Of a stretch of 64,000 nucleotides of DNA, positions 1 to 64,000 are shown in pieces (the first letter of the stretch is position 1; every line of letters starts with the position of its first letter). This stretch comes from Affinundibacterium baiyunense (GTDB lineage Bacteria > Pseudomonadota > Gammaproteobacteria > Burkholderiales > Burkholderiaceae_D), in the NCBI RefSeq assembly GCF_018139645.1, contig NZ_JAGSPM010000006.1, forward strand, positions 1 to 64,000, in the 5' to 3' direction. The notes under the pieces are model-generated. The model had not been told where the DNA came from. It saw only the letters and a list, made by a program, of their open reading frames with translations, and searched no databases. The translations under genes were made by a program, and so were the position numbers.

Positions 1-30
1 TACATTCACTACTATAATCATGAGCGAATC

Positions 31-79
31 AAACTAAAACTAAAAGGGCTGAGTCCTGTTCAATACAGAAATCAGCCCT
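31..79 (-). terminator. Likely intrinsic terminator downstream of the TPR lipoprotein gene
   Basis: Arms AGGGCTGA (45-52) and TCAGCCCT (72-79) pair perfectly, with an inner CTGT/ACAG stem. On the minus strand the hairpin is followed by a T-rich run (44-31). It lies about 155 bases after the stop of the minus-strand lipoprotein gene. Nothing else is recognised in bases 1-233. Confidence 0.5.
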
Positions 80-233
80 CCTATGCATAACTAACAAACT
101 GTCCAACTATTTGGGGTCACTTCACAAGTTTGGCAGTTTTTTGTTTATCAACGAACACCAGCGAATACTCGAACACTAGGACACACTAAGCAATGATGGC
201 CTAGTCTCCTGAGATAGTCAGAAGTCGAACATC

Positions 234-1403
234 CTATTGGTTCACATTGAGTGCATTCAGATAATTCAGTTTAGCGGCATATAAGGCATAGTCTTTTTGA
301 TTGATGCTATTTTGTTTAGCTAAATTCAGTTCTTTTTCCGCATCAGCTAATTCACCTAGGCGAAAGTGCGCTAAACCGAGCCAGAAATGAAACTCATGAT
401 AATCCGGCGCACGTTTTAGTTCTCTTTGAAACATCGCCTTCGCCGCGACAAAATCGTTTTTATTCATCGCCGCCAAACCTAATTGGAAGAAGTGAAACGG
501 TGGGTGCGGTTGCAAGTCCAATAGCCGTTGGCTTAATTGCGAGGCTTCCGCCACGCGATTAAGATTATTCAGTGCTTGTACCATGTTTGACATAGTCACC
601 AAATTCTTAGGGTTAAGGATCAACGCTGTGCTTAGCGCACGATAGCCTTGCTCGTGATAGTTGCGTTGCATGTAGATCACGCCTAGCGTGTTATAGGCCG
701 CAGCAAATTGATCATCTGCTTGAATTGCCGCCCGCGCAGACCAATATGCTTGGTTGTAATCCTTGCGCACTAGCGCTTCCGCTGCGCGATTATTCATGAA
801 CATGGCAACGATGGTATTTTCATCGATTTCTATCGAGCGCAAATTGGCGGCCTCACCACGTTGCAAGAAATCGACCACCATGGTTTCTGGCCCAGTACTA
901 TCGTTATAGAGTTTTAGTCTTTTTTGTCCAAGCACGACGTTGACGTGTTCACTCGCAAAATAGAGTTCACCGGCACGACTCCATTCCTCCTCCAGAAATA
1001 CTTTTTGATAGCTCGTCGTTAATCCCATTGCCTTCGCGAACGCCGCGGTCATAATTACTAAGGATAAGCAATTGCCAGATCGAGACTCAAAAGTGTCTGA
1101 GGCATTGCGGGTGTAACTCGCATCGTAACGTAATTGCAGTTTGCCCTCATCGTAGAGCGCCATATACAGAGCACGTTGGTCGCTGTGTATTCTTGATTGT
1201 TTACGGATTTCACGATCAAGAAATTGTTGCATCGAGGGACTAAGCTGGAAGATACTCTCGGCACTGACAAGATCGGTAGGTGCAGCGAACAGCTCGTCAT
1301 GAAACAGATTGTCGTTGGTCAGTGCCACTGGCTTGGTCACACATCCACCGATCAGCAACAACTGGCTACAACACAATACGATACGTATCAAAAAACTTCG
1401 CAT
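234..1403 (-). CDS. Lipoprotein with transglutaminase-like domain and TPR repeats
   Basis: A 389-residue envelope protein. The N-terminus has a signal peptide ending in a lipobox (LLLIGGC), so Cys21 should be lipidated. Residues about 90-165 resemble a transglutaminase-like fold: SRSGNC could carry the nucleophilic Cys and SEHVNVVL the His, but the third catalytic residue was not assigned. From about residue 205 to the end there are tetratricopeptide repeats (AYNTLGVIYMQ, HFWLGLAHFRLGELADA), which usually mediate protein binding. It stands alone, with a terminator-like hairpin downstream. The partner and any enzymatic activity are unknown. The lipoprotein and TPR calls are firm; the transglutaminase-like call is moderate. 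Confidence 0.75.
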   Translation of the reverse strand: MRSFLIRIVLCCSQLLLIGGCVTKPVALTNDNLFHDELFAAPTDLVSAESIFQLSPSMQQFLDREIRKQSRIHSDQRALYMALYDEGKLQLRYDASYTRNASDTFESRSGNCLSLVIMTAAFAKAMGLTTSYQKVFLEEEWSRAGELYFASEHVNVVLGQKRLKLYNDSTGPETMVVDFLQRGEAANLRSIEIDENTIVAMFMNNRAAEALVRKDYNQAYWSARAAIQADDQFAAAYNTLGVIYMQRNYHEQGYRALSTALILNPKNLVTMSNMVQALNNLNRVAEASQLSQRLLDLQPHPPFHFFQLGLAAMNKNDFVAAKAMFQRELKRAPDYHEFHFWLGLAHFRLGELADAEKELNLAKQNSINQKDYALYAAKLNYLNALNVNQ

Positions 1404-1607
1404 AATCGCCCATCCAAATTCTTGTGATGAAGATTTGCAGAATAGCTTTTGATTCTGTTACTAGCAAGTTGTTCTTGATCTGGGATGGATGTATTGCGCT
1501 TATTCTTTACTTTTATTGATTAATTCACACAGCGGGGCGAGATCGACGCAACTCGAATAGCATTGTGATGCGCAGAATCTAGCATCGTTCTCGCCCAAAG
1601 GATGTGC

Positions 1608-2246
1608 TTAGTAAGCTAGAGTGAATCGTTGCTTGAGGTGTTGTGGATGCTCTAATTCATCCACCATCGCCACCGCATAGTCTTCTACCGAAATATGGCT
1701 CTTGCCGTCTGCGTCGGTAAGAAGTTGATCTTTGCCGAGGCGAAATTGAGCAGTGCGTTGCCCCGGCGCGATCACGCCTGCGGGACTCAGCATAGTCCAG
1801 TTCAGTTCTGTCTCTGCGCGCAGTAAATTCAAAGCTTGACGCGCACCTTCTGCAGTTGCTTTATAAGCTGCAGGAAATTCAGGTGTATCAATTAACTGCA
1901 AACCTGGTGCGATTTCGAGTGAGCCAGCACCACCAACTACCAGCAAACGCGGCACTTTGGCCGACTTACTTGCTTGAATAATATTCTTGATGCCAGATAC
2001 ATAGTAATCAAGTGTATTCGCTTGCGCATGCCCGCTAAATGCGCTGATCACCGCATCGAAATTGACAAGCTGTGTGCGCAAGCTCGCTAAATCTTGTACG
2101 TCGGTCGCTTCAACGCGCAAGTTTTCTTGTGCCGCTAATTTGGCTGGCTGGCTGATGAATGCCGTGACTTGATGTCCGCGGCTAAGTAATTCTTGGCGTA
2201 ATGCGGAACCAATAAAGCCTGACGCGCCGATGAGTGCGATATTCAT
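1608..2246 (-). CDS. NAD(P)-binding oxidoreductase, NmrA/SDR-like
   Basis: A 212-residue protein beginning MNIALIGASGFIGSAL, the GxxGxxG dinucleotide-binding loop of an atypical short-chain dehydrogenase. The conserved core continues with DVQDLASL and VVGGAGSLE. It matches the NAD(P)H-binding family often annotated as putative NADH-flavin reductase (YwnB-like); the substrate is unknown. It is divergent from a LysR regulator starting at 2498, and LysR regulators usually control the adjacent divergent gene. The start ATG ends at 2246. Confidence 0.8.
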   Translation of the reverse strand: MNIALIGASGFIGSALRQELLSRGHQVTAFISQPAKLAAQENLRVEATDVQDLASLRTQLVNFDAVISAFSGHAQANTLDYYVSGIKNIIQASKSAKVPRLLVVGGAGSLEIAPGLQLIDTPEFPAAYKATAEGARQALNLLRAETELNWTMLSPAGVIAPGQRTAQFRLGKDQLLTDADGKSHISVEDYAVAMVDELEHPQHLKQRFTLAY

Positions 2247-2361
2247 GATGAAGTCCTTGTTAAGTCGTAGATGTATGGAGAATTTGTGCTCGTCTGTATT
2301 ACAGAACTCAGCATGGGACGCAGTATGGGCGAATTAATTGACTAGATAAACCACTAAATCT

Positions 2362-2373
2362 ACAATTAATTGT
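2362..2373. promoter_or_regulatory. 12-bp palindrome in the divergent oxidoreductase/LysR promoter region
   Basis: ACAATTAATTGT is a perfect palindrome, and its core AATTAATTG also occurs about 30 bases upstream (2332-2340). Both lie in the 251-base divergent promoter region, so they are candidate LysR-type operator sequences. This rests on position and symmetry only. Confidence 0.3.
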
Positions 2374-2497
2374 TCTCAATTTCTTATCAATGATGATTCG
2401 ATTTTGAAATCTGAAACGGATGAAGTGACTTCTGTCGTTGCAATCTCCAAAGAAGCAAACATTCAAACCACAAATAAACCACAAATACGGAGCCATC

Positions 2498-3412
2498 ATG
2501 CCGACTCTCGATCAAATTGATCTCAATGCGCTCGGAATTTTCGACGCGGTGGTCGAAGCAGGCAGCTTTACTGCAGCGGCACATCGATTGAATGTGGCGA
2601 AGGCAAAAATCAGCGTGCAAATTGCACGTCTAGAACAGCAATTGGGCACCGCTTTATTCACCCGCACCACGCGACGACTGAGTCTAACTGATGCCGGGCG
2701 TCAACTGCATGAACAATGCCAACCGGCTCTATTGGGATTGCAAGATGCGATCTTACAAGTGGGGGCAGCGAATAAGGCGCTGACGGGAGTGTTAAGAATT
2801 GCGACCAGCGTCATGCATGCCAGTCAATCCTTGGCACCAGCAGTGGCGCGCTTTGCATCCTTACATCCCGACTTGCGTATTGATTTGCGCAGTAACGACC
2901 GCATTAGTGATCTAGTCACTGATGGCATCGATTTATCGTTTCGTATGGGTTGGCTGCGTGATTCTTCACAGCGGGCGATTAAGTTGAGCGAGTTTGATCA
3001 AATCTTACTAGCTGCACCTGCCTATTTGAAAAAACATGGGCATCCTCAATTACCACAAGACTTGCGCAATCATGCCTGGATTGCTTTAAACCTTTTGCCC
3101 ACGCCATTAACTTGGCAGTTCAGTCATGTCGATGGCGAGATGCAGACGGTACATATGCGGTCCCGCTTACAAGTTGATGCGCCAAGTAGTTTATTGGCTT
3201 TGTTGCAGCAAGGTGCGGGGATTTCGGTGATGGATTCAATGAGTGCAAAATCAGAAATGCAGACTGGGAAGTTACAACAGTTACTGCCCGAATGGCGGCT
3301 ACCATCCGGTGGCATTTATGCAGTATTACCACCGGGTCGTCATGTGCCACACAAGGTGAGAGCATTTATTGATTTTTATCGGGAACAGCTACAAGACTAT
3401 AGCGCGAGTTAA
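2498..3412 (+). CDS. LysR-family transcriptional regulator
   Basis: A 304-residue regulator with an N-terminal winged HTH (LNALGIFDAVVEAGSFTAAAHRLN, cut here to its ends: LNALGIF...AAAHRLN, then KISVQIARLEQQLG) and a C-terminal LysR substrate-binding domain from about residue 90. The ATG at 2498 is chosen because the HTH starts immediately after it; an in-frame ATG at 2438 would add 20 unrelated residues. It is divergent from the NAD(P)-binding oxidoreductase, the most likely target. The effector is unknown. Its length is typical for the family. Confidence 0.85.
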   Translation: MPTLDQIDLNALGIFDAVVEAGSFTAAAHRLNVAKAKISVQIARLEQQLGTALFTRTTRRLSLTDAGRQLHEQCQPALLGLQDAILQVGAANKALTGVLRIATSVMHASQSLAPAVARFASLHPDLRIDLRSNDRISDLVTDGIDLSFRMGWLRDSSQRAIKLSEFDQILLAAPAYLKKHGHPQLPQDLRNHAWIALNLLPTPLTWQFSHVDGEMQTVHMRSRLQVDAPSSLLALLQQGAGISVMDSMSAKSEMQTGKLQQLLPEWRLPSGGIYAVLPPGRHVPHKVRAFIDFYREQLQDYSAS

Positions 3413-3521
3413 TGCCCGGCCGAATTATGAATTAGTGATGCGCTTTATGTCCTCATTCTTCGTGGGCAGAGATGTGATTTGTTCTACGTCCCTGCCTCAT
3501 TTTAGTGCTTAGCATCACTTT

Positions 3522-4559
3522 CTAGCGCGTATGCTCAAGTCGTTTATGTTTCAATGAGGACCAAAACGACGCCACGATGAATGCAACGCCAATCAATCCG
3601 GTAAAGATTTCTGGAATATGGAATTTCATACTTGCAAACATGATTAAGGCTAAAATACCAATCGCATAATGTGCACCATGTTCAAGATAAACATACTCTT
3701 CGAGTGTGCCTTGGCGCACTAAATACACAGTCATTGAACGAACAAACAAAGCACCGATTGCTAGTCCCAACATAATAATGACCACGTCGCTGGTGATAGC
3801 AAATGCACCTATCACGCCATCAAATGAGAACGACGCGTCGAGCACTTCTAAATATAAAAAGCCACCAATTCCTCCAGTTTTTACAACTGCGCCGACATTG
3901 ACATCTGTTGCTTCTTCTTTTTCTAGCAAGCTGCTAATGAAGTCAACACCAACGTACACGATGATGCCCCACACTCCCGACAACAAGACAGCATATTGTT
4001 GGGAAGCTTCGACCAAACTGACGCTACTAACCACGACACCAAGTGCAATCAACACGGGGATGGAGCCGATACGACCAAAGCTGGCGATTTTGGCTTCAAC
4101 ATTGCCAAGCCAGTGCATTTCTTTTTCGTCATCCAACAAGAAATTGAGAAATACCAGCAATAAGAAAACACCACCAAAAGCAGCTACTTCAGCATGATGA
4201 TTAATCAAATGTGTGGAGAATTCTTTAGGATTGTCGATCGCTAGGTTCCAAACTTCAGCCAGCCCCAAATCCGCAGCCACGGCCACGATCACCAGAGGGA
4301 AAACCAAGCGCATACCAAAAACCGCGATGATAATACCCACTGTTAAAAACAGAGTTTGCCAAAACGCATCCCAATTTTTTAAGACAGAAGCATTGACGAC
4401 GGCATTATCAAATGACAGCGAGATTTCTAATATCGCCAAAATCATCGCAATACCAAGCGCACTGGCTGCCGCAGTGACACCGCCATGGGTGTAACCCCAA
4501 TAGGTTGCGATGCCTAAGCAAATCAGAGAAATAAGAATAGATAATCGAAAATGTTGCAT
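3522..4559 (-). CDS. DUF475/TerC-superfamily integral membrane protein
   Basis: A 345-residue polytopic membrane protein with about eight hydrophobic segments. The family-typical acidic membrane motif EISLSFDNAVVNA appears at about residues 45-57, and a second copy, LDASFSFDGVIGAFA, at about 240. This duplicated pattern is characteristic of TerC-like proteins (DUF475 branch), which are linked to metal-ion handling and tellurite resistance. No ter genes lie nearby, so the substrate cannot be inferred. It is separated from nasA by 156 bases and probably transcribed independently. Confidence 0.8.
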   Translation of the reverse strand: MQHFRLSILISLICLGIATYWGYTHGGVTAAASALGIAMILAILEISLSFDNAVVNASVLKNWDAFWQTLFLTVGIIIAVFGMRLVFPLVIVAVAADLGLAEVWNLAIDNPKEFSTHLINHHAEVAAFGGVFLLLVFLNFLLDDEKEMHWLGNVEAKIASFGRIGSIPVLIALGVVVSSVSLVEASQQYAVLLSGVWGIIVYVGVDFISSLLEKEEATDVNVGAVVKTGGIGGFLYLEVLDASFSFDGVIGAFAITSDVVIIMLGLAIGALFVRSMTVYLVRQGTLEEYVYLEHGAHYAIGILALIMFASMKFHIPEIFTGLIGVAFIVASFWSSLKHKRLEHTR

Positions 4560-4715
4560 ACTTGTTTAGTCCAAATAGAAAAGTCCGACGCATGTGAGGT
4601 CGGACAGAAAATGAACTGCGAGAGTGCCACACAATGGGATGCTGGTGCAAGCTGTAATCAACCGATGGTGGGATAAAAAAGCAGAATTTGACTTAGAAGT
4701 TTAATCATTAGAAGT

Positions 4716-7490
4716 TTAATCAGTAAGCGCGGCCTCGCGCACGAACTGCTTTAGTTGAGGTATGCAAGATCCGCAATTGGTACCACACGCTAAAGTTTGC
4801 TGTAAGTGACTTAGCCGTTGTTTCTCATCTCCGTTATGTGAGCTTAGCGAATGTTTGATTTGTTGCGCCTTGATATTGAAACATGTACACACGACTTGAT
4901 TTTCTTGTTGAGTACTTGAGCCCCTGCCAATGGCGGGCTGAGATCGGGCGAGCAAGGTGGGAGTAATCGTTAGCGGTTCTTCATCTAATAGCAATTGTTT
5001 GAGCCAATTTTCTGCTGCAATATCGCCTGCTAAAGAAAAACCTGCAATACATTTTTGCGGAAGTGTAGTTTGTTTTGACTCAACCAAAATCTTGCGCCCA
5101 GTCCCACGTTTGATATCGTCGTATTGCAAGACAAATTCGCCATGCAAGCCAAGTAGGCGTTCAATCGCGTGTATAAGTTCCGCTGCAACCGCAATGCTAT
5201 GCGCAGCACGAAATAATAGAGCTTGACGCTCGCGTCCAAATAGCACACAACTCGCGTAAGTGAAGTGGGGATAATAGCGGCGTAGCGCTTGTTGTACATT
5301 CAAGATCTGCGAGGAATCAACCCAAGCACAAGCAAGAAATTGCCATACCAAGTCAACTTTGGCGATTTTAACCGTGCTGTGTTTTAGCTCAGGCTGTTTG
5401 GAAATAGGATCAAAGCGCGGATTGCATAAGCTATTCACACCGAATAAGGCATGATTCGCTTGGCTACCCGAGACAAATTCTTCGCCCCAATGCATAGCAA
5501 TAAAGCTCTGCCCAGTCTTGAGTTGCTCACTCGCTTTCGCGATCAGGATTTGTGTCCCTCGCTGATTACTGACCTCGACAAAATCACCATCATTGATGAA
5601 GCGGCGTAGCATATCTTGGCTTGCCATTTCTATGCATGGTTCGGGCGCATGCGCATACAGTTGGGCGACCAAACCGGTGCGACTCATGCCATGCCATTGA
5701 TCGCGCAGGCGTCCAGTATTTAAGGCGAATGGATGACGAGGCGTGATCTTTTCTGCAGGTGCTGCATAACTGCAATTGATAAAACGCGCTTTGCCATTCG
5801 TGGTGGCAAATAGACGGTCTTGATATAGACGATTTTTACCTGCTGTGGCACCCGTAGGAAATGGCCATTGTTGCGGTCCATTTTCTTCTAACCATGCATA
5901 CGATAAACCGGTGATGTCGAGATCACGCCCCGCCGTACTATCACGGTGCTCATTCCAAATGGCCTCAGGATGATCGTAAGTAAAATCGGGCTTTGTTTTA
6001 TTTAATTTCTTTGCTAATTTCTGCGCAAACAGGGTGGCGATTTGCCAATCATGGCGGGCTTCGCCAAGTGCTGGTATCGCTGCACGCACACGTGAGATTC
6101 TGCGTTCAGAGTTGGTTACGGTGCCGGATTTTTCTGACCAGGTCGAAGCAGCCAAAAGTACATCGGCATACGCCACCGTCGCGGTGTTGTGATATGCCTC
6201 TTGCACGATCACCAGCTCGGCTTTTTCCAATGCTGTGCGTATTAAATTTTGATCTGGCATCGATTGCGCTGGGTTAGTGCAAACGATCCAGATGATTTTG
6301 ATTTCACCAGTGCGCACAGCTTCAAATAATTCGACTGCGGTTTTGCCGGGTTGATCAGATACGCTAGGAATATTCCACAGTGCAGCGACTTCAGCTCTAT
6401 GTTCGGAATTACTCAGGTCACGATGCGCTGACAGTAAATTTGCCATACCACCTACTTCACGCCCACCCATCGCATTCGGTTGTCCAGTTAACGAGAAAGG
6501 GCCTGCACCGGGTTTGCCGATTTGCCCTGTCGCCAGATGCAGATTAATCAAGGCACTGTTTTTGGCTGTACCTGCGCTCGACTGATTTAAGCCTTGGCAA
6601 TACAGTGATAGCGCCGCTTTGCTTTGCCCAAACCAACGCGCAGCTTGGACCAAATCTTTTTCAGCGATGCCGCAAATTTGCGCAGTAAATGCGGGCGTAA
6701 AATCACGCACGGTTTGTTTGAGTTCAGCAAAACCTTCAGTATGTTCTGCGATAAATTGGGTATCGATTAAATCTTCCCATAAACACAAATGCAACATGCC
6801 GTGAAACAGCGCCACATCAGTGCCGGGCAAAATCGCCAGATGCAAATCAGCGTCTCGAGCGGTATCGGTACGACGCGGATCAACTACGATGACTTTGAGA
6901 GCGGGATTGTTCTCACGCGCCTGTTCTATGCGGCGATATAAAATCGGATGGGCATACGCTGTATTCGAACCAGCGATGAAAATTAAATCTGAGAGTTCAA
7001 TGTCTGCATAACTGCAAGGTGGCGCATCGGCACCCAAACTTTGCTTATAGCCAGCGACTGCGCTTGACATACAGAGTCGTGAATTGCTGTCGATATTATT
7101 GGTACCTATCAGGCCCTTTGCTAGCTTGTTGAAAACGTAGTAATCCTCGGTCAGTAACTGGCCGGAGATGTAGAAGCCGACACTATCTGCACCATGCGTT
7201 TGTATGCAATCCGCAAATTTATCTGCCAACGTTTCTAAACAAACATCCCAATCCACAGGCTGTCTTTCCTGATTGCGTGCAGTACGCATTTCTGGATACA
7301 GCGCGCGTACTTGCTGTTGCAATAGTGGCTGAGCCGTCAAATGTAAATTACTACCCTTGCTGCACAGTTTGCCAAAATTCGCAGGATGCGCCGGATCGCC
7401 ACGCACACCGATAACTTGAGCGCCATCGGATTCGATGATCACACCGCAACCAACGCCGCAATAGCAACAAGTAGATTTGGTTTCTAGCAT
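4716..7490 (-). CDS. nasA: Assimilatory nitrate reductase, molybdopterin catalytic subunit with C-terminal [2Fe-2S] domain
   Basis: A 924-residue cytoplasmic enzyme reducing nitrate to nitrite. The N-terminus binds [4Fe-4S] through CCYCGVGCGV plus LCSKG near residue 43. A molybdopterin oxidoreductase core follows, with the probable Mo-ligand Cys in SRLCMSSA (about residue 140), then a molydopterin dinucleotide-binding domain at about 585-700. The tail ends in a BFD-type [2Fe-2S] domain (VVCTCFN then CGTNCGSC, about 870-915), typical of proteobacterial NasA. It is last in the nrtABD-nirBD-nasA cluster, 34 bases after nirD, so its nitrite feeds NirBD. No separate NasC-like flavoprotein or siroheme synthase gene is present in the window. 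Confidence 0.95.
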   Translation of the reverse strand: MLETKSTCCYCGVGCGVIIESDGAQVIGVRGDPAHPANFGKLCSKGSNLHLTAQPLLQQQVRALYPEMRTARNQERQPVDWDVCLETLADKFADCIQTHGADSVGFYISGQLLTEDYYVFNKLAKGLIGTNNIDSNSRLCMSSAVAGYKQSLGADAPPCSYADIELSDLIFIAGSNTAYAHPILYRRIEQARENNPALKVIVVDPRRTDTARDADLHLAILPGTDVALFHGMLHLCLWEDLIDTQFIAEHTEGFAELKQTVRDFTPAFTAQICGIAEKDLVQAARWFGQSKAALSLYCQGLNQSSAGTAKNSALINLHLATGQIGKPGAGPFSLTGQPNAMGGREVGGMANLLSAHRDLSNSEHRAEVAALWNIPSVSDQPGKTAVELFEAVRTGEIKIIWIVCTNPAQSMPDQNLIRTALEKAELVIVQEAYHNTATVAYADVLLAASTWSEKSGTVTNSERRISRVRAAIPALGEARHDWQIATLFAQKLAKKLNKTKPDFTYDHPEAIWNEHRDSTAGRDLDITGLSYAWLEENGPQQWPFPTGATAGKNRLYQDRLFATTNGKARFINCSYAAPAEKITPRHPFALNTGRLRDQWHGMSRTGLVAQLYAHAPEPCIEMASQDMLRRFINDGDFVEVSNQRGTQILIAKASEQLKTGQSFIAMHWGEEFVSGSQANHALFGVNSLCNPRFDPISKQPELKHSTVKIAKVDLVWQFLACAWVDSSQILNVQQALRRYYPHFTYASCVLFGRERQALLFRAAHSIAVAAELIHAIERLLGLHGEFVLQYDDIKRGTGRKILVESKQTTLPQKCIAGFSLAGDIAAENWLKQLLLDEEPLTITPTLLARSQPAIGRGSSTQQENQVVCTCFNIKAQQIKHSLSSHNGDEKQRLSHLQQTLACGTNCGSCIPQLKQFVREAALTD

Positions 7491-7524
7491 CGCATTTAAC
7501 CTTGATCGTGGGCGTTGATAGACG

Positions 7525-7869
7525 TTAAGAATCGATCGCTAAAGTGAGCAATTCCCGCGTACATAAATACACTTGATCGGCTTCCACTTTGACACTAAAT
7601 TTTTGCGTACAACCTTCGTCAGGTGACACTGCGCAACCAGTTGGTAATTCGATATTCCAGTTGTGCAAAGGGCAGGCGACTTTTTCACCGAAGACGATGC
7701 CTTGCGATAAGGGGCCGCCTTTGTGTGGACACTTATCCAATAATGCGAAGACTTTGTCTTCCTTGTTTCTGAAGACGGCGACATCGGTTTGCGCTTGTCG
7801 TTTGACGATACGCGCACCGAGGACGGGAATGTCGTCTATGTGACAGATGACTTGCCATTCTTTGGACAT
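7525..7869 (-). CDS. nirD: Nitrite reductase (NADH) small subunit
   Basis: A 114-residue Rieske-fold protein, partner of NirB in reducing nitrite to ammonia. Both Rieske ligand pairs are visible: CPHKGG (about residue 47) and CPLHNW (about 66). It could therefore bind a [2Fe-2S] cluster, unlike E. coli NirD, which lacks the ligands. The gene is separated from nirB by 223 bases that hold a REP-pair element, unusual for two subunits of one enzyme. nasA follows after 34 bases. Confidence 0.93.
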   Translation of the reverse strand: MSKEWQVICHIDDIPVLGARIVKRQAQTDVAVFRNKEDKVFALLDKCPHKGGPLSQGIVFGEKVACPLHNWNIELPTGCAVSPDEGCTQKFSVKVEADQVYLCTRELLTLAIDS

Positions 7870-7891
7870 GGGTTTTCCTTTGTTTTAGGTT

Positions 7892-8051
7892 CCCTTCTCC
7901 CACAAGCGGGAGAAGGGCTAGGGATGAGGGCGCTTGGAGTGCTGCAGACAAAATCACAATTCATACAGGCAACTGATGCAAGTGCTTTGAATTAAGTCTT
8001 TGCGTTGTTGAACCGCCCTCACCCCAACCCTCTCCCGCTTGCGGGAGAGGG
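7892..8051 (-). repeat. REP-pair (BIME-like) element, copy 1, between nirB and nirD
   Basis: Two imperfectly matching hairpin units face each other. Unit A (7892-7917) has a CCCTTCTCCC/GGGAGAAGGG stem and a tail GGGATGAGGG. Unit B (8028-8051) has an 11-bp CCCTCTCCCGC/GCGGGAGAGGG stem with a 2-base loop and, in the transcript, a tail TTGGGGTGAGGG. Read on the transcribed (minus) strand, the order is nirB stop, 41 bases, B, spacer of about 80 bases, A, 22 bases, nirD start. Two further copies occur at 39655-39817 and 50709-50873. Confidence 0.9.
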
Positions 8052-8092
8052 TGCTTGTTATCGAAATCGATTCATAAATGGTATTTTGAGAA

Positions 8093-10522
8093 TTACCCTC
8101 CTATTCGCTCAAATTGCCGCGTATCCACTTGCGCCTTCTCCGGTTCATGCCAAGGATCCACTTCACCTTCCAGCGCGAACAGCAAACGTTGATACAGTTC
8201 TTCACGTCGCACAGCATTTTCCAAAACTTGTTGTTTGACGTAGTCAAGACCAACGCGAGCGATGTAGTGCACTGTGCGCTCTAAATACCAACCTTCTTCG
8301 CGATACAGTTGTAAGAACGCGCCGGTATATTCCATGACTTCTTGGTGGGTTTTTAGCTTGACTAAGAATTGCGCGACTTCCGTTTTGATGCCGCCATTCC
8401 CGCCCACATACACTTCCCAACCAGAATCGACGCCAATCACGCCGACGTCTTTGATCCCGGCTTCAGCACAATTACGTGGGCAACCGGATACCGCGAGTTT
8501 GACTTTGTGTGGCGCGTACATGCGTGCTAATTCGCGTTCTAATTGTTGTCCCATCAACGTCGAATTTTGTGTGCCGAAGCGGCACCATTCGCTGCCCACG
8601 CAAGTTTTCACTGTACGCAATCCTTTGGCATAGGCGAGGCCGGATGGCATGCCCAGATCTTGCCAAACGGCGGGTAGATCCTCTTTTTTCACGCCGAGTA
8701 GGTCGATACGTTGACCGCCGGTGACTTTGACGGTCGGAATCTTGAATTTATCGACCACGTCGGCAATTCGGCGTAATTCGGAAGCATTGGTTTCGCCACC
8801 CCACATACGCGGAATGACCGAGTAAGTCCCATCTTTTTGGATATTCGCATGCGAGCGTTCGTTGATGTAACGCGATTGCGGATCATCGATGGCTTCTTTC
8901 GGCCAAGTCGAAATCAGATAGTAATTCAACGCAGGGCGGCAACTCGCGCAACCATTTGGTGTGCGCCATTCCATGAATTGTTGAACCGCTGCCACGGTCA
9001 ATAAATGATTGGCTTTGATTGCTTCACGCACGGCATGATGCGAGTGGTCGGTACATGAGCACATGGCCTTGGCTTTCGGTGTAGCTGAATAATCGCCACC
9101 TGCCGTGAACATAATGATTTGTTCGACCAAGCCTGTGCACGAACCGCACGAGGCAGAGGCTTTAGTGTGTTTGCGTACATCTTCTAAGGTGAATAGGCCT
9201 TTTTCTTTAATCGCTTTGACGATCGTTCCTTTGCACACGCCATTGCAACCGCAGACTTCAGCATTGTCTGGCATGGCGGCTGCTTTAGTGTGACCTTCAT
9301 GGCCGACGTCGCCTGTATTTGATTCGCCGAACATCAGCGAATCACGAATCTCTGCAATGTTTTTACCCTCGCGTAGCAACTTAAAATACCAACTGCCATC
9401 GACCGTATCGCCATACAAGCAGGCGCCTATGAGTTTGTCGTCTTTCAACACAAGTTTTTTGTAGACGCCGCCGATAGGGTCGGACAAGATAATTTCTTCG
9501 GTATCTTTACCACCTGAGAAGTCACCCGCAGAAAATAAGTCGATGCCAGTCACTTTCAGTTTGGTGGACGTCACAGAACCTTGATATCGACCGATGCCGA
9601 AGTTCGCCAAATGATTTGCGCAAACTTTTGCCATCTCGAATAAAGGTGCGACCAAGCCATACACAGTGCCGCGATGATTTACGCATTCACCGACAGCATA
9701 AATGCGCGGGTCGTAAGTTTGCATGGTGTCATTCACGATCAGACCGCGATTGCAATACAGCCCGGCGGATTCAGCTAAGGCAGTGTTGGGGCGTATCCCA
9801 ACTGCCATGATGACGAGTTGTGTAGGAATTTCTAAGCCATCAGAAAAACGGATGGCTTTGACGCGACCGTTTTCATCACCAAGTAGAGCTTCGGTATTTT
9901 TCTCTAATAAGAAATTGAGACCGCGATCTTCTAAGGATTTTTGCAGCATCTTGCCTGCGGTTAGATCGAGCTGCCTATCCATCAGCCATGCGGGCAAATG
10001 CACGACTGATACGTTCATGCCACGCATCTTTAGGCCATTTGCAGCTTCTAGACCGAGCAGCCCGCCACCGATGACAACCGCATGGGTATGCTCGGCCGCT
10101 GCAGCGATCATGGCATTGGTGTCATGGATGTCGCGGTAGGCAATCACGCCTTGTAAATCTTTGCCCGGCACGGGCAACATGAATGGCGTAGAGCCAGTGG
10201 CGATCAGTAATCGATCGTACTCGGTTTCCATACCGTCTTCGGCGATGACCACACGTTTGTAGCGATCAATTTTGACGATTTTTTTGCCTAGATGTAGGGT
10301 GATATTGTTTTCTGCATACCAGTCGACATCATTGAGCATAATGTCTTGAATGGTTTGCTCGCCTGCTAATACGGGCGATAACAAAATGCGATTGTAGTTG
10401 GCGTAAGGTTCCGCGCCAAAGACTGTGATGTCGTACAAATCGGGCGAAATTTTCAGCAATTCTTCCAAGGTGCGTACACCTGCCATTCCATTGCCGACCA
10501 CGACGAGTTTGAGTTTTTTCAT
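8093..10522 (-). CDS. nirB: Nitrite reductase (NADH) large subunit
   Basis: An 809-residue cytoplasmic siroheme enzyme reducing nitrite to ammonia. Order: FAD/NAD(P)H-binding domains (VVVGNGMAGVRTLEEL at the start; NAD motif VVIGGGLLGLEAANGLK near 150), then two BFD-like [2Fe-2S] segments (CGCNGVC...CGSC at about 425-465; CSCTDHSHH...CASC at about 490-530). The sulfite/nitrite reductase half-domain follows, with the siroheme/[4Fe-4S] ligands in TCVGSEWCRFG and SGCPRNCAEAG (about 635-685). It is 39 bases downstream of nrtD and belongs to the nrtA-nasA cluster. Confidence 0.96.
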   Translation of the reverse strand: MKKLKLVVVGNGMAGVRTLEELLKISPDLYDITVFGAEPYANYNRILLSPVLAGEQTIQDIMLNDVDWYAENNITLHLGKKIVKIDRYKRVVIAEDGMETEYDRLLIATGSTPFMLPVPGKDLQGVIAYRDIHDTNAMIAAAAEHTHAVVIGGGLLGLEAANGLKMRGMNVSVVHLPAWLMDRQLDLTAGKMLQKSLEDRGLNFLLEKNTEALLGDENGRVKAIRFSDGLEIPTQLVIMAVGIRPNTALAESAGLYCNRGLIVNDTMQTYDPRIYAVGECVNHRGTVYGLVAPLFEMAKVCANHLANFGIGRYQGSVTSTKLKVTGIDLFSAGDFSGGKDTEEIILSDPIGGVYKKLVLKDDKLIGACLYGDTVDGSWYFKLLREGKNIAEIRDSLMFGESNTGDVGHEGHTKAAAMPDNAEVCGCNGVCKGTIVKAIKEKGLFTLEDVRKHTKASASCGSCTGLVEQIIMFTAGGDYSATPKAKAMCSCTDHSHHAVREAIKANHLLTVAAVQQFMEWRTPNGCASCRPALNYYLISTWPKEAIDDPQSRYINERSHANIQKDGTYSVIPRMWGGETNASELRRIADVVDKFKIPTVKVTGGQRIDLLGVKKEDLPAVWQDLGMPSGLAYAKGLRTVKTCVGSEWCRFGTQNSTLMGQQLERELARMYAPHKVKLAVSGCPRNCAEAGIKDVGVIGVDSGWEVYVGGNGGIKTEVAQFLVKLKTHQEVMEYTGAFLQLYREEGWYLERTVHYIARVGLDYVKQQVLENAVRREELYQRLLFALEGEVDPWHEPEKAQVDTRQFERIGG

Positions 10523-10561
10523 GATGTTTTCTCTTGGTAATTCGGGTCTAGTGTGACTGGT

Positions 10562-11392
10562 TTAAGCGACTTCTTTACTAGGATGCGATTGGCGGTGATA
10601 CAAAAATTCGAGCACTGCGCTGCGATATTTTGCGTATTGAGCATCGTTGGCTAGCGCGACCCGTTCACGTGGTCGTGCTAATTCCACCGATAACACTTCT
10701 CCGATAGTTGCGGCAGGGCCGTTAGTGAGCATCACGATTTTGTCCGAGAGGAGTACAGCTTCATCGACATCATGCGTGACCATCACCACCGTCGATTGCG
10801 TCTTGGCGACGATCTTGAGCAATTCGTCTTGTAGGTGCGCGCGGGTGAGTGCATCGAGCGCGCCGAAAGGCTCATCCATCAATAGAACTTTCGGTTCGAT
10901 TGCCAAAGCACGGGCGATGCCAACGCGTTGTTTCATGCCACCCGAGATTTCATGTGGGCGCTTTTTATCAGCCGCAGTCAAACCTACGAGCGCTAAGGCG
11001 TTGCGGGTGCGATTGATTAATTCCGCTTTATTTTCTGTGGCTGCGAACACGCGTTCCACTGCTAAATAGACGTTTTCAAAACAGGTGAGCCAAGGAAGCA
11101 GCGAATGATTTTGAAACACCACACCGCGTTCAGGCGATGGCCCGGCGATTTCACGATGCGCGCATAACAGAGCACCAGAAGTCGCAGTAGTTAAACCCGC
11201 AATCAAATTGAGTAAAGTGGATTTGCCGCAACCAGAGTGACCAATCAGGGTAATGAATTCACCTTTCGCAATCCGCAGATTGATATCGCGTAGCGCATGA
11301 AAGCTGCCCTTCTTGGTGTCGAAACGCATCTCTACATGTTGGACTTCGATATACTTTTTATCGTTTGTCTCTGCAGTGTTTAGCTTATCCAT
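10562..11392 (-). CDS. nrtD: Nitrate ABC transporter ATP-binding protein
   Basis: A 276-residue ATPase energising nitrate import. It carries Walker A GHSGCGKST (about residue 54), signature SGGMKQR, Walker B VLLMDEPFGALD and the switch His in MVTHDVDEA. The family is NrtD/SsuB/TauB-like; the nitrate assignment comes from the adjacent nrtA, nirB and nasA. A GTG two codons earlier (11398) overlaps the nrtB stop, but the AGGAG is correctly spaced only for the ATG at 11392, so that start is preferred. Translational coupling to nrtB is likely. Confidence 0.93.
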   Translation of the reverse strand: MDKLNTAETNDKKYIEVQHVEMRFDTKKGSFHALRDINLRIAKGEFITLIGHSGCGKSTLLNLIAGLTTATSGALLCAHREIAGPSPERGVVFQNHSLLPWLTCFENVYLAVERVFAATENKAELINRTRNALALVGLTAADKKRPHEISGGMKQRVGIARALAIEPKVLLMDEPFGALDALTRAHLQDELLKIVAKTQSTVVMVTHDVDEAVLLSDKIVMLTNGPAATIGEVLSVELARPRERVALANDAQYAKYRSAVLEFLYHRQSHPSKEVA

Positions 11393-11394
11393 AT

Positions 11395-12327
11395 TCACGC
11401 TCCTGTTTCTTCATAGGTGACAGCACGCGCCATCGCCACCAGCGCTTGTTCTAATAACAGACCGACGAATCCAATCACCACAATCGCAATAATGATGTGC
11501 GGTACGTTTAAGTTATTCCATTCATCCCACACCCAGAAGCCGATACCGACGCCACCGGTGAGCATCTCCGCTGCCACGATCACCAACCACGCAGTGCCAA
11601 TCGCCAGACGCACGCCGGTCAACATATAGGGCAGCACGCTAGGTAACAAAATCCGCGTCAGAATCTTCCACTCAGACAGATTTAAAACGCGTGCGACATT
11701 CATATAATCTTGTGGCACGCGTTGCACACCAATCGCGGTGTTGATGACCATAGGCCAAATCGAGCAAATAAAAATCGACCAAATCGCTGCTGGATGCGCG
11801 GCTTTGAACACCAACAGTCCTATCGGCAACCACGCCAAGGGTGAGACCGGTTTGAGCAAGCTAATAATCGGATTAAACATGCCCGCCATAAAACTAAAGC
11901 GACCAATCATGAAACCAAGTGGAATGCCAATCGCAGCGGCAAGACCAAAGCCCACCGCGACGCGTTTTAAGGACGCATAGATATTCCAACCTATGCCTTG
12001 ATCATTCGGCCCATTTTGATAGAAGGGATCTGAGAAGAGCTTGATCGCTTCTTGTAAAGTAAGCAAAGGTGAGGGCAGCGAGGTATTTTTCTCTGCAATA
12101 ATTTCCCAGATCAACACCAGCATTGCTAAGCCTAGAAATTGCGGTAAGAGCTTGAAGGCGAGCGCTTTGAGTTTGATCGTAAGAGTTGCGAATACTGAGG
12201 GCTTGGCCATCATTGTTTCCTTCTTGAGTGCTAGTGCGCTTGCGGTTGCAGCTTTGGGTTTCTCCACTGCGCTGGCATCTGCATTGGCGGAATCGCCAGC
12301 TGAATAAGTTGAAAGCAGAGTAGTCAT
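11395..12327 (-). CDS. nrtB: Nitrate ABC transporter permease
   Basis: A 310-residue inner-membrane permease. About six hydrophobic segments and the binding-protein-dependent transport motif (YMLTGVRLAIGTAWLVIVAAE, the EAA-like loop that contacts the ATPase, about residue 235) place it in the NrtB/SsuC family. The N-terminal 60 residues are a low-complexity Ala-rich cytoplasmic extension. The ATG at 12327 has an AAGGA six bases upstream, so it is preferred over the GTG at 12330. It lies nine bases after the nrtA stop and is coupled to nrtD. Confidence 0.92.
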   Translation of the reverse strand: MTTLLSTYSAGDSANADASAVEKPKAATASALALKKETMMAKPSVFATLTIKLKALAFKLLPQFLGLAMLVLIWEIIAEKNTSLPSPLLTLQEAIKLFSDPFYQNGPNDQGIGWNIYASLKRVAVGFGLAAAIGIPLGFMIGRFSFMAGMFNPIISLLKPVSPLAWLPIGLLVFKAAHPAAIWSIFICSIWPMVINTAIGVQRVPQDYMNVARVLNLSEWKILTRILLPSVLPYMLTGVRLAIGTAWLVIVAAEMLTGGVGIGFWVWDEWNNLNVPHIIIAIVVIGFVGLLLEQALVAMARAVTYEETGA

Positions 12328-12336
12328 CACTAATCC

Positions 12337-13680
12337 TTATGCTTTGATCTTAAATGCAGCGGCATACGCAGCAGGATTTTGTCCATCCCATACCGTGCCA
12401 TCAATGAGCTTGCTCTTACGCATAGGGTCTTTTGGTACATTGACTTTCGCCAGTGTTGCGCCATCTTTGTAAATGTCGATACGATTGACGGCTTTTGCTA
12501 CGGCTAAATAGTCGGGATCTGCTTTGAGTAAACCCCAACGTTTGTGCTGGGTTAAGAACCACATACCGTCTGATAAGTAAGGAAAATTCACCGTACCATC
12601 ATTAAAGAATTTCATGTAGTGAGGATCATCCCAAGTCTTGCCTAAACCATTTTGATAGCGTCCCATAATCCGTTGGTTAATCACATCGACGGAAGTGTTG
12701 ACATAGGATTTCTCAGCGATGATTTCTGCCATTCTCTGTTTATTCATGAGCGAGGCATCTATCCAGCGACTGGCATCGAGAATCGCGGCGATCAAGGCGC
12801 GTGCGGTGTTCGGATATTTTTGTGAAAATTCTGCGGTGCAACCTAAGACTTTTTCTGGATGATCGCGCCAAATATCTTGCGTAGTTGCAGCAGTAATGCC
12901 GATGCCATCTGCAACCGCACGATGATTCCAAGGCTCACCAACGCAATAGCCATCCATATTATCGACCCGCATATTCGCCACCATTTGTGGCGGTGGTACG
13001 GTGATCACTTTCGCGTCTTTCATAGGATTGACACCATGTGCCGCTAACCAGTAATACAACCACATTGCGTGAGTGCCGGTAGGGAAGGTTTGCGCGAAGG
13101 TGTATTCCCGCTTTTCACGCGCCATGAGTTTTGCAAGACCTGCACCGTCGACGGCGCCTTTGTCAGCAAGCTTTTTCGATAATGTGATCGCTTGACCATT
13201 ATTGTTGAGCGTCATCAGGATACTCATATCCTTTTTCGGGCCGCCGATGCCGAGTTGTACGCCATACACGAGACCATATAAAACGTGCGCTGCATCGAGT
13301 TCGCCATTGACCAATTTATCGCGCACGCTGGCCCAAGAGGATTCTTTGCTCGGCACGATTTTGATGCCGTATTTTTTATCGAAACCCATCACGGCAGCGA
13401 TCACCACCGAGGCGCAATCGGTGAGCGGAATGAAGCCAATTTTGACTTCTTCTTTTTCTGGCTTGTCTGAACCGGCTGCCCATGCGGTAGTTGCCGTGCC
13501 GATAGAACTTAGACCTAACATGCTACTTGCTCCAAGACCAACCACGCTGCTGGCACTTTGTATAAACTCACGGCGAGTTTGATTTTTGGCTGAGAATTCG
13601 GTCTTGTGTTCTGTGGCAGAGTTTTCATTGAGAGCACCTGTTTTATTCGTTTTGAGGATGGACTTATTTTGCTTATGCAT
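12337..13680 (-). CDS. nrtA: Nitrate-binding periplasmic protein with Tat signal
   Basis: A 447-residue substrate-binding protein of the NrtA/CmpA family. The signal is unusually long: a polar 35-residue lead, then TRREFIQSASSVVGLG, a twin-arginine-type signal, and an Ala-rich cleavage region near residue 68. The binding domain has family landmarks LTDCASVVIA and DNMDGYCVGEPW. GGAG lies seven bases before the ATG. The gene is first in the operon behind a leader containing a sigma-54 promoter and an intrinsic terminator, so nitrate and nitrogen status should control its expression. Nitrate rather than bicarbonate or nitrite specificity is inferred from the neighbours. Confidence 0.92.
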   Translation of the reverse strand: MHKQNKSILKTNKTGALNENSATEHKTEFSAKNQTRREFIQSASSVVGLGASSMLGLSSIGTATTAWAAGSDKPEKEEVKIGFIPLTDCASVVIAAVMGFDKKYGIKIVPSKESSWASVRDKLVNGELDAAHVLYGLVYGVQLGIGGPKKDMSILMTLNNNGQAITLSKKLADKGAVDGAGLAKLMAREKREYTFAQTFPTGTHAMWLYYWLAAHGVNPMKDAKVITVPPPQMVANMRVDNMDGYCVGEPWNHRAVADGIGITAATTQDIWRDHPEKVLGCTAEFSQKYPNTARALIAAILDASRWIDASLMNKQRMAEIIAEKSYVNTSVDVINQRIMGRYQNGLGKTWDDPHYMKFFNDGTVNFPYLSDGMWFLTQHKRWGLLKADPDYLAVAKAVNRIDIYKDGATLAKVNVPKDPMRKSKLIDGTVWDGQNPAAYAAAFKIKA

Positions 13681-13842
13681 GATCAGACTCCAGCGTGATG
13701 GTATTCAAATGATAAATTTCAAAGTCAGAACGAAAAAAGGCGTCTTACTACCGCACTCTGTCGAGTAGGTAGGAAGACGCCTTTGTCTTGTGAAAATTGC
13801 CGCCGTTAGCAAGTTTTCGCGGTGTACCAAAACGGTACTTAA
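13681..13842 (-). ncRNA. nrtA 5' leader RNA, predicted NasT-dependent antitermination region
   Basis: If transcription starts about 12 bases after the sigma-54 -12 element, the leader is about 160 nucleotides. It contains a first hairpin (GTACC/GGTAC, 13824-13838), a second weakly paired segment (about 13800-13822), and a strong terminator (13733-13781) before the nrtA ribosome-binding site. This order matches nas leaders controlled by ANTAR proteins, and the NasT gene is immediately upstream. The exact ANTAR hexaloop pair was not identified by eye, so NasT binding is an inference from context. Confidence 0.65.
13733..13781 (-). terminator. Intrinsic terminator within the nrtA leader (attenuator)
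   Basis: On the minus strand a 14-bp stem (GGCGTCTTCCTACC against GGTAGTAAGACGCC, one mismatch) encloses a 15-base loop and is followed by six T residues. It lies about 50 bases upstream of the nrtA start, where only a regulated terminator makes sense, and agrees with NasT/ANTAR antitermination. Confidence 0.88.
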
Positions 13843-13851
13843 GCTTTTCTT

Positions 13852-13867
13852 TGCAAGTTGTGTGCCA
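13852..13867 (-). promoter_or_regulatory. Sigma-54 promoter of the nrtA operon
   Basis: Minus-strand TGGCACACAACTTGCA matches the RpoN consensus TGGCAC-N5-TTGCA exactly, with GG at -24 and GC at -12. It lies about 170 bases upstream of the nrtA start, and the terminator is inside the resulting leader. NtrC-type activation under nitrogen limitation is expected. Confidence 0.88.
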
Positions 13868-13949
13868 ACTGGTTCTGTCGGAGTTTCAGCTTAAAAGGGT
13901 GCTGTTGATAAAAATTTTACTATCTTACTGCACTGCTTTGGATGCCAAA

Positions 13950-13966
13950 TTGGTGCATTGCACCAA
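13950..13966. promoter_or_regulatory. Palindrome with NtrC-like half-sites upstream of the sigma-54 promoter
   Basis: TTGGTGCATTGCACCAA is a perfect 8-1-8 inverted repeat about 85-100 bases upstream of the sigma-54 core, a normal enhancer distance. It is made of GGTGCA and TGCACC, the two NtrC half-sites, but in the opposite relative order to the usual TGCAC-N-GTGCA site. NtrC binding is therefore plausible rather than certain. Confidence 0.45.
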
Positions 13967-13979
13967 ACTGTGTCACCGC

Positions 13980-14660
13980 TTATCCCAATAAATCAGCGAC
14001 ATCTAAGATACGTTGTGCCAACTCAACGAGCTTCAGATTTTTTTCCATCGCTTGCTTACGCAGGCGTTGATAGGCTTCGTTCTCACTGAGTTGATGGCGC
14101 GCCATCAGCAAGCCTTTGGCACGTTCTATGGTCTTGCGTTCCGCCAGTTTATTTTTGGTATCGTGCAGTTCTGTGCGTAATTTTTGATCAGCTTGAAATC
14201 TTGCAACAGCGACTTCCAGCACAGGTTTGACGCGTTCAACTTGTAGCCCTGCGACGACGTAAGCCGAGACGCCAACTGCCATTGCGGACGCCAGTTGTGA
14301 GGGATTGTCCTCTTCGGTAAATAAGACGATAGGACGTGGCGCATCGCGACTGACCAACACTAATTCTTCCAATACATCGCGTGCATCGGATTCAGCATCA
14401 ATAATGATCATATCGGGTTGCAGCTGCGTTAAACGGTCAACTAAATACATATCGCCGGGGATAGACGCAATGATGTTATAACCAGCTTGTAACAAGCCTA
14501 TACGCAAATCGCGCGAGCGCGTTATTTGTCTTTGTAATGCGATCGCATCTTGATCGTGTTGCTCAGATGCTGACGTTACCGTATTAATGACGACTATTTT
14601 TAAACTTGAAGTATGTGGATCAGACAAGTATGACTCCAAAGCTGGATCGAGACGGCACAT
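13980..14660 (-). CDS. nasT: ANTAR-domain nitrate/nitrite antiterminator NasT
   Basis: A 226-residue RNA-binding regulator. Residues about 20-150 form a receiver-like domain (IIIDAES in the phosphoacceptor region; the usual conserved Lys region reads AYVVAG, so phosphorylation is doubtful). Residues about 160-225 are an ANTAR domain (RKTIERAKGLLMARH, then NEAYQRLRKQAM). NasT proteins bind hairpins in nas leader RNA and prevent termination, normally held inactive by the nitrate sensor NasS. The gene sits just upstream of nrtA and its terminator-containing leader. No separate nasS is in the window. Confidence 0.92.
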   Translation of the reverse strand: MCRLDPALESYLSDPHTSSLKIVVINTVTSASEQHDQDAIALQRQITRSRDLRIGLLQAGYNIIASIPGDMYLVDRLTQLQPDMIIIDAESDARDVLEELVLVSRDAPRPIVLFTEEDNPSQLASAMAVGVSAYVVAGLQVERVKPVLEVAVARFQADQKLRTELHDTKNKLAERKTIERAKGLLMARHQLSENEAYQRLRKQAMEKNLKLVELAQRILDVADLLG

Positions 14661-14858
14661 TCAAAACGAGATATGCGAAGTTTGATGCAATATTCGCGCC
14701 AACTTAACTTGAGTATCTTCGCGCTCTAAGTAAGGTCTGAAAATTTAGATATATCGATTTGCAAACACAATGCAAGCTCACTCCAAGCTCACAGCAAACA
14801 CATCGTTTTATCACATAGGTTTTCTATAGTTCCTGTCTATTTATCTTAAAGGTGCTTT

Positions 14859-15251
14859 ATGAAAACAAAGATCCTATTGATTGTGCCGCCGCAAACAGAA
14901 CTTGGTCAGCGCTTGTTAACATCGACAGCGTCGAATCAAGAAAGTATGTCGCTAGGCAAGTGGCGAGATTCTGCCTATGTAGTTGAGTGTTTGGATGCAG
15001 AGAAGGTACGATTAACCCTGTTTGATATCGTGCGTGAAACGCGTAGACGGGCTCCTAACTATGTGTGGATAAAGCGACCCGAGGTTGGCACTGCGAGTGC
15101 ATTAACTTTTATATTGATTGCTATGTTAAGAGCGGCTTTGCCGACTATGCCTATCCTTCACGAGCAGGATGTCTTTGGCGCTGATGTTGACCCGTGGCGA
15201 GCATTTTCTACTACAATGTCCCCAATTAAATCGGCTTTACAAAATACTTAA
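14859..15251 (+). CDS. Hypothetical protein, 130 residues, upstream of the Y1-like gene
   Basis: Not recognised. The sequence opens with an alternating hydrophobic strand (KILLIVPP) and has a second hydrophobic segment (ALTFILIAMLRAAL, about residues 80-95) that could be a buried helix. No signal peptide or metal motif is visible. AAAGG lies upstream of the ATG. It ends nine bases before the Y1-transposase-like gene, so the two are probably co-transcribed. It could be an accessory partner or an unrelated leader gene. Confidence 0.55.
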   Translation: MKTKILLIVPPQTELGQRLLTSTASNQESMSLGKWRDSAYVVECLDAEKVRLTLFDIVRETRRRAPNYVWIKRPEVGTASALTFILIAMLRAALPTMPILHEQDVFGADVDPWRAFSTTMSPIKSALQNT

Positions 15252-15260
15252 ATACTTATC

Positions 15261-15968
15261 ATGGCAAGACTTCCGCGTCTGGTAATTCCACATCAGGCTC
15301 ATCACATTACCCAAGCTGGTATCGATAATAAAATCATTTTTGTCGACACTGCGGATTACCAGGTTTTTTTAGATTGGCTCAAGTCAGGTGCGAAACAATT
15401 CGCGGTACAAGTTCATGCCTACACGATATTGCCGAATCGTTTTCATTTATTGGTGACACCCACGGATGAACTTGGCTTGGGAAAAATGATGCAGTGGTTA
15501 GGAAGATATTACGTGCCTTACTTTAATGCGAAGTATCAGCGTAGTGGTTTGCTGTGGCAGGGTAGATTTAAGGCGACGGTGTTGGAATCAAGCCAATACT
15601 TTTTACCGTGTTGTGTCATGTTGGAAGAGATGGCGGTTCGTCAGCATTTGGTGCAAGAGCCGAGCAGTTATTGGTGGTCGAGTTGCCAGCATCATTTGGG
15701 GATGCGTACCGATCCATTGTTGGCCGATCATGCGATGTATTGGGGCTTGGGGAATACGCCATTTGAACGCGAAGCGGCCTACCGTCAATTGCTTGAGAAC
15801 GGTTTGTCGTCAACACTTTTGCAAGCGATTAATGATGCGACGAATAAAGCATGGGTTCTCGGTTCTGCCAACTTCAAGGCAGAAATGGCGAAACTAACTG
15901 AACGGCGCGTTGAACCGGTATCACGAGGACGGCCTAGAAAGCACGCAGTGATTTCGACATCAAGCTGA
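15261..15968 (+). CDS. Y1/RAYT-family transposase-like protein with lost catalytic residues
   Basis: A 235-residue intact protein of the Transposase_17 / REP-associated tyrosine transposase superfamily. The fold markers are clear: MARLPRLVIPHQAHHITQAG, HAYTILPNRFHLL, YVPYFNAKYQRSGLLWQGRFKA (in pieces) and WWSSCQHH. However, the HUH motif, usually NHVHLL, reads NRFHLL, and the segment usually reading RYIELNPVRAG, with the catalytic Tyr, reads VMLEEMAVRQH, with Met at the Tyr position. Both chemical requirements for DNA nicking are absent although the frame is open. The C-terminus (RRVEPVSRGRPRK) is basic. A domesticated DNA-binding protein is the likeliest reading. Confidence 0.8.
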   Translation: MARLPRLVIPHQAHHITQAGIDNKIIFVDTADYQVFLDWLKSGAKQFAVQVHAYTILPNRFHLLVTPTDELGLGKMMQWLGRYYVPYFNAKYQRSGLLWQGRFKATVLESSQYFLPCCVMLEEMAVRQHLVQEPSSYWWSSCQHHLGMRTDPLLADHAMYWGLGNTPFEREAAYRQLLENGLSSTLLQAINDATNKAWVLGSANFKAEMAKLTERRVEPVSRGRPRKHAVISTSS

Positions 15969-15995
15969 TTCGCGATTGCTAGAGATACTGTCAGC

Positions 15996-16052
15996 GAGTG
16001 ACGCTTACGCCTCTGCAGGTGCAAGAGGCGTAGATACGCTAGCGAGTCACTC
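15996..16052. repeat. Compound hairpin between the Y1-like gene and the next convergent gene
   Basis: Outer arms GAGTGAC/GTCACTC (15996-16002, 16046-16052) enclose a 9-bp perfect stem TACGCCTCT/AGAGGCGTA (16006-16014, 16024-16032) and the small palindrome CGCTAGCG, giving a possible three-way structure. It could be a bidirectional terminator for the two convergent genes or a cis target of the adjacent transposase-like protein. There is no T run. Confidence 0.6.
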
Positions 16053-16060
16053 ACACATAC

Positions 16061-16771
16061 TTATTCGCCGACTAATTGCACCGCGTCGATTGTTTTGTAA
16101 CCGCGTTCTAAGTTATTCGCAATCGTTACTTTGACTGCTTTGACTTTGTAATCAGTTTTGTCAAAGCTACGCACGAACCAAGTACGGTTGCCGCGGCGAT
16201 CTGCTTTTTGGTCGCTGATGCCATCCCAAACGGTATTCCATTTTCCATCAATGCTTTGCAATTCGATTTTGTTAATCGACTCAACCCCTTTGCCATCATC
16301 AAAGACAATCCGTACTTCAGTCGCTGCGACGGGTTTGTCGTAATTGACTTCTAGCCAGTCAAAACCAATATCTTGACGACCGTTAGTCCATGCTTTGCCA
16401 TCGACACCGCCTTTGGCATTGCTCGCGACATTGTATGGCGAAGGTCCAGAGCTACCTTCTTCACCAAATGTAGAACTCGCTTTTGCACTACTCGCCCATT
16501 GCGCCTTGGCGTCATTCAAATATTGATCTTCCATCTTGGCGTAATCCATCAAGGCTTTCTTTTTTTCTTGTTCGCGTTGTTCAGCAGTTGGCTCGCTTGA
16601 AATCGGTTCGGCCTTCTTTGGCGCGGATGCTGGTACGGTTGTGCTTGCTACTGCTGCGACCTCAGTTGCCGCAACTTCGGCAGAGGCTTCGGGTGCTTTC
16701 TTGCTACAGCCTAGTGCCAGTGCGCAGCTCAATGCCATCAATAAATACGAAGCATGGGAAACTTTTTTCAT
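16061..16771 (-). CDS. Lipoprotein with discoidin-like carbohydrate-binding domain
   Basis: A 236-residue lipoprotein. The signal peptide ends LALGCSKK, lipidating Cys22. Residues about 25-100 are an Ala/Glu/Lys-rich linker with a helical segment. Residues about 105-235 resemble an F5/8-type C (discoidin, galactose-binding-like) beta-sandwich: WLEVNYDKPVAATEVRIVFD, WNTVWDG, VKAVKVTIANN. Such domains bind glycans or lipids; no catalytic domain is visible. It is convergent with the Y1-like gene and separated from it by the compound hairpin. Confidence 0.7.
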   Translation of the reverse strand: MKKVSHASYLLMALSCALALGCSKKAPEASAEVAATEVAAVASTTVPASAPKKAEPISSEPTAEQREQEKKKALMDYAKMEDQYLNDAKAQWASSAKASSTFGEEGSSGPSPYNVASNAKGGVDGKAWTNGRQDIGFDWLEVNYDKPVAATEVRIVFDDGKGVESINKIELQSIDGKWNTVWDGISDQKADRRGNRTWFVRSFDKTDYKVKAVKVTIANNLERGYKTIDAVQLVGE

Positions 16772-16943
16772 AGGAAGCTCATTTTAAAAAAGATAAATGA
16801 AAAATCATGTTGAATAAACATGAAACGAAGTTGGCATTTTATGCGAGTTCGGCCAGAAGTCTGTGAGAAATTGTAAATATGATTTTTGTCTGCAATTGTG
16901 ATCAACATCCAAGCGGATCTACTGCAACTGTTTTTCCTCTTCT

Positions 16944-17471
16944 TTATTTTTTACGGTTTGCGTATTCAAGTGCGGTGATGCGATAAATCAAGCTCGGTTC
17001 TTGATCTGGCACGTCCTTGCAAGTGTCGAATGCAAGCATTCCGACTTTTTCAAGTGTTTTGCGTGATGGCAGATTTTTGGGTCTGACCAGCCCTAATACA
17101 GCATCTCTATGCTGTTGAACAAAGGCTTGATCAAGTCCAGCTTCCGCGATGGCGGTACCAACGCCAATTCCCCAAGCTGTTGGAGACAGGCGAAAATACA
17201 AATTTAAACCGACCTGCGTTCCAACCATGGTATCCATCACGCCACCAAAGCCAATTATTTGTTTTGGCGCTTGAATTAAACTAACAGCCCAATAGCCAAA
17301 GCCGTAGTTTTCCCAATGCGAAATCCAATCATGTAAGGCTTGTTCAAAACGCTTCGGAGTCGGTGGCCCAAATGGATTAAATCGATGGGTTTCTGGATTG
17401 CAATGTATCTCCAGACCCGCTTCCAGATGGTCTTTTGTCACTGGGTGCAAAATAATAGGGGTAGTGTTCAT
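16944..17471 (-). CDS. GNAT-family N-acetyltransferase
   Basis: A 175-residue acetyltransferase of the RimJ/RimL-like branch. The acetyl-CoA-binding region reads WGIGVGTAIAEAGLDQA (about residues 103-119), followed by the family-typical NLPSRKTLEKVGM. The ATG at 17471 is chosen because the domain starts right after it and it lies five bases beyond the stop of the upstream hydrolase; an ATG at 17501 would overlap that gene. The substrate is unknown, and its link with the hydrolase may be only positional. Confidence 0.8.
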   Translation of the reverse strand: MNTTPIILHPVTKDHLEAGLEIHCNPETHRFNPFGPPTPKRFEQALHDWISHWENYGFGYWAVSLIQAPKQIIGFGGVMDTMVGTQVGLNLYFRLSPTAWGIGVGTAIAEAGLDQAFVQQHRDAVLGLVRPKNLPSRKTLEKVGMLAFDTCKDVPDQEPSLIYRITALEYANRKK

Positions 17472-17475
17472 CAAT

Positions 17476-18636
17476 TTATGGCCTAACTTCCTCGCCCTCA
17501 TTCAAGATCAACAAAGGTACTTTGCCTTCCGGTTTGTCTTGAATTCGTTGACGTACGGTTAACAAGCGTTGTAAGGCTGAATGGCTGCTGTGGTCGCCCA
17601 TTTTCCAGCTAGCATTACCATAGCCCCAAGGAATCATCACTTTGCAGCCAAGCTCAACCGCGGCGCTGAGCGCATCCTCGGGTGTGGTGTGAACACTGCG
17701 GTAGCGAGCGCCGTCTTCTTTGTGATAATACGAGGCAATCGGCAACAGGCACACGTCGATAGCACCGTAACGTTGACGGATATCTTTAAAGTGCTGTGAA
17801 TAACCCGTATCGCCGGCGAAGAACAATGATTTGCCGTGTGATTGAAGAAGCCAGCCATTCCAAGCGCTTTTCGCAAAATCTTCGTATACCAGCGGTACTA
17901 AAATGCGATTGCTGAAATGATGTGCGGGTACGGCATGAATTTGTAGTGATGAAAAATTTTGCTGACTATACCAAGCCATTTCATTGATTCGATATGCGCC
18001 TTTAGGGAAATGATCAGAGAAGCCAAGTGGTACCAAGTAGTCTGGCTTGTTACCGATTCGTTCGATGTCTGCTTTGTTGAAATGATCGTAGTGGATATGT
18101 GAATACAAGACTACATTCGCGTTCGATAAAATTTGATCGTTTAATCCTTGCGGCAATCCACGACTAAATCCGCGCAACAAATGAAAACCCCAATTCACTG
18201 GCCAATCAAATTGTTCAGTGACTGGATCGAGCAAAATTTGTTGACCATCGCTAGTACTGATTTGAAAACTCGCATGACCAAACCATCGTACTTTAAAACC
18301 ACTGGTATTTTCTATGTTGGCTTGTGGACCAGTGTAGCGACATTGTTCAGCTGGGCTATCGCTTTGACATTGCAATGTTGCTTGCGCTTGATAACAATCC
18401 GCTTCGCAAGTGAACGGATAGTTTTGTTGGCCAGGATACGTATTTTGATAGCGTCCTTCTTTGCTGATCGGTTGTTTGTAATCAGGCGCGTGATGGATTT
18501 TGACGATGTTGGGATGTCCGCAAGCAGTCAGAAGTAAGGGCAATAAGGCTAGCGCTGGTAGTGCGATTCGCGGTATGCCGAGGAATTCTGAATTGGTTTG
18601 CGATGAATTTTTTTGTGAAGAAATTTTTGCGCGCAT
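17476..18636 (-). CDS. MBL-fold hydrolase lipoprotein, NAPE-PLD/UlaG-like
   Basis: A 386-residue lipoprotein (lipobox LLLTACGHP, Cys39). It has a metallo-beta-lactamase fold: the metal motif SHIHYDHFN supplies HxHxDH, FFAGDTGYS supplies the bridging Asp, and further His occur in AVPAHHFSN and near the C-terminus (IPWGYGN region). It resembles the N-acyl-phosphatidylethanolamine phospholipase D-like branch, so a membrane phosphodiester or lipid substrate is plausible but unproven. The signal region is long (about 38 residues). It is probably co-transcribed with the GNAT gene. Confidence 0.82.
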   Translation of the reverse strand: MRAKISSQKNSSQTNSEFLGIPRIALPALALLPLLLTACGHPNIVKIHHAPDYKQPISKEGRYQNTYPGQQNYPFTCEADCYQAQATLQCQSDSPAEQCRYTGPQANIENTSGFKVRWFGHASFQISTSDGQQILLDPVTEQFDWPVNWGFHLLRGFSRGLPQGLNDQILSNANVVLYSHIHYDHFNKADIERIGNKPDYLVPLGFSDHFPKGAYRINEMAWYSQQNFSSLQIHAVPAHHFSNRILVPLVYEDFAKSAWNGWLLQSHGKSLFFAGDTGYSQHFKDIRQRYGAIDVCLLPIASYYHKEDGARYRSVHTTPEDALSAAVELGCKVMIPWGYGNASWKMGDHSSHSALQRLLTVRQRIQDKPEGKVPLLILNEGEEVRP

Positions 18637-18742
18637 AAGTGTCGATTAAATTCAGTGGAGAAGTTGCAATGAGAGCTTGAGTATAAATGGCTTCTCATAA
18701 TCGCGCAGGCGATGGCTTGATCAAGCTCGCCGCTATGATTTT

Positions 18743-19300
18743 TCACAACTTAAGCACCCCACGAAACCCGCGCGCAGCATAGTAAGATTGCGCGCCATTG
18801 TGATAAACAAAGACATGATCGTAGCGACGATCGCAAAACAGTGCGCCACCTAATTTTCTGATATTGCTAGGTGTTTGAATCCAACTAGATGTTTTTAAAT
18901 CAAACTCACCGAGACTTTGCAGCAATCGATACTGTTGTTCGTTCATTAGCTCGACTCCCATCGCGGTCGCCATCTCGACCGCACTGTTATGCGGTTGATG
19001 TTCTTTGCGTGCTTGTAAGGCAGCGAGATCGTAGCAAACACTGCGACGACCAGTCGGGCTTTCAATCGAACAGTCACAAAAATAGTAAGTATCTGTCGTC
19101 GCGTCGTATGCAAATACATCAGGCTCGCCACCGGTTTTTTCCATTTCCGCCAGGCTGGCTAACTTTTCTGGAAATTGTTTTAAACGAAGTGTAATCATTT
19201 GCCAATCGATATTGGGATGGCGATGTGGGTTGGCTGCGAAACGTTTTTCTAAAATCGATAGTGTTTGTTGTGCGGCTTCTGTGTTGAGCGAATTTTTCAT
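18743..19300 (-). CDS. DUF4256 family protein
   Basis: A 185-residue soluble protein matching the DUF4256 family: NIDWQMITLRLKQFPEKL, EMEKTGGEPDVFAYD, FCDCSIESPTGRRSVCYD and the C-terminal LGGALFCDRRYDHVFVYHNGAQSYY (each in part). The function is unknown; the conserved Cys/Asp/His pattern is suggestive but no activity is established. The ATG at 19300 (MKNSLN) is preferred because family similarity begins there; an upstream ATG at 19333 adds 11 residues. Confidence 0.8.
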   Translation of the reverse strand: MKNSLNTEAAQQTLSILEKRFAANPHRHPNIDWQMITLRLKQFPEKLASLAEMEKTGGEPDVFAYDATTDTYYFCDCSIESPTGRRSVCYDLAALQARKEHQPHNSAVEMATAMGVELMNEQQYRLLQSLGEFDLKTSSWIQTPSNIRKLGGALFCDRRYDHVFVYHNGAQSYYAARGFRGVLKL

Positions 19301-19466
19301 ATTGATCAAACCAACATATGGGTAATGAAGCATTATATTGATGAACTACTTTATTAATTTTATAGCAAAGTGTGTCAATTACTCGTCGTGTTGAATACTT
19401 ACTGGCGTTTTTTAGGTTGATGTAATGGGGCGCAGGAGCAACAAAGTGGTTTGTGATTATCTAAAT

Positions 19467-19490
19467 AACCGATCAAAAAATAGATCGGTT
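19467..19490. promoter_or_regulatory. 8-bp inverted repeat upstream of the giant sensor kinase
   Basis: AACCGATC and GATCGGTT flank an 8-base AT spacer in the 291-base divergent region between the DUF4256 gene and the sensor kinase. It could be an operator or the base of a small hairpin. No other feature was recognised in 19334-19624. Confidence 0.35.
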
Positions 19491-19624
19491 GTTGCAAAAA
19501 AGGATGAATTTTCTTAAATCTAACAATAGCTCACATTGCCTACAATGAAAGCGGTTGACAGCGAAGATAGTGGTTGGCAAAGTGGATTTGATTGATTTAG
19601 AGGCGGATCAATCGCCTTACTTTC

Positions 19625-22600
19625 ATGGGTGATCTATTGCAAACAATGTTGAAAAAATCGTATTGGTACTTTAGTCGTTGCGGCTTGGCGACCTTGGTGT
19701 TGGTATGCTTTTGCTACTCAGTGTACGCATCAACTAACTCTGAGTTGCGCTTTCAACGGCTGACGGCATTGGGGGCGGAGCAGCTGTCTACTTTGTCCTT
19801 GCTGCAAGATCGCCAAGGGTTTATTTGGATAGGCACCAACAACGCTGGCTTATATCGCTTTGATGGTTATCAAACTGAAAAATTTCAGAGTTCAGCAACC
19901 GATAGTACTAGCCTGCCGCATGATCGTATCTCTGCTTTGTATGAAGACGGTGATGGCCAAATCTGGGTCGGTACGCAAAATGGTCTCGCCAAATTTAATG
20001 CCGAGACCAATAATTTCACACGATATTTTCCTAGTTCTGGCGCGGCAAATCAGCGCATCATTAAATCCATTATGTCAGATGGCAAATCCGGTTTTTGGAT
20101 TGCCTCTTGGGGTGGCTTACAACACTTCGATCCGGTTCAAGCAAAGTTCACTTTGTACGCTCATGAACCTGCGCGCAGTGATAGCTTAGCCACGAATGAT
20201 TTGAACGCGATTGCAGTTGATACAAAAGGCGGTGTATGGGCTGGTACTTGGCCAGCTGGAATCGACTATTTAGAGCCTGGCACCGATCGCTTTCGTCATT
20301 TCCGTATTGATGATGAAAAGCAGCCCGATTCGAAGTTAAACATCGTTCGCTCTATGTATCTCGACGCGCAAGGAATGTTGTGGATAGGGACAGAAAATGG
20401 CATCGTACTTTGGCATACGGCAAGCGATTGGAGTACACGTCGGCGGGTCGATACGCCAGCTAGTCGCGTCAATCATATTTATGCCGATCGTCATGGTGTT
20501 GTTTGGGCTGCGACATTATCTGCCGGCTTGTTGCGATGGGATGCAAGCGCAAAAAAGTTTAAGCAATTCGTCAAGCAAGCAATCGATCCCTATAGTCTGC
20601 CGTCGGATGATGTGCGAGCGATATTGCATGATCGTGGCGGCATGTTGTGGGTCGCTAGCTTAACTGATGGAATCGCAATCACGAACCTGAATAGTAAGGG
20701 CTTTCGTCGAATTATTCCGTTTGATGCCGATGCGCAGAATCCGCGCCCGAATAATGCGATTGGGCGGATTGCAAGTGGCGGAGACGGGCGGATTTGGTTA
20801 GCCAATAATAATGGCGTTGCCTTGTTTGATGTAGCTACCAGCAAAGTGTTAAAGCACTTCCGTGCAAATAAAAATCAAGTCGGCGCTTTGAGTAATGATT
20901 TGGTGTACAGCATACATAAGCAAACCAATGGACCATTGTGGGTCGGAACGTCTGTTGGTTTAAATCGCCTTGATGATACAAGTGGACGCGATGCGAAATT
21001 TAAGGTGATTCATTTCGGCAGCATCGCTGATGACTATATCAATACGATTGCTGCTGGTGATGAGGGCGTACTTTGGTTGGGTACCGGAAATAGCTTAATC
21101 CGTTACGACATTCGCTCGGGTGGACATCACAAATATTTGTCAGATCCAGCCGATCCTGATAGCCGTAGCGCAAAGGGAACCACGACGATTTTGCAAGACA
21201 GTCGCGGGCGTTTATGGGCGGGTTCGGAATGGGTTGGCGGCGGTTTAGATTTATTAGATCAAAAGACCGGTAAGTTCACGCATTTTCGACATAATCCTGC
21301 AGATGCGGCTAGCATTAGTGCAGATAATATTTCCTCATTACATGAAGACGTAAAAGGCCGTATCTGGGTTGGCGCATCAAATGGTTTGAATCAGATTATT
21401 ACCTCGCAAGATGGACGTACATCGTTCCGTCACTTTTTAGATAAAGACAGTATTGGGCCTGCGAAGATCGTTGCCATCGAAAGTGATTTACAAGGCAAAT
21501 TGTGGCTCAGTACAGTCGATGGCCTAATCTGTTTTGATCCAGACGGTGGTATGGTTAAACGCTATTCTGCTAGTGATGGTATTTCAGATAGTTTTTCTGG
21601 CGCTTCGTATCGTGATGCTCATGGCGTACTTTATTTTGGTGGCACCAAAGGCATGACAGCGATTGAGCCAAGTGCGGTGCGCAGTTCTTCAATTCCGCCG
21701 CAGCTCGCGATTACGAATATTACGGTCTTTAATCGATCCTTAAAGTATGGTATGCCGCCAACCGGGGTGCGTCTATCGGGCCCAGTAACTGCTCCCAAAG
21801 AATTAGTCATTACGCAGCAAGAATCGGTGTTTTCGATTGAATTTGCGGCGCTTCATTTTACTAATCCATCATTAAATCGTTATGCCTATCGCTTAGAAGG
21901 ATTTGATCGCGATTGGGTTGAAGTGGATGCCGAGCGTCGTAGCGCCACTTATACTAATTTGAATCCGGGTGATTATGTTTTTCAAGTTAAAGCAGCGAAT
22001 GATCTTGGCGTCTGGAGTGACAGAGTGGCGAGTGTCAAAATCGCGATTCCTCCGCGTTATTGGCAGACGACTTGGTTTCGTTGGCTGATGTTGTTGCTGA
22101 CGGCGGCGATCTTGTTTGGTATTTATCGTTGGCGAGTCGCACACTTAACGCGTGATCAGGCGCGCTTAGAATCTTTGGTAGCAGAACGTTTGCAAGAACT
22201 GGTCGCGCAACAGCAAGTCAATCGAGACAACGCAGAGCGTATGCAAGCGATTCTTCAAAATGCAGCGGACGCGATTTTAACCACCGACAAATATTGGAAG
22301 ATAGAGTCGTGTAATCGCGCCGGCTTAGCTTTGTTTGGCTGGCAACTTGATGCAATCAAAGGTATGCCTTTTGCTCGCTTGTGTGCAGAGGATGTGAGTG
22401 AGCAATTGCAGGAAAGGATAGCCAGTGAAGATTTCGCCAAGAAGGGGCACTGCGAAATGGAGCTACAACAAGTACGCGCCGATGGTAGCCTATTTTTAGC
22501 GGAACTATCACTGAGTGGATTTGCCGACGCGGGAGAAAGAAAATTCATTCTAATCGTTCGCGACATCACCGAGCAAAAGCGAGTTGAACGGATGAAAACG

Positions 22601-23287
22601 CAATTTGTCTCGACCGTCAGCCATGAATTGCGCACCCCTCTAACCGCAATTCGCGGTGGTCTTGGCCTCATGGTCGGCGGTGTGGCTGGCGAATTGCCAG
22701 TTGCTGCGGCCAAATTGGGACAGATCGCTTTAAATAACGCCGAGCGCCTTGGTCGCTTAATCAATGATCTATTGGATATGCAAAAGATTGAAGCCAATAT
22801 GATGGACTTCAATTTTCAGAAGTTGCCATTAGCTGGCTTGATCGCTGACGTATTAGAATCAAATCAAGCCTTTGCTCAACGTCTAGGTGTATCGCTGTTG
22901 ATCGATAGCGATATTCCGAATTATGCCTTACGCGTCGACCCTGATCGCTTCGCCCAAGTGATGGCGAATCTCTTGTCAAATGCTTGCAAATATTCTCCAC
23001 AAGCAGAACATGTTCGCATCCGTTTATTAACGAACAAAGAAGGTCATGTACGGATCGAAGTAATTGATCGCGGCCCCGGTATTTCAGCCAGTTTTAGCGA
23101 AAGAATTTTCCAGAAATTCTCACAAGAAGATGCCTCCGACACGCGCGCCAAAGATGGCACTGGATTAGGTTTGACGATCGCCAAAGAGCTGGTAGAACGC
23201 ATGGATGGCAAGATTGGTTTTTACCCAAATCCACTTGGCGGTACGATATTTTTTGTGGAGTTTCCTATGTTCTCTGTTGTGATGTAG
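19625..23287 (+). CDS. Large propeller-sensor histidine kinase (reg_prop, Y_Y_Y, PAS, HisKA, HATPase)
   Basis: A 1220-residue membrane kinase. Order: signal segment (to about residue 36); a periplasmic double beta-propeller of about fourteen reg_prop repeats (recurrent FIWIGTNNAGLYRFDG, WVGTQNGLAKF, LWLGTGNSLIRYD) to about 700; a Y_Y_Y domain about 735-800; one transmembrane helix about 815-838; a PAS domain about 870-990; HisKA with VSHELRTPLTAIRGG near 1005; and an HATPase with NLLSNACKYSPQ, DRGPGIS and DGTGLGLTI. No receiver or DNA-binding domain is fused, and no response regulator is adjacent. By analogy, the propeller senses an extracellular ligand such as a polysaccharide, but the ligand is unknown. 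Confidence 0.9.
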   Translation: MGDLLQTMLKKSYWYFSRCGLATLVLVCFCYSVYASTNSELRFQRLTALGAEQLSTLSLLQDRQGFIWIGTNNAGLYRFDGYQTEKFQSSATDSTSLPHDRISALYEDGDGQIWVGTQNGLAKFNAETNNFTRYFPSSGAANQRIIKSIMSDGKSGFWIASWGGLQHFDPVQAKFTLYAHEPARSDSLATNDLNAIAVDTKGGVWAGTWPAGIDYLEPGTDRFRHFRIDDEKQPDSKLNIVRSMYLDAQGMLWIGTENGIVLWHTASDWSTRRRVDTPASRVNHIYADRHGVVWAATLSAGLLRWDASAKKFKQFVKQAIDPYSLPSDDVRAILHDRGGMLWVASLTDGIAITNLNSKGFRRIIPFDADAQNPRPNNAIGRIASGGDGRIWLANNNGVALFDVATSKVLKHFRANKNQVGALSNDLVYSIHKQTNGPLWVGTSVGLNRLDDTSGRDAKFKVIHFGSIADDYINTIAAGDEGVLWLGTGNSLIRYDIRSGGHHKYLSDPADPDSRSAKGTTTILQDSRGRLWAGSEWVGGGLDLLDQKTGKFTHFRHNPADAASISADNISSLHEDVKGRIWVGASNGLNQIITSQDGRTSFRHFLDKDSIGPAKIVAIESDLQGKLWLSTVDGLICFDPDGGMVKRYSASDGISDSFSGASYRDAHGVLYFGGTKGMTAIEPSAVRSSSIPPQLAITNITVFNRSLKYGMPPTGVRLSGPVTAPKELVITQQESVFSIEFAALHFTNPSLNRYAYRLEGFDRDWVEVDAERRSATYTNLNPGDYVFQVKAANDLGVWSDRVASVKIAIPPRYWQTTWFRWLMLLLTAAILFGIYRWRVAHLTRDQARLESLVAERLQELVAQQQVNRDNAERMQAILQNAADAILTTDKYWKIESCNRAGLALFGWQLDAIKGMPFARLCAEDVSEQLQERIASEDFAKKGHCEMELQQVRADGSLFLAELSLSGFADAGERKFILIVRDITEQKRVERMKTQFVSTVSHELRTPLTAIRGGLGLMVGGVAGELPVAAAKLGQIALNNAERLGRLINDLLDMQKIEANMMDFNFQKLPLAGLIADVLESNQAFAQRLGVSLLIDSDIPNYALRVDPDRFAQVMANLLSNACKYSPQAEHVRIRLLTNKEGHVRIEVIDRGPGISASFSERIFQKFSQEDASDTRAKDGTGLGLTIAKELVERMDGKIGFYPNPLGGTIFFVEFPMFSVVM

Positions 23288-23329
23288 GAGGTTCAGTTGT
23301 TAAGTCAAACAATTTTTGCTGTATTGATG

Positions 23330-23366
23330 ACGCGATGAATCTGTTAATCCATCGCGTTCTTCATCT
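23330..23366. terminator. Hairpin terminator between convergent genes
   Basis: ACGCGATG (23330-23337) and CATCGCGT (23350-23357) form a perfect 8-bp stem between the 3' ends of the plus-strand kinase and the minus-strand hypothetical gene. The plus strand then reads T-rich (TCTTCATCT). It is probably bidirectional. Confidence 0.5.
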
Positions 23367-23404
23367 AAATTGTTCTTTGAAATAGGCCAGAATAACAAGT
23401 TAGC

Positions 23405-24697
23405 TTATTTTGTTTTGACCACAGATTGATACTTTAGTGCGGCAGTTTTATCTATCGCCACAGGCAGTGCACTTGCAGGCAATGCGTATTCATATTGACC
23501 AGACCACCGCTCACCAAAGAAAACGCCCAACGGTGCTTTTTCAACTAAATAGAATCGATTTGTCCAATACTTGTTTTCTTGATCTTGAAACACCGCGACG
23601 TAAACTCGGCTGCGGGTAACTATCGTATCGGTATAAGTATTGTTCACCCATTGTTTTTTGTTTTGATTTTCAAATGAGGTAGCTGGATAAGCATAGATAA
23701 GTTTGAACTGACGTTTAGACTGGGTGCCGCCAACAGCCTGTGACTTGATTAAAATATTCCACTGGTTTTTCGCGGCGTCTAACTCTGGCTTCGTCGGCAA
23801 ATCATTTGATGGTTCACGTAAGCTTAAATTAGGATCGGCAGTTGCTGCTGTGTCTTCTAAAGCGCTGTCGAACGCTGCATTGGCGGCACGATATTGTTTG
23901 ATAATGCGTTCTACTGTCCACGCTTTTGCCGCTTCCTCTTTCCCTTCTTTAACTAATAGGGGCATTACCATTCCAGGAAGGAGCAGGTTATGGCCGTCAG
24001 CTTCGGTCTTGTTTCCAGCAAATGGCGTTTCACCAATATATAGAATTCCAGGTTCAAGCTCTAACAAATTTTTTAGTCCGGTTGGAGTTAATTTGTCCGC
24101 TACTTTATTACCTTGCAAATCCGTTTTGTGAATCATTTGTCCGTACAGCAAGTGCATTCTTGATTCGGGATTGCCCTCTGGCAGTAGAAAATGGGTAGTA
24201 TTTTGTAGGGCACGTAAATTGCGATCCTTATAAGTTGAGGAGCGTGTGAATTTTGCTTTTGGCACTAGTTTAGATGGGTCGCTCGCTTCGAAACCATAGC
24301 GCGTTGAGATGGTCGCTACGCCAGTACTATCGTCATACTCAACTAAGAATTTTCCAATAGCAAAAGTTGCAGATTGATTTAGGGATACACCACCCATTGG
24401 TACGTTTGAAAAATAGATGCCACCAATTCCGCGCTTATCAGCGGTTACTGGTTTTTTGTCTAAATTATTGTCTGCTCTATCTTGCTCGAATTGTTTTCTA
24501 TCAGACGCGCTGAGATCAGCGTGCGATAAGCCACCGCTTGACTGGGTAGAACTTTGTACCTTCTCAATCAATTTGTTGAATAGCCCTTGCGCGTGAATTT
24601 GTGGGGCTGTTAATGCGAATATGCTGGCGATGAGAATCGCACAGCTTTTTTTCTTATACTGATTTTTTTGACGAATTTGTTGATGAAGATTGTGCAT
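23405..24697 (-). CDS. Secreted protein of unknown function, 430 residues
   Basis: Not recognised. The ATG at 24697 gives a cationic N-terminus, a hydrophobic stretch (CAILIASIFALTA) and a probable cleavage site after QIHA (near residue 36), so it is exported. The mature protein is polar with many Asn, Lys and Thr; one segment (RSRVYVAVFQDQENKYWTNRFYLVE) suggests a beta-rich C-terminal domain. It lies between the giant kinase and a two-component pair, so a role in envelope sensing is possible but unsupported. Confidence 0.6.
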   Translation of the reverse strand: MHNLHQQIRQKNQYKKKSCAILIASIFALTAPQIHAQGLFNKLIEKVQSSTQSSGGLSHADLSASDRKQFEQDRADNNLDKKPVTADKRGIGGIYFSNVPMGGVSLNQSATFAIGKFLVEYDDSTGVATISTRYGFEASDPSKLVPKAKFTRSSTYKDRNLRALQNTTHFLLPEGNPESRMHLLYGQMIHKTDLQGNKVADKLTPTGLKNLLELEPGILYIGETPFAGNKTEADGHNLLLPGMVMPLLVKEGKEEAAKAWTVERIIKQYRAANAAFDSALEDTAATADPNLSLREPSNDLPTKPELDAAKNQWNILIKSQAVGGTQSKRQFKLIYAYPATSFENQNKKQWVNNTYTDTIVTRSRVYVAVFQDQENKYWTNRFYLVEKAPLGVFFGERWSGQYEYALPASALPVAIDKTAALKYQSVVKTK

Positions 24698-24878
24698 AGA
24701 TGTTTGGTTTAGAAAGGTCAATAAAGAATAGTTGATTGTTCAGACTATTAGCTAGTTGAAATATTTTATAAAATACTTATCCCGCTGAAATCACATGAAG
24801 ATGTGATAGAAAGTTTCTGTAAACTCCTTACTATTTTGTTTTGGAATTTATTTCGCTTTCCTTTTTCTATTTTTATGT

Positions 24879-25559
24879 ATGGAAATTAAGATAGGTATCG
24901 TTGAAGATGACCCGAGAACCTTGTCTCGCTTTGTAAGCACTATTCGATCACGCGCAAATTGGAGTATTGCCTTTGCATGTGGGAAATGGCACGAAGCTCG
25001 CCATGCTATCTCTCAAGATTCGATAAATGTTTTGTTGTTGGATTTGGGTTTGCCGGACGGAGATGGGATTGACCTGATTCCTTGGACCCTTGCGCACTAT
25101 CCAAGTTGTCAGGTATTGATAATTTCGGTTTTTGGTGACGAGGATAATGTGATTCGTTGCGTAGAAGCTGGCGCCTCAGGATACCTATTAAAAGGACAGG
25201 GAGACGAGGAGTTAGCTGAGCATCTAGAAGATCTCATGGATGGTGGTTCGCCAATGTCACCACAAATAGCTAGACGTGTTTTAACGCAGTTGCGTGACTA
25301 CACAACACCAAATCGATTCGGTAATACGACTTTTGAGCAAAAATCATCCGATAGCGGTTCTTTGCTGACTTCAAAAGAAATGCTTGTCCTTAAAGATTTG
25401 ACAATCGGTTACACCTATGGGGAAGTCGCTGAGTTGAGACAGATGAGTTTGAACACAGTACGTCATCATGTTAAGAGCATTTATAGCAAACTTTATGTTA
25501 ATTCACGCACTCAAGCAATTAATACGGCTACTCGTATGGGGATATTGGATCTCAAATAA
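24879..25559 (+). CDS. NarL/FixJ-family response regulator
   Basis: A 226-residue regulator. Receiver domain: acidic pair EDD at residues 9-11, phosphoacceptor Asp in LLLDLGLPDGDG (about 57), conserved Thr position occupied by Ser in IISVFGDED, and Lys in YLLKGQGDEE (about 108). LuxR-type HTH from about 162: LTSKEMLVLKDL, MSLNTVRHHVKSIYSKL. No clear Shine-Dalgarno sequence precedes the ATG. The kinase gene begins right after its stop, so they are almost certainly a cognate pair. Confidence 0.9.
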   Translation: MEIKIGIVEDDPRTLSRFVSTIRSRANWSIAFACGKWHEARHAISQDSINVLLLDLGLPDGDGIDLIPWTLAHYPSCQVLIISVFGDEDNVIRCVEAGASGYLLKGQGDEELAEHLEDLMDGGSPMSPQIARRVLTQLRDYTTPNRFGNTTFEQKSSDSGSLLTSKEMLVLKDLTIGYTYGEVAELRQMSLNTVRHHVKSIYSKLYVNSRTQAINTATRMGILDLK

Positions 25560-25563
25560 TTTA

Positions 25564-27399
25564 TTGAGTTTTCTGAGAAAGAAGCCATTTCTCATTGGTA
25601 TTATTTCCTCTGTGTTGGTGAGTGGACTTGCAGATGCTGAGACTTCACTAGTGAGAAATGCGGAGATAGCGCCTGGATTACAAACAAGATCAAGTTCGAT
25701 AGGTGTCACTTGGTCGTCAGTTACGTTATCTGACGTATGGCGACGCCATAAGCCATGTCGAGAAGGGCATTGGACTTATCGGATTCCGGTGACGTCTTTC
25801 CCAAAAAACGATGATTCTGCTGCACTTGTATATCGAGCTGGTAATCGTGTTCATTTCTACCTCGATGACCAAATAATCGCAAGATATGGTGACTTATTTG
25901 ATTCTGATTCAGACTATAGTAATCATGCAATCATCGTATCTTTTCCGAAATTAGAAACGAGAAATCTGAATTCCTTTGTTTATATTCAAGTTGCAGGTGA
26001 CTGTCGACGTTACTCTGGGTTATCTCAAGTTTTAATAGGATCTCAGCAAGATCTTTCAGCTTTACATGCTGAAAAACTGCGTACGTTCTTGTGGTCAACG
26101 ATTGCCATCATAGTTATTTGTGCCATCTTAGGATTTATTAGCTTATCTGCTGCCATTTTGTACAGGTCTTCCAATGCATTGCTGTTTGGGATTGCGTCAG
26201 CACTTTGGGCGTTGCGAGCATGGCTTTGGTCCATGCATGACTTGCCGATTCCATACAGTTACTGGTTTTTTCTGATCGATTTGTGTTTTGGAATTTGGAT
26301 GTCTTTGATTTGTATTCTCGCGTTGAGAGTAAATCAAATTCGAAGCAAGTGGTTGGAGAAGGCACAATGGTTATCTCTTGGCATTTTTTTACTTAGTTCA
26401 ATTGCCTTAATTTTTGGAGCACCATCTGTGTTAAAGGCGCTAGGAATTGATTTAATCGTTGTGGCTGGGGCATTTGCCTTGCTGTCTATAGCACGACAGA
26501 GTATACGAAAACCATCGCCTTCGAATATTGCAGTTGCTCTGGCTGGTTTGCTAATGTTGATTGTCGGTTTATACGATCATTGGAATGTTTGGATTTCCGA
26601 TGCAGCTGACGCATATCAGCGCTTTTACTTCACACCTTTGATCGTTTTGTTTTTCATTCTTGCGATTGGTATCGTATTGAATTTGCGATATGTGCATGCC
26701 ATACGAAGTGACGCTCAGTATAGACACGAATTGGAGGTAGAGGTCGCCAAACAACGGGAGCTATTAGAACATCATCATCAAGAAATGACGGTTCGAGCTC
26801 AGCAAGAAGCAATTAGTTTGGAGCGTGGTCGAATTATGAAAGATATGCATGATGGTTTGGGATCTCAGCTTGTGGGCTTGATGTCTTTGGTCCAAACTGC
26901 GCCTACGCAGCATACGGAAATTGAGTTTGAATTACAGCAAGTGATTGATACGCTTAGAGCGACAATTGATACCTTGAGTCCAAGTGGAGATGATTTGACT
27001 ACAGTATTGGCTCAGTTTCGTTTTCGCTACGAATCTCGCTTGAAACGTTTAAAAATTCAATTGCATTGGCGGGTCAAGCCGTTTCATACGATCAACTGGA
27101 CATCGAACGAATTAATTCAGTTTGAACATATGATTCGTGAAATATTCGCAAACATAATTAAACATGCACAAGCCTCGGAAATCTATGTGGAGGCCGGTGG
27201 ATATGGTCTATATGATAGGTTAATCATAAGAGACAATGGGCGGGGATTCGATCCTTTGATGGTGTTGGGTGGTAGAGGGCTTCGGCATCTACATGAACGT
27301 GCAAAAGATTTAAAAATTCAATTGTCAATTGATAGCGAGATTGGTGATGGCGCAACAGTCCGTTTGCAGTGGGAAGCGGATAGCAACGGTGCAGGTTGA
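25564..27399 (+). CDS. 7TMR-DISM-type sensor histidine kinase (NarX-like HisKA_3)
   Basis: About 611 residues. A signal-like segment (FLIGIISSVLVSGLADAE) precedes an extracytoplasmic beta domain to about 145, then about seven hydrophobic helices (about 170-375), a coiled segment, HisKA_3 with SLERGRIMKDMHDGLGSQL, and an HATPase with IREIFANIIKHA, RDNGRGFD and GGRGLRHL. It is the cognate kinase for the adjacent NarL-type regulator. Start is uncertain: the frame stays open into the regulator gene (ATGs at 25468 and 25495), but TTG at 25564, four bases past the regulator stop, gives the best signal peptide. Confidence 0.82.
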   Translation: MSFLRKKPFLIGIISSVLVSGLADAETSLVRNAEIAPGLQTRSSSIGVTWSSVTLSDVWRRHKPCREGHWTYRIPVTSFPKNDDSAALVYRAGNRVHFYLDDQIIARYGDLFDSDSDYSNHAIIVSFPKLETRNLNSFVYIQVAGDCRRYSGLSQVLIGSQQDLSALHAEKLRTFLWSTIAIIVICAILGFISLSAAILYRSSNALLFGIASALWALRAWLWSMHDLPIPYSYWFFLIDLCFGIWMSLICILALRVNQIRSKWLEKAQWLSLGIFLLSSIALIFGAPSVLKALGIDLIVVAGAFALLSIARQSIRKPSPSNIAVALAGLLMLIVGLYDHWNVWISDAADAYQRFYFTPLIVLFFILAIGIVLNLRYVHAIRSDAQYRHELEVEVAKQRELLEHHHQEMTVRAQQEAISLERGRIMKDMHDGLGSQLVGLMSLVQTAPTQHTEIEFELQQVIDTLRATIDTLSPSGDDLTTVLAQFRFRYESRLKRLKIQLHWRVKPFHTINWTSNELIQFEHMIREIFANIIKHAQASEIYVEAGGYGLYDRLIIRDNGRGFDPLMVLGGRGLRHLHERAKDLKIQLSIDSEIGDGATVRLQWEADSNGAG

Positions 27400-27403
27400 A
27401 TGC

Positions 27404-27424
27404 ATTCTGATTCGTCTTCAGAAT
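27404..27424. terminator. Short hairpin between convergent kinase and glutaredoxin genes
   Basis: ATTCTGA and TCAGAAT form a perfect 7-bp stem with a 7-base loop in the 34-base convergent gap. The plus strand continues TTTAGAGGTTTT. It could terminate both transcripts weakly. Confidence 0.45.
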
Positions 27425-27433
27425 TTAGAGGTT

Positions 27434-27835
27434 TTAATTATTTAGTTGTAAGAGCGCATCATCAATCGCTTGCAAATCAAAACCAGAAATCTTTCGATCG
27501 CCAATCAATATTAAAGGGACAACTTCTCCATTTAATTTTTCAAAGTCTTTCTGCCCTTGTTCATGTAAGTTAACATCGTAGTCTGCAAAAGAAATATTTT
27601 TACTTTTTAAGTATGAGCGTGCCTCTTTGCAGAACGGACATGTCGCCGTTCCATACAAAATAACTTGTGATTTTGCATTGACATAAAAATTCGAATAGTC
27701 ACCTTCTACGTAAGAACTCTTAGCCAATTCTTTGAGATGAATTGCGGCATAACCGATCATCAATCCCAACAGTACCGTCAGAATGAATGCCAGACTTTGC
27801 TTAAAAAAATGCGTATATTTGATTGGATTTGTCAT
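27434..27835 (-). CDS. Membrane-anchored glutaredoxin-like protein
   Basis: A 133-residue protein with one N-terminal hydrophobic helix (about residues 13-33, LAFILTVLLGLMIGYAAIHL) and a glutaredoxin domain (about 57-133). The redox motif is TCPFCKEA (about residues 64-71), followed by VPLILIGDRKISGFD, which carries the cis-Pro region and the usual GG-loop replaced by ISGFD. Basic residues lie on both sides of the helix, so the side on which the domain acts cannot be decided. It neighbours a six-cysteine exported peptide. Confidence 0.82.
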   Translation of the reverse strand: MTNPIKYTHFFKQSLAFILTVLLGLMIGYAAIHLKELAKSSYVEGDYSNFYVNAKSQVILYGTATCPFCKEARSYLKSKNISFADYDVNLHEQGQKDFEKLNGEVVPLILIGDRKISGFDLQAIDDALLQLNN

Positions 27836-27916
27836 AGAAGATTCAACGATCAGATTCTGCTGTTGCGAGCTAGATTGCGATGAAGATATGGAGATTTTTA
27901 TGTCGGCTGTTCCGTG

Positions 27917-27960
27917 ACGATTAAATCATCTTGATTACGAATTGAAGATGATTTAATCGT
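27917..27960. terminator. 16-bp perfect inverted repeat downstream of the six-cysteine peptide gene
   Basis: ACGATTAAATCATCTT (27917-27932) and AAGATGATTTAATCGT (27945-27960) form a perfect 16-bp stem with a 12-base loop, about 40 bases beyond the stop of the minus-strand peptide gene and upstream of the glutaredoxin gene. No T run follows, so it may be a factor-assisted terminator or an RNA-stabilising hairpin. Confidence 0.55.
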
Positions 27961-28001
27961 TGAAGCAGCATACGATGAGCAAAAGATCGCTCAGCTATTT
28001 A

Positions 28002-28214
28002 CTATTTGTGGTTACAAGACTTAGTGCATTTCGCCCAAGAGGCTGCACAAGCCTGTTTTTTTGCGTCTGTTTTAGCGCCTTGCATACATTTCCAGTAGCT
28101 GAACCCGCAGCCAGCAGAACAACCTCCACCGCCGCCACCTGAATTACCGGCGTTCGCTGAAAAAGCCATGCCTACCCCGATAGAACAAGCTAAGGCCAAT
28201 AGTAATCGCTTCAT
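28002..28214 (-). CDS. Small exported six-cysteine peptide with palindromic cysteine spacing
   Basis: A 70-residue protein with a textbook signal peptide (MKRLLLALACSIGVGMAFSANA) and an excellent ribosome-binding site (TAGGAGG). The mature part starts with NSGGGGGG and then has six cysteines spaced C-x3-C-x6-C-x12-C-x6-C-x3-C, which is symmetrical end to end. The two halves look like short amphipathic helices (GFSYWK, AASWAK), so a disulfide-stapled helical hairpin with nested bonds 1-6, 2-5 and 3-4 is plausible. No family recognised. It is not obviously a toxin or RiPP precursor: there is no leader of that type and no maturase nearby. Confidence 0.72.
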   Translation of the reverse strand: MKRLLLALACSIGVGMAFSANAGNSGGGGGGCSAGCGFSYWKCMQGAKTDAKKQACAASWAKCTKSCNHK

Positions 28215-28491
28215 AAAATCTCCTCCTATAAGAATTAAATAAGGTATGTCGATAAAGTTCGCCTAGCTGTCAGAGATTTGCTACGTGAGTTTTATCGCAG
28301 AAAGGATATGATTTTTATGATCGGCTCACTATGCGGAAAATATCTTTGTGATATGCATAAAAATACGATGAAATTAGACTATCGTATGAGTGATGACGCT
28401 AGTGAAAATGCGGGTTACTACTGATTTTTATATTGATAGTCGGAGTCCCCTGTGCAACAAAGTTAAGGGAGGTACGTCAACGCATTGAGTG
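28215..28491. other. Intergenic region upstream of the six-cysteine peptide
   Basis: Part of a 421-base gap between the peptide gene and the DUF4214 gene. It must hold the minus-strand peptide promoter next to 28214. No ORF is convincing. The right end leads into a plus-strand terminator-like hairpin (28492-28518) that has no plus-strand gene upstream. Confidence 0.4.
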
Positions 28492-28518
28492 GACAAATGC
28501 TTTTTGCATTTGTCTTTT
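28492..28518 (+). terminator. Terminator-like hairpin without an upstream plus-strand gene
   Basis: GACAAATGC (28492-28500) and GCATTTGTC (28506-28514) form a perfect 9-bp stem with a TTTTT loop, followed by CTTTTC on the plus strand. No plus-strand CDS precedes it, so it could end a small RNA, or it could act on the minus strand. Confidence 0.5.
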
Positions 28519-28536
28519 CAGGACGATGCTGATTTG

Positions 28537-28584
28537 AAAAATAGTACGGCTGTTGACCGCTTGGCGAAAGCTGTCGACAGCCGT
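28537..28584 (-). terminator. Intrinsic terminator of the DUF4214 gene
   Basis: ACGGCTGTTGAC (28546-28557) pairs with GTCGACAGCCGT (28573-28584), 12 bp with one G-T pair. On the minus strand it is followed by ACTATTTTT. It lies about 50 bases after the stop of the minus-strand RTX/DUF4214 gene. Confidence 0.7.
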
Positions 28585-28635
28585 ATATAATTTATTGACA
28601 TCAAGAGTTTTGGAGATTGTTGCTAGATACTTCGC

Positions 28636-29757
28636 TCAATTACCCCATTCGAGATATTCAATCCCACTTTGAATTTGCCCGATGATCTGCGCTTGATTCT
28701 CTGCACTTTCACTAAAACTAACCAACACTTCGGCACGTGTCATATCGCCGCTATTGAGTTTGTAGTTCCAGAAGTCGTATCCGCCGATATCTGGCGCGCG
28801 GTGTAATACGTTTTGATACAAGGTTGTGATAAAAGTGGCGTTGCTCGTGTAACTGCCGTACTTAGTTTGGAATTCGGCAGATCGGTAGAATTCATTGGCT
28901 ACTCTGGTTAGGCTGACGCCATCATCGAGTTTATCGATCCAGTAACCAAGGCCTTCTAAATCAGGTTTGCGATTGAACGCCGCTTGATACAAGCGATAAG
29001 CCTGACCTGCCGCGCCATTCACGTCAAACGCCAATGCATAGTCATCAAATAGTAAGCGTTCGATTTGCACGACTTGATCTGTGCCTTCTTCACCCAGTTT
29101 GTCTTTGACCAAAAAGTTATTGAGGCTGCCGCTAATATTGTATTCATCAATCTTACCTGCCATGACTAGAAAATCGAGGCCACTACCGCCATTGATATAG
29201 TCATTGCCAGCGCTATTGAGAATCGTATCGCTGCCGCTATAGGCTTCGATATGGTCATCGCCTTTGCTACCACGCAGATAATCATGGCTATAACTTCCAT
29301 AGACGTCGACGCCAGCTACCTTCGTCGCTTCTAAGCCGATCACATAGTCAGTGGCGGCGTAAGATAAATTACTCACTTTGATAAAGTAATCGCCGCGCGA
29401 GTAGTCGCCATGGTAGTCAAAGCTGATGCGACCATCGGTAGTCAGATTTGCAAAGCCAGAATCGACTCCACTGAGTGGTGTGCCAAAGCGATCGGTGATG
29501 GTCACGCGTATGCCGCTAGCATGCTCATTCCAACTATGCGTCTTGCTGTAATTGTTGATCGGATCAGTCGATAAAAAAATTGTGTAATGTCCAGCACCGT
29601 CGAGATTCAATTGGTACCAATCCGTTAAATCATTCGCTGACAATGTACCGAACGACACCATGTCTCGTTGCACCTTAAATGTCGAACTTAAACCATTCGA
29701 ATCAAACCCTTTGGTTCTTTCATCAAAATAACTACCATCACCATAGATGTAGGCCAT
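28636..29757 (-). CDS. RTX-type secreted protein with DUF4214 domains
   Basis: A 373-residue protein without a signal peptide. Residues about 20-150 look like a bacterial pre-peptidase-type beta domain (DWYQLNLDGAGHYTIFL). About 155-200 carries a short hemolysin-type calcium-binding block (GSKGDDHIEAYSGSD, NDYINGGSGLD). About 240-365 is DUF4214 (FNRKPDLEGLGYWIDKL, LHRAPDIGGYDFWNYKL, two repeats). This architecture usually marks type I secreted surface or S-layer-associated proteins. The ATG at 29757 has a good GGAG; an upstream start at 29841 is unsupported. No type I exporter genes are adjacent. Confidence 0.82.
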   Translation of the reverse strand: MAYIYGDGSYFDERTKGFDSNGLSSTFKVQRDMVSFGTLSANDLTDWYQLNLDGAGHYTIFLSTDPINNYSKTHSWNEHASGIRVTITDRFGTPLSGVDSGFANLTTDGRISFDYHGDYSRGDYFIKVSNLSYAATDYVIGLEATKVAGVDVYGSYSHDYLRGSKGDDHIEAYSGSDTILNSAGNDYINGGSGLDFLVMAGKIDEYNISGSLNNFLVKDKLGEEGTDQVVQIERLLFDDYALAFDVNGAAGQAYRLYQAAFNRKPDLEGLGYWIDKLDDGVSLTRVANEFYRSAEFQTKYGSYTSNATFITTLYQNVLHRAPDIGGYDFWNYKLNSGDMTRAEVLVSFSESAENQAQIIGQIQSGIEYLEWGN

Positions 29758-30033
29758 AACAACTCTCCACTGATTCTTTAAAAATAAAATACATCTTGTA
29801 TGGCAAATTGGCGTTAGAACCAGTCTGTCAAATTTAAGCAAATGATGTATTTAAAAAAGGAGAGACAATCCGCGGTTACCTCTTGGGGATTTAACGCGTG
29901 TGTTTTGAAATGCGATGACAGGATTGTTAAAAAAGTTTAAATGACTTTGATGTGTTTAGGCTGAATGAAGTGAGATGGAGCAATGTATCGATGACTGTAC
30001 AAATGTACCAGACTTATGTTCTTCGTGACTTAA

Positions 30034-30375
30034 TTACGATTGAGTATCAAGGCCAAACACCCTCAATTCTTGATCGCAACGACAAGCCTTGGCGATACGT
30101 GCCGCCCAAGCAATTGCTTCTTCATATGAGGCGAGTTCCAATACTGTGAAACCGCCATTGAGTGTAGGTGCCCAGGCATAACCACCTGCCGTGGTAGTGC
30201 CATTAGCAGTAACCAATATCGGCGTAATACTCTCATCGATGCCGCCAGCAAATACATAAACACCAGTCGCTCTCGCTTCTTCAATCACAGCATGTGCGTC
30301 GCGACCGACTTGCGCTAATTCATGCGCAGGTACTTGCATTGCTGCGGCAGGGAATGAAATTAAGTATTTTGTCAT
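30034..30375 (-). CDS. YCII-related domain protein
   Basis: A 113-residue protein of the YCII/DGPF superfamily (ferredoxin-like alpha-beta fold): MTKYLISFPAAAM, GGIDESITPILV, GGFTVLELASYEEAIAWA. Relatives often sit beside ECF sigma factors, but none is nearby here. The function is unknown; some relatives are small enzymes and others putative ligand-binding proteins. Confidence 0.78.
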   Translation of the reverse strand: MTKYLISFPAAAMQVPAHELAQVGRDAHAVIEEARATGVYVFAGGIDESITPILVTANGTTTAGGYAWAPTLNGGFTVLELASYEEAIAWAARIAKACRCDQELRVFGLDTQS

Positions 30376-30457
30376 GATGACGATCTCTTGATGCGATCAA
30401 GTTGATGGTGAATTTGAGTTAGTATTTTTGCGAGAACACCGTTACATTGAATGGGGC

Positions 30458-31027
30458 TTATTTCGAGTTAGCTTGTTTCTTATGTTCGTCTACGGCCTCG
30501 GTGTATTGTCTCGACTTCAGAATAATCGGCATATAGCGAATCTTTCTCTTTTTATCGAGGCTGACATCGTATTTGCCTAGACTTCCTCGAGCACCACAAT
30601 AGGCGCTGCAGGTGGACGCGGAAGTTTGAGTCAGTCTATCCGTAATGCGTAAAGCTTTCTCGTCAGCGGATATTTTTAACGTACAGATTCGTTGTTCTGT
30701 TTGTTCATCTCCGCTTCTATAAATAAATGTGTTTTCGCTATATTTTGCGATGCCGTATATGCCGCATGAGTGCCCATTATAAAACTGTAGTGATATTCGA
30801 AAATATATTGAATCTGCTGAATAAGGCACGATTTCAATAATGTCTTCAGATTGATACTTTTCACCCGAGACCAGCGCATTTTCAAATCTTTCTTTATAAA
30901 CGCCCTCAATCTTCTTAATTACTTGAGATGAAGTAGCAGTGTTTTCGGCGCCTATACCAAAGTTGGATATGCATAAAGCAGTCGCCAAAATTGAGCTGTA
31001 AATTAGTTTCGTGAAATTGATGTGCAT
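30458..31027 (-). CDS. Exported protein of unknown function, 189 residues
   Basis: Not recognised. A signal peptide (SSILATALCISNFGIGAE) predicts export. The mature part has five Cys, including STCSAYCGARGS near the C-terminus, and a polar Lys-rich tail. It belongs to a run of small orphan exported proteins on the minus strand (30.4-32.4 kb) next to the insertion sequence. Confidence 0.6.
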   Translation of the reverse strand: MHINFTKLIYSSILATALCISNFGIGAENTATSSQVIKKIEGVYKERFENALVSGEKYQSEDIIEIVPYSADSIYFRISLQFYNGHSCGIYGIAKYSENTFIYRSGDEQTEQRICTLKISADEKALRITDRLTQTSASTCSAYCGARGSLGKYDVSLDKKRKIRYMPIILKSRQYTEAVDEHKKQANSK

Positions 31028-31127
31028 GGATATGTTCCGAAAATACTAGTTTGTACGTGAAAAGTTTATTTCGCAGCTTATAACCACAGACAGGTCTTCG
31101 AGTTTGGGTACAAGATTAAAGACGAGT

Positions 31128-31748
31128 TTAGCCGCTATAGAACTGACATCCCACTTTTTTCACCAATGCTTTCTCTCCAGCCGTACCCGACAGGAACAGG
31201 CAGTAAGTCGCGTTGTTCTCGGTTTCGGTTTCAATAATGAGGTCGAGCTTACCATCTTTATCGAGGTCGCCTGCCCACACCAGTGAGACGCCCGCACGAA
31301 CTTCCTCTAAGGTCGTGCTCAACACGCCGTTATAAAGCGTAATCTTGCCGGATTTGTTCATGGTGAACCCATATTCCATACCTTTGTAGCTCATTTTGAT
31401 GGTGCCAGGATCGTCTTTAAATAAACGTCTTCGCTCCCCAGAAAACTTCATATTTGGGGTATCGACTTTTCCCGGTGTAAGGCTGCGCTCGTGCAGTAGC
31501 GCAATTGCCTTGTCGTGGTTCGATGTCACCACTTGGTTCTCTATGCTGACCTTAGTTGGCATCAATTCCCAACGTCCATCTTTGACTGCCAGCGCCAGCC
31601 AGTCGTATGCTGGAAAAGTAAACTTATCAAGATCTTCATCCTGGAATTTTCCAGGGATTAGAATCGAAAATGCAATGCCGATATCTTGGGCGATTGCGCA
31701 AGTCAGTGTAGAGACAAGAACCAAGCTGGTGATCATCAATTTACGCAT
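31128..31748 (-). CDS. Exported protein with a calcium-loop-like motif, 206 residues
   Basis: Not recognised. The ATG at 31748 gives a clean signal peptide (MRKLMITSLVLVSTLTCAIA). Near residue 170, DLDKDGKLDLI resembles an EF-hand or FG-GAP-type calcium loop, followed by a Cys-containing C-terminal strand (YCLFLSG, KKVGCQFYSG). A start 17 residues upstream is possible but would bury the signal. The function is unknown. Confidence 0.6.
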   Translation of the reverse strand: MRKLMITSLVLVSTLTCAIAQDIGIAFSILIPGKFQDEDLDKFTFPAYDWLALAVKDGRWELMPTKVSIENQVVTSNHDKAIALLHERSLTPGKVDTPNMKFSGERRRLFKDDPGTIKMSYKGMEYGFTMNKSGKITLYNGVLSTTLEEVRAGVSLVWAGDLDKDGKLDLIIETETENNATYCLFLSGTAGEKALVKKVGCQFYSG

Positions 31749-31811
31749 GAGTGAGATTGGCGTGTGATGTTGCAGTTGAACGCGAAGGAAAGTGAACATG
31801 AGTGCTGATAC

Positions 31812-31994
31812 TTACTCAGTTCTTGCTGCGTCTGTGGAAGTTGTTGGTCTAATCCACAATGTGCCATCAGGTGGTTGAATTAGGCGAGGTGTAGGGGCTT
31901 TAACGCTGATTTGAGATGAGCCGCACAACGCCGCTCTACGAAACCAAAACAATATCACGCCGTCATCCTCGAATGTAATGTTAAGTTCGGTCAT
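31812..31994 (-). CDS. Hypothetical 60-residue protein coupled to the lipoprotein gene
   Basis: Not recognised. It starts four bases after the lipoprotein stop and has GAGG in front of the ATG at 31994, so the two are translationally coupled. The sequence is Pro/Thr-rich toward the end (RLIQPPDGTLWIRP). A longer reading from 32033 would overlap the lipoprotein gene and is rejected. Confidence 0.5.
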   Translation of the reverse strand: MTELNITFEDDGVILFWFRRAALCGSSQISVKAPTPRLIQPPDGTLWIRPTTSTDAARTE

Positions 31995-31998
31995 TGCC

Positions 31999-32367
31999 TC
32001 ATTCTCCTGGTATGTAACGAATAACATTTCCATCTGAATGCAAAATCAATGTAACGTGGCCACCGGGAGAGGTTAAAGGGCGGCCATTTGAGTAGCCGCG
32101 GATAAAAATAGCAAATACTTCAAAGCCCTCGTTCGTCTGTTTAACTCTGTAGCGTGCATCGACCGACCTTTGTGCGCTCCTCTCAAGGTAGGCTTGCACG
32201 CGCAAAACAATACGTCGCTCCTCAACGGAAAAGTGTGGATCATCAGGGCTCAGCATGTCGTCAAAAGACTCGGATGTAGCATTGAACAGAAGAGGCGTGT
32301 TGGTCGATGTTTGTTCTGTACATCCTAGCAACGCAATAAAACTCAACAAAGCGAGAAGAGTACGCAT
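31999..32367 (-). CDS. Small lipoprotein of unknown function, possible second cassette gene
   Basis: A 122-residue lipoprotein (ALLSFIALLGCTEQ, Cys16). The mature part includes a helical middle (ERRIVLRVQAYLERSAQRSV) and a beta-rich end (GGHVTLILHSDGNVIRYIPGE) reminiscent of small cystatin- or NTF2-like folds, but no family is assigned. Its start codon lies 5 bases after a sequence resembling the right half of an attC site (32371-32386), and the insertion sequence abuts this. It may therefore be a cassette gene. Confidence 0.6.
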   Translation of the reverse strand: MRTLLALLSFIALLGCTEQTSTNTPLLFNATSESFDDMLSPDDPHFSVEERRIVLRVQAYLERSAQRSVDARYRVKQTNEGFEVFAIFIRGYSNGRPLTSPGGHVTLILHSDGNVIRYIPGE

Positions 32368-32370
32368 AGA

Positions 32371-32386
32371 ACTTAATGCTTGAGTG
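32371..32386 (-). other. attC-like L''-R'' half beside the insertion sequence
   Basis: On the minus strand CACTCAAGC is followed by ATTAAGT, then TCT and the lipoprotein ATG. ACTCAAGC resembles the L'' box of known attC sites, and ATTAAGT fits the R'' core GTTRRRY except for the first base. It lies immediately outside the left end of the insertion sequence. Confidence 0.45.
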
Positions 32387-32477
32387 ATGGGATGGACTCC
32401 CCCGCCTTTTTGCGCGATATTAAGCGCACTGGTTCACATTGGGGATGGGGGTCAGATTTCAACGTAAGGAGTCCACT

Positions 32478-33560
32478 ATGAATACTACTACTGTGGCCGT
32501 TGATTTGGCCAAATCTGTTTTTCAACTTGCAGTTGCCGATCTGAATTGGCGAGTTATTGAACAACACCGATTGACTCGTGCACAATTCGAACGATGGTTC
32601 ACTAATCGTAACGTTTCGCTGGTCATTATGGAAGCTTGTGGCTCTGCTCATCATTGGGCGCGTTCTTTGAATGCTCTCGGTATCGAAGTCAAGTTACTTT
32701 CAGCAGCATACATCAGAGCTTATGTAAAACGCAATAAAACAGATGCCGCCGATGCATGTGCATTGTTAGAAGCTGTGCGTTGTGCTGATATTCGCCCTGT
32801 TAAGATTAAATCGATTGAGCAACAAGCTTTGCAAGGTTTGCATCGCACACGTTCACTCTGGATGGGAACGCGCACCTCGCGCATCAATGCGCTGCGCGGT
32901 TTCTGTCGTGAATTCGGTATTTCCGTTGCGACTGGAAGTCGCAACGGCATAGAACAAATCTCACGCGTTCTAGCCGATCCAAATACTTCTGTTCCTCATC
33001 TGATACGCGGAACAATGAAGTTGCTGATCGAAGAAATCCATTTACTTGAAGCACGAGTCACCCAATTAGAAAAAGAACTGACCCAGCTCGCGAAGCAAAG
33101 TGCAGCATGCACAACCCTACTTTCAATACCAGGTATCGGCTTATTAACGGCGACCGCGATGATTGCTGCCACAAGTGGAAGCGTTGCTCACTTCAAAGAT
33201 GCTCGTCATTTCGCGAGCTGGTTCGGACTGACGCCGAAAGAGTACTCATCTGGTAACACGCGATACCTAGGACACATTTCCAAACGCGGTGATCGCTATC
33301 TTCGTATGCTTTTAACGCACGGTGCACGCTCCGTTTTGCGAGCGGCTAGCGTCAGCTTTAGTGCGGGGCGACACTTAGACGATCTGCGAAGCTGGGCACT
33401 GAAAGTGCAAGGTCGAACTAACCACAACAAAGCGGCCTGCGCACTAGCCAACAAACTGGCCCGCATTTGCTACGCGACGCTGCGTGATGGTGAAGACTAT
33501 GGAACCGTACAACGCATGAATAAAAAATTAGAAAGGACTTCGTATGCAATGCCAGCTTAA
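32478..33560 (+). CDS. IS110-family (IS1111 group) DEDD transposase
   Basis: A 360-residue recombinase. The N-terminal RuvC-like DEDD domain supplies Asp in AVDLAKS, Glu in IMEACGS, and two Asp in NKTDAADA. The C-terminal Tnp20-type domain contains LLSIPGIGLLTATAMIA and the conserved segment YSSGNTRYLGHISKRGDRYLR (in part), with the likely nucleophilic Ser. The ATG at 32478 has AAGGAG correctly spaced. The frame is intact, so the element may be active. These enzymes recombine via a bridge RNA encoded by the element. Confidence 0.95.
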   Translation: MNTTTVAVDLAKSVFQLAVADLNWRVIEQHRLTRAQFERWFTNRNVSLVIMEACGSAHHWARSLNALGIEVKLLSAAYIRAYVKRNKTDAADACALLEAVRCADIRPVKIKSIEQQALQGLHRTRSLWMGTRTSRINALRGFCREFGISVATGSRNGIEQISRVLADPNTSVPHLIRGTMKLLIEEIHLLEARVTQLEKELTQLAKQSAACTTLLSIPGIGLLTATAMIAATSGSVAHFKDARHFASWFGLTPKEYSSGNTRYLGHISKRGDRYLRMLLTHGARSVLRAASVSFSAGRHLDDLRSWALKVQGRTNHNKAACALANKLARICYATLRDGEDYGTVQRMNKKLERTSYAMPA

Positions 33561-33859
33561 ATTAACAAATTAGGAATTGAGAGCATGATTTCCCACCAGC
33601 CTTTGCGTAGAGATTGTACCCATCATGGCACAACGGAACGCAACCAGATCATTGAACGCCGATGATATTTAAACTGCGCTTCCGGCAGCTTCACGCCTGC
33701 CCGATGTTTCTTAATCTAGCGAGTGGCGCAATGATCACGCAGATTCCATGTCGGCACGGAACACAATAGATTCCACATTAGATGCCGGATATACGACTGC
33801 AGGCTTATTCTACACGCCAAATCTATTGATTAATTTCTTGTACTTTGGGGGGAGTCCAT
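33561..33859 (+). ncRNA. Putative bridge-RNA-encoding right end of the IS1111 element
   Basis: About 300 non-coding bases between the transposase stop and the right inverted repeat. Established work on IS110-family elements places the guide (bridge) RNA in the long non-coding end, which is on the right in the IS1111 group. Local inverted segments such as GGCACGGAACAC and TGCCGG/CCGGCA pieces suggest structure, but target and donor loops could not be delimited by eye. Confidence 0.5.
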
Positions 33860-33868
33860 ATACGATGG

Positions 33869-33880
33869 GTTAGGCCGCAT
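33869..33880 (-). other. attC R' core at the end of the DUF4304 cassette
   Basis: On the minus strand ATGCGGCCTAAC contains GCCTAAC, an RYYYAAC core site. The TAA is also the stop codon of the DUF4304 gene. It is the exact inverse of the sequence at the other end of the gene (34423-34434). The rest of the attC is interrupted by the insertion sequence. Confidence 0.7.
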
Positions 33881-34424
33881 TCAGCGCTCGTTGTGTGGCT
33901 TCAGAAGCTTGCACACAGTTCCGAGACTCCATTTCGCGCTGTAATGCGATCCGAGCATCCTTCGTAAGTGGCGACCCTGAAGACAAGAGAGTCGTTGGGT
34001 TGGTCATGCAGGAGAACCAGCTGAGCCCATCTTTGGTTATGCACTCCAGCATGAGATTCGCACATCTCTTCCAACTGACTTCTTCCGCAGTGAAATCGAA
34101 GTCATAGAGTCTGCGACCGGGCGACTCCGGATCAGGGATCCCGTCGCTGCTTGGCCCATTTAGACCGGCTGCAGGGTGGTTGTCGGACCTGACACGTACA
34201 CCAAAATGGACTCGGAACGAGGCAGCGAAGGTGTACTTGTGGACGTGAATGAACTCGATGACGTACTCACCCGGGCGGGTGAAGAACGTGGGTTTCGTGC
34301 GCTCGAACCCGAGTGGCTTAAGCATTCCTGCAAGGAGGCGAAGCACCTTCTGCGCATCGCGTGACTCTTGCTTCTTCTCTGGGGATCCAGGAAGAGCCGG
34401 GCGTAAAATTTGACGTTCGTTCAT
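33870..34424 (-). CDS. DUF4304-like protein carried as an integron-type gene cassette
   Basis: A 184-residue soluble protein similar to DUF4304: RLLAGMLKPLGFERTKPTFF, then EYVIEFIHVHKYTFAASFRVHFGV (in part). The function is unknown. Its start codon is preceded at once by GTTAGGCCGC (the 1R/R'' core GTTRRRY), and its TAA lies inside GCCTAAC (R' core). This tight fit between two core sites is diagnostic of an integron gene cassette. It looks richer in G+C than its neighbours. No integrase or attI lies in the window, so it is an orphan cassette, and an IS1111 element interrupts its attC. Confidence 0.75.
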   Translation of the reverse strand: MNERQILRPALPGSPEKKQESRDAQKVLRLLAGMLKPLGFERTKPTFFTRPGEYVIEFIHVHKYTFAASFRVHFGVRVRSDNHPAAGLNGPSSDGIPDPESPGRRLYDFDFTAEEVSWKRCANLMLECITKDGLSWFSCMTNPTTLLSSGSPLTKDARIALQREMESRNCVQASEATQRALNAA

Positions 34425-34434
34425 GCGGCCTAAC
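34423..34434 (-). other. Cassette 1R-type core site upstream of the DUF4304 gene
   Basis: On the minus strand GTTAGGCCGCAT, where GTTAGGC fits GTTRRRY and the ATG is the gene start. It is the perfect inverse of 33869-33880. Upstream sequence (34435-34490) shows no clear L''-L' partner. Confidence 0.65.
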
Positions 34435-34950
34435 TTGTTTTAAAGTGAATGAAACCGAAGCTAACACATGCATGCATTTAATGCAATGATGTTCTAATGC
34501 CTGTGAAAAGCAGATGGGGCTTGAGGCTTCGTTGTTATACTGTATATACGTCCAGTTTAACAAAAGGAACCTATGATTTGGATGAGTTTTGTTATTTGCT
34601 CTTCGCCCTGGTGGCCTGTTTTGGATTAAAGCACGTGCCAACTTTCCCAAGCTCCACATAACCACTTCTCAAACAAATTACAGCAAAAAATCTCTCTTGA
34701 TCATCGGTTTCATAGCAGTCAATGCTCATAGCTATATTCACTCCGTCCCCAATAAAAAATAATGAAAAATAAGACCAGTTTTTATAAACTCTGACCCTAA
34801 TTTTTCTTGTTGTTTTTCCTGTTGCGCTGCACTATTCTTGAGCCCAAGTTTGATTTTTCATTGTCTGTTTGCGAGTTTTCAAAACTTTATTTGGAGGTTC
34901 TCGCAAAACATCAGTAGGTACTTCGGTATCACGCAAAGTAGGGGAATGTT
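34435..34950. other. Intergenic region upstream of gltB
   Basis: About 515 AT-rich bases between the cassette start and gltB. It must contain the gltB promoter. No convincing ORF, tRNA or riboswitch was seen. A GTTTAAC (34554-34560) fits a lone integron core but has no partner and is not called. Confidence 0.4.
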
Positions 34951-37900
34951 ATGCACGCACAAGGTTTATACGATCCAAGTAATGAAAAAGATGCCTGCGG
35001 TGTCGGTTTTGTTGCGCATATCAAGGGCAAGAAGTCGCATGCCATCGTTGAGCAAGGTTTGTTGATTCTGAAAAATTTGGATCACCGTGGCGCGGTCGGT
35101 GCTGATGCCTTGATGGGTGACGGTGCGGGTGTGTTGATTCAGATTCCTGATCAATACTATCGCGAAGAGATGGCGAAGCAGGGTGTGGACTTGCCGCCGC
35201 CAGGTGAGTATGGCGTGGGTATGATTTTCTTGCCGAAGGAACATGCTTCTCGTTTGGCCTGCGAACAAGAAATCGAACGTGCGGTGCGGGCTGAAGGTCA
35301 AGTAGTCTTGGGTTGGCGCGATGTGCCGGTAGATCGCGAGATGCCGATGTCGCCGACTGTGCGTGAAAAAGAGCCAGTGATACGCCAGATCTTTATCGGT
35401 CGCGGCCCAGACATCATGGTGACCGATGCTTTAGAGCGTAAGCTGTACGTGATTCGTAAATCTGCAGTACATGCGATTGAAGCTTTGCACCTCTTGCATG
35501 GTAAAGAATACTTCGTGCCGTCGATGTCGGCACGTACCATCGTCTACAAAGGTTTGCTGTTGGCTGACCAAGTCGGCGTTTACTACAAAGACTTGCAAGA
35601 CGAACGTTGTGTATCAGCATTGGCTTTGGTGCATCAGCGTTTCTCCACCAATACTTTCCCAGAATGGCCATTGGCTCACCCATACCGCATGATTGCGCAC
35701 AACGGCGAGATCAATACGGTGAAAGGTAACTTCAACTGGATGCGTGCACGTGAAGGTGTGATGAAGTCGGCTGTACTCGGTGATGATCTGCAAAAGCTGT
35801 ATCCACTGATTTTTGAAGGCCAATCGGATACCGCAAGTTTCGATAACGCGCTTGAACTCCTGGTGATGGCAGGTTACCCAATCGCCCAAGCGATGATGAT
35901 GATGATTCCTGAGGCTTGGGAAAATCATACGATGATGGACGACAACCGTCGTGCTTTCTACGAATACCATGCAGCGATGATGGAACCATGGGATGGCCCA
36001 GCGGCGATGGCATTTACCGACGGTCGTCAAATCGGTGGTACTTTGGATCGTAATGGTTTGCGTCCAGCGCGTTACATTATTACTGACGATGATTTAGTGG
36101 TGATGGCTTCGGAATCTGGCGTGTTGCCAATTCCAGAAGCACGTATCATCAAAAAATGGCGTCTACAACCAGGCAAGATGTTCTTGATCGATCTCGAAGC
36201 AGGTCGCATCATCGACGATAAAGAAATCAAAGATACCTACGCAAACGCCAAGCCTTACAAGCAATGGATTAATTCAGTGCGTATCAAGCTCAGTTCCTTG
36301 AAAGGCGAGCCAGACAATACGCCAGAAGCCGCGTCGTTATTGGATCGTCAGCAAGCGTTTGGTTACACTCAGGAAGACATTAAATTCTTGATGGAACCAA
36401 TGGCGGTATCGGGTGAAGAGGCGATTGGTTCTATGGGCAATGATGCTTCCTTGGCGGTGATGTCCAACAAGCTCAAACCGCTCTACAACTATTTCAAACA
36501 GTTGTTCGCACAAGTGACGAATCCACCGATCGATCCTATCCGCGAAGCGATGGTGATGTCTTTGGTGTCTTTCATTGGTCCTAAGCCGAATCTGCTCGAC
36601 ACAAATAACATCAATCCACCGATGCGTTTGGAAGTATCACAACCGATCTTGAATTTCGATGACATCGCCAAGCTGCGTAATATCAGCGCGAATACCGGCG
36701 GCAAGTTCAAATCTTATGAACTCGATATTTGCTATCCAGTCGCTTGGGGCAAAGATGGTATCGAAGCACGCTTGGCATCCATCTGTGCAGAAGTGGTCGA
36801 TGCGGTCAAATCTGGTCATAACATCATGATCATCACCGATCGCAAAATGGATGCGAACTTTGTCGCGATTCCAGCTTTGTTGGCGACTTCTACTGTGCAT
36901 CAGCATTTGGTCAGCAAGGGTTTGCGCACTACAACCGGCTTGGTGGTAGAAACAGGTTCTGCACGTGAGACACATCACTTCGCTTTGTTGGCTGGCTATG
37001 GCGCAGAAGCAGTGCATCCGTACTTGGCGATGCAAACGCTAGCAGATATGGCGAACAAGTTGAAAGAGGTAGACGCAGAAAAAGCTATCTACAACTACAC
37101 CAAAGCAGTTGGCAAAGGCTTGCATAAAGTCATGTCGAAAATGGGTATCTCGACTTATATGTCTTATTGCGGCGCGCAGATTTTTGAAGCCGTTGGTTTG
37201 AATAAATCCTTGGTCGATAAATACTTCAAAGGTACGGCATCGAATGTCGAAGGTATTGGTGTATTTGAAGTAGCAGAAGAAGCGCTGCGTTTGCACAAGG
37301 CTGCTTTCGGTAGCGATCCTGTGCTGACCAATGCTTTGGATGCGGGTGGTGAATATGCTTTCCGTATCCGCGGCGAAGATCATATGTGGACGCCAGATTC
37401 GATTGCGAAATTGCAGCATTCCACACGTTCGAATAATTTTAATTCCTACAAAGAATACGCGCAGATCATCAATGATCAATCGAAACGTCATATGACTTTG
37501 CGTGGCTTGTTTGAATTCAAAATTGATCCAAGCAAAGCAATTCCTTTGGATCAAGTCGAGCCAGCTAAAGAAATCGTCAAACGTTTTGCGACGGGCGCGA
37601 TGTCTATGGGGTCTATTAGTACCGAAGCCCATGCGACTTTGGCGGTGGCGATGAATCGTATCGGTGGTAAATCGAATACCGGTGAAGGTGGTGAAGATCC
37701 TGCGCGCTACACACAAGAATTGAAGGGTATTCCGATCAAGCAGGGCGCGAGTTTGGCGTCGGTGATCGGGCGTGATCAAGTCGAGGTGGATATTGATTTG
37801 CAAGAAGGCGATTCCTTACGCTCACGCATCAAACAAGTCGCGTCTGGTCGTTTTGGTGTGACAGCAGAATACTTAAGCTCTGCCGATCAGATTCAGATCA

Positions 37901-39633
37901 AGATGGCACAAGGTGCGAAGCCAGGTGAAGGCGGTCAATTACCAGGTCATAAAGTATCCGAGTACATAGCGAAATTGCGTTTCTCTGTGCCAGGCGTGGG
38001 CTTGATTTCTCCGCCACCGCATCACGATATTTATTCCATCGAAGATTTGGCGCAGTTGATTCATGATTTGAAAAACGTCAATCCACGTGCATCGATTTCA
38101 GTGAAGTTGGTATCCGAAGTTGGCGTTGGTACGATTGCAGCAGGTGTGACCAAAGCAAAGTCAGATCATATCGTGATCGCTGGTCATGACGGTGGTACTG
38201 GTGCATCGCCTTTGTCATCAATTAAACATGCAGGCACGCCATGGGAACTCGGATTGTCTGAAGCGCAGCAAACTTTGGTCTTGAATGGCTTACGCGGTCG
38301 TGTCCGTGTACAAGCAGACGGCCAAATGAAAACCGGTCGTGACGTCGTTATCGCGGCGATGTTGGGCGCAGATGAAATCGGTTTTGCGACAGCACCGTTG
38401 GTGGTAGAAGGTTGCATTATGATGCGCAAGTGCCATTTGAATACTTGCCCAGTCGGTGTCGCAACACAAGACCCAGAGCTGCGTAAGAAATTCTCTGGCA
38501 AGCCAGAATACGTGGTGAACTATTTCTTCTTCGTTGCAGAAGAAGCGCGTCAAATCATGGCGCAGCTTGGTATCCGCACTTACGACGAATTGATCGGCCG
38601 CGTTGATCTCTTAGATAAGTCAAAAGCGATCTCACACTGGAAAGCCAAGGGCTTAGATTTCAGCCGCATTTTCCATCAAGTTGATGCAGGTGATGAGGCT
38701 GCGATTCGTCATGTGGAAGAACAAGACCATGGTTTGGATAAAGCGCTAGACAATAAGTTGATCGCTCAAGCCAAATTGGCCTTGGAAACCGGTGAGAAAG
38801 TTTCTTTCATCCAGCCGATTAAAAACTTGAACCGCACCGTTGGCGCTATGTTGTCGGGTGAAGTGGCGAAGCGTTACGGTCATGCTGGTTTGCCTGACGA
38901 CACTATTCATGTGCAGTTGCAAGGTACAGCGGGCCAATCAGCGGGTGCGTTCCTGGCGCGCGGCGTGACATTGGATTTGGTTGGTGAAGGCAATGACTAT
39001 GTTGGTAAGGGTTTATCTGGTGGCCGCATTATCATCCGTCCAAATACCGAATTCCGTGGTTGGGCAGTCGATAACATCATTTGTGGCAATACAGTGTTGT
39101 ATGGCGCAATTGCCGGGGAGGCTTTTATTAACGGTGTAGCGGGCGAACGTTTTGCGGTACGTAATTCTGGTGCATTAGCGATCATCGAAGGCACGGGAGA
39201 TCATGGTTGTGAATACATGACAGGCGGTACGGTGGTGGTGCTTGGTGCCACAGGTCGTAACTTCGCGGCTGGTATGTCTGGTGGTATCGCGTATGTCTAC
39301 GATCCAGATGGCGAGTTTGCAGCGAAATGCAATATGGCGATGGTCAGTTTGGAATCGGTGTTGGCGGGTGACGAGCAAGAGAAAACCATAGACAAATCTC
39401 TGTGGCACGCGAAAACACGCGGCGGTGAGCGTGAAACGGATGAAGCAATTTTGCGTAGTTCAATTGAGCGTCATTTCAAACATACAGGCAGCACCCGCGC
39501 CCGCAATTTGTTGGACGACTGGGCACGTAGTCGCGCTAAATTTGTGAAGGTGTTCCCGAACGAATACAAGCGCGCTTTGGCTGAGATGTATGTGGCTGAA
39601 CAGGCTGCTTTGAAATTGGAAAAAGCGGCTTAA
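34951..39633 (+). CDS. gltB: Glutamate synthase (NADPH) large subunit
   Basis: A 1560-residue enzyme converting glutamine and 2-oxoglutarate to two glutamates. The N-terminal class-II glutaminase domain has its nucleophile at Cys16 (DACGVGF), meaning a 15-residue propeptide is removed. Central and FMN-binding synthase domains follow, with the [3Fe-4S] ligands in [14 protein letters not shown] plus an earlier Cys (about residues 1150-1170), then the GXGXG beta-helix at the C-terminus ([11 protein letters not shown]). Length is normal for the family. GGGGAA precedes the ATG. Together with nirBD, it completes ammonia assimilation from nitrate. gltD follows after 252 bases holding a REP pair. Confidence 0.97.
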
Positions 39634-39654
39634 GGATCGAGGTTCGATAAAGCC

Positions 39655-39817
39655 CCCTCTCCCGCAGGCGGGAGAGGGTTGGGGTGAGGGGAATTCAGAT
39701 TAGCGAGATGCATGTTGCAAAGTGATTCGTCGGATTTTAAGAACTGACAGTGCAATAAAGTTTTTGCCTTATCGACCGCCCTCATCCCCAACCCTTCTCC
39801 CGCTTGCGGGAGAAGGG
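39655..39817 (+). repeat. REP-pair (BIME-like) element, copy 2, between gltB and gltD
   Basis: Unit B first in the transcript: 11-bp stem CCCTCTCCCGC/GCGGGAGAGGG (39655-39678), tail TTGGGGTGAGGG. After a spacer of about 85 bases, unit A: 12-bp stem CCCTTCTCCCGC/GCGGGAGAAGGG (39792-39817) preceded by CCCTCATCCCCAA. B begins 21 bases after the gltB stop, and A ends 68 bases before gltD. Spacer sequence is unrelated to the other two copies. Confidence 0.9.
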
Positions 39818-39885
39818 AGCAAAACTCGTTGAGATTTAAAAAGTTAAAACACGCGCATAGCGCCTAGCAAATTAGAGGTTTTATC

Positions 39886-41349
39886 ATGGGAAAAGTAACC
39901 GGTTTTATGGAATACCAGCGCTTGCAAGAAGCGAGCGAAGCGCCTAAAACACGCCTGAAGCATTACAAAGAATTTTTGATGCACTTGGATGATGGCCAAG
40001 CCAAAATCCAAGCTGCACGTTGTATGGATTGTGGTATTCCGTTTTGCAATAACGGCTGCCCCGTCAATAACATCATTCCCGACTGGAATGATTTAACCTA
40101 CAACGGCAATTACCAGCAGGCTTTGGAGGTGCTGCATTCAACGAATAACTTTCCAGAGTTCACTGGAAGAATTTGCCCAGCACCTTGTGAATCTGCTTGC
40201 ACACTCGGCATCAATGAGCTGCCTGTCGGCATCAAATCGATAGAACATTTCATCATCGACAAGGGTTGGGAAAATGGTTGGGTTACACCACAAATTCCAG
40301 CACAGAAGACGGGGAAGAAAGTGGCGATTGTCGGCTCTGGCCCAGCAGGTCTGGCAGCAGCACAGCAATTGGCGCGTGTTGGGCATGATGTCACTGTGTT
40401 CGAAAAAAATGATCGTGTCGGTGGCTTGCTACGTTACGGCATTCCTGATTTTAAAATGGAAAAATCCCATATCGACCGTCGCGTTGAACAAATGCAAGCA
40501 GAGGGTGTGACCTTCCGCACGGGAGTTTTAGTTGGTAAAGATTTCCCTAGCAATATTACGAACTGGTCAAAAGAGACAGTGTCTCCCGACGAGTTGAAAA
40601 AAGAATTTGATGCCGTGATCGTCGCAGGTGGTGCCGAAGTGCCGCGCGATTTACCTGTGCCTGGTCGTGAGCTCAAAGGTGTGCACTTTGCAATGGAATT
40701 TTTGCCGGTGCAAAATAAGGTGAATGCAGGAGACAAATATAAAGATCAGATCATGGCAAGCGGTAAGCATGTGGTCGTGATCGGTGGTGGCGATACAGGT
40801 TCAGATTGCGTGGGAACATCGAATCGCCATGGCGCAAAATCAGTCGCTCAATTTGAACTGATGCCACAGCCACCAGAGCAGGAGAATAAGCCTTTAGTCT
40901 GGCCTTACTGGCCAACCAAATTACGCACATCCTCTTCGCACGAAGAAGGCTGTGATCGTGATTGGGCAGTCGCTACAAAACGCTTAGAAGGTAAAGGCGG
41001 CAAAGTAGAAAAACTGATCGCTTGCCGCGTTGAATGGAAAGACGGCAAGATGAGTGAAGTGCCTGATTCTGAATTTGAAATGAAGGCTGACTTAGTATTG
41101 TTGGCAATGGGCTTCGTCTCACCAGTTGGTCAAGTTTTAGAAGCCTTCGGTGTCGATAAAGATGCTCGTGGCAACGCACGTGCGACGACGGACGGCGAAG
41201 GTTGCTACAAAACCAATGTGGAGAAAGTCTACGCAGCAGGCGATATGCGTCGTGGGCAATCTTTAGTCGTGTGGGCAATTCGTGAAGGTCGTCAATGCGC
41301 GCGTGAGGTTGATGCGTTCTTGATGGGAGAATCAGTTTTGCCACGATGA
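39886..41349 (+). CDS. gltD: Glutamate synthase (NADPH) small subunit
   Basis: A 487-residue subunit that transfers electrons from NADPH to GltB. N-terminal cysteine motifs for two [4Fe-4S] clusters: [15 protein letters not shown] (about residues 47-61) and CPAPCESAC (about 96-104). FAD motif [17 protein letters not shown] (about 147) and NADPH motif [15 protein letters not shown] (about 300). GAGG lies nine bases before the ATG. It is expected to be co-transcribed with gltB despite the intervening REP pair. A clear terminator follows at 41413. Confidence 0.97.
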
Positions 41350-41412
41350 TTATTCTGTGGTGACCTCAGTTGCACCAAAATTTTTGAGTAGCACCATGTT
41401 GTTTAAGGCTTC

Positions 41413-41455
41413 CCTCCAATATGTCTTTTAACGGATGTGTTGGAGGTTTTTTTTT
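41413..41455 (+). terminator. Intrinsic terminator of the gltBD operon
   Basis: CCTCCAA (41413-41419) pairs with TTGGAGG (41440-41446), followed by nine T residues. It lies about 64 bases after the gltD stop. Confidence 0.85.
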
Positions 41456-41573
41456 AGTCAACGCATCACTAATCAGCATGCATTTGAATCCAAGAAATTG
41501 TCGATCTTTGATCGATAAAGTCTTTTGATAAGCAGGTGCTGATGTAAGTTTTTATTCAGAAAATATTGATGAG

Positions 41574-44500
41574 TTATTGTTCATTTTCGATCTCTGTTGA
41601 TGGGGTAGGCGCAATCAGTGGCAGAACTAACTCAAATATCGTGCCTTTTCCAACACGACTTTTGACTTTAATACTCCCACCCAAAATCGCGGTGACGATG
41701 TTGTAGCTGATGTGTAAGCCCAAGCCGCTTCCGCCTTGGCCCATGCGGGTGGTAAAGAAGGGATCGAAGATGCGGCTGAGATTGTCTTCACTGATACCTT
41801 TTCCATTGTCCTTTATTTGAATTCGTACTTTATCTAAATTAATGCGATTGGCAGAAATGCGAATTTCACCGCTGTGTCTTTCGTCGAACGCGTGCACGAG
41901 TGCGTTGATGATCATATTGCTGATTACTTGCCCATAGGGGCCGGGGTAGCTGTCTAATTCGATATCCGCAGGGATTTGAATTTTGAGTTGATGTAGATCT
42001 CGTCGTATCCGCCCACCTAATGTGGAGGCGACTTCGGTGGTGACGGTTTGTAAGTTAAATACGCGGCGTTTGTCGGAGGTTTGGTCAACCGCGATTTGTT
42101 TGAAACTGGTTATCAGATTGGCGGCATTTTCTAAATTTCTCATTAACAGCGTGCAAGCGGTTTTGGTTTGCGCACTGAAATTTTCTAAACGCGAGCGACG
42201 AATGCTCCCTGCGTGAATATCCTGTACTAATTGTTCGCTGAGTTCATCAAGCGAACTCGCAGTGAGTAAGCTATTGCCGATAGGCGTGTTAAGTTCATGC
42301 GCGATGCCTGCAACGAGCGACCCCAGCGCCGCTAGTTTTTCTTGTTCGACTAATTTACTTTGCGTTATCTGCAGGCGTTGATAAGAACTGGCATTCTCAA
42401 ACGCTACTGCGGCATAAGAGCCGAGCGAGCGTAGGATGGTGACATCACTGTCTTGGTAGGTGTTGCTATTCTCACTTTGTACTGAGATCACTCCTATGAC
42501 GCGCTGATTTAACATAATCGGCACATAGATAGCGGAGCGTGGCATTCTTACCGTTTGATGATCGCCCGGTTTGATTTGGCTGGTATTAAATTCGAGACTA
42601 ATGAAGCTGTCGAGTTCTCTGGTGTCTAAAGTGAGCTCATTGAATAATAGTTCTTTACCCGAAAGCACGCATTGTGTAGCCGGTTGTTCTTTTGCCTCCA
42701 GACTGCGTTGATAAGATGGAATTGCTTGTCCATTTTCGATCACGTAGTCGAAACGAATCACACGGTGTTCCCAGTCAACAATGCCTATGCCAAAGGTGTT
42801 GCCTGGTATAAGTTCTTGGACGAAGGTGTACAGGCTCTTTTCGATTGCATGAACTTCTAATGAAGCGGTGATCTGCTTCCCCATTTCCGCTAGTAGCGCA
42901 ATTTTATGTCTTGCCTGTTCTGCTGCGTCCTTTTGCAGCATAGCTTCCCGTGTGCGTTCTATGACTTCTTGTTCTAAGTGTTTTTTATTAGCACGTAAGC
43001 GCAACGTGTATAGATGTATTCCGCCAAAAATGGTGGCACTAATCATGATGATCCATAAGGCATACGCCCAATGCGTGCGATACCATGGTGGCAGAATACT
43101 GAACTGATATACGGCTTCTTCTGAAATACTTCCGTAGATATTTCTCGCTCTGACGCGAAAGTGATAATTGCCTTCGGGGATATTTGTATATTCTTTAGCG
43201 CTGATCCGACTCCATTCGCTCCACTGTGGGTCGAATCCTTCTAGTTGATATTGAAATTGTGTGCTGCCGGGCTTCTCAAAAAAGTCTGCGGCAAATTCAA
43301 ACACTAAAGCATTTTGTTGATAAGCGAGTTGCGGAACATAGGATGCCGTTTGCCTTAATTGAAATGCAGTGAGGGCGCTTTCATTTGCGGTTTTCTTGCC
43401 ATAACTTCCTTCAAAGATTATGTCAGAGGTATTGGCTGCCACGCGTCTTATCATTGCGAAGAATGTTTGCGTATAGTTTTTTTCTGCTTGTGTATCAATG
43501 CGATAAAGGTTTTCTCCCATCAACCATATACTTCCATCAGGATGTACATAGGCTGATTCGTCGTTGGCGCTCAAACCACGGAATGCTTGGCTACTATTTT
43601 CAAAACTACCATCTGGTTTGCGTTGGAGTAGTTGCACACCATCTGCAGTTTGTAATAGATAGGTGCCTGCTTGCACCACATTGATATCGCTTACACTGAG
43701 GCTGCCATCACTAAATCGTGTACCAAAACGTGGGTCTGCTTTAAATTGTGTTTGATCTGAAGTATCTGACCATGCCGCGATGTTTGCGCTATATAGCCCT
43801 TTGCTAGTGGTAACGAATAAAGTGTCATCAATAAACTTTGCGCGATTTCCATTCAGATGTGGCAAGCCATGTTCAAGCCCGATTCGTTGAAGTCGAATTT
43901 GACTAGGATCATCACCTGTAAAGTGCACGCGAATTAATCCTTGCACTTCGGAAGATAACCATAAATCACCGCTAGCATCGGCACTAATGCGTCGAATGTT
44001 TTCGTGGATTTGTGGGAGCCTATGAAATAACTTCCATTCTTTATTTTCGCGTTTGAAAATTTCTAATCCACCCATTTTTCCCATAAATAGATAATCAGGC
44101 CAACGTGGTGAAGTGCCAATAGCATAACCATCGGTGCCGGAATCGTTGATGCGTTGAACTTGGTTGTTCGCCAGCTTGAATAAGCCGCGACTAGAGGCAA
44201 TCATCAGATCACCGGCAATTTCTTTGAACTGCCAGATCTCACTAGGGCTATTCGGGATGGTGACAAACTGTGCGGCATCTTGTGTCTGCTTATAATGAAA
44301 TGGTACTTGTCGGAGTATGCCTTGATAGGTGCCGACATAAAATTCATTTTGATACGCAATACTGGAGATCGAAATTCCATCGATGCCATTGCGCGCGTTG
44401 TAGACCGTTTGTGGCACGCTCAATTCAATATGTGAAATACCAGAATTGGTGCTCGCCCATAAATTGTTGGCTTTATCAAGCATCACACTGGCAACTGTAT

Positions 44501-45503
44501 TGTCGATCAAGCCCGCATTGCGATTGATAGCTGCATGCACTTTACCTTGACGATTGAGCAGTATGAGGCCGCCTTTGATGGTACTAATAGCAAACAGATG
44601 TTCGCCTATCGGTATCATCTTGTACAGAAACAGCTTATCGATGCTAATGTAGTCATCGATTTCTGTGCTGAATTTGCGTATTTGCGCTGCGGTTTTATCG
44701 TTGCCGAGAGGCTGATAACTTTTTTGTGTATCGCTCCAAAGTGAGCCAAGGTCTAGTACAAGAAAATCTCCCGAAGCACGTGCTGCAAGGATTTGATGCT
44801 TGCCAAAATAGCTAAGCACTACACGCTTACCGTTTCCCACTTTTGCAAAATCCGGAAGTGTAGTAATTTTGCCAGCGGCAATCATACTTAAACCTGTTTC
44901 GCTATCTACATAAAAAAGGTGGTCATTCATTACCATCGCTTGCGATGAGGCAAACTTCCCACTTAAGACGCTGATCTGACCTTGGTGGTAACGAAAAATT
45001 CTGCTACGTGTTAAGAAGTAAGTGCCGTGCGAGGTGGTCTCAATCTGCCACACATCATTAAAGTTGCGCTCGTGTGCAGGAATTTTTTCTAGTAGTGAGA
45101 TTGCTTCAACTTTGCCTTTTTTATCCACCGCGAGGTAACCAAGATCACCAATAGAACCATAAAAAATTGTTTGATCTTGGGCGATGGCCAACGCACGAAC
45201 AATTGGGTTTCCCGTAGTCGCAATGTTCTGCCAACGCTGACCATCAAATTCAATTAGACCTGATGAATTGCCAAAGTAAATAATGCCGCGCTGATCTTGA
45301 ACGGAGATCCAATTTTGGCTGTGTGCTTTATATGTTTTGGAATCGTAATTGTGGATGATAGGCGAGCCCAGCATGGGCGCTATTGGAGGGAGTGTATTCG
45401 TTAATTGCGGTGCTTGTGCCTTAGCATACATCGCACTATACAATAGCACGATGCCAAGTAAAAAGCGGATGCTAGCGTTGAACGAACCCCCAAATAGCCG
45501 CAC
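41574..45503 (-). CDS. Large propeller-sensor histidine kinase with GAF domain
   Basis: A 1309-residue membrane kinase starting at GTG 45503 with AAGGAGG eight bases upstream. Signal peptide, then periplasmic reg_prop propellers to about residue 690, a Y_Y_Y domain about 715-785, a transmembrane helix about 793-815 (WAYALWIIMISATIFGGIHL), a coiled coil, a GAF domain about 870-1020 (AIYVPIMLNQRVIGVISVQSE), HisKA with IAHELNTPIGNSL, and HATPase with IINALVHAF, DNGKGIS and GQGGSGLGL. No receiver or output domain and no adjacent response regulator. It shares overall plan but not the PAS module with the kinase at 19.6 kb, so the two probably sense different cues. Confidence 0.9.
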   Translation of the reverse strand: MRLFGGSFNASIRFLLGIVLLYSAMYAKAQAPQLTNTLPPIAPMLGSPIIHNYDSKTYKAHSQNWISVQDQRGIIYFGNSSGLIEFDGQRWQNIATTGNPIVRALAIAQDQTIFYGSIGDLGYLAVDKKGKVEAISLLEKIPAHERNFNDVWQIETTSHGTYFLTRSRIFRYHQGQISVLSGKFASSQAMVMNDHLFYVDSETGLSMIAAGKITTLPDFAKVGNGKRVVLSYFGKHQILAARASGDFLVLDLGSLWSDTQKSYQPLGNDKTAAQIRKFSTEIDDYISIDKLFLYKMIPIGEHLFAISTIKGGLILLNRQGKVHAAINRNAGLIDNTVASVMLDKANNLWASTNSGISHIELSVPQTVYNARNGIDGISISSIAYQNEFYVGTYQGILRQVPFHYKQTQDAAQFVTIPNSPSEIWQFKEIAGDLMIASSRGLFKLANNQVQRINDSGTDGYAIGTSPRWPDYLFMGKMGGLEIFKRENKEWKLFHRLPQIHENIRRISADASGDLWLSSEVQGLIRVHFTGDDPSQIRLQRIGLEHGLPHLNGNRAKFIDDTLFVTTSKGLYSANIAAWSDTSDQTQFKADPRFGTRFSDGSLSVSDINVVQAGTYLLQTADGVQLLQRKPDGSFENSSQAFRGLSANDESAYVHPDGSIWLMGENLYRIDTQAEKNYTQTFFAMIRRVAANTSDIIFEGSYGKKTANESALTAFQLRQTASYVPQLAYQQNALVFEFAADFFEKPGSTQFQYQLEGFDPQWSEWSRISAKEYTNIPEGNYHFRVRARNIYGSISEEAVYQFSILPPWYRTHWAYALWIIMISATIFGGIHLYTLRLRANKKHLEQEVIERTREAMLQKDAAEQARHKIALLAEMGKQITASLEVHAIEKSLYTFVQELIPGNTFGIGIVDWEHRVIRFDYVIENGQAIPSYQRSLEAKEQPATQCVLSGKELLFNELTLDTRELDSFISLEFNTSQIKPGDHQTVRMPRSAIYVPIMLNQRVIGVISVQSENSNTYQDSDVTILRSLGSYAAVAFENASSYQRLQITQSKLVEQEKLAALGSLVAGIAHELNTPIGNSLLTASSLDELSEQLVQDIHAGSIRRSRLENFSAQTKTACTLLMRNLENAANLITSFKQIAVDQTSDKRRVFNLQTVTTEVASTLGGRIRRDLHQLKIQIPADIELDSYPGPYGQVISNMIINALVHAFDERHSGEIRISANRINLDKVRIQIKDNGKGISEDNLSRIFDPFFTTRMGQGGSGLGLHISYNIVTAILGGSIKVKSRVGKGTIFELVLPLIAPTPSTEIENEQ

Positions 45504-45942
45504 TGCGCATCCTCCTTCTCATTTGAAAGACATTAACGTAAATGCAAATACACTGATTTAACTTGTAATCCGATTTTGATAGGGCGATCTACAATTCGCG
45601 CTAGCACTAATTTAGCATCGAATTTTTGTGCTAAGTGCTTCACGACTGTTTAAATGTCATATAGTGATGCGAAACAGTTGCGGTACGCATACATTTGTGA
45701 TGGATGAGAACAATTTAAATAATTTACTTGTCAATATGCTTTGGTATGAATTCAGCAAGTTGAATACACCTTTGACGTTAGAGGCCTATCTTCAATGGAA
45801 GTGATTTATAAATTAACGCATGCTAGTGAGCGGTGCACTCAAGCATTGCAGTATTGAACTTTGAAGCATGCCAAGGAATCTATGCTTCGATCAGAATTAA
45901 ATTGAGTCGCTAAACGTCTCAAGAAATCAAGGAGTACATAAG
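45504..45942. other. Divergent promoter region between the kinase and the 150-residue protein
   Basis: 439 bases with no convincing ORF or RNA gene. It must carry promoters for both divergent genes. GCATGC occurs at both ends of a segment near 45820-45880, but the spacing gives no clear operator. Confidence 0.4.
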
Positions 45943-46395
45943 ATGAAAAAATTTCGCGTTAAATTGGGCTTGTCGATAGTCGTTTTATTTTTCACCAATA
46001 TGGTGTCAGCACAACAAACCGCCTTGTTGGCTTTAGGACCTCAAGAAGCGAAATCTTTACATGCACCATATGAATTTCGAGTCGCTAATTTCTCCAAAGA
46101 TGAAGGTGCATATGGCAGCGGTGACTTGGTACTCATCATTAGCAATGACACTAAAACTGCGATCATCAATTTAAACGGCACGCGAACCGAATTACGCGCC
46201 CTACAAATGAATCAAAACACCGAATGCAAGACAGGCACAAGCCGTCAGCAAGTCTACGCAAAAGAGCAATTGCGTTTGCAAGTCAAATTAACATTGAGAG
46301 CGGGCGAAGAAGCATGTTGGGCGGAAGGATTAATTTCTATCCGCACTGATAAACACACGCATCGTTATTTGGTGAAGGGTGTTAGTGGTTTGTGA
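45943..46395 (+). CDS. Exported protein of unknown function, 150 residues
   Basis: Not recognised. Signal peptide LGLSIVVLFFTNMVSA, then a mature domain of about 125 residues with two Cys (about residues 94 and 127, NTECKTG and EEACWAEG) that could form a disulfide. AAGGAG precedes the ATG. It is convergent with the ABC permease gene, only 13 bases apart. Confidence 0.6.
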   Translation: MKKFRVKLGLSIVVLFFTNMVSAQQTALLALGPQEAKSLHAPYEFRVANFSKDEGAYGSGDLVLIISNDTKTAIINLNGTRTELRALQMNQNTECKTGTSRQQVYAKEQLRLQVKLTLRAGEEACWAEGLISIRTDKHTHRYLVKGVSGL

Positions 46396-46408
46396 TGGTT
46401 TGGCGATC

Positions 46409-47761
46409 TTACAGATGTTTCAGTAAGTGCTTGCGTGTCCACAGCTTGTTCGCGAAACCAAGCGCGACTAGACCTAAGCAGATAACTCCAAACAAATAGG
46501 AAAAGCCCAATTCAAATAGACCGGCTGACATGGGGTTTCGATTCTGTACAAAGAAGGCCATGCCAATCAGTGCAGCAAACAATAAGCTAGATAGAAACAG
46601 ATAAAAAATTACTCTAGAAGGATTGCGGCAGCCACGAATAAGAATGCCAACGCAGTAGGCAGCCAATAGTTCGATCGCGAGGATGATCACAGCGACCAAG
46701 CTTGAAAATTTGGGCAATGTAAATTCTCGTGCGAACAGCATATTGAAAGTGATGGTGATCATCAAGACCACTCCTATCCAAATTAAGTGGTAGATTACGC
46801 TTGATTTCAGAAGGTGCGTAGCGATAAATCCTTCACGTAGTGCGCCAGGGCGTAACAGATGACGCCAATGCAAATTTCTTCCTACTATGTGTGTACTGCT
46901 CAACATCGAAAAAAGTATGAATGCTAAGCAGTGTGGCAGCGATACACCTTGTCCCCACGTAAGTTTCATGTCTCTGGTAAGGATGAGAACGCCAATCAAT
47001 CCTAGTATTTTTGTCCCCCAATCGATACTGGGCAGTGTCGCTGATTTTGATGATGGTTTGCGAATATTCAAGCTATAAAAACTAAGATAGAAATGTTTAA
47101 TTACTTGAATAATATTCAGATTTTTGATTTCTTGATGAAACGAGATGCCTTTTGATAATGGGGCTTTTTTCCAGTGATAGTGCAGACAAAAAGCAATGAT
47201 TGGCCATGCAAGAGACAATGAACCTTTTAACCACAATACAATTTCAGAATCGCTAGTTTGTAATATCTCGTGGTGGCTAACAAGACCAATAATCGTCGCG
47301 ATGATCAAGCTATTCAACATTGTATTGAAGTAGCGATTTAGGAATAAGGGGATGATGAATCCCAGACTAATGCTCAGCGATGTCAGCGCTAATAAATCGA
47401 GTGTTGAGAATGATATTGAGTGACGAATTCCAATAATGCCGATCGAAGCAAGTAATAAGCCCGACCACAGTGAAGCGCGTTTGATTAGTATGTTTTGCCA
47501 TGCTTGCCAAAGTGAACTTGGTGTTTGTAGTGTAGCAAAAACTTTTGCGCCAGCTAACATGCCACAACCACATCGATAGCCCGCGACAAATAAGCTCATC
47601 AGGCTGGCAGCGATAAATAGTGTAGTGAAAATTGGTGACACTACTTGATTCAATAAAAGCGTACTCCATTCGATCAATAAAAGTAGAAACCAAAGCTTAC
47701 TAAAGTAGCCCGCATAGGTGTGATCGAACTGAAAATCGTATGGGAATGTTTTCATCATCAT
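46409..47761 (-). CDS. ABC-type exporter permease, YtrA-operon type
   Basis: A 450-residue membrane protein with about ten hydrophobic helices, family not otherwise recognised. It overlaps the ATPase gene by four bases (ATGA), so they are coupled. The setting (GntR regulator, ATPase, large permease) matches YtrA-type operons, which export or respond to cell-wall-active compounds. The substrate is unknown. Confidence 0.75.
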   Translation of the reverse strand: MMMKTFPYDFQFDHTYAGYFSKLWFLLLLIEWSTLLLNQVVSPIFTTLFIAASLMSLFVAGYRCGCGMLAGAKVFATLQTPSSLWQAWQNILIKRASLWSGLLLASIGIIGIRHSISFSTLDLLALTSLSISLGFIIPLFLNRYFNTMLNSLIIATIIGLVSHHEILQTSDSEIVLWLKGSLSLAWPIIAFCLHYHWKKAPLSKGISFHQEIKNLNIIQVIKHFYLSFYSLNIRKPSSKSATLPSIDWGTKILGLIGVLILTRDMKLTWGQGVSLPHCLAFILFSMLSSTHIVGRNLHWRHLLRPGALREGFIATHLLKSSVIYHLIWIGVVLMITITFNMLFAREFTLPKFSSLVAVIILAIELLAAYCVGILIRGCRNPSRVIFYLFLSSLLFAALIGMAFFVQNRNPMSAGLFELGFSYLFGVICLGLVALGFANKLWTRKHLLKHL

Positions 47762-48711
47762 GAATTTAGTGCGATGAAAAGATCGTCGAGATTGTTTACC
47801 GATGGCATCGCCTCGATGGCGGTGTAATTGATGAACGATGTTTCTTGATTGTTCACAGCATCTCTTATCTTACGAATATCGACGATTTGTTGCTGTGAGT
47901 TTTCTGCGATACAAAGTTGCTGCGGGACTGGCGTTGTGGTTTTCGGTATGATGCGAATGAACGCTAAGACATTGTCCCATTCTTCAAATAATTGTATGCG
48001 CCCATCGCGAATAAATGCGACGTGTGAAATGACGCGCTCTAAATCGCTAAGTAAATGACTCGATATGATAATGGTTGGATGGTATTGAAATTGCTGAGTA
48101 GAAGATGTCGTATCACTTTCGAATTCTTCGTCCTCGTTTGAGTAGAAATCAAATTTGAATGCACTATCTTGAAATAGTGAACGCATGAAATCGCGTCGAG
48201 TCATTGGATCTAAACTTGAAACAGGCTCATCCATCACGATTAAATCAGGCTGATGGGCAAGTGCCAGCACGACAGCTAGCTTTTGTTGATCGCCGCTAGA
48301 CAATTGATTGACTTCTCGCGTCATCGGCAAACGTAAGCGGATCGCTAATTCAAGCGCTCGCCTTTCTTGCCAGCGAGGATATGCTTGGCCTATCATTTTG
48401 ATGTGTTTTTCAACAGTTAGCCATGGAAATAAATCTGCGGCTTGCGCGACAAATCCTAGTCGCTCTCGAATGGCATCATTGATCGACAAAGTTGGTGTGT
48501 TAAAAATTCGAACTTCGCCTGCTTGTGGTACTTGTAAGCCGACAATACAGCGTAGCAGACTAGATTTGCCACTTCCGTTGGCGCCAATTAAACCAACAAC
48601 CGCACCTTGCGGTATCGCTAAATTGATATCGTTCAGAACAGATTTGAATCCATAAGCAAGATGTAATCGATCGCATTCGATTGCGTAGGAATGGGTATTA
48701 GTCTGCGTCAT
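47758..48711 (-). CDS. ABC exporter ATP-binding protein
   Basis: A 317-residue ATPase. Walker A GANGSGKSS (about residue 46), signature QLSSGDQQK, Walker B LIVMDEPVSSLDP, and the H-loop region reads IIISSHLLSDLE. The C-terminal third is a family-specific extension with acidic and Ser-rich stretches (NEDEEFESDTTSS) inserted before it. The ATG at 48711 is chosen over a TTG at 48723; it overlaps the regulator by 14 bases. Confidence 0.85.
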   Translation of the reverse strand: MTQTNTHSYAIECDRLHLAYGFKSVLNDINLAIPQGAVVGLIGANGSGKSSLLRCIVGLQVPQAGEVRIFNTPTLSINDAIRERLGFVAQAADLFPWLTVEKHIKMIGQAYPRWQERRALELAIRLRLPMTREVNQLSSGDQQKLAVVLALAHQPDLIVMDEPVSSLDPMTRRDFMRSLFQDSAFKFDFYSNEDEEFESDTTSSTQQFQYHPTIIISSHLLSDLERVISHVAFIRDGRIQLFEEWDNVLAFIRIIPKTTTPVPQQLCIAENSQQQIVDIRKIRDAVNNQETSFINYTAIEAMPSVNNLDDLFIALNS

Positions 48712-49093
48712 GTTTGTTTTCAATTCCTAGCGTTTTAAGCGCTTGATCAAAAAGTTTTAAAGCTTGTGAATGATCTAAACCCAGTTGCTGCGCAACTTGC
48801 GCAGCGCTGAGCATAGCGGGCATGGCCAAATTCGTTTTATCTTTTGTGCTGCGCCGTCGATCTGCAACCACCATACCGACACCACGCATACGTACTAATA
48901 CACCTTCTACCTCGAGCATGTTGTAGGCCTTGCTGACAGTCATTGGATTGATTGCATATTGCAAAGCAACGCTGCGTACCGATGGTAATGTATCGCCGGC
49001 GTTCAATAGTCCGCTGACGATATAGCGCTTCACCTGATCCATGATCTGGCGAAAAATTGGCGTGCTACTAGATGGATGTATATCGTAATTCAT
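48698..49093 (-). CDS. GntR-family regulator, YtrA subfamily
   Basis: A 131-residue regulator. N-terminal winged HTH: PIFRQIMDQVKRYIVSGLL, GDTLPSVRSVALQYAINPMTVSKAYNMLE (in part). The C-terminus is short, as in YtrA-type proteins that lack a large ligand domain. It is first in the operon and overlaps the ATPase gene. A 13-bp palindrome eight bases upstream of its start is a likely autoregulatory operator. Confidence 0.9.
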   Translation of the reverse strand: MNYDIHPSSSTPIFRQIMDQVKRYIVSGLLNAGDTLPSVRSVALQYAINPMTVSKAYNMLEVEGVLVRMRGVGMVVADRRRSTKDKTNLAMPAMLSAAQVAQQLGLDHSQALKLFDQALKTLGIENKHDAD

Positions 49094-49100
49094 TGCGAAT

Positions 49101-49113
49101 TAGTGTATCACTA
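49101..49113. promoter_or_regulatory. Candidate YtrA-type operator upstream of the GntR gene
   Basis: TAGTGTATCACTA (TAGTG-TAT-CACTA) is a perfect palindrome eight bases before the regulator start. It is nested in the wider repeats TATCGTA/TACGATA (49081, 49112) and CATTGCG/CGCAATG (49091-49097, 49122-49128). Position and symmetry fit autorepression. Confidence 0.6.
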
Positions 49114-49195
49114 CGATAATACGCAATGCAACTGCGAAATTTAGCTGGAAAGTGTTTTTTGGTATTGAGAGGCTCTTGCGAAGAAAATAGCAAGG

Positions 49196-49249
49196 AGAAA
49201 ATTCGTTTAGTGCGAATTAGCGAGTTGCCCCACGAATTAGCACTAAACG
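49196..49249 (-). terminator. Terminator of the branched-chain dehydrogenase operon
   Basis: CGTTTAGTGC (49204-49213) and GCACTAAACG (49240-49249) form a perfect 10-bp stem, extended by paired AATTCG pieces. On the minus strand it is followed by AATTTTCTCC. It begins about seven bases after the lpd stop. Confidence 0.7.
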
Positions 49250-49255
49250 ATTTTA

Positions 49256-50662
49256 CTAAATATGCAAAGCGTGTCCTAAAGCACGTAATGCAGCTTCTTG
49301 TACTGCTTCGCCCAAGGTGGGATGTGAGTGGATGGTGCCAGCGACATCTTCTAAGGTGGCACCCATTTCTAAGGACAATCCAAAAGCCGCGCTGAGTTCT
49401 GAGACGCCTTTGCCAACCGCTTGCCAACCAAGGATTAAGTGATTGTCTTTGCGAGCGACCACGCGTACGAAACCTTCGCTTGATTCTAAAGTCATGGAGC
49501 GACCATTCGCTGCAAATGGGAACATGGCGCTAATTGCTTCGATGCCAGCTGCTTGTGCTTCTTGCGGTGATTTGCCGACGACGACTAATTCTGGATCAGT
49601 AAAGCATACTGCTGGGATCGAGGCTGGCATGAAGTGACGGCGTTTACCTGCGATTATTTCTGCCACCATTTCGCCTTGTGCCATAGCGCGATGCGCCAAC
49701 ATAGGTTCGCCCGCCACATCGCCAATCGCCCATACATCACGCATAGACGTGCGGCATTGATCGTCGATTTTGATAGCGCGTCCGTTCATGTCTAGCATTA
49801 AGCTTTCCACGCCAAAGCCTTCGGTGCGAGGACGACGTCCAACCGCGACTAAGACTTTATCGCAAGTGAGTTCAGATTCTTCACCTGCCGCGTTTTTGAT
49901 ACGCACGGCGCTATGGTCGGCATTCATCCCTTGTACAGTGCAGCCCAAGTGGACTTCGATTCCCAATTGTTTGAGTGCCGTTTTGACGACCTTGGTAAGC
50001 TCTTCATCGTAGGCAGGCAAGATGCGATCGAGTGACTCCACAACAGCGACTTCTGCGCCGAGCTTGCGATACGCGATGCCGAGTTCGAGACCGATGTAGC
50101 CGCCACCAACGACTACTAGTTTCTTAGGAACTTCAGTTGGGGAGAGGGCTTCGGTCGAGCTGATGACTTTGCCATTGCTGGAACCAAAGGGCATGAAAGG
50201 CAATTCGACCGGTGTGGAGCCCGATGCGATCAGCAAGTGTTGGCAAGTAATGCGCTGAACTTCTTTGCCATCTTGTATGACGGCGACCGTTTTGCCATCA
50301 ATAATTTGCGCCCAGCCTTTAATGACTTGCGCGCCGTTTTTTTTCAGTAAAGCGCCGACCCCGCTGGTTAAGCGTTTGACGATGCCATCTTTCCAGCTAA
50401 CAGTTTGCTCGATGTTGATGCTGGGATCGCTGACTTGGATGCCGATAGATGAACCATGCGCATAATGCTTGGCCTTCTCAAATTCTTCAGCGGCATGGAT
50501 CATGGCTTTGGATGGAATACAGCCGATGTTGAGGCAAGTACCGCCGAGCTGATCGCCTTCGATCAGGATGGTCGGAATTTTAAGCTGTGCAGCGCGAATC
50601 GCTGCGATATAACCGCCGGGGCCACCGCCGATCACGACTAGAGTTGTGGATGTTGTTTGCAT
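49256..50662 (-). CDS. lpdV: Dihydrolipoyl dehydrogenase (E3)
   Basis: A 468-residue flavoprotein that reoxidises dihydrolipoamide with NAD+. FAD motif [18 protein letters not shown]; redox disulfide in [15 protein letters not shown] (about residues 41-55); NAD motif [14 protein letters not shown] (about 180); and the C-terminal active-site [10 protein letters not shown] with His and Glu. It is last in the E1alpha-E1beta-E2-E3 operon, separated from E2 by 217 bases containing a REP pair. Use with the branched-chain complex is inferred from the operon. Confidence 0.95.
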
Positions 50663-50708
50663 GATTTGTTCCGAAATTAGTATTGTCTGAATTCTGTTAT
50701 GTCACATT

Positions 50709-50873
50709 CCCGTCTCCCGCAGGCGGGAGAAGGGCTAGGGATGAGGGTGCTTGGACGTGCCGTAAACTGCGGAAAAATTTCTGGTAGTGCGACGACGTTT
50801 TTTATTGCCCTAAAGAGCGAAGTACATTTCTGAATCACCCTCACCCTAACCCTCTCCCGCTTGCGGGAGAGGG
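50709..50873 (-). repeat. REP-pair (BIME-like) element, copy 3, between E2 and E3 genes
   Basis: On the transcribed (minus) strand, unit B comes first: 11-bp stem CCCTCTCCCGC/GCGGGAGAGGG (50850-50873) with tail TTAGGGTGAGGG, only six bases after the E2 stop. Unit A (50709-50734) follows after about 90 bases; its stem has one internal mismatch, and it ends 46 bases before the E3 start. Its leader CCAAGCACCCTCATCCCTAG matches copy 1 closely. Confidence 0.9.
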
Positions 50874-50879
50874 AGCTAT

Positions 50880-52199
50880 TTACTCAATAAACAACGTAGC
50901 CGGACACTCCAAATAGCCACGAATCGTCTGAATAAACTGCGCCGCATCCATACCATCAACTACGCGATGATCAAATGACGAGGACAAATTCATCATCTTG
51001 CGCGCCACCACTTGGCCATTGCGTATCATCGGACGTTCCACCATTTTATTGACACCAATGATGGCAACCTCGGGAGAATTGATGACGGGTGTTGATACGA
51101 TGCCGCCCAAAGCACCCAAGCTAGAAATTGTGATCGTCGAGCCAGACAATTCTTCACGCGTCGCTTTGCCAGTACGCGCTGCTTCAGCGAGACGTCCCAT
51201 TTCATTGGCGTTACTCCAGAGGTCACGCGCTTCGGCATGACGTACGACCGGCACCATCAAACCCGCAGGCGTTTGTGCCGCAATGCCTAGATGAACCGCA
51301 GCAAATTGGGTGACGACACCGGCTTCATCATCGTAACGCGCATTAATTTGTGGATAGTCGCGTACTGCTAACACTACTGCACGCATCAGCAGAGGTAGCA
51401 AACTGAGCTTACCGCGTTCTTTGCCCCACTTTTGATTGAGTTGTGTGCGCAAAGCTTCAAGTTCAGTGACGTCAACTTCCTCGACATAAGAGAAATGCGG
51501 AATACGACGTTTAGCGTCTTGCATTTTTTGTGCAATTTTTCGACGTAGACCAATCACTGGAATTGCCGTTTCTTCGTGCAACTCGCGATAAGTGCTACCG
51601 CCCGATCCTGCAGAAACCGGACCACGCGCAAGGTATGCTTCAAGATCTTCATGCGTGATGCGACCTGCGGTTCCTGTGCCCGGCACAAATTGCAACTCAA
51701 TACCTAAATCCCAAGCACGGCGACGCACGGCGGGCGAGGCGATTGGTTTTTCACCATCGGCGCGAGCCGCACCTGGTAAGTTGCTGCTAGATTTGGCTGC
51801 CACTGGCGCTGTGGTTGCTGGTGTTATTGGCGTTGGAGTAGGTGCAACTGGAGCTGGTTTTTCGACTACGGACGGCGCTGCAGTTGCCGCTGCAGGTGCA
51901 GGCGTTGTTGGTGCGGCCGCCACTGGCGTAGCTGCGTTGGCATCCACGTTGCCTGCACCTTCCACTTCAATGCGTATCAACTCAGAGCCTACCGCCATCA
52001 CCTGACCAGCAGCACCACCAAGTGCCAAAACCTTGCCGTGCACAGGGCTAGGAATTTCAATGGTCGCTTTATCGGTCATGACATCCGCCATGACTTGATC
52101 TTCGACGATCATGTCGCCCACTTTGACATTCCACGCAACCAACTCAACTTCTGCAATACCTTCACCGATATCCGGCATTTTAATGACATGAATACCCAT
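50880..52199 (-). CDS. bkdB: Branched-chain 2-oxoacid dehydrogenase E2 (dihydrolipoyl acyltransferase)
   Basis: A 439-residue acyltransferase core. N-terminal lipoyl domain with the modified Lys in VMTDKATIEIPSP (about residue 43); an Ala/Pro/Thr-rich linker (about 90-165); a peripheral subunit-binding domain (IASPAVRRRAWDLGIELQ, about 175-210); and the catalytic domain with SSSFDHRVVDGMD, where His and Asp are catalytic. The ATG at 52199 has GGAGA and lies one base before the E1beta stop; an upstream start at 52274 would overlap E1beta. Confidence 0.95.
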   Translation of the reverse strand: MGIHVIKMPDIGEGIAEVELVAWNVKVGDMIVEDQVMADVMTDKATIEIPSPVHGKVLALGGAAGQVMAVGSELIRIEVEGAGNVDANAATPVAAAPTTPAPAAATAAPSVVEKPAPVAPTPTPITPATTAPVAAKSSSNLPGAARADGEKPIASPAVRRRAWDLGIELQFVPGTGTAGRITHEDLEAYLARGPVSAGSGGSTYRELHEETAIPVIGLRRKIAQKMQDAKRRIPHFSYVEEVDVTELEALRTQLNQKWGKERGKLSLLPLLMRAVVLAVRDYPQINARYDDEAGVVTQFAAVHLGIAAQTPAGLMVPVVRHAEARDLWSNANEMGRLAEAARTGKATREELSGSTITISSLGALGGIVSTPVINSPEVAIIGVNKMVERPMIRNGQVVARKMMNLSSSFDHRVVDGMDAAQFIQTIRGYLECPATLFIE

Positions 52200-52200
52200 C

Positions 52201-53238
52201 TTATTTCTCCATCGCACGTTTAAATGCCGCGGCAACGCGGGCTGGACCAGGGAAGTAATCCCATTCTTGCGCATGTGGGTAAGGCGTATCCCAACCTGTC
52301 ACGCGTTCGATGGGTGCTTCCAGATGGTAGAAACAATGCTCTTGAACTAGTGCAGTGAGTTCGGCGCCGAAGCCGCTGGTGCGGGTCGCTTCATGCACAA
52401 TCACACAACGTCCAGTCTTCTTTACAGATTTCAAAATAGTGGATAAATCGAGTGGCCATAAGCTGCGCAGATCGATGATTTCAGCATCGATGCCACTTTC
52501 TTGCGTTGCTGCTTCAGAGACCCATACCATCGTTCCATAAGTCAGTACAGTTAAGTCTTTGCCTTCGCGGAAAACGGCTGCCGATTCAAGCGGCACAGTG
52601 TAATAACCCTCGGGCACATCGCCCATAGGATGTTTAGACCATGGTACTACCGGTTGATCATGATGGCCATTGAATGGGCCGTTATAAATCCGCTTAGGCT
52701 CTAAGAAAATTACCGGGTCATTGTTTTCGATAGAAGCGATCAACAAGCCTTTGGCATCGTAAGGATTAGATGGCATCACTGTGCGCAAACCGCAGACATG
52801 GGTAAATACCGCTTCAGGGCTTTGACTATGGGTTTGACCACCGTAGATACCGCCACCACAAGGTGTACGTATCGTCAACGGTGCGGTGAAGTCACCAGCA
52901 GAGCGGAAACGCAAACGCGCTGCTTCAGAGACGATTTGATCGTACGCAGGGTAGATGTAGTCGGCAAATTGAATCTCGATACAAGGACGCAAGCCATATG
53001 CGCCCATACCAATTGCTGCACCCACGATACCACTTTCGGAAATCGGCGCATCAAACACACGCGATTTGCCATATTTCTTTTGTAAACCTTCGGTACAGCG
53101 AAATACACCACCGAAGTAGCCAACGTCTTGTCCAAAGACGACGACATTGTCATCACGCTCTAACATCACATCCATCGCTGATCGTAGCGCCTGAATCATG
53201 GTCATCGGCGTGGATTTACCTTTTAGATCTTCACTCAT
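52201..53238 (-). CDS. bkdA2: Branched-chain 2-oxoacid dehydrogenase E1 beta subunit
   Basis: A 345-residue transketolase-type subunit. It carries VVVFGQDVGYFGGVFRCTEGL, FDAPISESGIVG and the C-terminal transketolase domain (DLTVLTYGTMV, EIIDLRSLWPLD). With E1alpha it decarboxylates 2-oxoacids from valine, leucine and isoleucine. It lies 24 bases downstream of E1alpha. The branched-chain rather than pyruvate specificity follows from the alpha/beta split and sequence style. Confidence 0.94.
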   Translation of the reverse strand: MSEDLKGKSTPMTMIQALRSAMDVMLERDDNVVVFGQDVGYFGGVFRCTEGLQKKYGKSRVFDAPISESGIVGAAIGMGAYGLRPCIEIQFADYIYPAYDQIVSEAARLRFRSAGDFTAPLTIRTPCGGGIYGGQTHSQSPEAVFTHVCGLRTVMPSNPYDAKGLLIASIENNDPVIFLEPKRIYNGPFNGHHDQPVVPWSKHPMGDVPEGYYTVPLESAAVFREGKDLTVLTYGTMVWVSEAATQESGIDAEIIDLRSLWPLDLSTILKSVKKTGRCVIVHEATRTSGFGAELTALVQEHCFYHLEAPIERVTGWDTPYPHAQEWDYFPGPARVAAAFKRAMEK

Positions 53239-53262
53239 TACATGGTTCCTTTAGCTACCTGA

Positions 53263-54924
<1,662 letters not shown>

Positions 54925-55557
54925 ATGTCGAGAACTTGGGAATTAGAGGATGTGTCTGGTCGAGCAATTGAGGCTCCCTATACTTTTTACTTGCCATCCG
55001 CACAGTTGATTGCGCAATTGCAAGTTGGGGATCTGGTGAAATTGATCTTTCAATGCGAGATTGAAAACGAAGATGGTTATTCAGCTGAGCGTATGTGGGT
55101 GGAAATCACTTCTCGCGTAGGCGATGAGTTTGTTGGTAGGTTAGATAACTCACCGCGATTTATCGCTGATTTGCAAGTCAATGACGAGATTCGTTTTTCT
55201 GCTTGCCATATCATTCAATCACAAAGAGATGATCCTGTTCCTAGCTTGGCTGATCAGTACACCGAGCGTTGTTTTGTAACTAGTGCAGTATGGAAGGACA
55301 GACGTCCGGTGCGTGTCTTGTATCGCGAGACTTTGGATGAGGAAGACATTGCGCGTCGATATAGTGGCTGGACTTTGGCTGCGGGTGATGAAACTGACGA
55401 ATATTGCGATAACCCTGATAATTGGCATTTCGTGTCTCTTGGTGCAGTGTTGAATTTGGACGATCAGTATAGAGCCCTGATTGATCTGCCATTCACGCAT
55501 GAAGTTGAATATGTGTGGAACCCGCAAACCGAGACCTTTGACGAGCAAAGCACTTAA
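54925..55557 (+). CDS. DUF2314-DUF2185 (Imm33-like) fusion protein
   Basis: A 210-residue cytoplasmic protein with two parts. Residues about 15-100 match DUF2314: LQVGDLVKLIFQ, AERMWVEITSRVGDEFVGRLDN. Residues about 110-205 match DUF2185/Imm33: RCFVTSAVWKDRRPVRVLYRE, SGWTLAAGDETDEYCDNPDNW (in part), VSLGAVLNLD. Imm33 domains occur as immunity proteins in polymorphic-toxin loci, but no toxin gene is adjacent. No strong Shine-Dalgarno sequence is visible. Confidence 0.75.
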   Translation: MSRTWELEDVSGRAIEAPYTFYLPSAQLIAQLQVGDLVKLIFQCEIENEDGYSAERMWVEITSRVGDEFVGRLDNSPRFIADLQVNDEIRFSACHIIQSQRDDPVPSLADQYTERCFVTSAVWKDRRPVRVLYRETLDEEDIARRYSGWTLAAGDETDEYCDNPDNWHFVSLGAVLNLDDQYRALIDLPFTHEVEYVWNPQTETFDEQST

Positions 55558-55619
55558 TCAACGCACTCGATCAATGATACCGATATCTCCAATTCACTCA
55601 TTTGCTAAGGTGTCTGAAA

Positions 55620-55910
55620 ATGCATCCGGAAAAAGTTTGTCGTGAGCGCCTGCGGGTATTGACTGACTTACCTAATATTGGGAAGGAGGGGGCTGCAGAT
55701 CTGGTGTTGCTTGGCATTACCCATCCAGACCAGATAGTCGGCCGTGATCCATTGCAGATGTATCATGACTTGTGTCGATTGACTCAACAAAGGCACGATC
55801 CTTGTGTGATAGATGTATTTATGTCGATTACACGGTTTATGGATGGTGAGCCAGCGCGCGCATGGTGGTGTTTTACAGAGGAGCGCAAACGTCTGGTCGC
55901 AAGTGCTTAA
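55620..55910 (+). CDS. Cdd1-like helix-hairpin-helix protein
   Basis: A 96-residue protein resembling the pathogenicity-locus (Cdd1) family: LRVLTDLPNIGKEGAADLVLLGI (in part) forms an HhH-like segment, then PLQMYHDLCRLTQQRHDPCVIDVFMSITRFMDG. The ATG at 55620 with AAGG is preferred to a TTG at 55602. HhH segments commonly bind nucleic acid, but the role here is unknown. It sits 62 bases after the DUF2314-DUF2185 gene, possibly co-transcribed. Confidence 0.75.
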   Translation: MHPEKVCRERLRVLTDLPNIGKEGAADLVLLGITHPDQIVGRDPLQMYHDLCRLTQQRHDPCVIDVFMSITRFMDGEPARAWWCFTEERKRLVASA

Positions 55911-56432
55911 TTTGAATTCCTAGTCGTTGGTATTTGCGTGAGAGAGCAAATTGCGATGTCAATAAGCTTCATTGCCACAGTGATTGTGGGCTGGCATTCG
56001 AGGGCTGGTAGTTGTCTGGATCGAAATTTCTTTCTACACGTCTAATCGAAAAATCATTTTGGTCTTGTTTAATAATACCTTTGGGATTGTTAAATGCGCC
56101 TATCAAAATAAATTCGGCTTAGTTTTCGCTTGGTTTCAAACTTTCGCCTGAATTTCGAGTCTAAAACCGACAATTTCGTGTCTTATGCCATTTTTTATAT
56201 CGCAAAAAGCGATTTTTATCATCGTTGCTGACTCTAAGTTCATTTATTTTGCATGATTTTGTGCGGCGCAAAAGAATTTAATTTGATTATTTGTGGTTTT
56301 GTTGAATTAAATTCCAACATTTTAACAATGTATCAAATTTAATTATTTCGTTACATTTTTCATAGCACGGGAAGACAACTCGATTTCTCGTTCTGGTTTA
56401 CAATCTCACCTTTATTTCAGAAATTGATCGTC
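55911..56432. other. AT-rich intergenic region upstream of the mla operon
   Basis: 522 bases without a convincing ORF. It should hold the mlaF promoter toward the right end. A short hairpin ATCGC-AAAAA-GCGAT followed by TTTTAT (56199-56217) could be a weak terminator for the upstream genes. Several direct AATTTAATT-type motifs reflect base composition. Confidence 0.4.
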
Positions 56433-57248
56433 GTGCCCAATCTAGTTGAAATTCGTGATTTGCAGTTTGGCTATGGCAACCGGAATATTTTGTCCGGTTT
56501 GAACATGGATTTTCCGCGCGGCAAAGTGATTGCCGTCATGGGTGGTTCTGGTTCAGGTAAGACCACTATCCTGCGTTTGATTGGCGGACAGATCGCGCCT
56601 CAGCGTGGTCATGTGTCCGTCAATGGTGAAATTGTTCATCATCTCAAAACAGAGGGGCTGTATGCCCTGCGTCGTAAGATGGGCATGCTGTTTCAGCATG
56701 GCGCTTTGTTCACTGATCTGAGTGTGTTTGATAATGTCGCCTTCCCACTGCGAGAGCATGCCAAGTTATCAGACAGCATGATTCAGGATTTGGTGATGAT
56801 GAAGCTGAACGCAGTTGGTTTGCGTAACGCGGCGAAGTTAAAGCCATCGGAAATTTCTGGTGGGATGGCGCGCCGTGTCGCTTTAGCGCGAGCAGTTGCA
56901 CTTGATCCGCAGTTGATTATGTATGACGAACCATTTGCAGGACTAGATCCCATTTCTATGGGGGTGACGGCCACTTTGATTCGCAATTTAAATAACGCGC
57001 TTGGCTCCACAAGTATTTTGGTGTCTCATGATGTGCATGAGACTTTTATTATTGCCGATTACGTGTATTTTTTATCGCAAGGAAAAATTGTCGCGCAAGG
57101 CACGCCAAAGGAAATGTTGGAATCAACCGATCCATACGTCAAACAATTCGTGCATGCAGAAAGCGATGGTCCTGTTCCTTTCCACTACCCAGGCAAATCG
57201 ATGGCTGACGAGCTTGGCCTGAAGCGACATTCTGGAGATGCGACATGA
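56433..57248 (+). CDS. mlaF: Phospholipid ABC transporter ATP-binding protein MlaF
   Basis: A 271-residue ATPase driving lipid movement between the inner and outer membranes. Walker A MGGSGSGKTT (about residue 35), signature SEISGGMARR, Walker B LIMYDEPFAGLDP, and LVSHDVHET. No in-frame ATG is upstream; GTG at 56433 (MPNLVEI) fits family N-termini better than TTG at 56424, but neither has a clear ribosome-binding site. It overlaps mlaE by four bases. Confidence 0.93.
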   Translation: MPNLVEIRDLQFGYGNRNILSGLNMDFPRGKVIAVMGGSGSGKTTILRLIGGQIAPQRGHVSVNGEIVHHLKTEGLYALRRKMGMLFQHGALFTDLSVFDNVAFPLREHAKLSDSMIQDLVMMKLNAVGLRNAAKLKPSEISGGMARRVALARAVALDPQLIMYDEPFAGLDPISMGVTATLIRNLNNALGSTSILVSHDVHETFIIADYVYFLSQGKIVAQGTPKEMLESTDPYVKQFVHAESDGPVPFHYPGKSMADELGLKRHSGDAT

Positions 57249-58024
57249 TGACACAGTTAATTAGTCGCCTCGGTCAATTCACCCGCGAGACCATCGAAAA
57301 TCTCGGCCATGCTAGCCGCAGTTTTGTCAGCATCGTGATTAATTCTCCTAGCCTATGGCGTCGGCCGCAATTGATCGCTGATCAGGTGCATTTCATCGGC
57401 AACTATTCATTGGTGATCATCGCGATTTCGGGTCTGTTTGTTGGTTTCGTACTCGGCTATCAAGGTTATTACACCTTGAATCGTTATGGTTCAGAAGAAG
57501 CATTGGGTTTGCTGGTTGCCTTGTCCCTTGTACGCGAGCTTGGACCAGTCGTTACAGCTTTGCTGTTTGCTGGTCGGGCAGGTACTTCATTAACTGCGGA
57601 AATCGGTTTAATGAAGGCTGGTGAGCAATTGGCGGCGATGGAGATGATGGCGGTCAATCCGCTGCAACGTGTGGTTGCACCGCGCTTTATTGCAGGCGTT
57701 ATTGCTTTGCCGATTTTGACTTTAATTTTTAATGCGATGGGCATCATCGGCGGTTACTTAGTTGGCGTGTCGCTGATTGGTGTCGATAGCGGTTCCTTCT
57801 GGTCGCAGATGCAAGCTGGTGTCGATATCTGGGGGGATCTTGGTAACGGCATTATTAAGAGTATCGTGTTCGGATTTGCAGTCACTTTTGTCGCCTTGTA
57901 TCAAGGTTACGAAGCGACGCCAACACCTGAAGGTGTGGCACGTGCGACTACGCGGACGGTAGTCATTTCTTCTTTGCTGGTACTGTGGTTGGATTTCTTG
58001 CTAACCGCATGGATGTTCCAATAA
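57245..58024 (+). CDS. mlaE: Phospholipid ABC transporter permease MlaE
   Basis: A 259-residue inner-membrane permease with about six hydrophobic segments. It has family landmarks GLFVGFVLGYQGYYTL, LVRELGPVVTALLFAGRAG and ALYQGYEATPTPEGVARATT (in part). It starts in an ATGA overlap with mlaF, so the two are coupled. mlaD follows after 97 bases. Confidence 0.95.
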   Translation: MMTQLISRLGQFTRETIENLGHASRSFVSIVINSPSLWRRPQLIADQVHFIGNYSLVIIAISGLFVGFVLGYQGYYTLNRYGSEEALGLLVALSLVRELGPVVTALLFAGRAGTSLTAEIGLMKAGEQLAAMEMMAVNPLQRVVAPRFIAGVIALPILTLIFNAMGIIGGYLVGVSLIGVDSGSFWSQMQAGVDIWGDLGNGIIKSIVFGFAVTFVALYQGYEATPTPEGVARATTRTVVISSLLVLWLDFLLTAWMFQ

Positions 58025-58121
58025 AGCGCATTCTGAGTTTGGCTTTGAGTTTGAATTTGAATTTATACAATCGCACTGATGGCGACAATGTCACGGTGGA
58101 TTTTGGTAAGAGGTAAAAATA

Positions 58122-58595
58122 ATGCAAAAAAAATCAATCGACTTTTGGGTAGGCATTTTCGTCCTGCTAGGTGCGGTATCTTTATTATTTTTGGCTTTGA
58201 AGGCGGGCAATATGAGCAGCCTGTCTTTCGAACAAACGTATGAGGTTACTACCAAGTTCGACAATATTGGTGGATTAAAACCAAACGCTGCCGTGAAGAG
58301 TGCAGGGGTTGTAGTCGGGCGTGTTAGCTCGATTAATTTTGACGACAAGACTTTTCAAGCAACAGTGACGCTAAAAATGGAAAAGCGTTATAGCTTTCCC
58401 AAAGACACTTCTGCAAAAATTTTAACGGCTGGCTTGTTAGGCGAACAGTATATTGGATTGGAAGCGGGTGGCGATGTGAAGAATTTAGCAGCAGGCGACA
58501 AAATTACGATGACGCAGTCAGCAGTAGTTTTGGAAAACTTGATTAGCCAGTTCTTGTTCAGCAAAGCCGCTGAAGGCAAGGAAGAACAAAAATGA
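58122..58595 (+). CDS. mlaD: Phospholipid transport MCE protein MlaD
   Basis: A 157-residue protein with one N-terminal transmembrane helix (VGIFVLLGAVSLLFLAL) and a periplasmic MCE domain (TTKFDNIGGLKPNAAVKSAGVVVG, in part; ILTAGLLGEQYIGLE). MlaD hexamers form the lipid channel on the FE complex. It overlaps mlaA by four bases, so its expression is coupled to the outer-membrane lipoprotein. Length is normal. Confidence 0.95.
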   Translation: MQKKSIDFWVGIFVLLGAVSLLFLALKAGNMSSLSFEQTYEVTTKFDNIGGLKPNAAVKSAGVVVGRVSSINFDDKTFQATVTLKMEKRYSFPKDTSAKILTAGLLGEQYIGLEAGGDVKNLAAGDKITMTQSAVVLENLISQFLFSKAAEGKEEQK

Positions 58596-59380
58596 GTTTC
58601 CAGTTTTTAAATCGTATACAACTAAGTAGTTTTGCTTTACGCGTGCTTATTTTGTGCGCAATTGGTTTAAGTATGACTGCTTGCTCAACGGTGACAAAAG
58701 TCAAATCGAAAGCATTGGTGACCTTAGAAAAAGTGAGCGAAACCACAGGTATCGGAAATAATCCGGATGATCCTTTGGAAGGCTTTAATCGCTCTATGTT
58801 TAATTTCAATGAGAGCCTAGATGCCTCTGTTTTGAAACCAACTGCGCAAGCATACCAATCCGTTACGCCTGATTTTGTGCAAACAGGGATTGGCAACTTC
58901 TTTAGTAATATTGGCGACGTTTGGACCGCGGTAAATAATGTTTTGCAAGGTAATATCGGTGACGGCGTGAATGATATTTTACGTTTTGGCGTCAACACGA
59001 CCTTTGGATTGGCAGGCTTGATTGATATTGCAAGTGCAGCGGGTATGCCTAAACATCGTGCTGACTTTGGGCAAACGTTAGGCGTGTGGGGTGTTCCTTC
59101 TGGGCCGTTTGTGATGTTGCCTGTGTTAGGTGCATCAACCTTGCGAGATACGATAGCGACGCCAATTGACTTCAAAGGCGATATTTTGTATTCGAAAACA
59201 TCAACCGCAGTGAAAAATTCGACTTCGGTATTGAAAGTGATCGACAAGCGCGCTGCCGCTTTAGATGCAGTTAGTTTGATTGAAGAGGCTGCTCTTGATA
59301 AGTATGTATTCATTCGCGGTGCTTACTTGCAAAGAAGAGAGAGTCAAATTAGTGCAGGTAAAAAAGAAGAGCAGGAATAA
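58592..59380 (+). CDS. mlaA: Outer-membrane phospholipid transport lipoprotein MlaA (VacJ)
   Basis: A 262-residue lipoprotein (lipobox SMTACSTV, Cys31 by this start). The VacJ domain has DDPLEGFNRSMFNFNESLD (about residues 55-73), GIGNFFSNIGDVWTAVNNVLQG (in part) and DFGQTLGVWGVPSGPF. MlaA removes misplaced phospholipid from the outer leaflet. Its place between mlaD and mlaC differs from the enterobacterial arrangement, where it is unlinked, and is common in betaproteobacteria. Confidence 0.95.
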   Translation: MSFQFLNRIQLSSFALRVLILCAIGLSMTACSTVTKVKSKALVTLEKVSETTGIGNNPDDPLEGFNRSMFNFNESLDASVLKPTAQAYQSVTPDFVQTGIGNFFSNIGDVWTAVNNVLQGNIGDGVNDILRFGVNTTFGLAGLIDIASAAGMPKHRADFGQTLGVWGVPSGPFVMLPVLGASTLRDTIATPIDFKGDILYSKTSTAVKNSTSVLKVIDKRAAALDAVSLIEEAALDKYVFIRGAYLQRRESQISAGKKEEQE

Positions 59381-59483
59381 GCCGAGATTAATCAACTTGG
59401 TGAACTTGCTGAATCTGCATTAATTGTTTAAAGGTGTAAGGGGAGATTGGAAAAGCGTCAACCAAATGTCCGTAGCCGTAGTT

Positions 59484-59538
59484 AAGGTAAAAGTAAGGTA
59501 AAAGTAAGGTTCAAGTAAGGCTAAAGTAAAGTCAAAGC
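59484..59538 (+). repeat. Degenerate 11-bp tandem repeats between mlaA and mlaC
   Basis: Five adjacent units: AAGGTAAAAGT twice, AAGGTTCAAGT, AAGGCTAAAGT, then a degenerate AAAGTCAAAGC. They lie about 60-113 bases before the mlaC start, within the 216-base gap. The units contain AAGG, and the array could form an A-rich leader or simply reflect slippage. Confidence 0.85.
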
Positions 59539-59596
59539 AACCTCAAACTGCAGTCTATGGATTTATTCCACAAGTAATCTCACAAATCAGGAAAAT

Positions 59597-60226
59597 ATGA
59601 TGAAGAAAATTAGTCGTTTTTTAGTTAGTCTTTTTATCGGTGTTAGTTTGATCGGTGCTGTCCAAGCGCAAGAAGCACCGGATGTTTTGATTAAACGCTT
59701 GAGTACCGAGATCATCGATGCAGCGAAGACCGATAAAGATATTCAGTCTGGTAATCGTCAACGTATTAATGATCTGGTCGAAACTAAAGTTTTGCCACAT
59801 ATTAATTTCGAACGGATGACATCGTTAGCCGTGAGCAAAAGCTGGCGTACCGCTACGCCAGAGCAACAGAAACAATTGGTGACGGAATTTCGCACTTTGT
59901 TGATTCACACCTATTCAGGTGCGATTACACAAATTCGTGATCAACGTGTTGAATTTAAGCCTTTCCGCAGTGCTCCAGATGATACTGAAGTGGAAGTGAA
60001 AAGCTTGGTGATTCAAACACGTGGCGAGCCTTTGCAATTGAGCTACCGTTTGGAAAAAACAGCGTCTGGCTGGAAAATTTTTGACATCAATGTTTTAGGT
60101 GCATGGTTGGTCGAAACCTACAAAGGTAGCTTCTCAGCAGAAGTGAACAAGAGTGGTGTCGATGGTTTGATCAAAACTTTGATCGAGAAAAACAAGAAGT
60201 TGGCAGCAGCGCCTGCTAAGAAATAA
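59597..60226 (+). CDS. mlaC: Periplasmic phospholipid-binding protein MlaC
   Basis: A 209-residue periplasmic carrier shuttling phospholipid between MlaA and MlaD. Signal peptide KKISRFLVSLFIGVSLIGAVQA; the mature protein has the Tol-Tol-Ttg2 pattern (INDLVETKVLPHINFERMTSLAVSKSWR, in part; LQLSYRLEKTASGWKIFDINVLGAWLV, in part). A second ATG lies at 59600. It follows mlaA after a 216-base gap with tandem repeats, so it may be separately tuned. Confidence 0.95.
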   Translation: MMKKISRFLVSLFIGVSLIGAVQAQEAPDVLIKRLSTEIIDAAKTDKDIQSGNRQRINDLVETKVLPHINFERMTSLAVSKSWRTATPEQQKQLVTEFRTLLIHTYSGAITQIRDQRVEFKPFRSAPDDTEVEVKSLVIQTRGEPLQLSYRLEKTASGWKIFDINVLGAWLVETYKGSFSAEVNKSGVDGLIKTLIEKNKKLAAAPAKK

Positions 60227-60252
60227 TTATTTATTTAACGTCGGAGTCCAGC

Positions 60253-60537
60253 ATGGTCTTGCAAGATCAAGAATTAAGTTTGCGTAACGCAGTATCCGTG
60301 TCAGAGGCGGGTTTGCAAGCGATTCATGCTGGCTCAAATCAAATCGATATGTCGCCATTGAAGGCGGTAGATTCGAGCGCGGTTGCAGTAATGCTTGCGT
60401 GGCAACGCCAGGCGCAATCCTCCAATCAACAATTGCAATTTGTTGGTGTCCCTGCAAGCTTGATGAGCTTAATTTCTCTTTATGGTTTGACTGAGTTCTT
60501 TGACTTGGTCGAGGCCACTTCATTTGAGCGACATTGA
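60253..60537 (+). CDS. mlaB: STAS-domain protein MlaB
   Basis: A 94-residue cytoplasmic STAS protein that stabilises the MlaFE complex. The STAS core reads QIDMSPLKAVDSSAVAVMLAWQRQA, given here in part: LKAVDSSAVAVML, with a conserved Ser-Ser at the usual regulatory position. It follows mlaC by 26 bases and completes the operon. Confidence 0.9.
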   Translation: MVLQDQELSLRNAVSVSEAGLQAIHAGSNQIDMSPLKAVDSSAVAVMLAWQRQAQSSNQQLQFVGVPASLMSLISLYGLTEFFDLVEATSFERH

Positions 60538-60751
60538 TCCTCATATCTTTTATACCGATTGTCTATACAAGTGCTGCAATAAAGCGCAACCCATAATCGG
60601 ACAAAATCCCCTATAATCTCGTGTTTTCACGGCAATTGTCGTGAACTTGTTAGATATTTTCTTGAGCTGCTTGAACAGTAAAATCGGATGAAGCATCCAT
60701 GTTTTGACTGCTTGAGAGTTCGTAATCAATGCGCTGAAGCGCGAATGCCAC

Positions 60752-61693
60752 ATGGCTGCCATACAAATTAGTAATGTACAAAAATCCTATCAGTCTGCAG
60801 GCAAAAAGCTACAGGCTCTAGGTGGTGTTTCACTTGCGATTGAAGAAGGCGAGTTTTTTGGTTTACTTGGTCCAAATGGCGCAGGTAAGACAACCTTAAT
60901 TTCGATTATTGCCGGTTTGAATCGTGCTGACTCTGGCCAAGTTTTGGTGCAAGGACATGATGTCGTGCGCGACTACCGTGCTGCGCGCAGCAAGCTCGGT
61001 GTGGTGCCGCAAGAATTGGTGTTTGATCCATTCTTCACGGTGCGTGAAACCCTGCGTTTGCAATCTGGTTATTTCGGCATTAAAAATAATGATGCGTGGA
61101 TCGACGAGGTCATGGAAAACCTTGATCTAACGAATAAAGCCGATGCAAATATGCGGGCTTTATCGGGTGGTATGAAGCGCCGTGTTTTAGTCGCACAAGC
61201 ATTGGTGCATAAACCACCAGTGATTATTTTGGACGAGCCGACTGCGGGTGTGGATGTGGAGTTGCGTCAAACTTTGTGGAAGTTCATTTCGCGCCTAAAT
61301 CGTGAAGGACATACCATTGTTTTGACTACGCACTATTTGGAAGAAGCACAAGCTTTGTGTAATCGGGTCGCAATGTTGAAAGCCGGTAAAGTTGTCGCTC
61401 TCGATACCATGTCTGCGCTGATTAAGCGTATTTCCGGTTCACAAATGAAAGTGCAACTGGCGCAAAGCGCATTGTCAGCACCCTTGCCATCTTCATTGCA
61501 CAATCTGATTATCCCTGCAGATACGCAAGCCGAGGCGAATAGCTTTGCTTTACGGATTACGAATTACGCTGAGGTTGAGCCGATATTGGCGAATCTGCGT
61601 CAAGCGGGTTGCGTGATTGAGGATCTGCAATTGCAACAAGCCGATCTGGAAGATGTGTTCTTACAAATTATGGGTGGAGGAAATCCGCAATGA
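60752..61693 (+). CDS. ABC-2 type exporter ATP-binding protein
   Basis: A 313-residue ATPase of the YadG/CcmA-like type. Walker A LGPNGAGKTT (about residue 37), signature ALSGGMKRR, Walker B VIILDEPTAGVD, and LTTHYLEEA. The C-terminal 70 residues are the usual extension of this family. It overlaps the permease gene by four bases. The substrate is unknown; the pair is conserved next to mla in Burkholderiales. Confidence 0.88.
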   Translation: MAAIQISNVQKSYQSAGKKLQALGGVSLAIEEGEFFGLLGPNGAGKTTLISIIAGLNRADSGQVLVQGHDVVRDYRAARSKLGVVPQELVFDPFFTVRETLRLQSGYFGIKNNDAWIDEVMENLDLTNKADANMRALSGGMKRRVLVAQALVHKPPVIILDEPTAGVDVELRQTLWKFISRLNREGHTIVLTTHYLEEAQALCNRVAMLKAGKVVALDTMSALIKRISGSQMKVQLAQSALSAPLPSSLHNLIIPADTQAEANSFALRITNYAEVEPILANLRQAGCVIEDLQLQQADLEDVFLQIMGGGNPQ

Positions 61694-62442
61694 TAGGCTT
61701 CCGCACCTTATTGTATAAAGAAGTTTTGCGCTTCTGGAAAGTCGCAACGCAGACCATCACCGCACCGATTATGACGGCGATGATGTATCTGTTGATTTTC
61801 GGTCAGGCGCTCGAAGGCCACGTCAAAGTGCATGGCGTCACTTACATGGCATTTTTGATTCCAGGATTGGTGATGATGAGCGTTTTGCAGAACGCGTTTG
61901 CGAATGCATCTTCATCGTTGATTCAATCCAAAATTACCGGTAATTTGGTATTTATCATGTTGCCACCGTTGTCGCATTGGGAAATGTTTTTTGCCTATGT
62001 GTTGGCGGCGGTCGTGCGCGGACTTGCCGTTGGTTTAGGTGTGTTTGTAGTGACCGCATGGTTTGCACACTTGAGTTTTAGTGCGCCTTTATGGATCGCC
62101 TTATTTGCTTTGATGAGTGCCTTCGTGCTCGGTACGATGGGATTAATCGTTGGTATTTGGGCAGAGAAATTCGATCAGCTCGCTGGTTTTCAGAATTTTG
62201 TAATCGTGCCAGCAACTTTTTTGTCGGGCGTGTTTTATTCGATCAATTCACTGCCGCCGATTTGGCAAACCATTTCGCATTTCAATCCCTTCTTCTATAT
62301 GATTGATGGCTTCCGTTATGGCTTTACTGGCCAGTCAGATGTCGATCCTGTACGTAGTCTTGTGATTGTGACGATTTTCTTGTTGGCATTGACGGCGGTT
62401 GCGATGCAGATGCTGCGTAGTGGTTATAAACTACGCCACTAA
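61690..62442 (+). CDS. ABC-2 type exporter permease
   Basis: A 250-residue membrane protein of the YadH/ABC-2 family with about six hydrophobic helices (MTAMMYLLIFGQAL, GLAVGLGVFVVTAWF, ALTAVAMQMLRSGYKL). It starts in an ATGA overlap with the ATPase. The family-typical FLSGVFYSINSLPPIWQ precedes the last helices. Confidence 0.88.
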   Translation: MIGFRTLLYKEVLRFWKVATQTITAPIMTAMMYLLIFGQALEGHVKVHGVTYMAFLIPGLVMMSVLQNAFANASSSLIQSKITGNLVFIMLPPLSHWEMFFAYVLAAVVRGLAVGLGVFVVTAWFAHLSFSAPLWIALFALMSAFVLGTMGLIVGIWAEKFDQLAGFQNFVIVPATFLSGVFYSINSLPPIWQTISHFNPFFYMIDGFRYGFTGQSDVDPVRSLVIVTIFLLALTAVAMQMLRSGYKLRH

Positions 62443-62511
62443 TTAGAAGATGAAATAAGCTTGTTTCGCACTTAAGAATTCATTTTAAAAAATATTTTAG
62501 AAAGACCTATC

Positions 62512-63998
<1,487 letters not shown>

Positions 63999-64000
63999 GC

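Follow-up and report, generated by a model that had tools for sequence, protein, structure and literature searches.

Results

Palindrome pairs at operon junctions

The window analysed here, a stretch of 64,000 nucleotides from the genome of Affinundibacterium baiyunense, contains three palindromic elements, each of which lies between two genes for parts of one enzyme. Genes were called with our own script throughout, and neighbours were named from their NCBIfam matches. Copy 1 (7892..8052, minus strand) separates nirB, the nitrite reductase large subunit (8093..10522, minus strand; TIGR02374), from nirD, the small subunit (7525..7869, minus strand; TIGR02378). Copy 2 (39654..39817, plus strand) is found between the genes for the large and small subunits of glutamate synthase, gltB (34951..39633, plus strand; NF008730) and gltD (39886..41349, plus strand; TIGR01317). 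Copy 3 (50709..50874, minus strand) follows the gene for E2, the dihydrolipoyl acyltransferase of a 2-oxoacid dehydrogenase complex (50880..52199, minus strand), and precedes that for E3, dihydrolipoyl dehydrogenase (49256..50662, minus strand; TIGR01350). Note that the NCBIfam matches of E2 are below cut-offs and that its start at 52199 is the script's call, the longest reading frame extending to 52274.

Each copy joins one hairpin of type A to one of type B, and in transcript direction B comes first. In copy 1 the order is B, spacer, A: the B unit (8016..8052, minus strand), a hairpin followed by a purine tail, is a nine-triad intrastrand-triplex motif, and the A unit (7892..7930, plus strand) is a ten-triad motif with its tail pointing inward. 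The corresponding units are at 39654-39690 (B) and 39779-39817 (A) in copy 2 and at 50838-50874 (B) and 50709-50747 (A) in copy 3. A first-pass annotation of this DNA had described both the location between enzyme-part genes and the B-then-A arrangement, and for the window both descriptions are correct.

Twelve copies of the stem motif GGGAGARGG are present in the window, where shuffles predict 0.24. The B hairpin at gltB|gltD folds modestly better than its shuffles (z -1.3), and no Rfam family matched in the one stretch that was scanned, 7500-8200 around copy 1. An intrinsic terminator can be rejected at nirB|nirD, where a scan of the sense (minus) strand found no hairpin with a U-tract behind it; copies 2 and 3 were judged by eye.

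A known kind of element

Judged by their letters, the elements are of a known kind, paired BoxC/PIT/TM intrastrand-triplex motifs. Each hairpin with its tail consists of a pyrimidine block, the purine complement of that block, and a second purine block mirroring the first; a ten-triad A half and a nine-triad B half are then placed in inverted orientation, tails inward, around a spacer of about 85 nt. Among the 58 of 70 paired hairpins that were scored, triads are complete in 25/25 A units (10/10) and in 32/33 B units (9/9), compared to about six triads on average when tails are shuffled. Copies of type B have the stem CCCTCTCCC/GGGAGAGGG followed by TTAGGGTGAGGG or a near variant, in agreement with Table 1 of PMC4666352, and the stem CCCTCTCCC/GGGAGAGGG and the tail GGGTGAGGG are common to our elements and the BoxC/PIT/TM_ECO elements described there.

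The likeness extends further. According to the accessible parts of the same paper, BoxC/PIT elements are always intergenic, as here, where none of the 35 pairs recovered from the genome overlaps a gene called by our script. All five inverted pairs of E. coli join type A with type B, so that the rule "never two of the same kind", put forward in the first-pass annotation, had already been reported for elements of this kind. Their loci are said to be more rearranged than controls, with pairs losing parts yet still able to form a stem-loop. There are differences too: the two types found here are unlike in stem length (10 versus 9 triads); copies hug upstream stop codons and show a polarity bias in this genome, whereas PMC4666352 reports no strand or operon bias; and the swap for other palindrome families at orthologous junctions, described below, does not appear in the accessible text of that paper. 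BoxC/PIT elements have been known since the 1990s and, as far as this source goes, their function is not established, no promoter, terminator or operon effect having been found (PMC4666352). As purine-motif triplexes cannot form in RNA (PMC4666352), a triplex could act only at the level of DNA, and there it may be the cause of the locus instability that the paper reports.

Genome-wide census

Searching the 4.27-Mb genome with the pattern GGGAGARGGN{4,9}TGAGGG, i.e. hairpin plus tail, returned 77 sites; the reversed control returned 0. In 38 regions (37 fetched plus the window) we recognized 84 hairpins, forming 35 inward pairs and leaving 14 unpaired. The pairs divide into 28 of family I, the type seen in the window, and seven of family II, a variant with terminal repeats; because regions were picked by the exact seed pattern, degenerate copies elsewhere are missed in these counts. 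Family II (L050, L056, L058, L062, L066, L072, L073) has homologous spacers and TIR-like outer ends, with a pair of family-I type inside. Exact hairpin sites are unevenly spread, the 748-kb contig C26 having one and the 276-kb contig C87 ten. Across genomes, the paired unit is present in 11 of 60 (its own included), all of the same genus, and a scan of named genomes (32 stretches) places it mostly in other Undibacterium genomes and a few other metagenome bins.

The census bears on two further statements of the earlier annotation. By the stem rule, 33 of the 35 pairs are A/B and two (L046, L064) are B/B, each of the latter with one half that carries a longer GGGG tail, so that the exclusion of like pairs is not confirmed as a strict rule. 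The statement that spacers are unrelated largely holds for the interior, with three short matches among 28 spacers, and fails at the ends, which share a TTCAG...CTGAA extension. As parsed, family-I spacers measure 67-97 nt in 27 of 28 copies, with lengths and column scores being approximate because the left tail is untrimmed in 7 of 28 rows. The sole long-spacer pair (155 nt; L048:3818-4048) holds a GGGTCGCACCCGCCC-like palindrome in its spacer and looks like another nested insertion.

Placement and polarity

Neighbours are co-directional at 25 of the 28 family-I copies, convergent at two and divergent at one. Co-directional junctions are common in the surroundings of the elements (101 of 142 gaps of at least 60 nt), so the excess is modest: p = 0.036 relative to junction counts, and p = 0.003 relative to intergenic bases. 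Copies lie a median 16 nt from the upstream stop versus 68 nt to the next start (Wilcoxon p = 0.0016), and the upstream gap is the smaller one in 19 of the 25 co-directional copies.

Being located between subunits of one enzyme is mainly a feature of this window. What the first-pass annotation saw as exclusive placement is true of its three copies, but only 5 of the 25 co-directional family-I copies in the genome conform: nirB|nirD, gltB|gltD, E2|E3, gcvH|gcvP and cysW|cysA (six if narH|narJ is counted). Other family-I junctions include dnaA|dnaN, dnaN|gyrB, uvrA|pth, leuS|lptE, dut|asnS, bioF|bioD and pheA|tyrA. The gene after cysW (L070:4083-4505) was called at 140 aa; its match to CysA covers the first third of that protein, which could reflect a frameshift or an error in the draft.

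Much the same applies to polarity. In this genome B precedes A in 20 of 25 co-directional family-I copies (binomial p = 0.004), with the two B/B pairs assigned from their tails (one counted among the 20, one among the five), and in 22 of 30 when family II is included. In this genome, copies are thus neither mostly at convergent gene ends nor randomly oriented. In other genomes, where only exact B..A copies were considered, 42 copies comprise 18 in B>A order, 12 in A>B order, four at convergent and one at a divergent junction, and seven without an assigned class. Among these, 16 junctions are non-orthologous to those of the window's genome, and they split into 7 B>A and 9 A>B; pooled with our genome the ratio is 27 versus 14 (p = 0.06). 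The order noted as invariable in the window is therefore best seen as a local bias, and a universal B>A polarity can be rejected.

Other repeat families at the same junctions

We traced the 25 co-directional family-I junctions into U. macrobrachii (G002), U. fentianense (G061), U. amnicola, U. seohonense and U. flavidum (G024). Both neighbours were recovered at 117 of 125 sought junctions, the remaining eight being dropped for want of a hit or of a downstream gene, and family I is kept in 68. Of the 49 junctions that lack it, 42 carry another palindromic repeat family. These replacement families, defined by our own fuzzy motifs, are III (TCCCCTTCAAGGGGA stems), IV (CGTCATTCCCGC...), V (CGCAGAGGC...), VI, VII (GTAGGGCGGGTG...), VIII and IX.

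To gauge how common such repeats are, we followed 24 control junctions into U. macrobrachii and U. flavidum. The 24 are a random sample of the 52 eligible ones near elements, taken after four with a family-I-like hairpin had been excluded; 4 of 48 control junctions were dropped. In these two species, any family is present at 21 of 23 family-I-lacking targets versus 19 of 44 controls (p = 1.6e-4), and families III/IV at 17 of 48 targets versus 2 of 44 controls (p = 2.3e-4); rows are not independent, and none of the p values given here is corrected for several tests or shared ancestry. Family IX was defined once target junctions with no known family had been inspected, a choice biased towards the targets; when it is left out, 30 of 49 junctions count as replaced and the comparison becomes 15 of 23 versus 16 of 44 (p = 0.04). 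Family III alone is found at 6 of 24 targets versus 1 of 23 controls in U. macrobrachii (p = 0.10) and at 7 of 24 versus 1 of 21 in U. flavidum (p = 0.05). Taking U. flavidum by itself and counting any family other than I, targets (14/24) and controls (11/21) do not differ. Sharing of junctions between families thus exceeds that of controls, subject to the choice of family IX and to this single-genome result.

The gltB|gltD junction illustrates the pattern. GltD proteins of these relatives are 96-100% identical to that of the window, and the junction is occupied by family I in the window's genome and U. seohonense, by III with V in U. macrobrachii and U. flavidum, by IV with V in U. fentianense and by III with VI in U. 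amnicola. At E2|E3 in U. macrobrachii and the relative G031, no remnant of an older element was visible by eye. Family IX (around CGCAATATCGACATATTGC) is seen in several relatives at ahcY|117aa, gcvH|gcvP, gdh|SBP and ACAD|fadB, where the window's genome has family I.

Starting from family III gives a complementary view. In U. macrobrachii, the 67 occurrences among the matches listed were grouped by reading into about 23 sites, with 15 pairs, six of which are at junctions that hold family I in the window's genome. At 15 further family-III loci the window's genome holds family II at four (L302, L304, L305, L306), other families at three, family III itself at two (one of them a possibly paralogous match), no listed family at four and no assignable junction at two; families I, III, IV and V were sought for this assignment, and by eye two of the four loci with no listed family hold VII and IX. 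For family III, which is seen in U. macrobrachii, U. flavidum and G031, the typed consensus strings of the two half types each satisfy 8/8 triads of an intrastrand triplex, so that two triplex-pair families seem to coexist in the genus.

Since related species frequently carry different hairpin elements at one and the same place, it may be the location or the shape of the hairpin, more than its sequence, that counts. In the open-access literature, mostly at the level of titles and abstracts, we found no report of palindromic families replacing each other at orthologous operon junctions; work on "switching" of intergenic regions exists, as its titles indicate.

How occupants change

Several loci record how one occupant gives way to another. 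In the window's genome, family II sits inside family-III hairpins at L302, L305 and L306, one of them with a 9-bp duplication, and at L304 one half of a III hairpin is recognisable beside family II, making a fourth nesting probable. At uvrA|pth of U. flavidum (L255), a unit with family-II-like terminal repeats and a family-III pair inside interrupts a family-I hairpin in its loop and is accompanied by an 8-bp duplication. Two families have thus each served as target. TIR-like ends are found in family II and in this uvrA|pth unit, with target duplications clear only in L066/L302 and L255; the same check for terminal repeats and target duplication found no clean empty site for family I.

Pairs can also shrink. 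At atoB|SDR of U. fentianense a single hairpin remains, with the left arm of B and the right arm of A, the same kind of shrinkage as reported for E. coli pairs in the accessible text of PMC4666352. Finally, at gltB|gltD and pheA|tyrA the same type of occupant is shared across, and not within, closest relatives, from which we infer that whole junctions have probably been exchanged between species.

Stem-loops at junctions without repeats

Our survey of gltB|gltD yielded 30 loci out of 41 matches in 40 genomes: eight long junctions with listed families, two short ones (L144, L156) with family V, and 20 without any listed family (L135-L143, L145-L155). In the 60 nt after gltB, these 20 have a mean folding z of -2.64, with 16 below -2, versus a mean of -1.01 and 7 of 37 below -2 at background co-directional junctions of 16 such genomes (p = 1e-4). 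Convergent gene ends (n = 23) have a similar mean, -2.62. By eye the private gltB stem-loops fall into roughly nine sequence groups. Two-sided compensatory changes are seen at 4 of 12 pairs within one group of five species and at 1 of 12 within a second group; L154 folds worse than its shuffles. By eye, no T-run was seen directly after the stems in the sequences of the family-less loci that were read. Titles and abstract starts in the open-access literature yielded nothing on gltB/gltD intercistronic stem-loops.

E2|E3 counts against any universal requirement for a hairpin. In six distant members of the genus its gap is 15-20 nt, too short to fit a stem-loop, which shows that this junction can do without one. 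Further short gaps are found at bioF|bioD in U. fentianense (10 nt) and at kamE|kal in U. flavidum (33 nt). Taken together, the stop-proximal position of the elements and the private stem-loops at gltB|gltD lend indirect support to hairpins that may act on the mRNA at the junction.

Discussion

Several scenarios might account for palindrome pairs behind stop codons. The first-pass annotation envisaged a dedicated, polar element that sets the ratio between subunits of one enzyme, a model to which the three window copies and the 20 of 25 co-directional copies in B>A order conform. With only five of these 25 between subunits, a dedicated element for enzyme subunits can be rejected; polarity is 7 versus 9 at non-orthologous junctions elsewhere, and relatives use other families at the same junctions, leaving the model as a whole very improbable. 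Nor do we give much credence to the elements being REPINs mobilised by one of the four RAYT-like genes in the genome, though we would place this somewhat ahead of a subunit device. An inverted doublet around a poorly conserved spacer, as in our 35 inward pairs, does resemble the REPIN/REP doublets described in the available text of PMC3116915, and four PF01797 matches are above cut-off, one of them the RAYT-like gene at 15261-15968 (plus strand) of the window. Yet the elements differ from those REPINs in having ends of two kinds, in lacking the GTAG/CGTC tag and in having no RAYT gene beside the copies examined. Of 56 family-I hairpins, one has the tag or its complement close to the foot of its stem. 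No family-I hairpin occurs within 1.5 kb of any of the four genes (3.3-kb loci); in the DNA read, the nearest is 6-7 kb off for three genes, with none in the 8 kb covered around the fourth. The only NCBIfam hit of the window gene (NF047646) is below cut-off, at 39.5 of 80 bits. Mobilisation by RAYT is weakened by the missing tag and by these distances. By their first letters and by eye, families IV (CGTCATTCC...), VII and VIII (GTAGGG...) are alike to the GTAG-/CGTC-tagged REPs in the accessible parts of PMC3733652, from which family I differs by the rarity of the tag and family III, by eye, in having neither tag.

A more serious contender holds that the palindromes are neutral parasites with hot spots: gaps close to stop codons tolerate insertion, later elements prefer existing palindromes and hence pile up at the same junctions, and a benefit of the hairpin is not needed. 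This is a real possibility, to which we would nonetheless give somewhat less than an even chance. Nesting of family II in family-III hairpins and of a TIR unit in a family-I hairpin fits it well, since insertion into existing hairpins would by itself lead families to share sites, whether or not the host benefits. Control junctions carry repeats too (19/44), six distant species have a short, plain E2|E3 gap, and regulatory effects of PIT/BoxC are absent from the published work as far as it is accessible (PMC4666352). What counts against the neutral scenario are the partly covarying stem-loops of their own that species lacking these repeats have at gltB|gltD, and some replacements that leave no remnant of the older element by eye, for example at E2|E3 in U. 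macrobrachii and G031.

We therefore lean, at slightly better than even chance, towards junctions as reusable slots for mobile palindromes, which would probably act as non-terminating stem-loops in the mRNA. The element is a mobile-type palindrome pair, in most cases placed right after the stop codon of a gene with a co-directional neighbour. Over species time its place would be taken by other palindromic families, through nested insertion into hairpin loops, through collapse of a pair into one hairpin and, probably, through whole junctions being exchanged between species. Once transcribed, an occupant would fold into stem-loops that lack a following U-tract on the sense strand (as scanned at nirB|nirD); rather than ending transcription, they would most likely protect the upstream message at its 3' end once it has been cleaved. 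The sequences show what the element is, where it lies, that families share junctions and that elements are nested; exchange between species and the effect on RNA are inferred.

REP sequences of malEF protect the upstream message. By analogy, stem-loops of the kind described here may protect the upstream message of their operons. Differentially decaying operons of E. coli likewise have a stem-loop that protects the upstream message, according to the accessible parts of PMC5927463; the structures in that study were mapped by RNA data and are generally inside coding regions, whereas ours are known from sequence and lie between genes. A bolder version of the slot reading, which we regard as rather unlikely, would have a set of operon junctions needing an intercistronic stem-loop whose sequence is irrelevant, a need met privately or by a recruited mobile palindrome. 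Up to eight distinguishable repeat families would then interchange at orthologous junctions, and selfish palindromes would owe their persistence to occupying functional RNA slots and displacing one another there.

That BoxC/PIT loci are unusually rearranged might be explained quite concretely if each site were a slot whose occupants change. Sister species in which one gene pair is separated by different hairpin families provide natural replacements with which to test whether operon palindromes affect mRNA.
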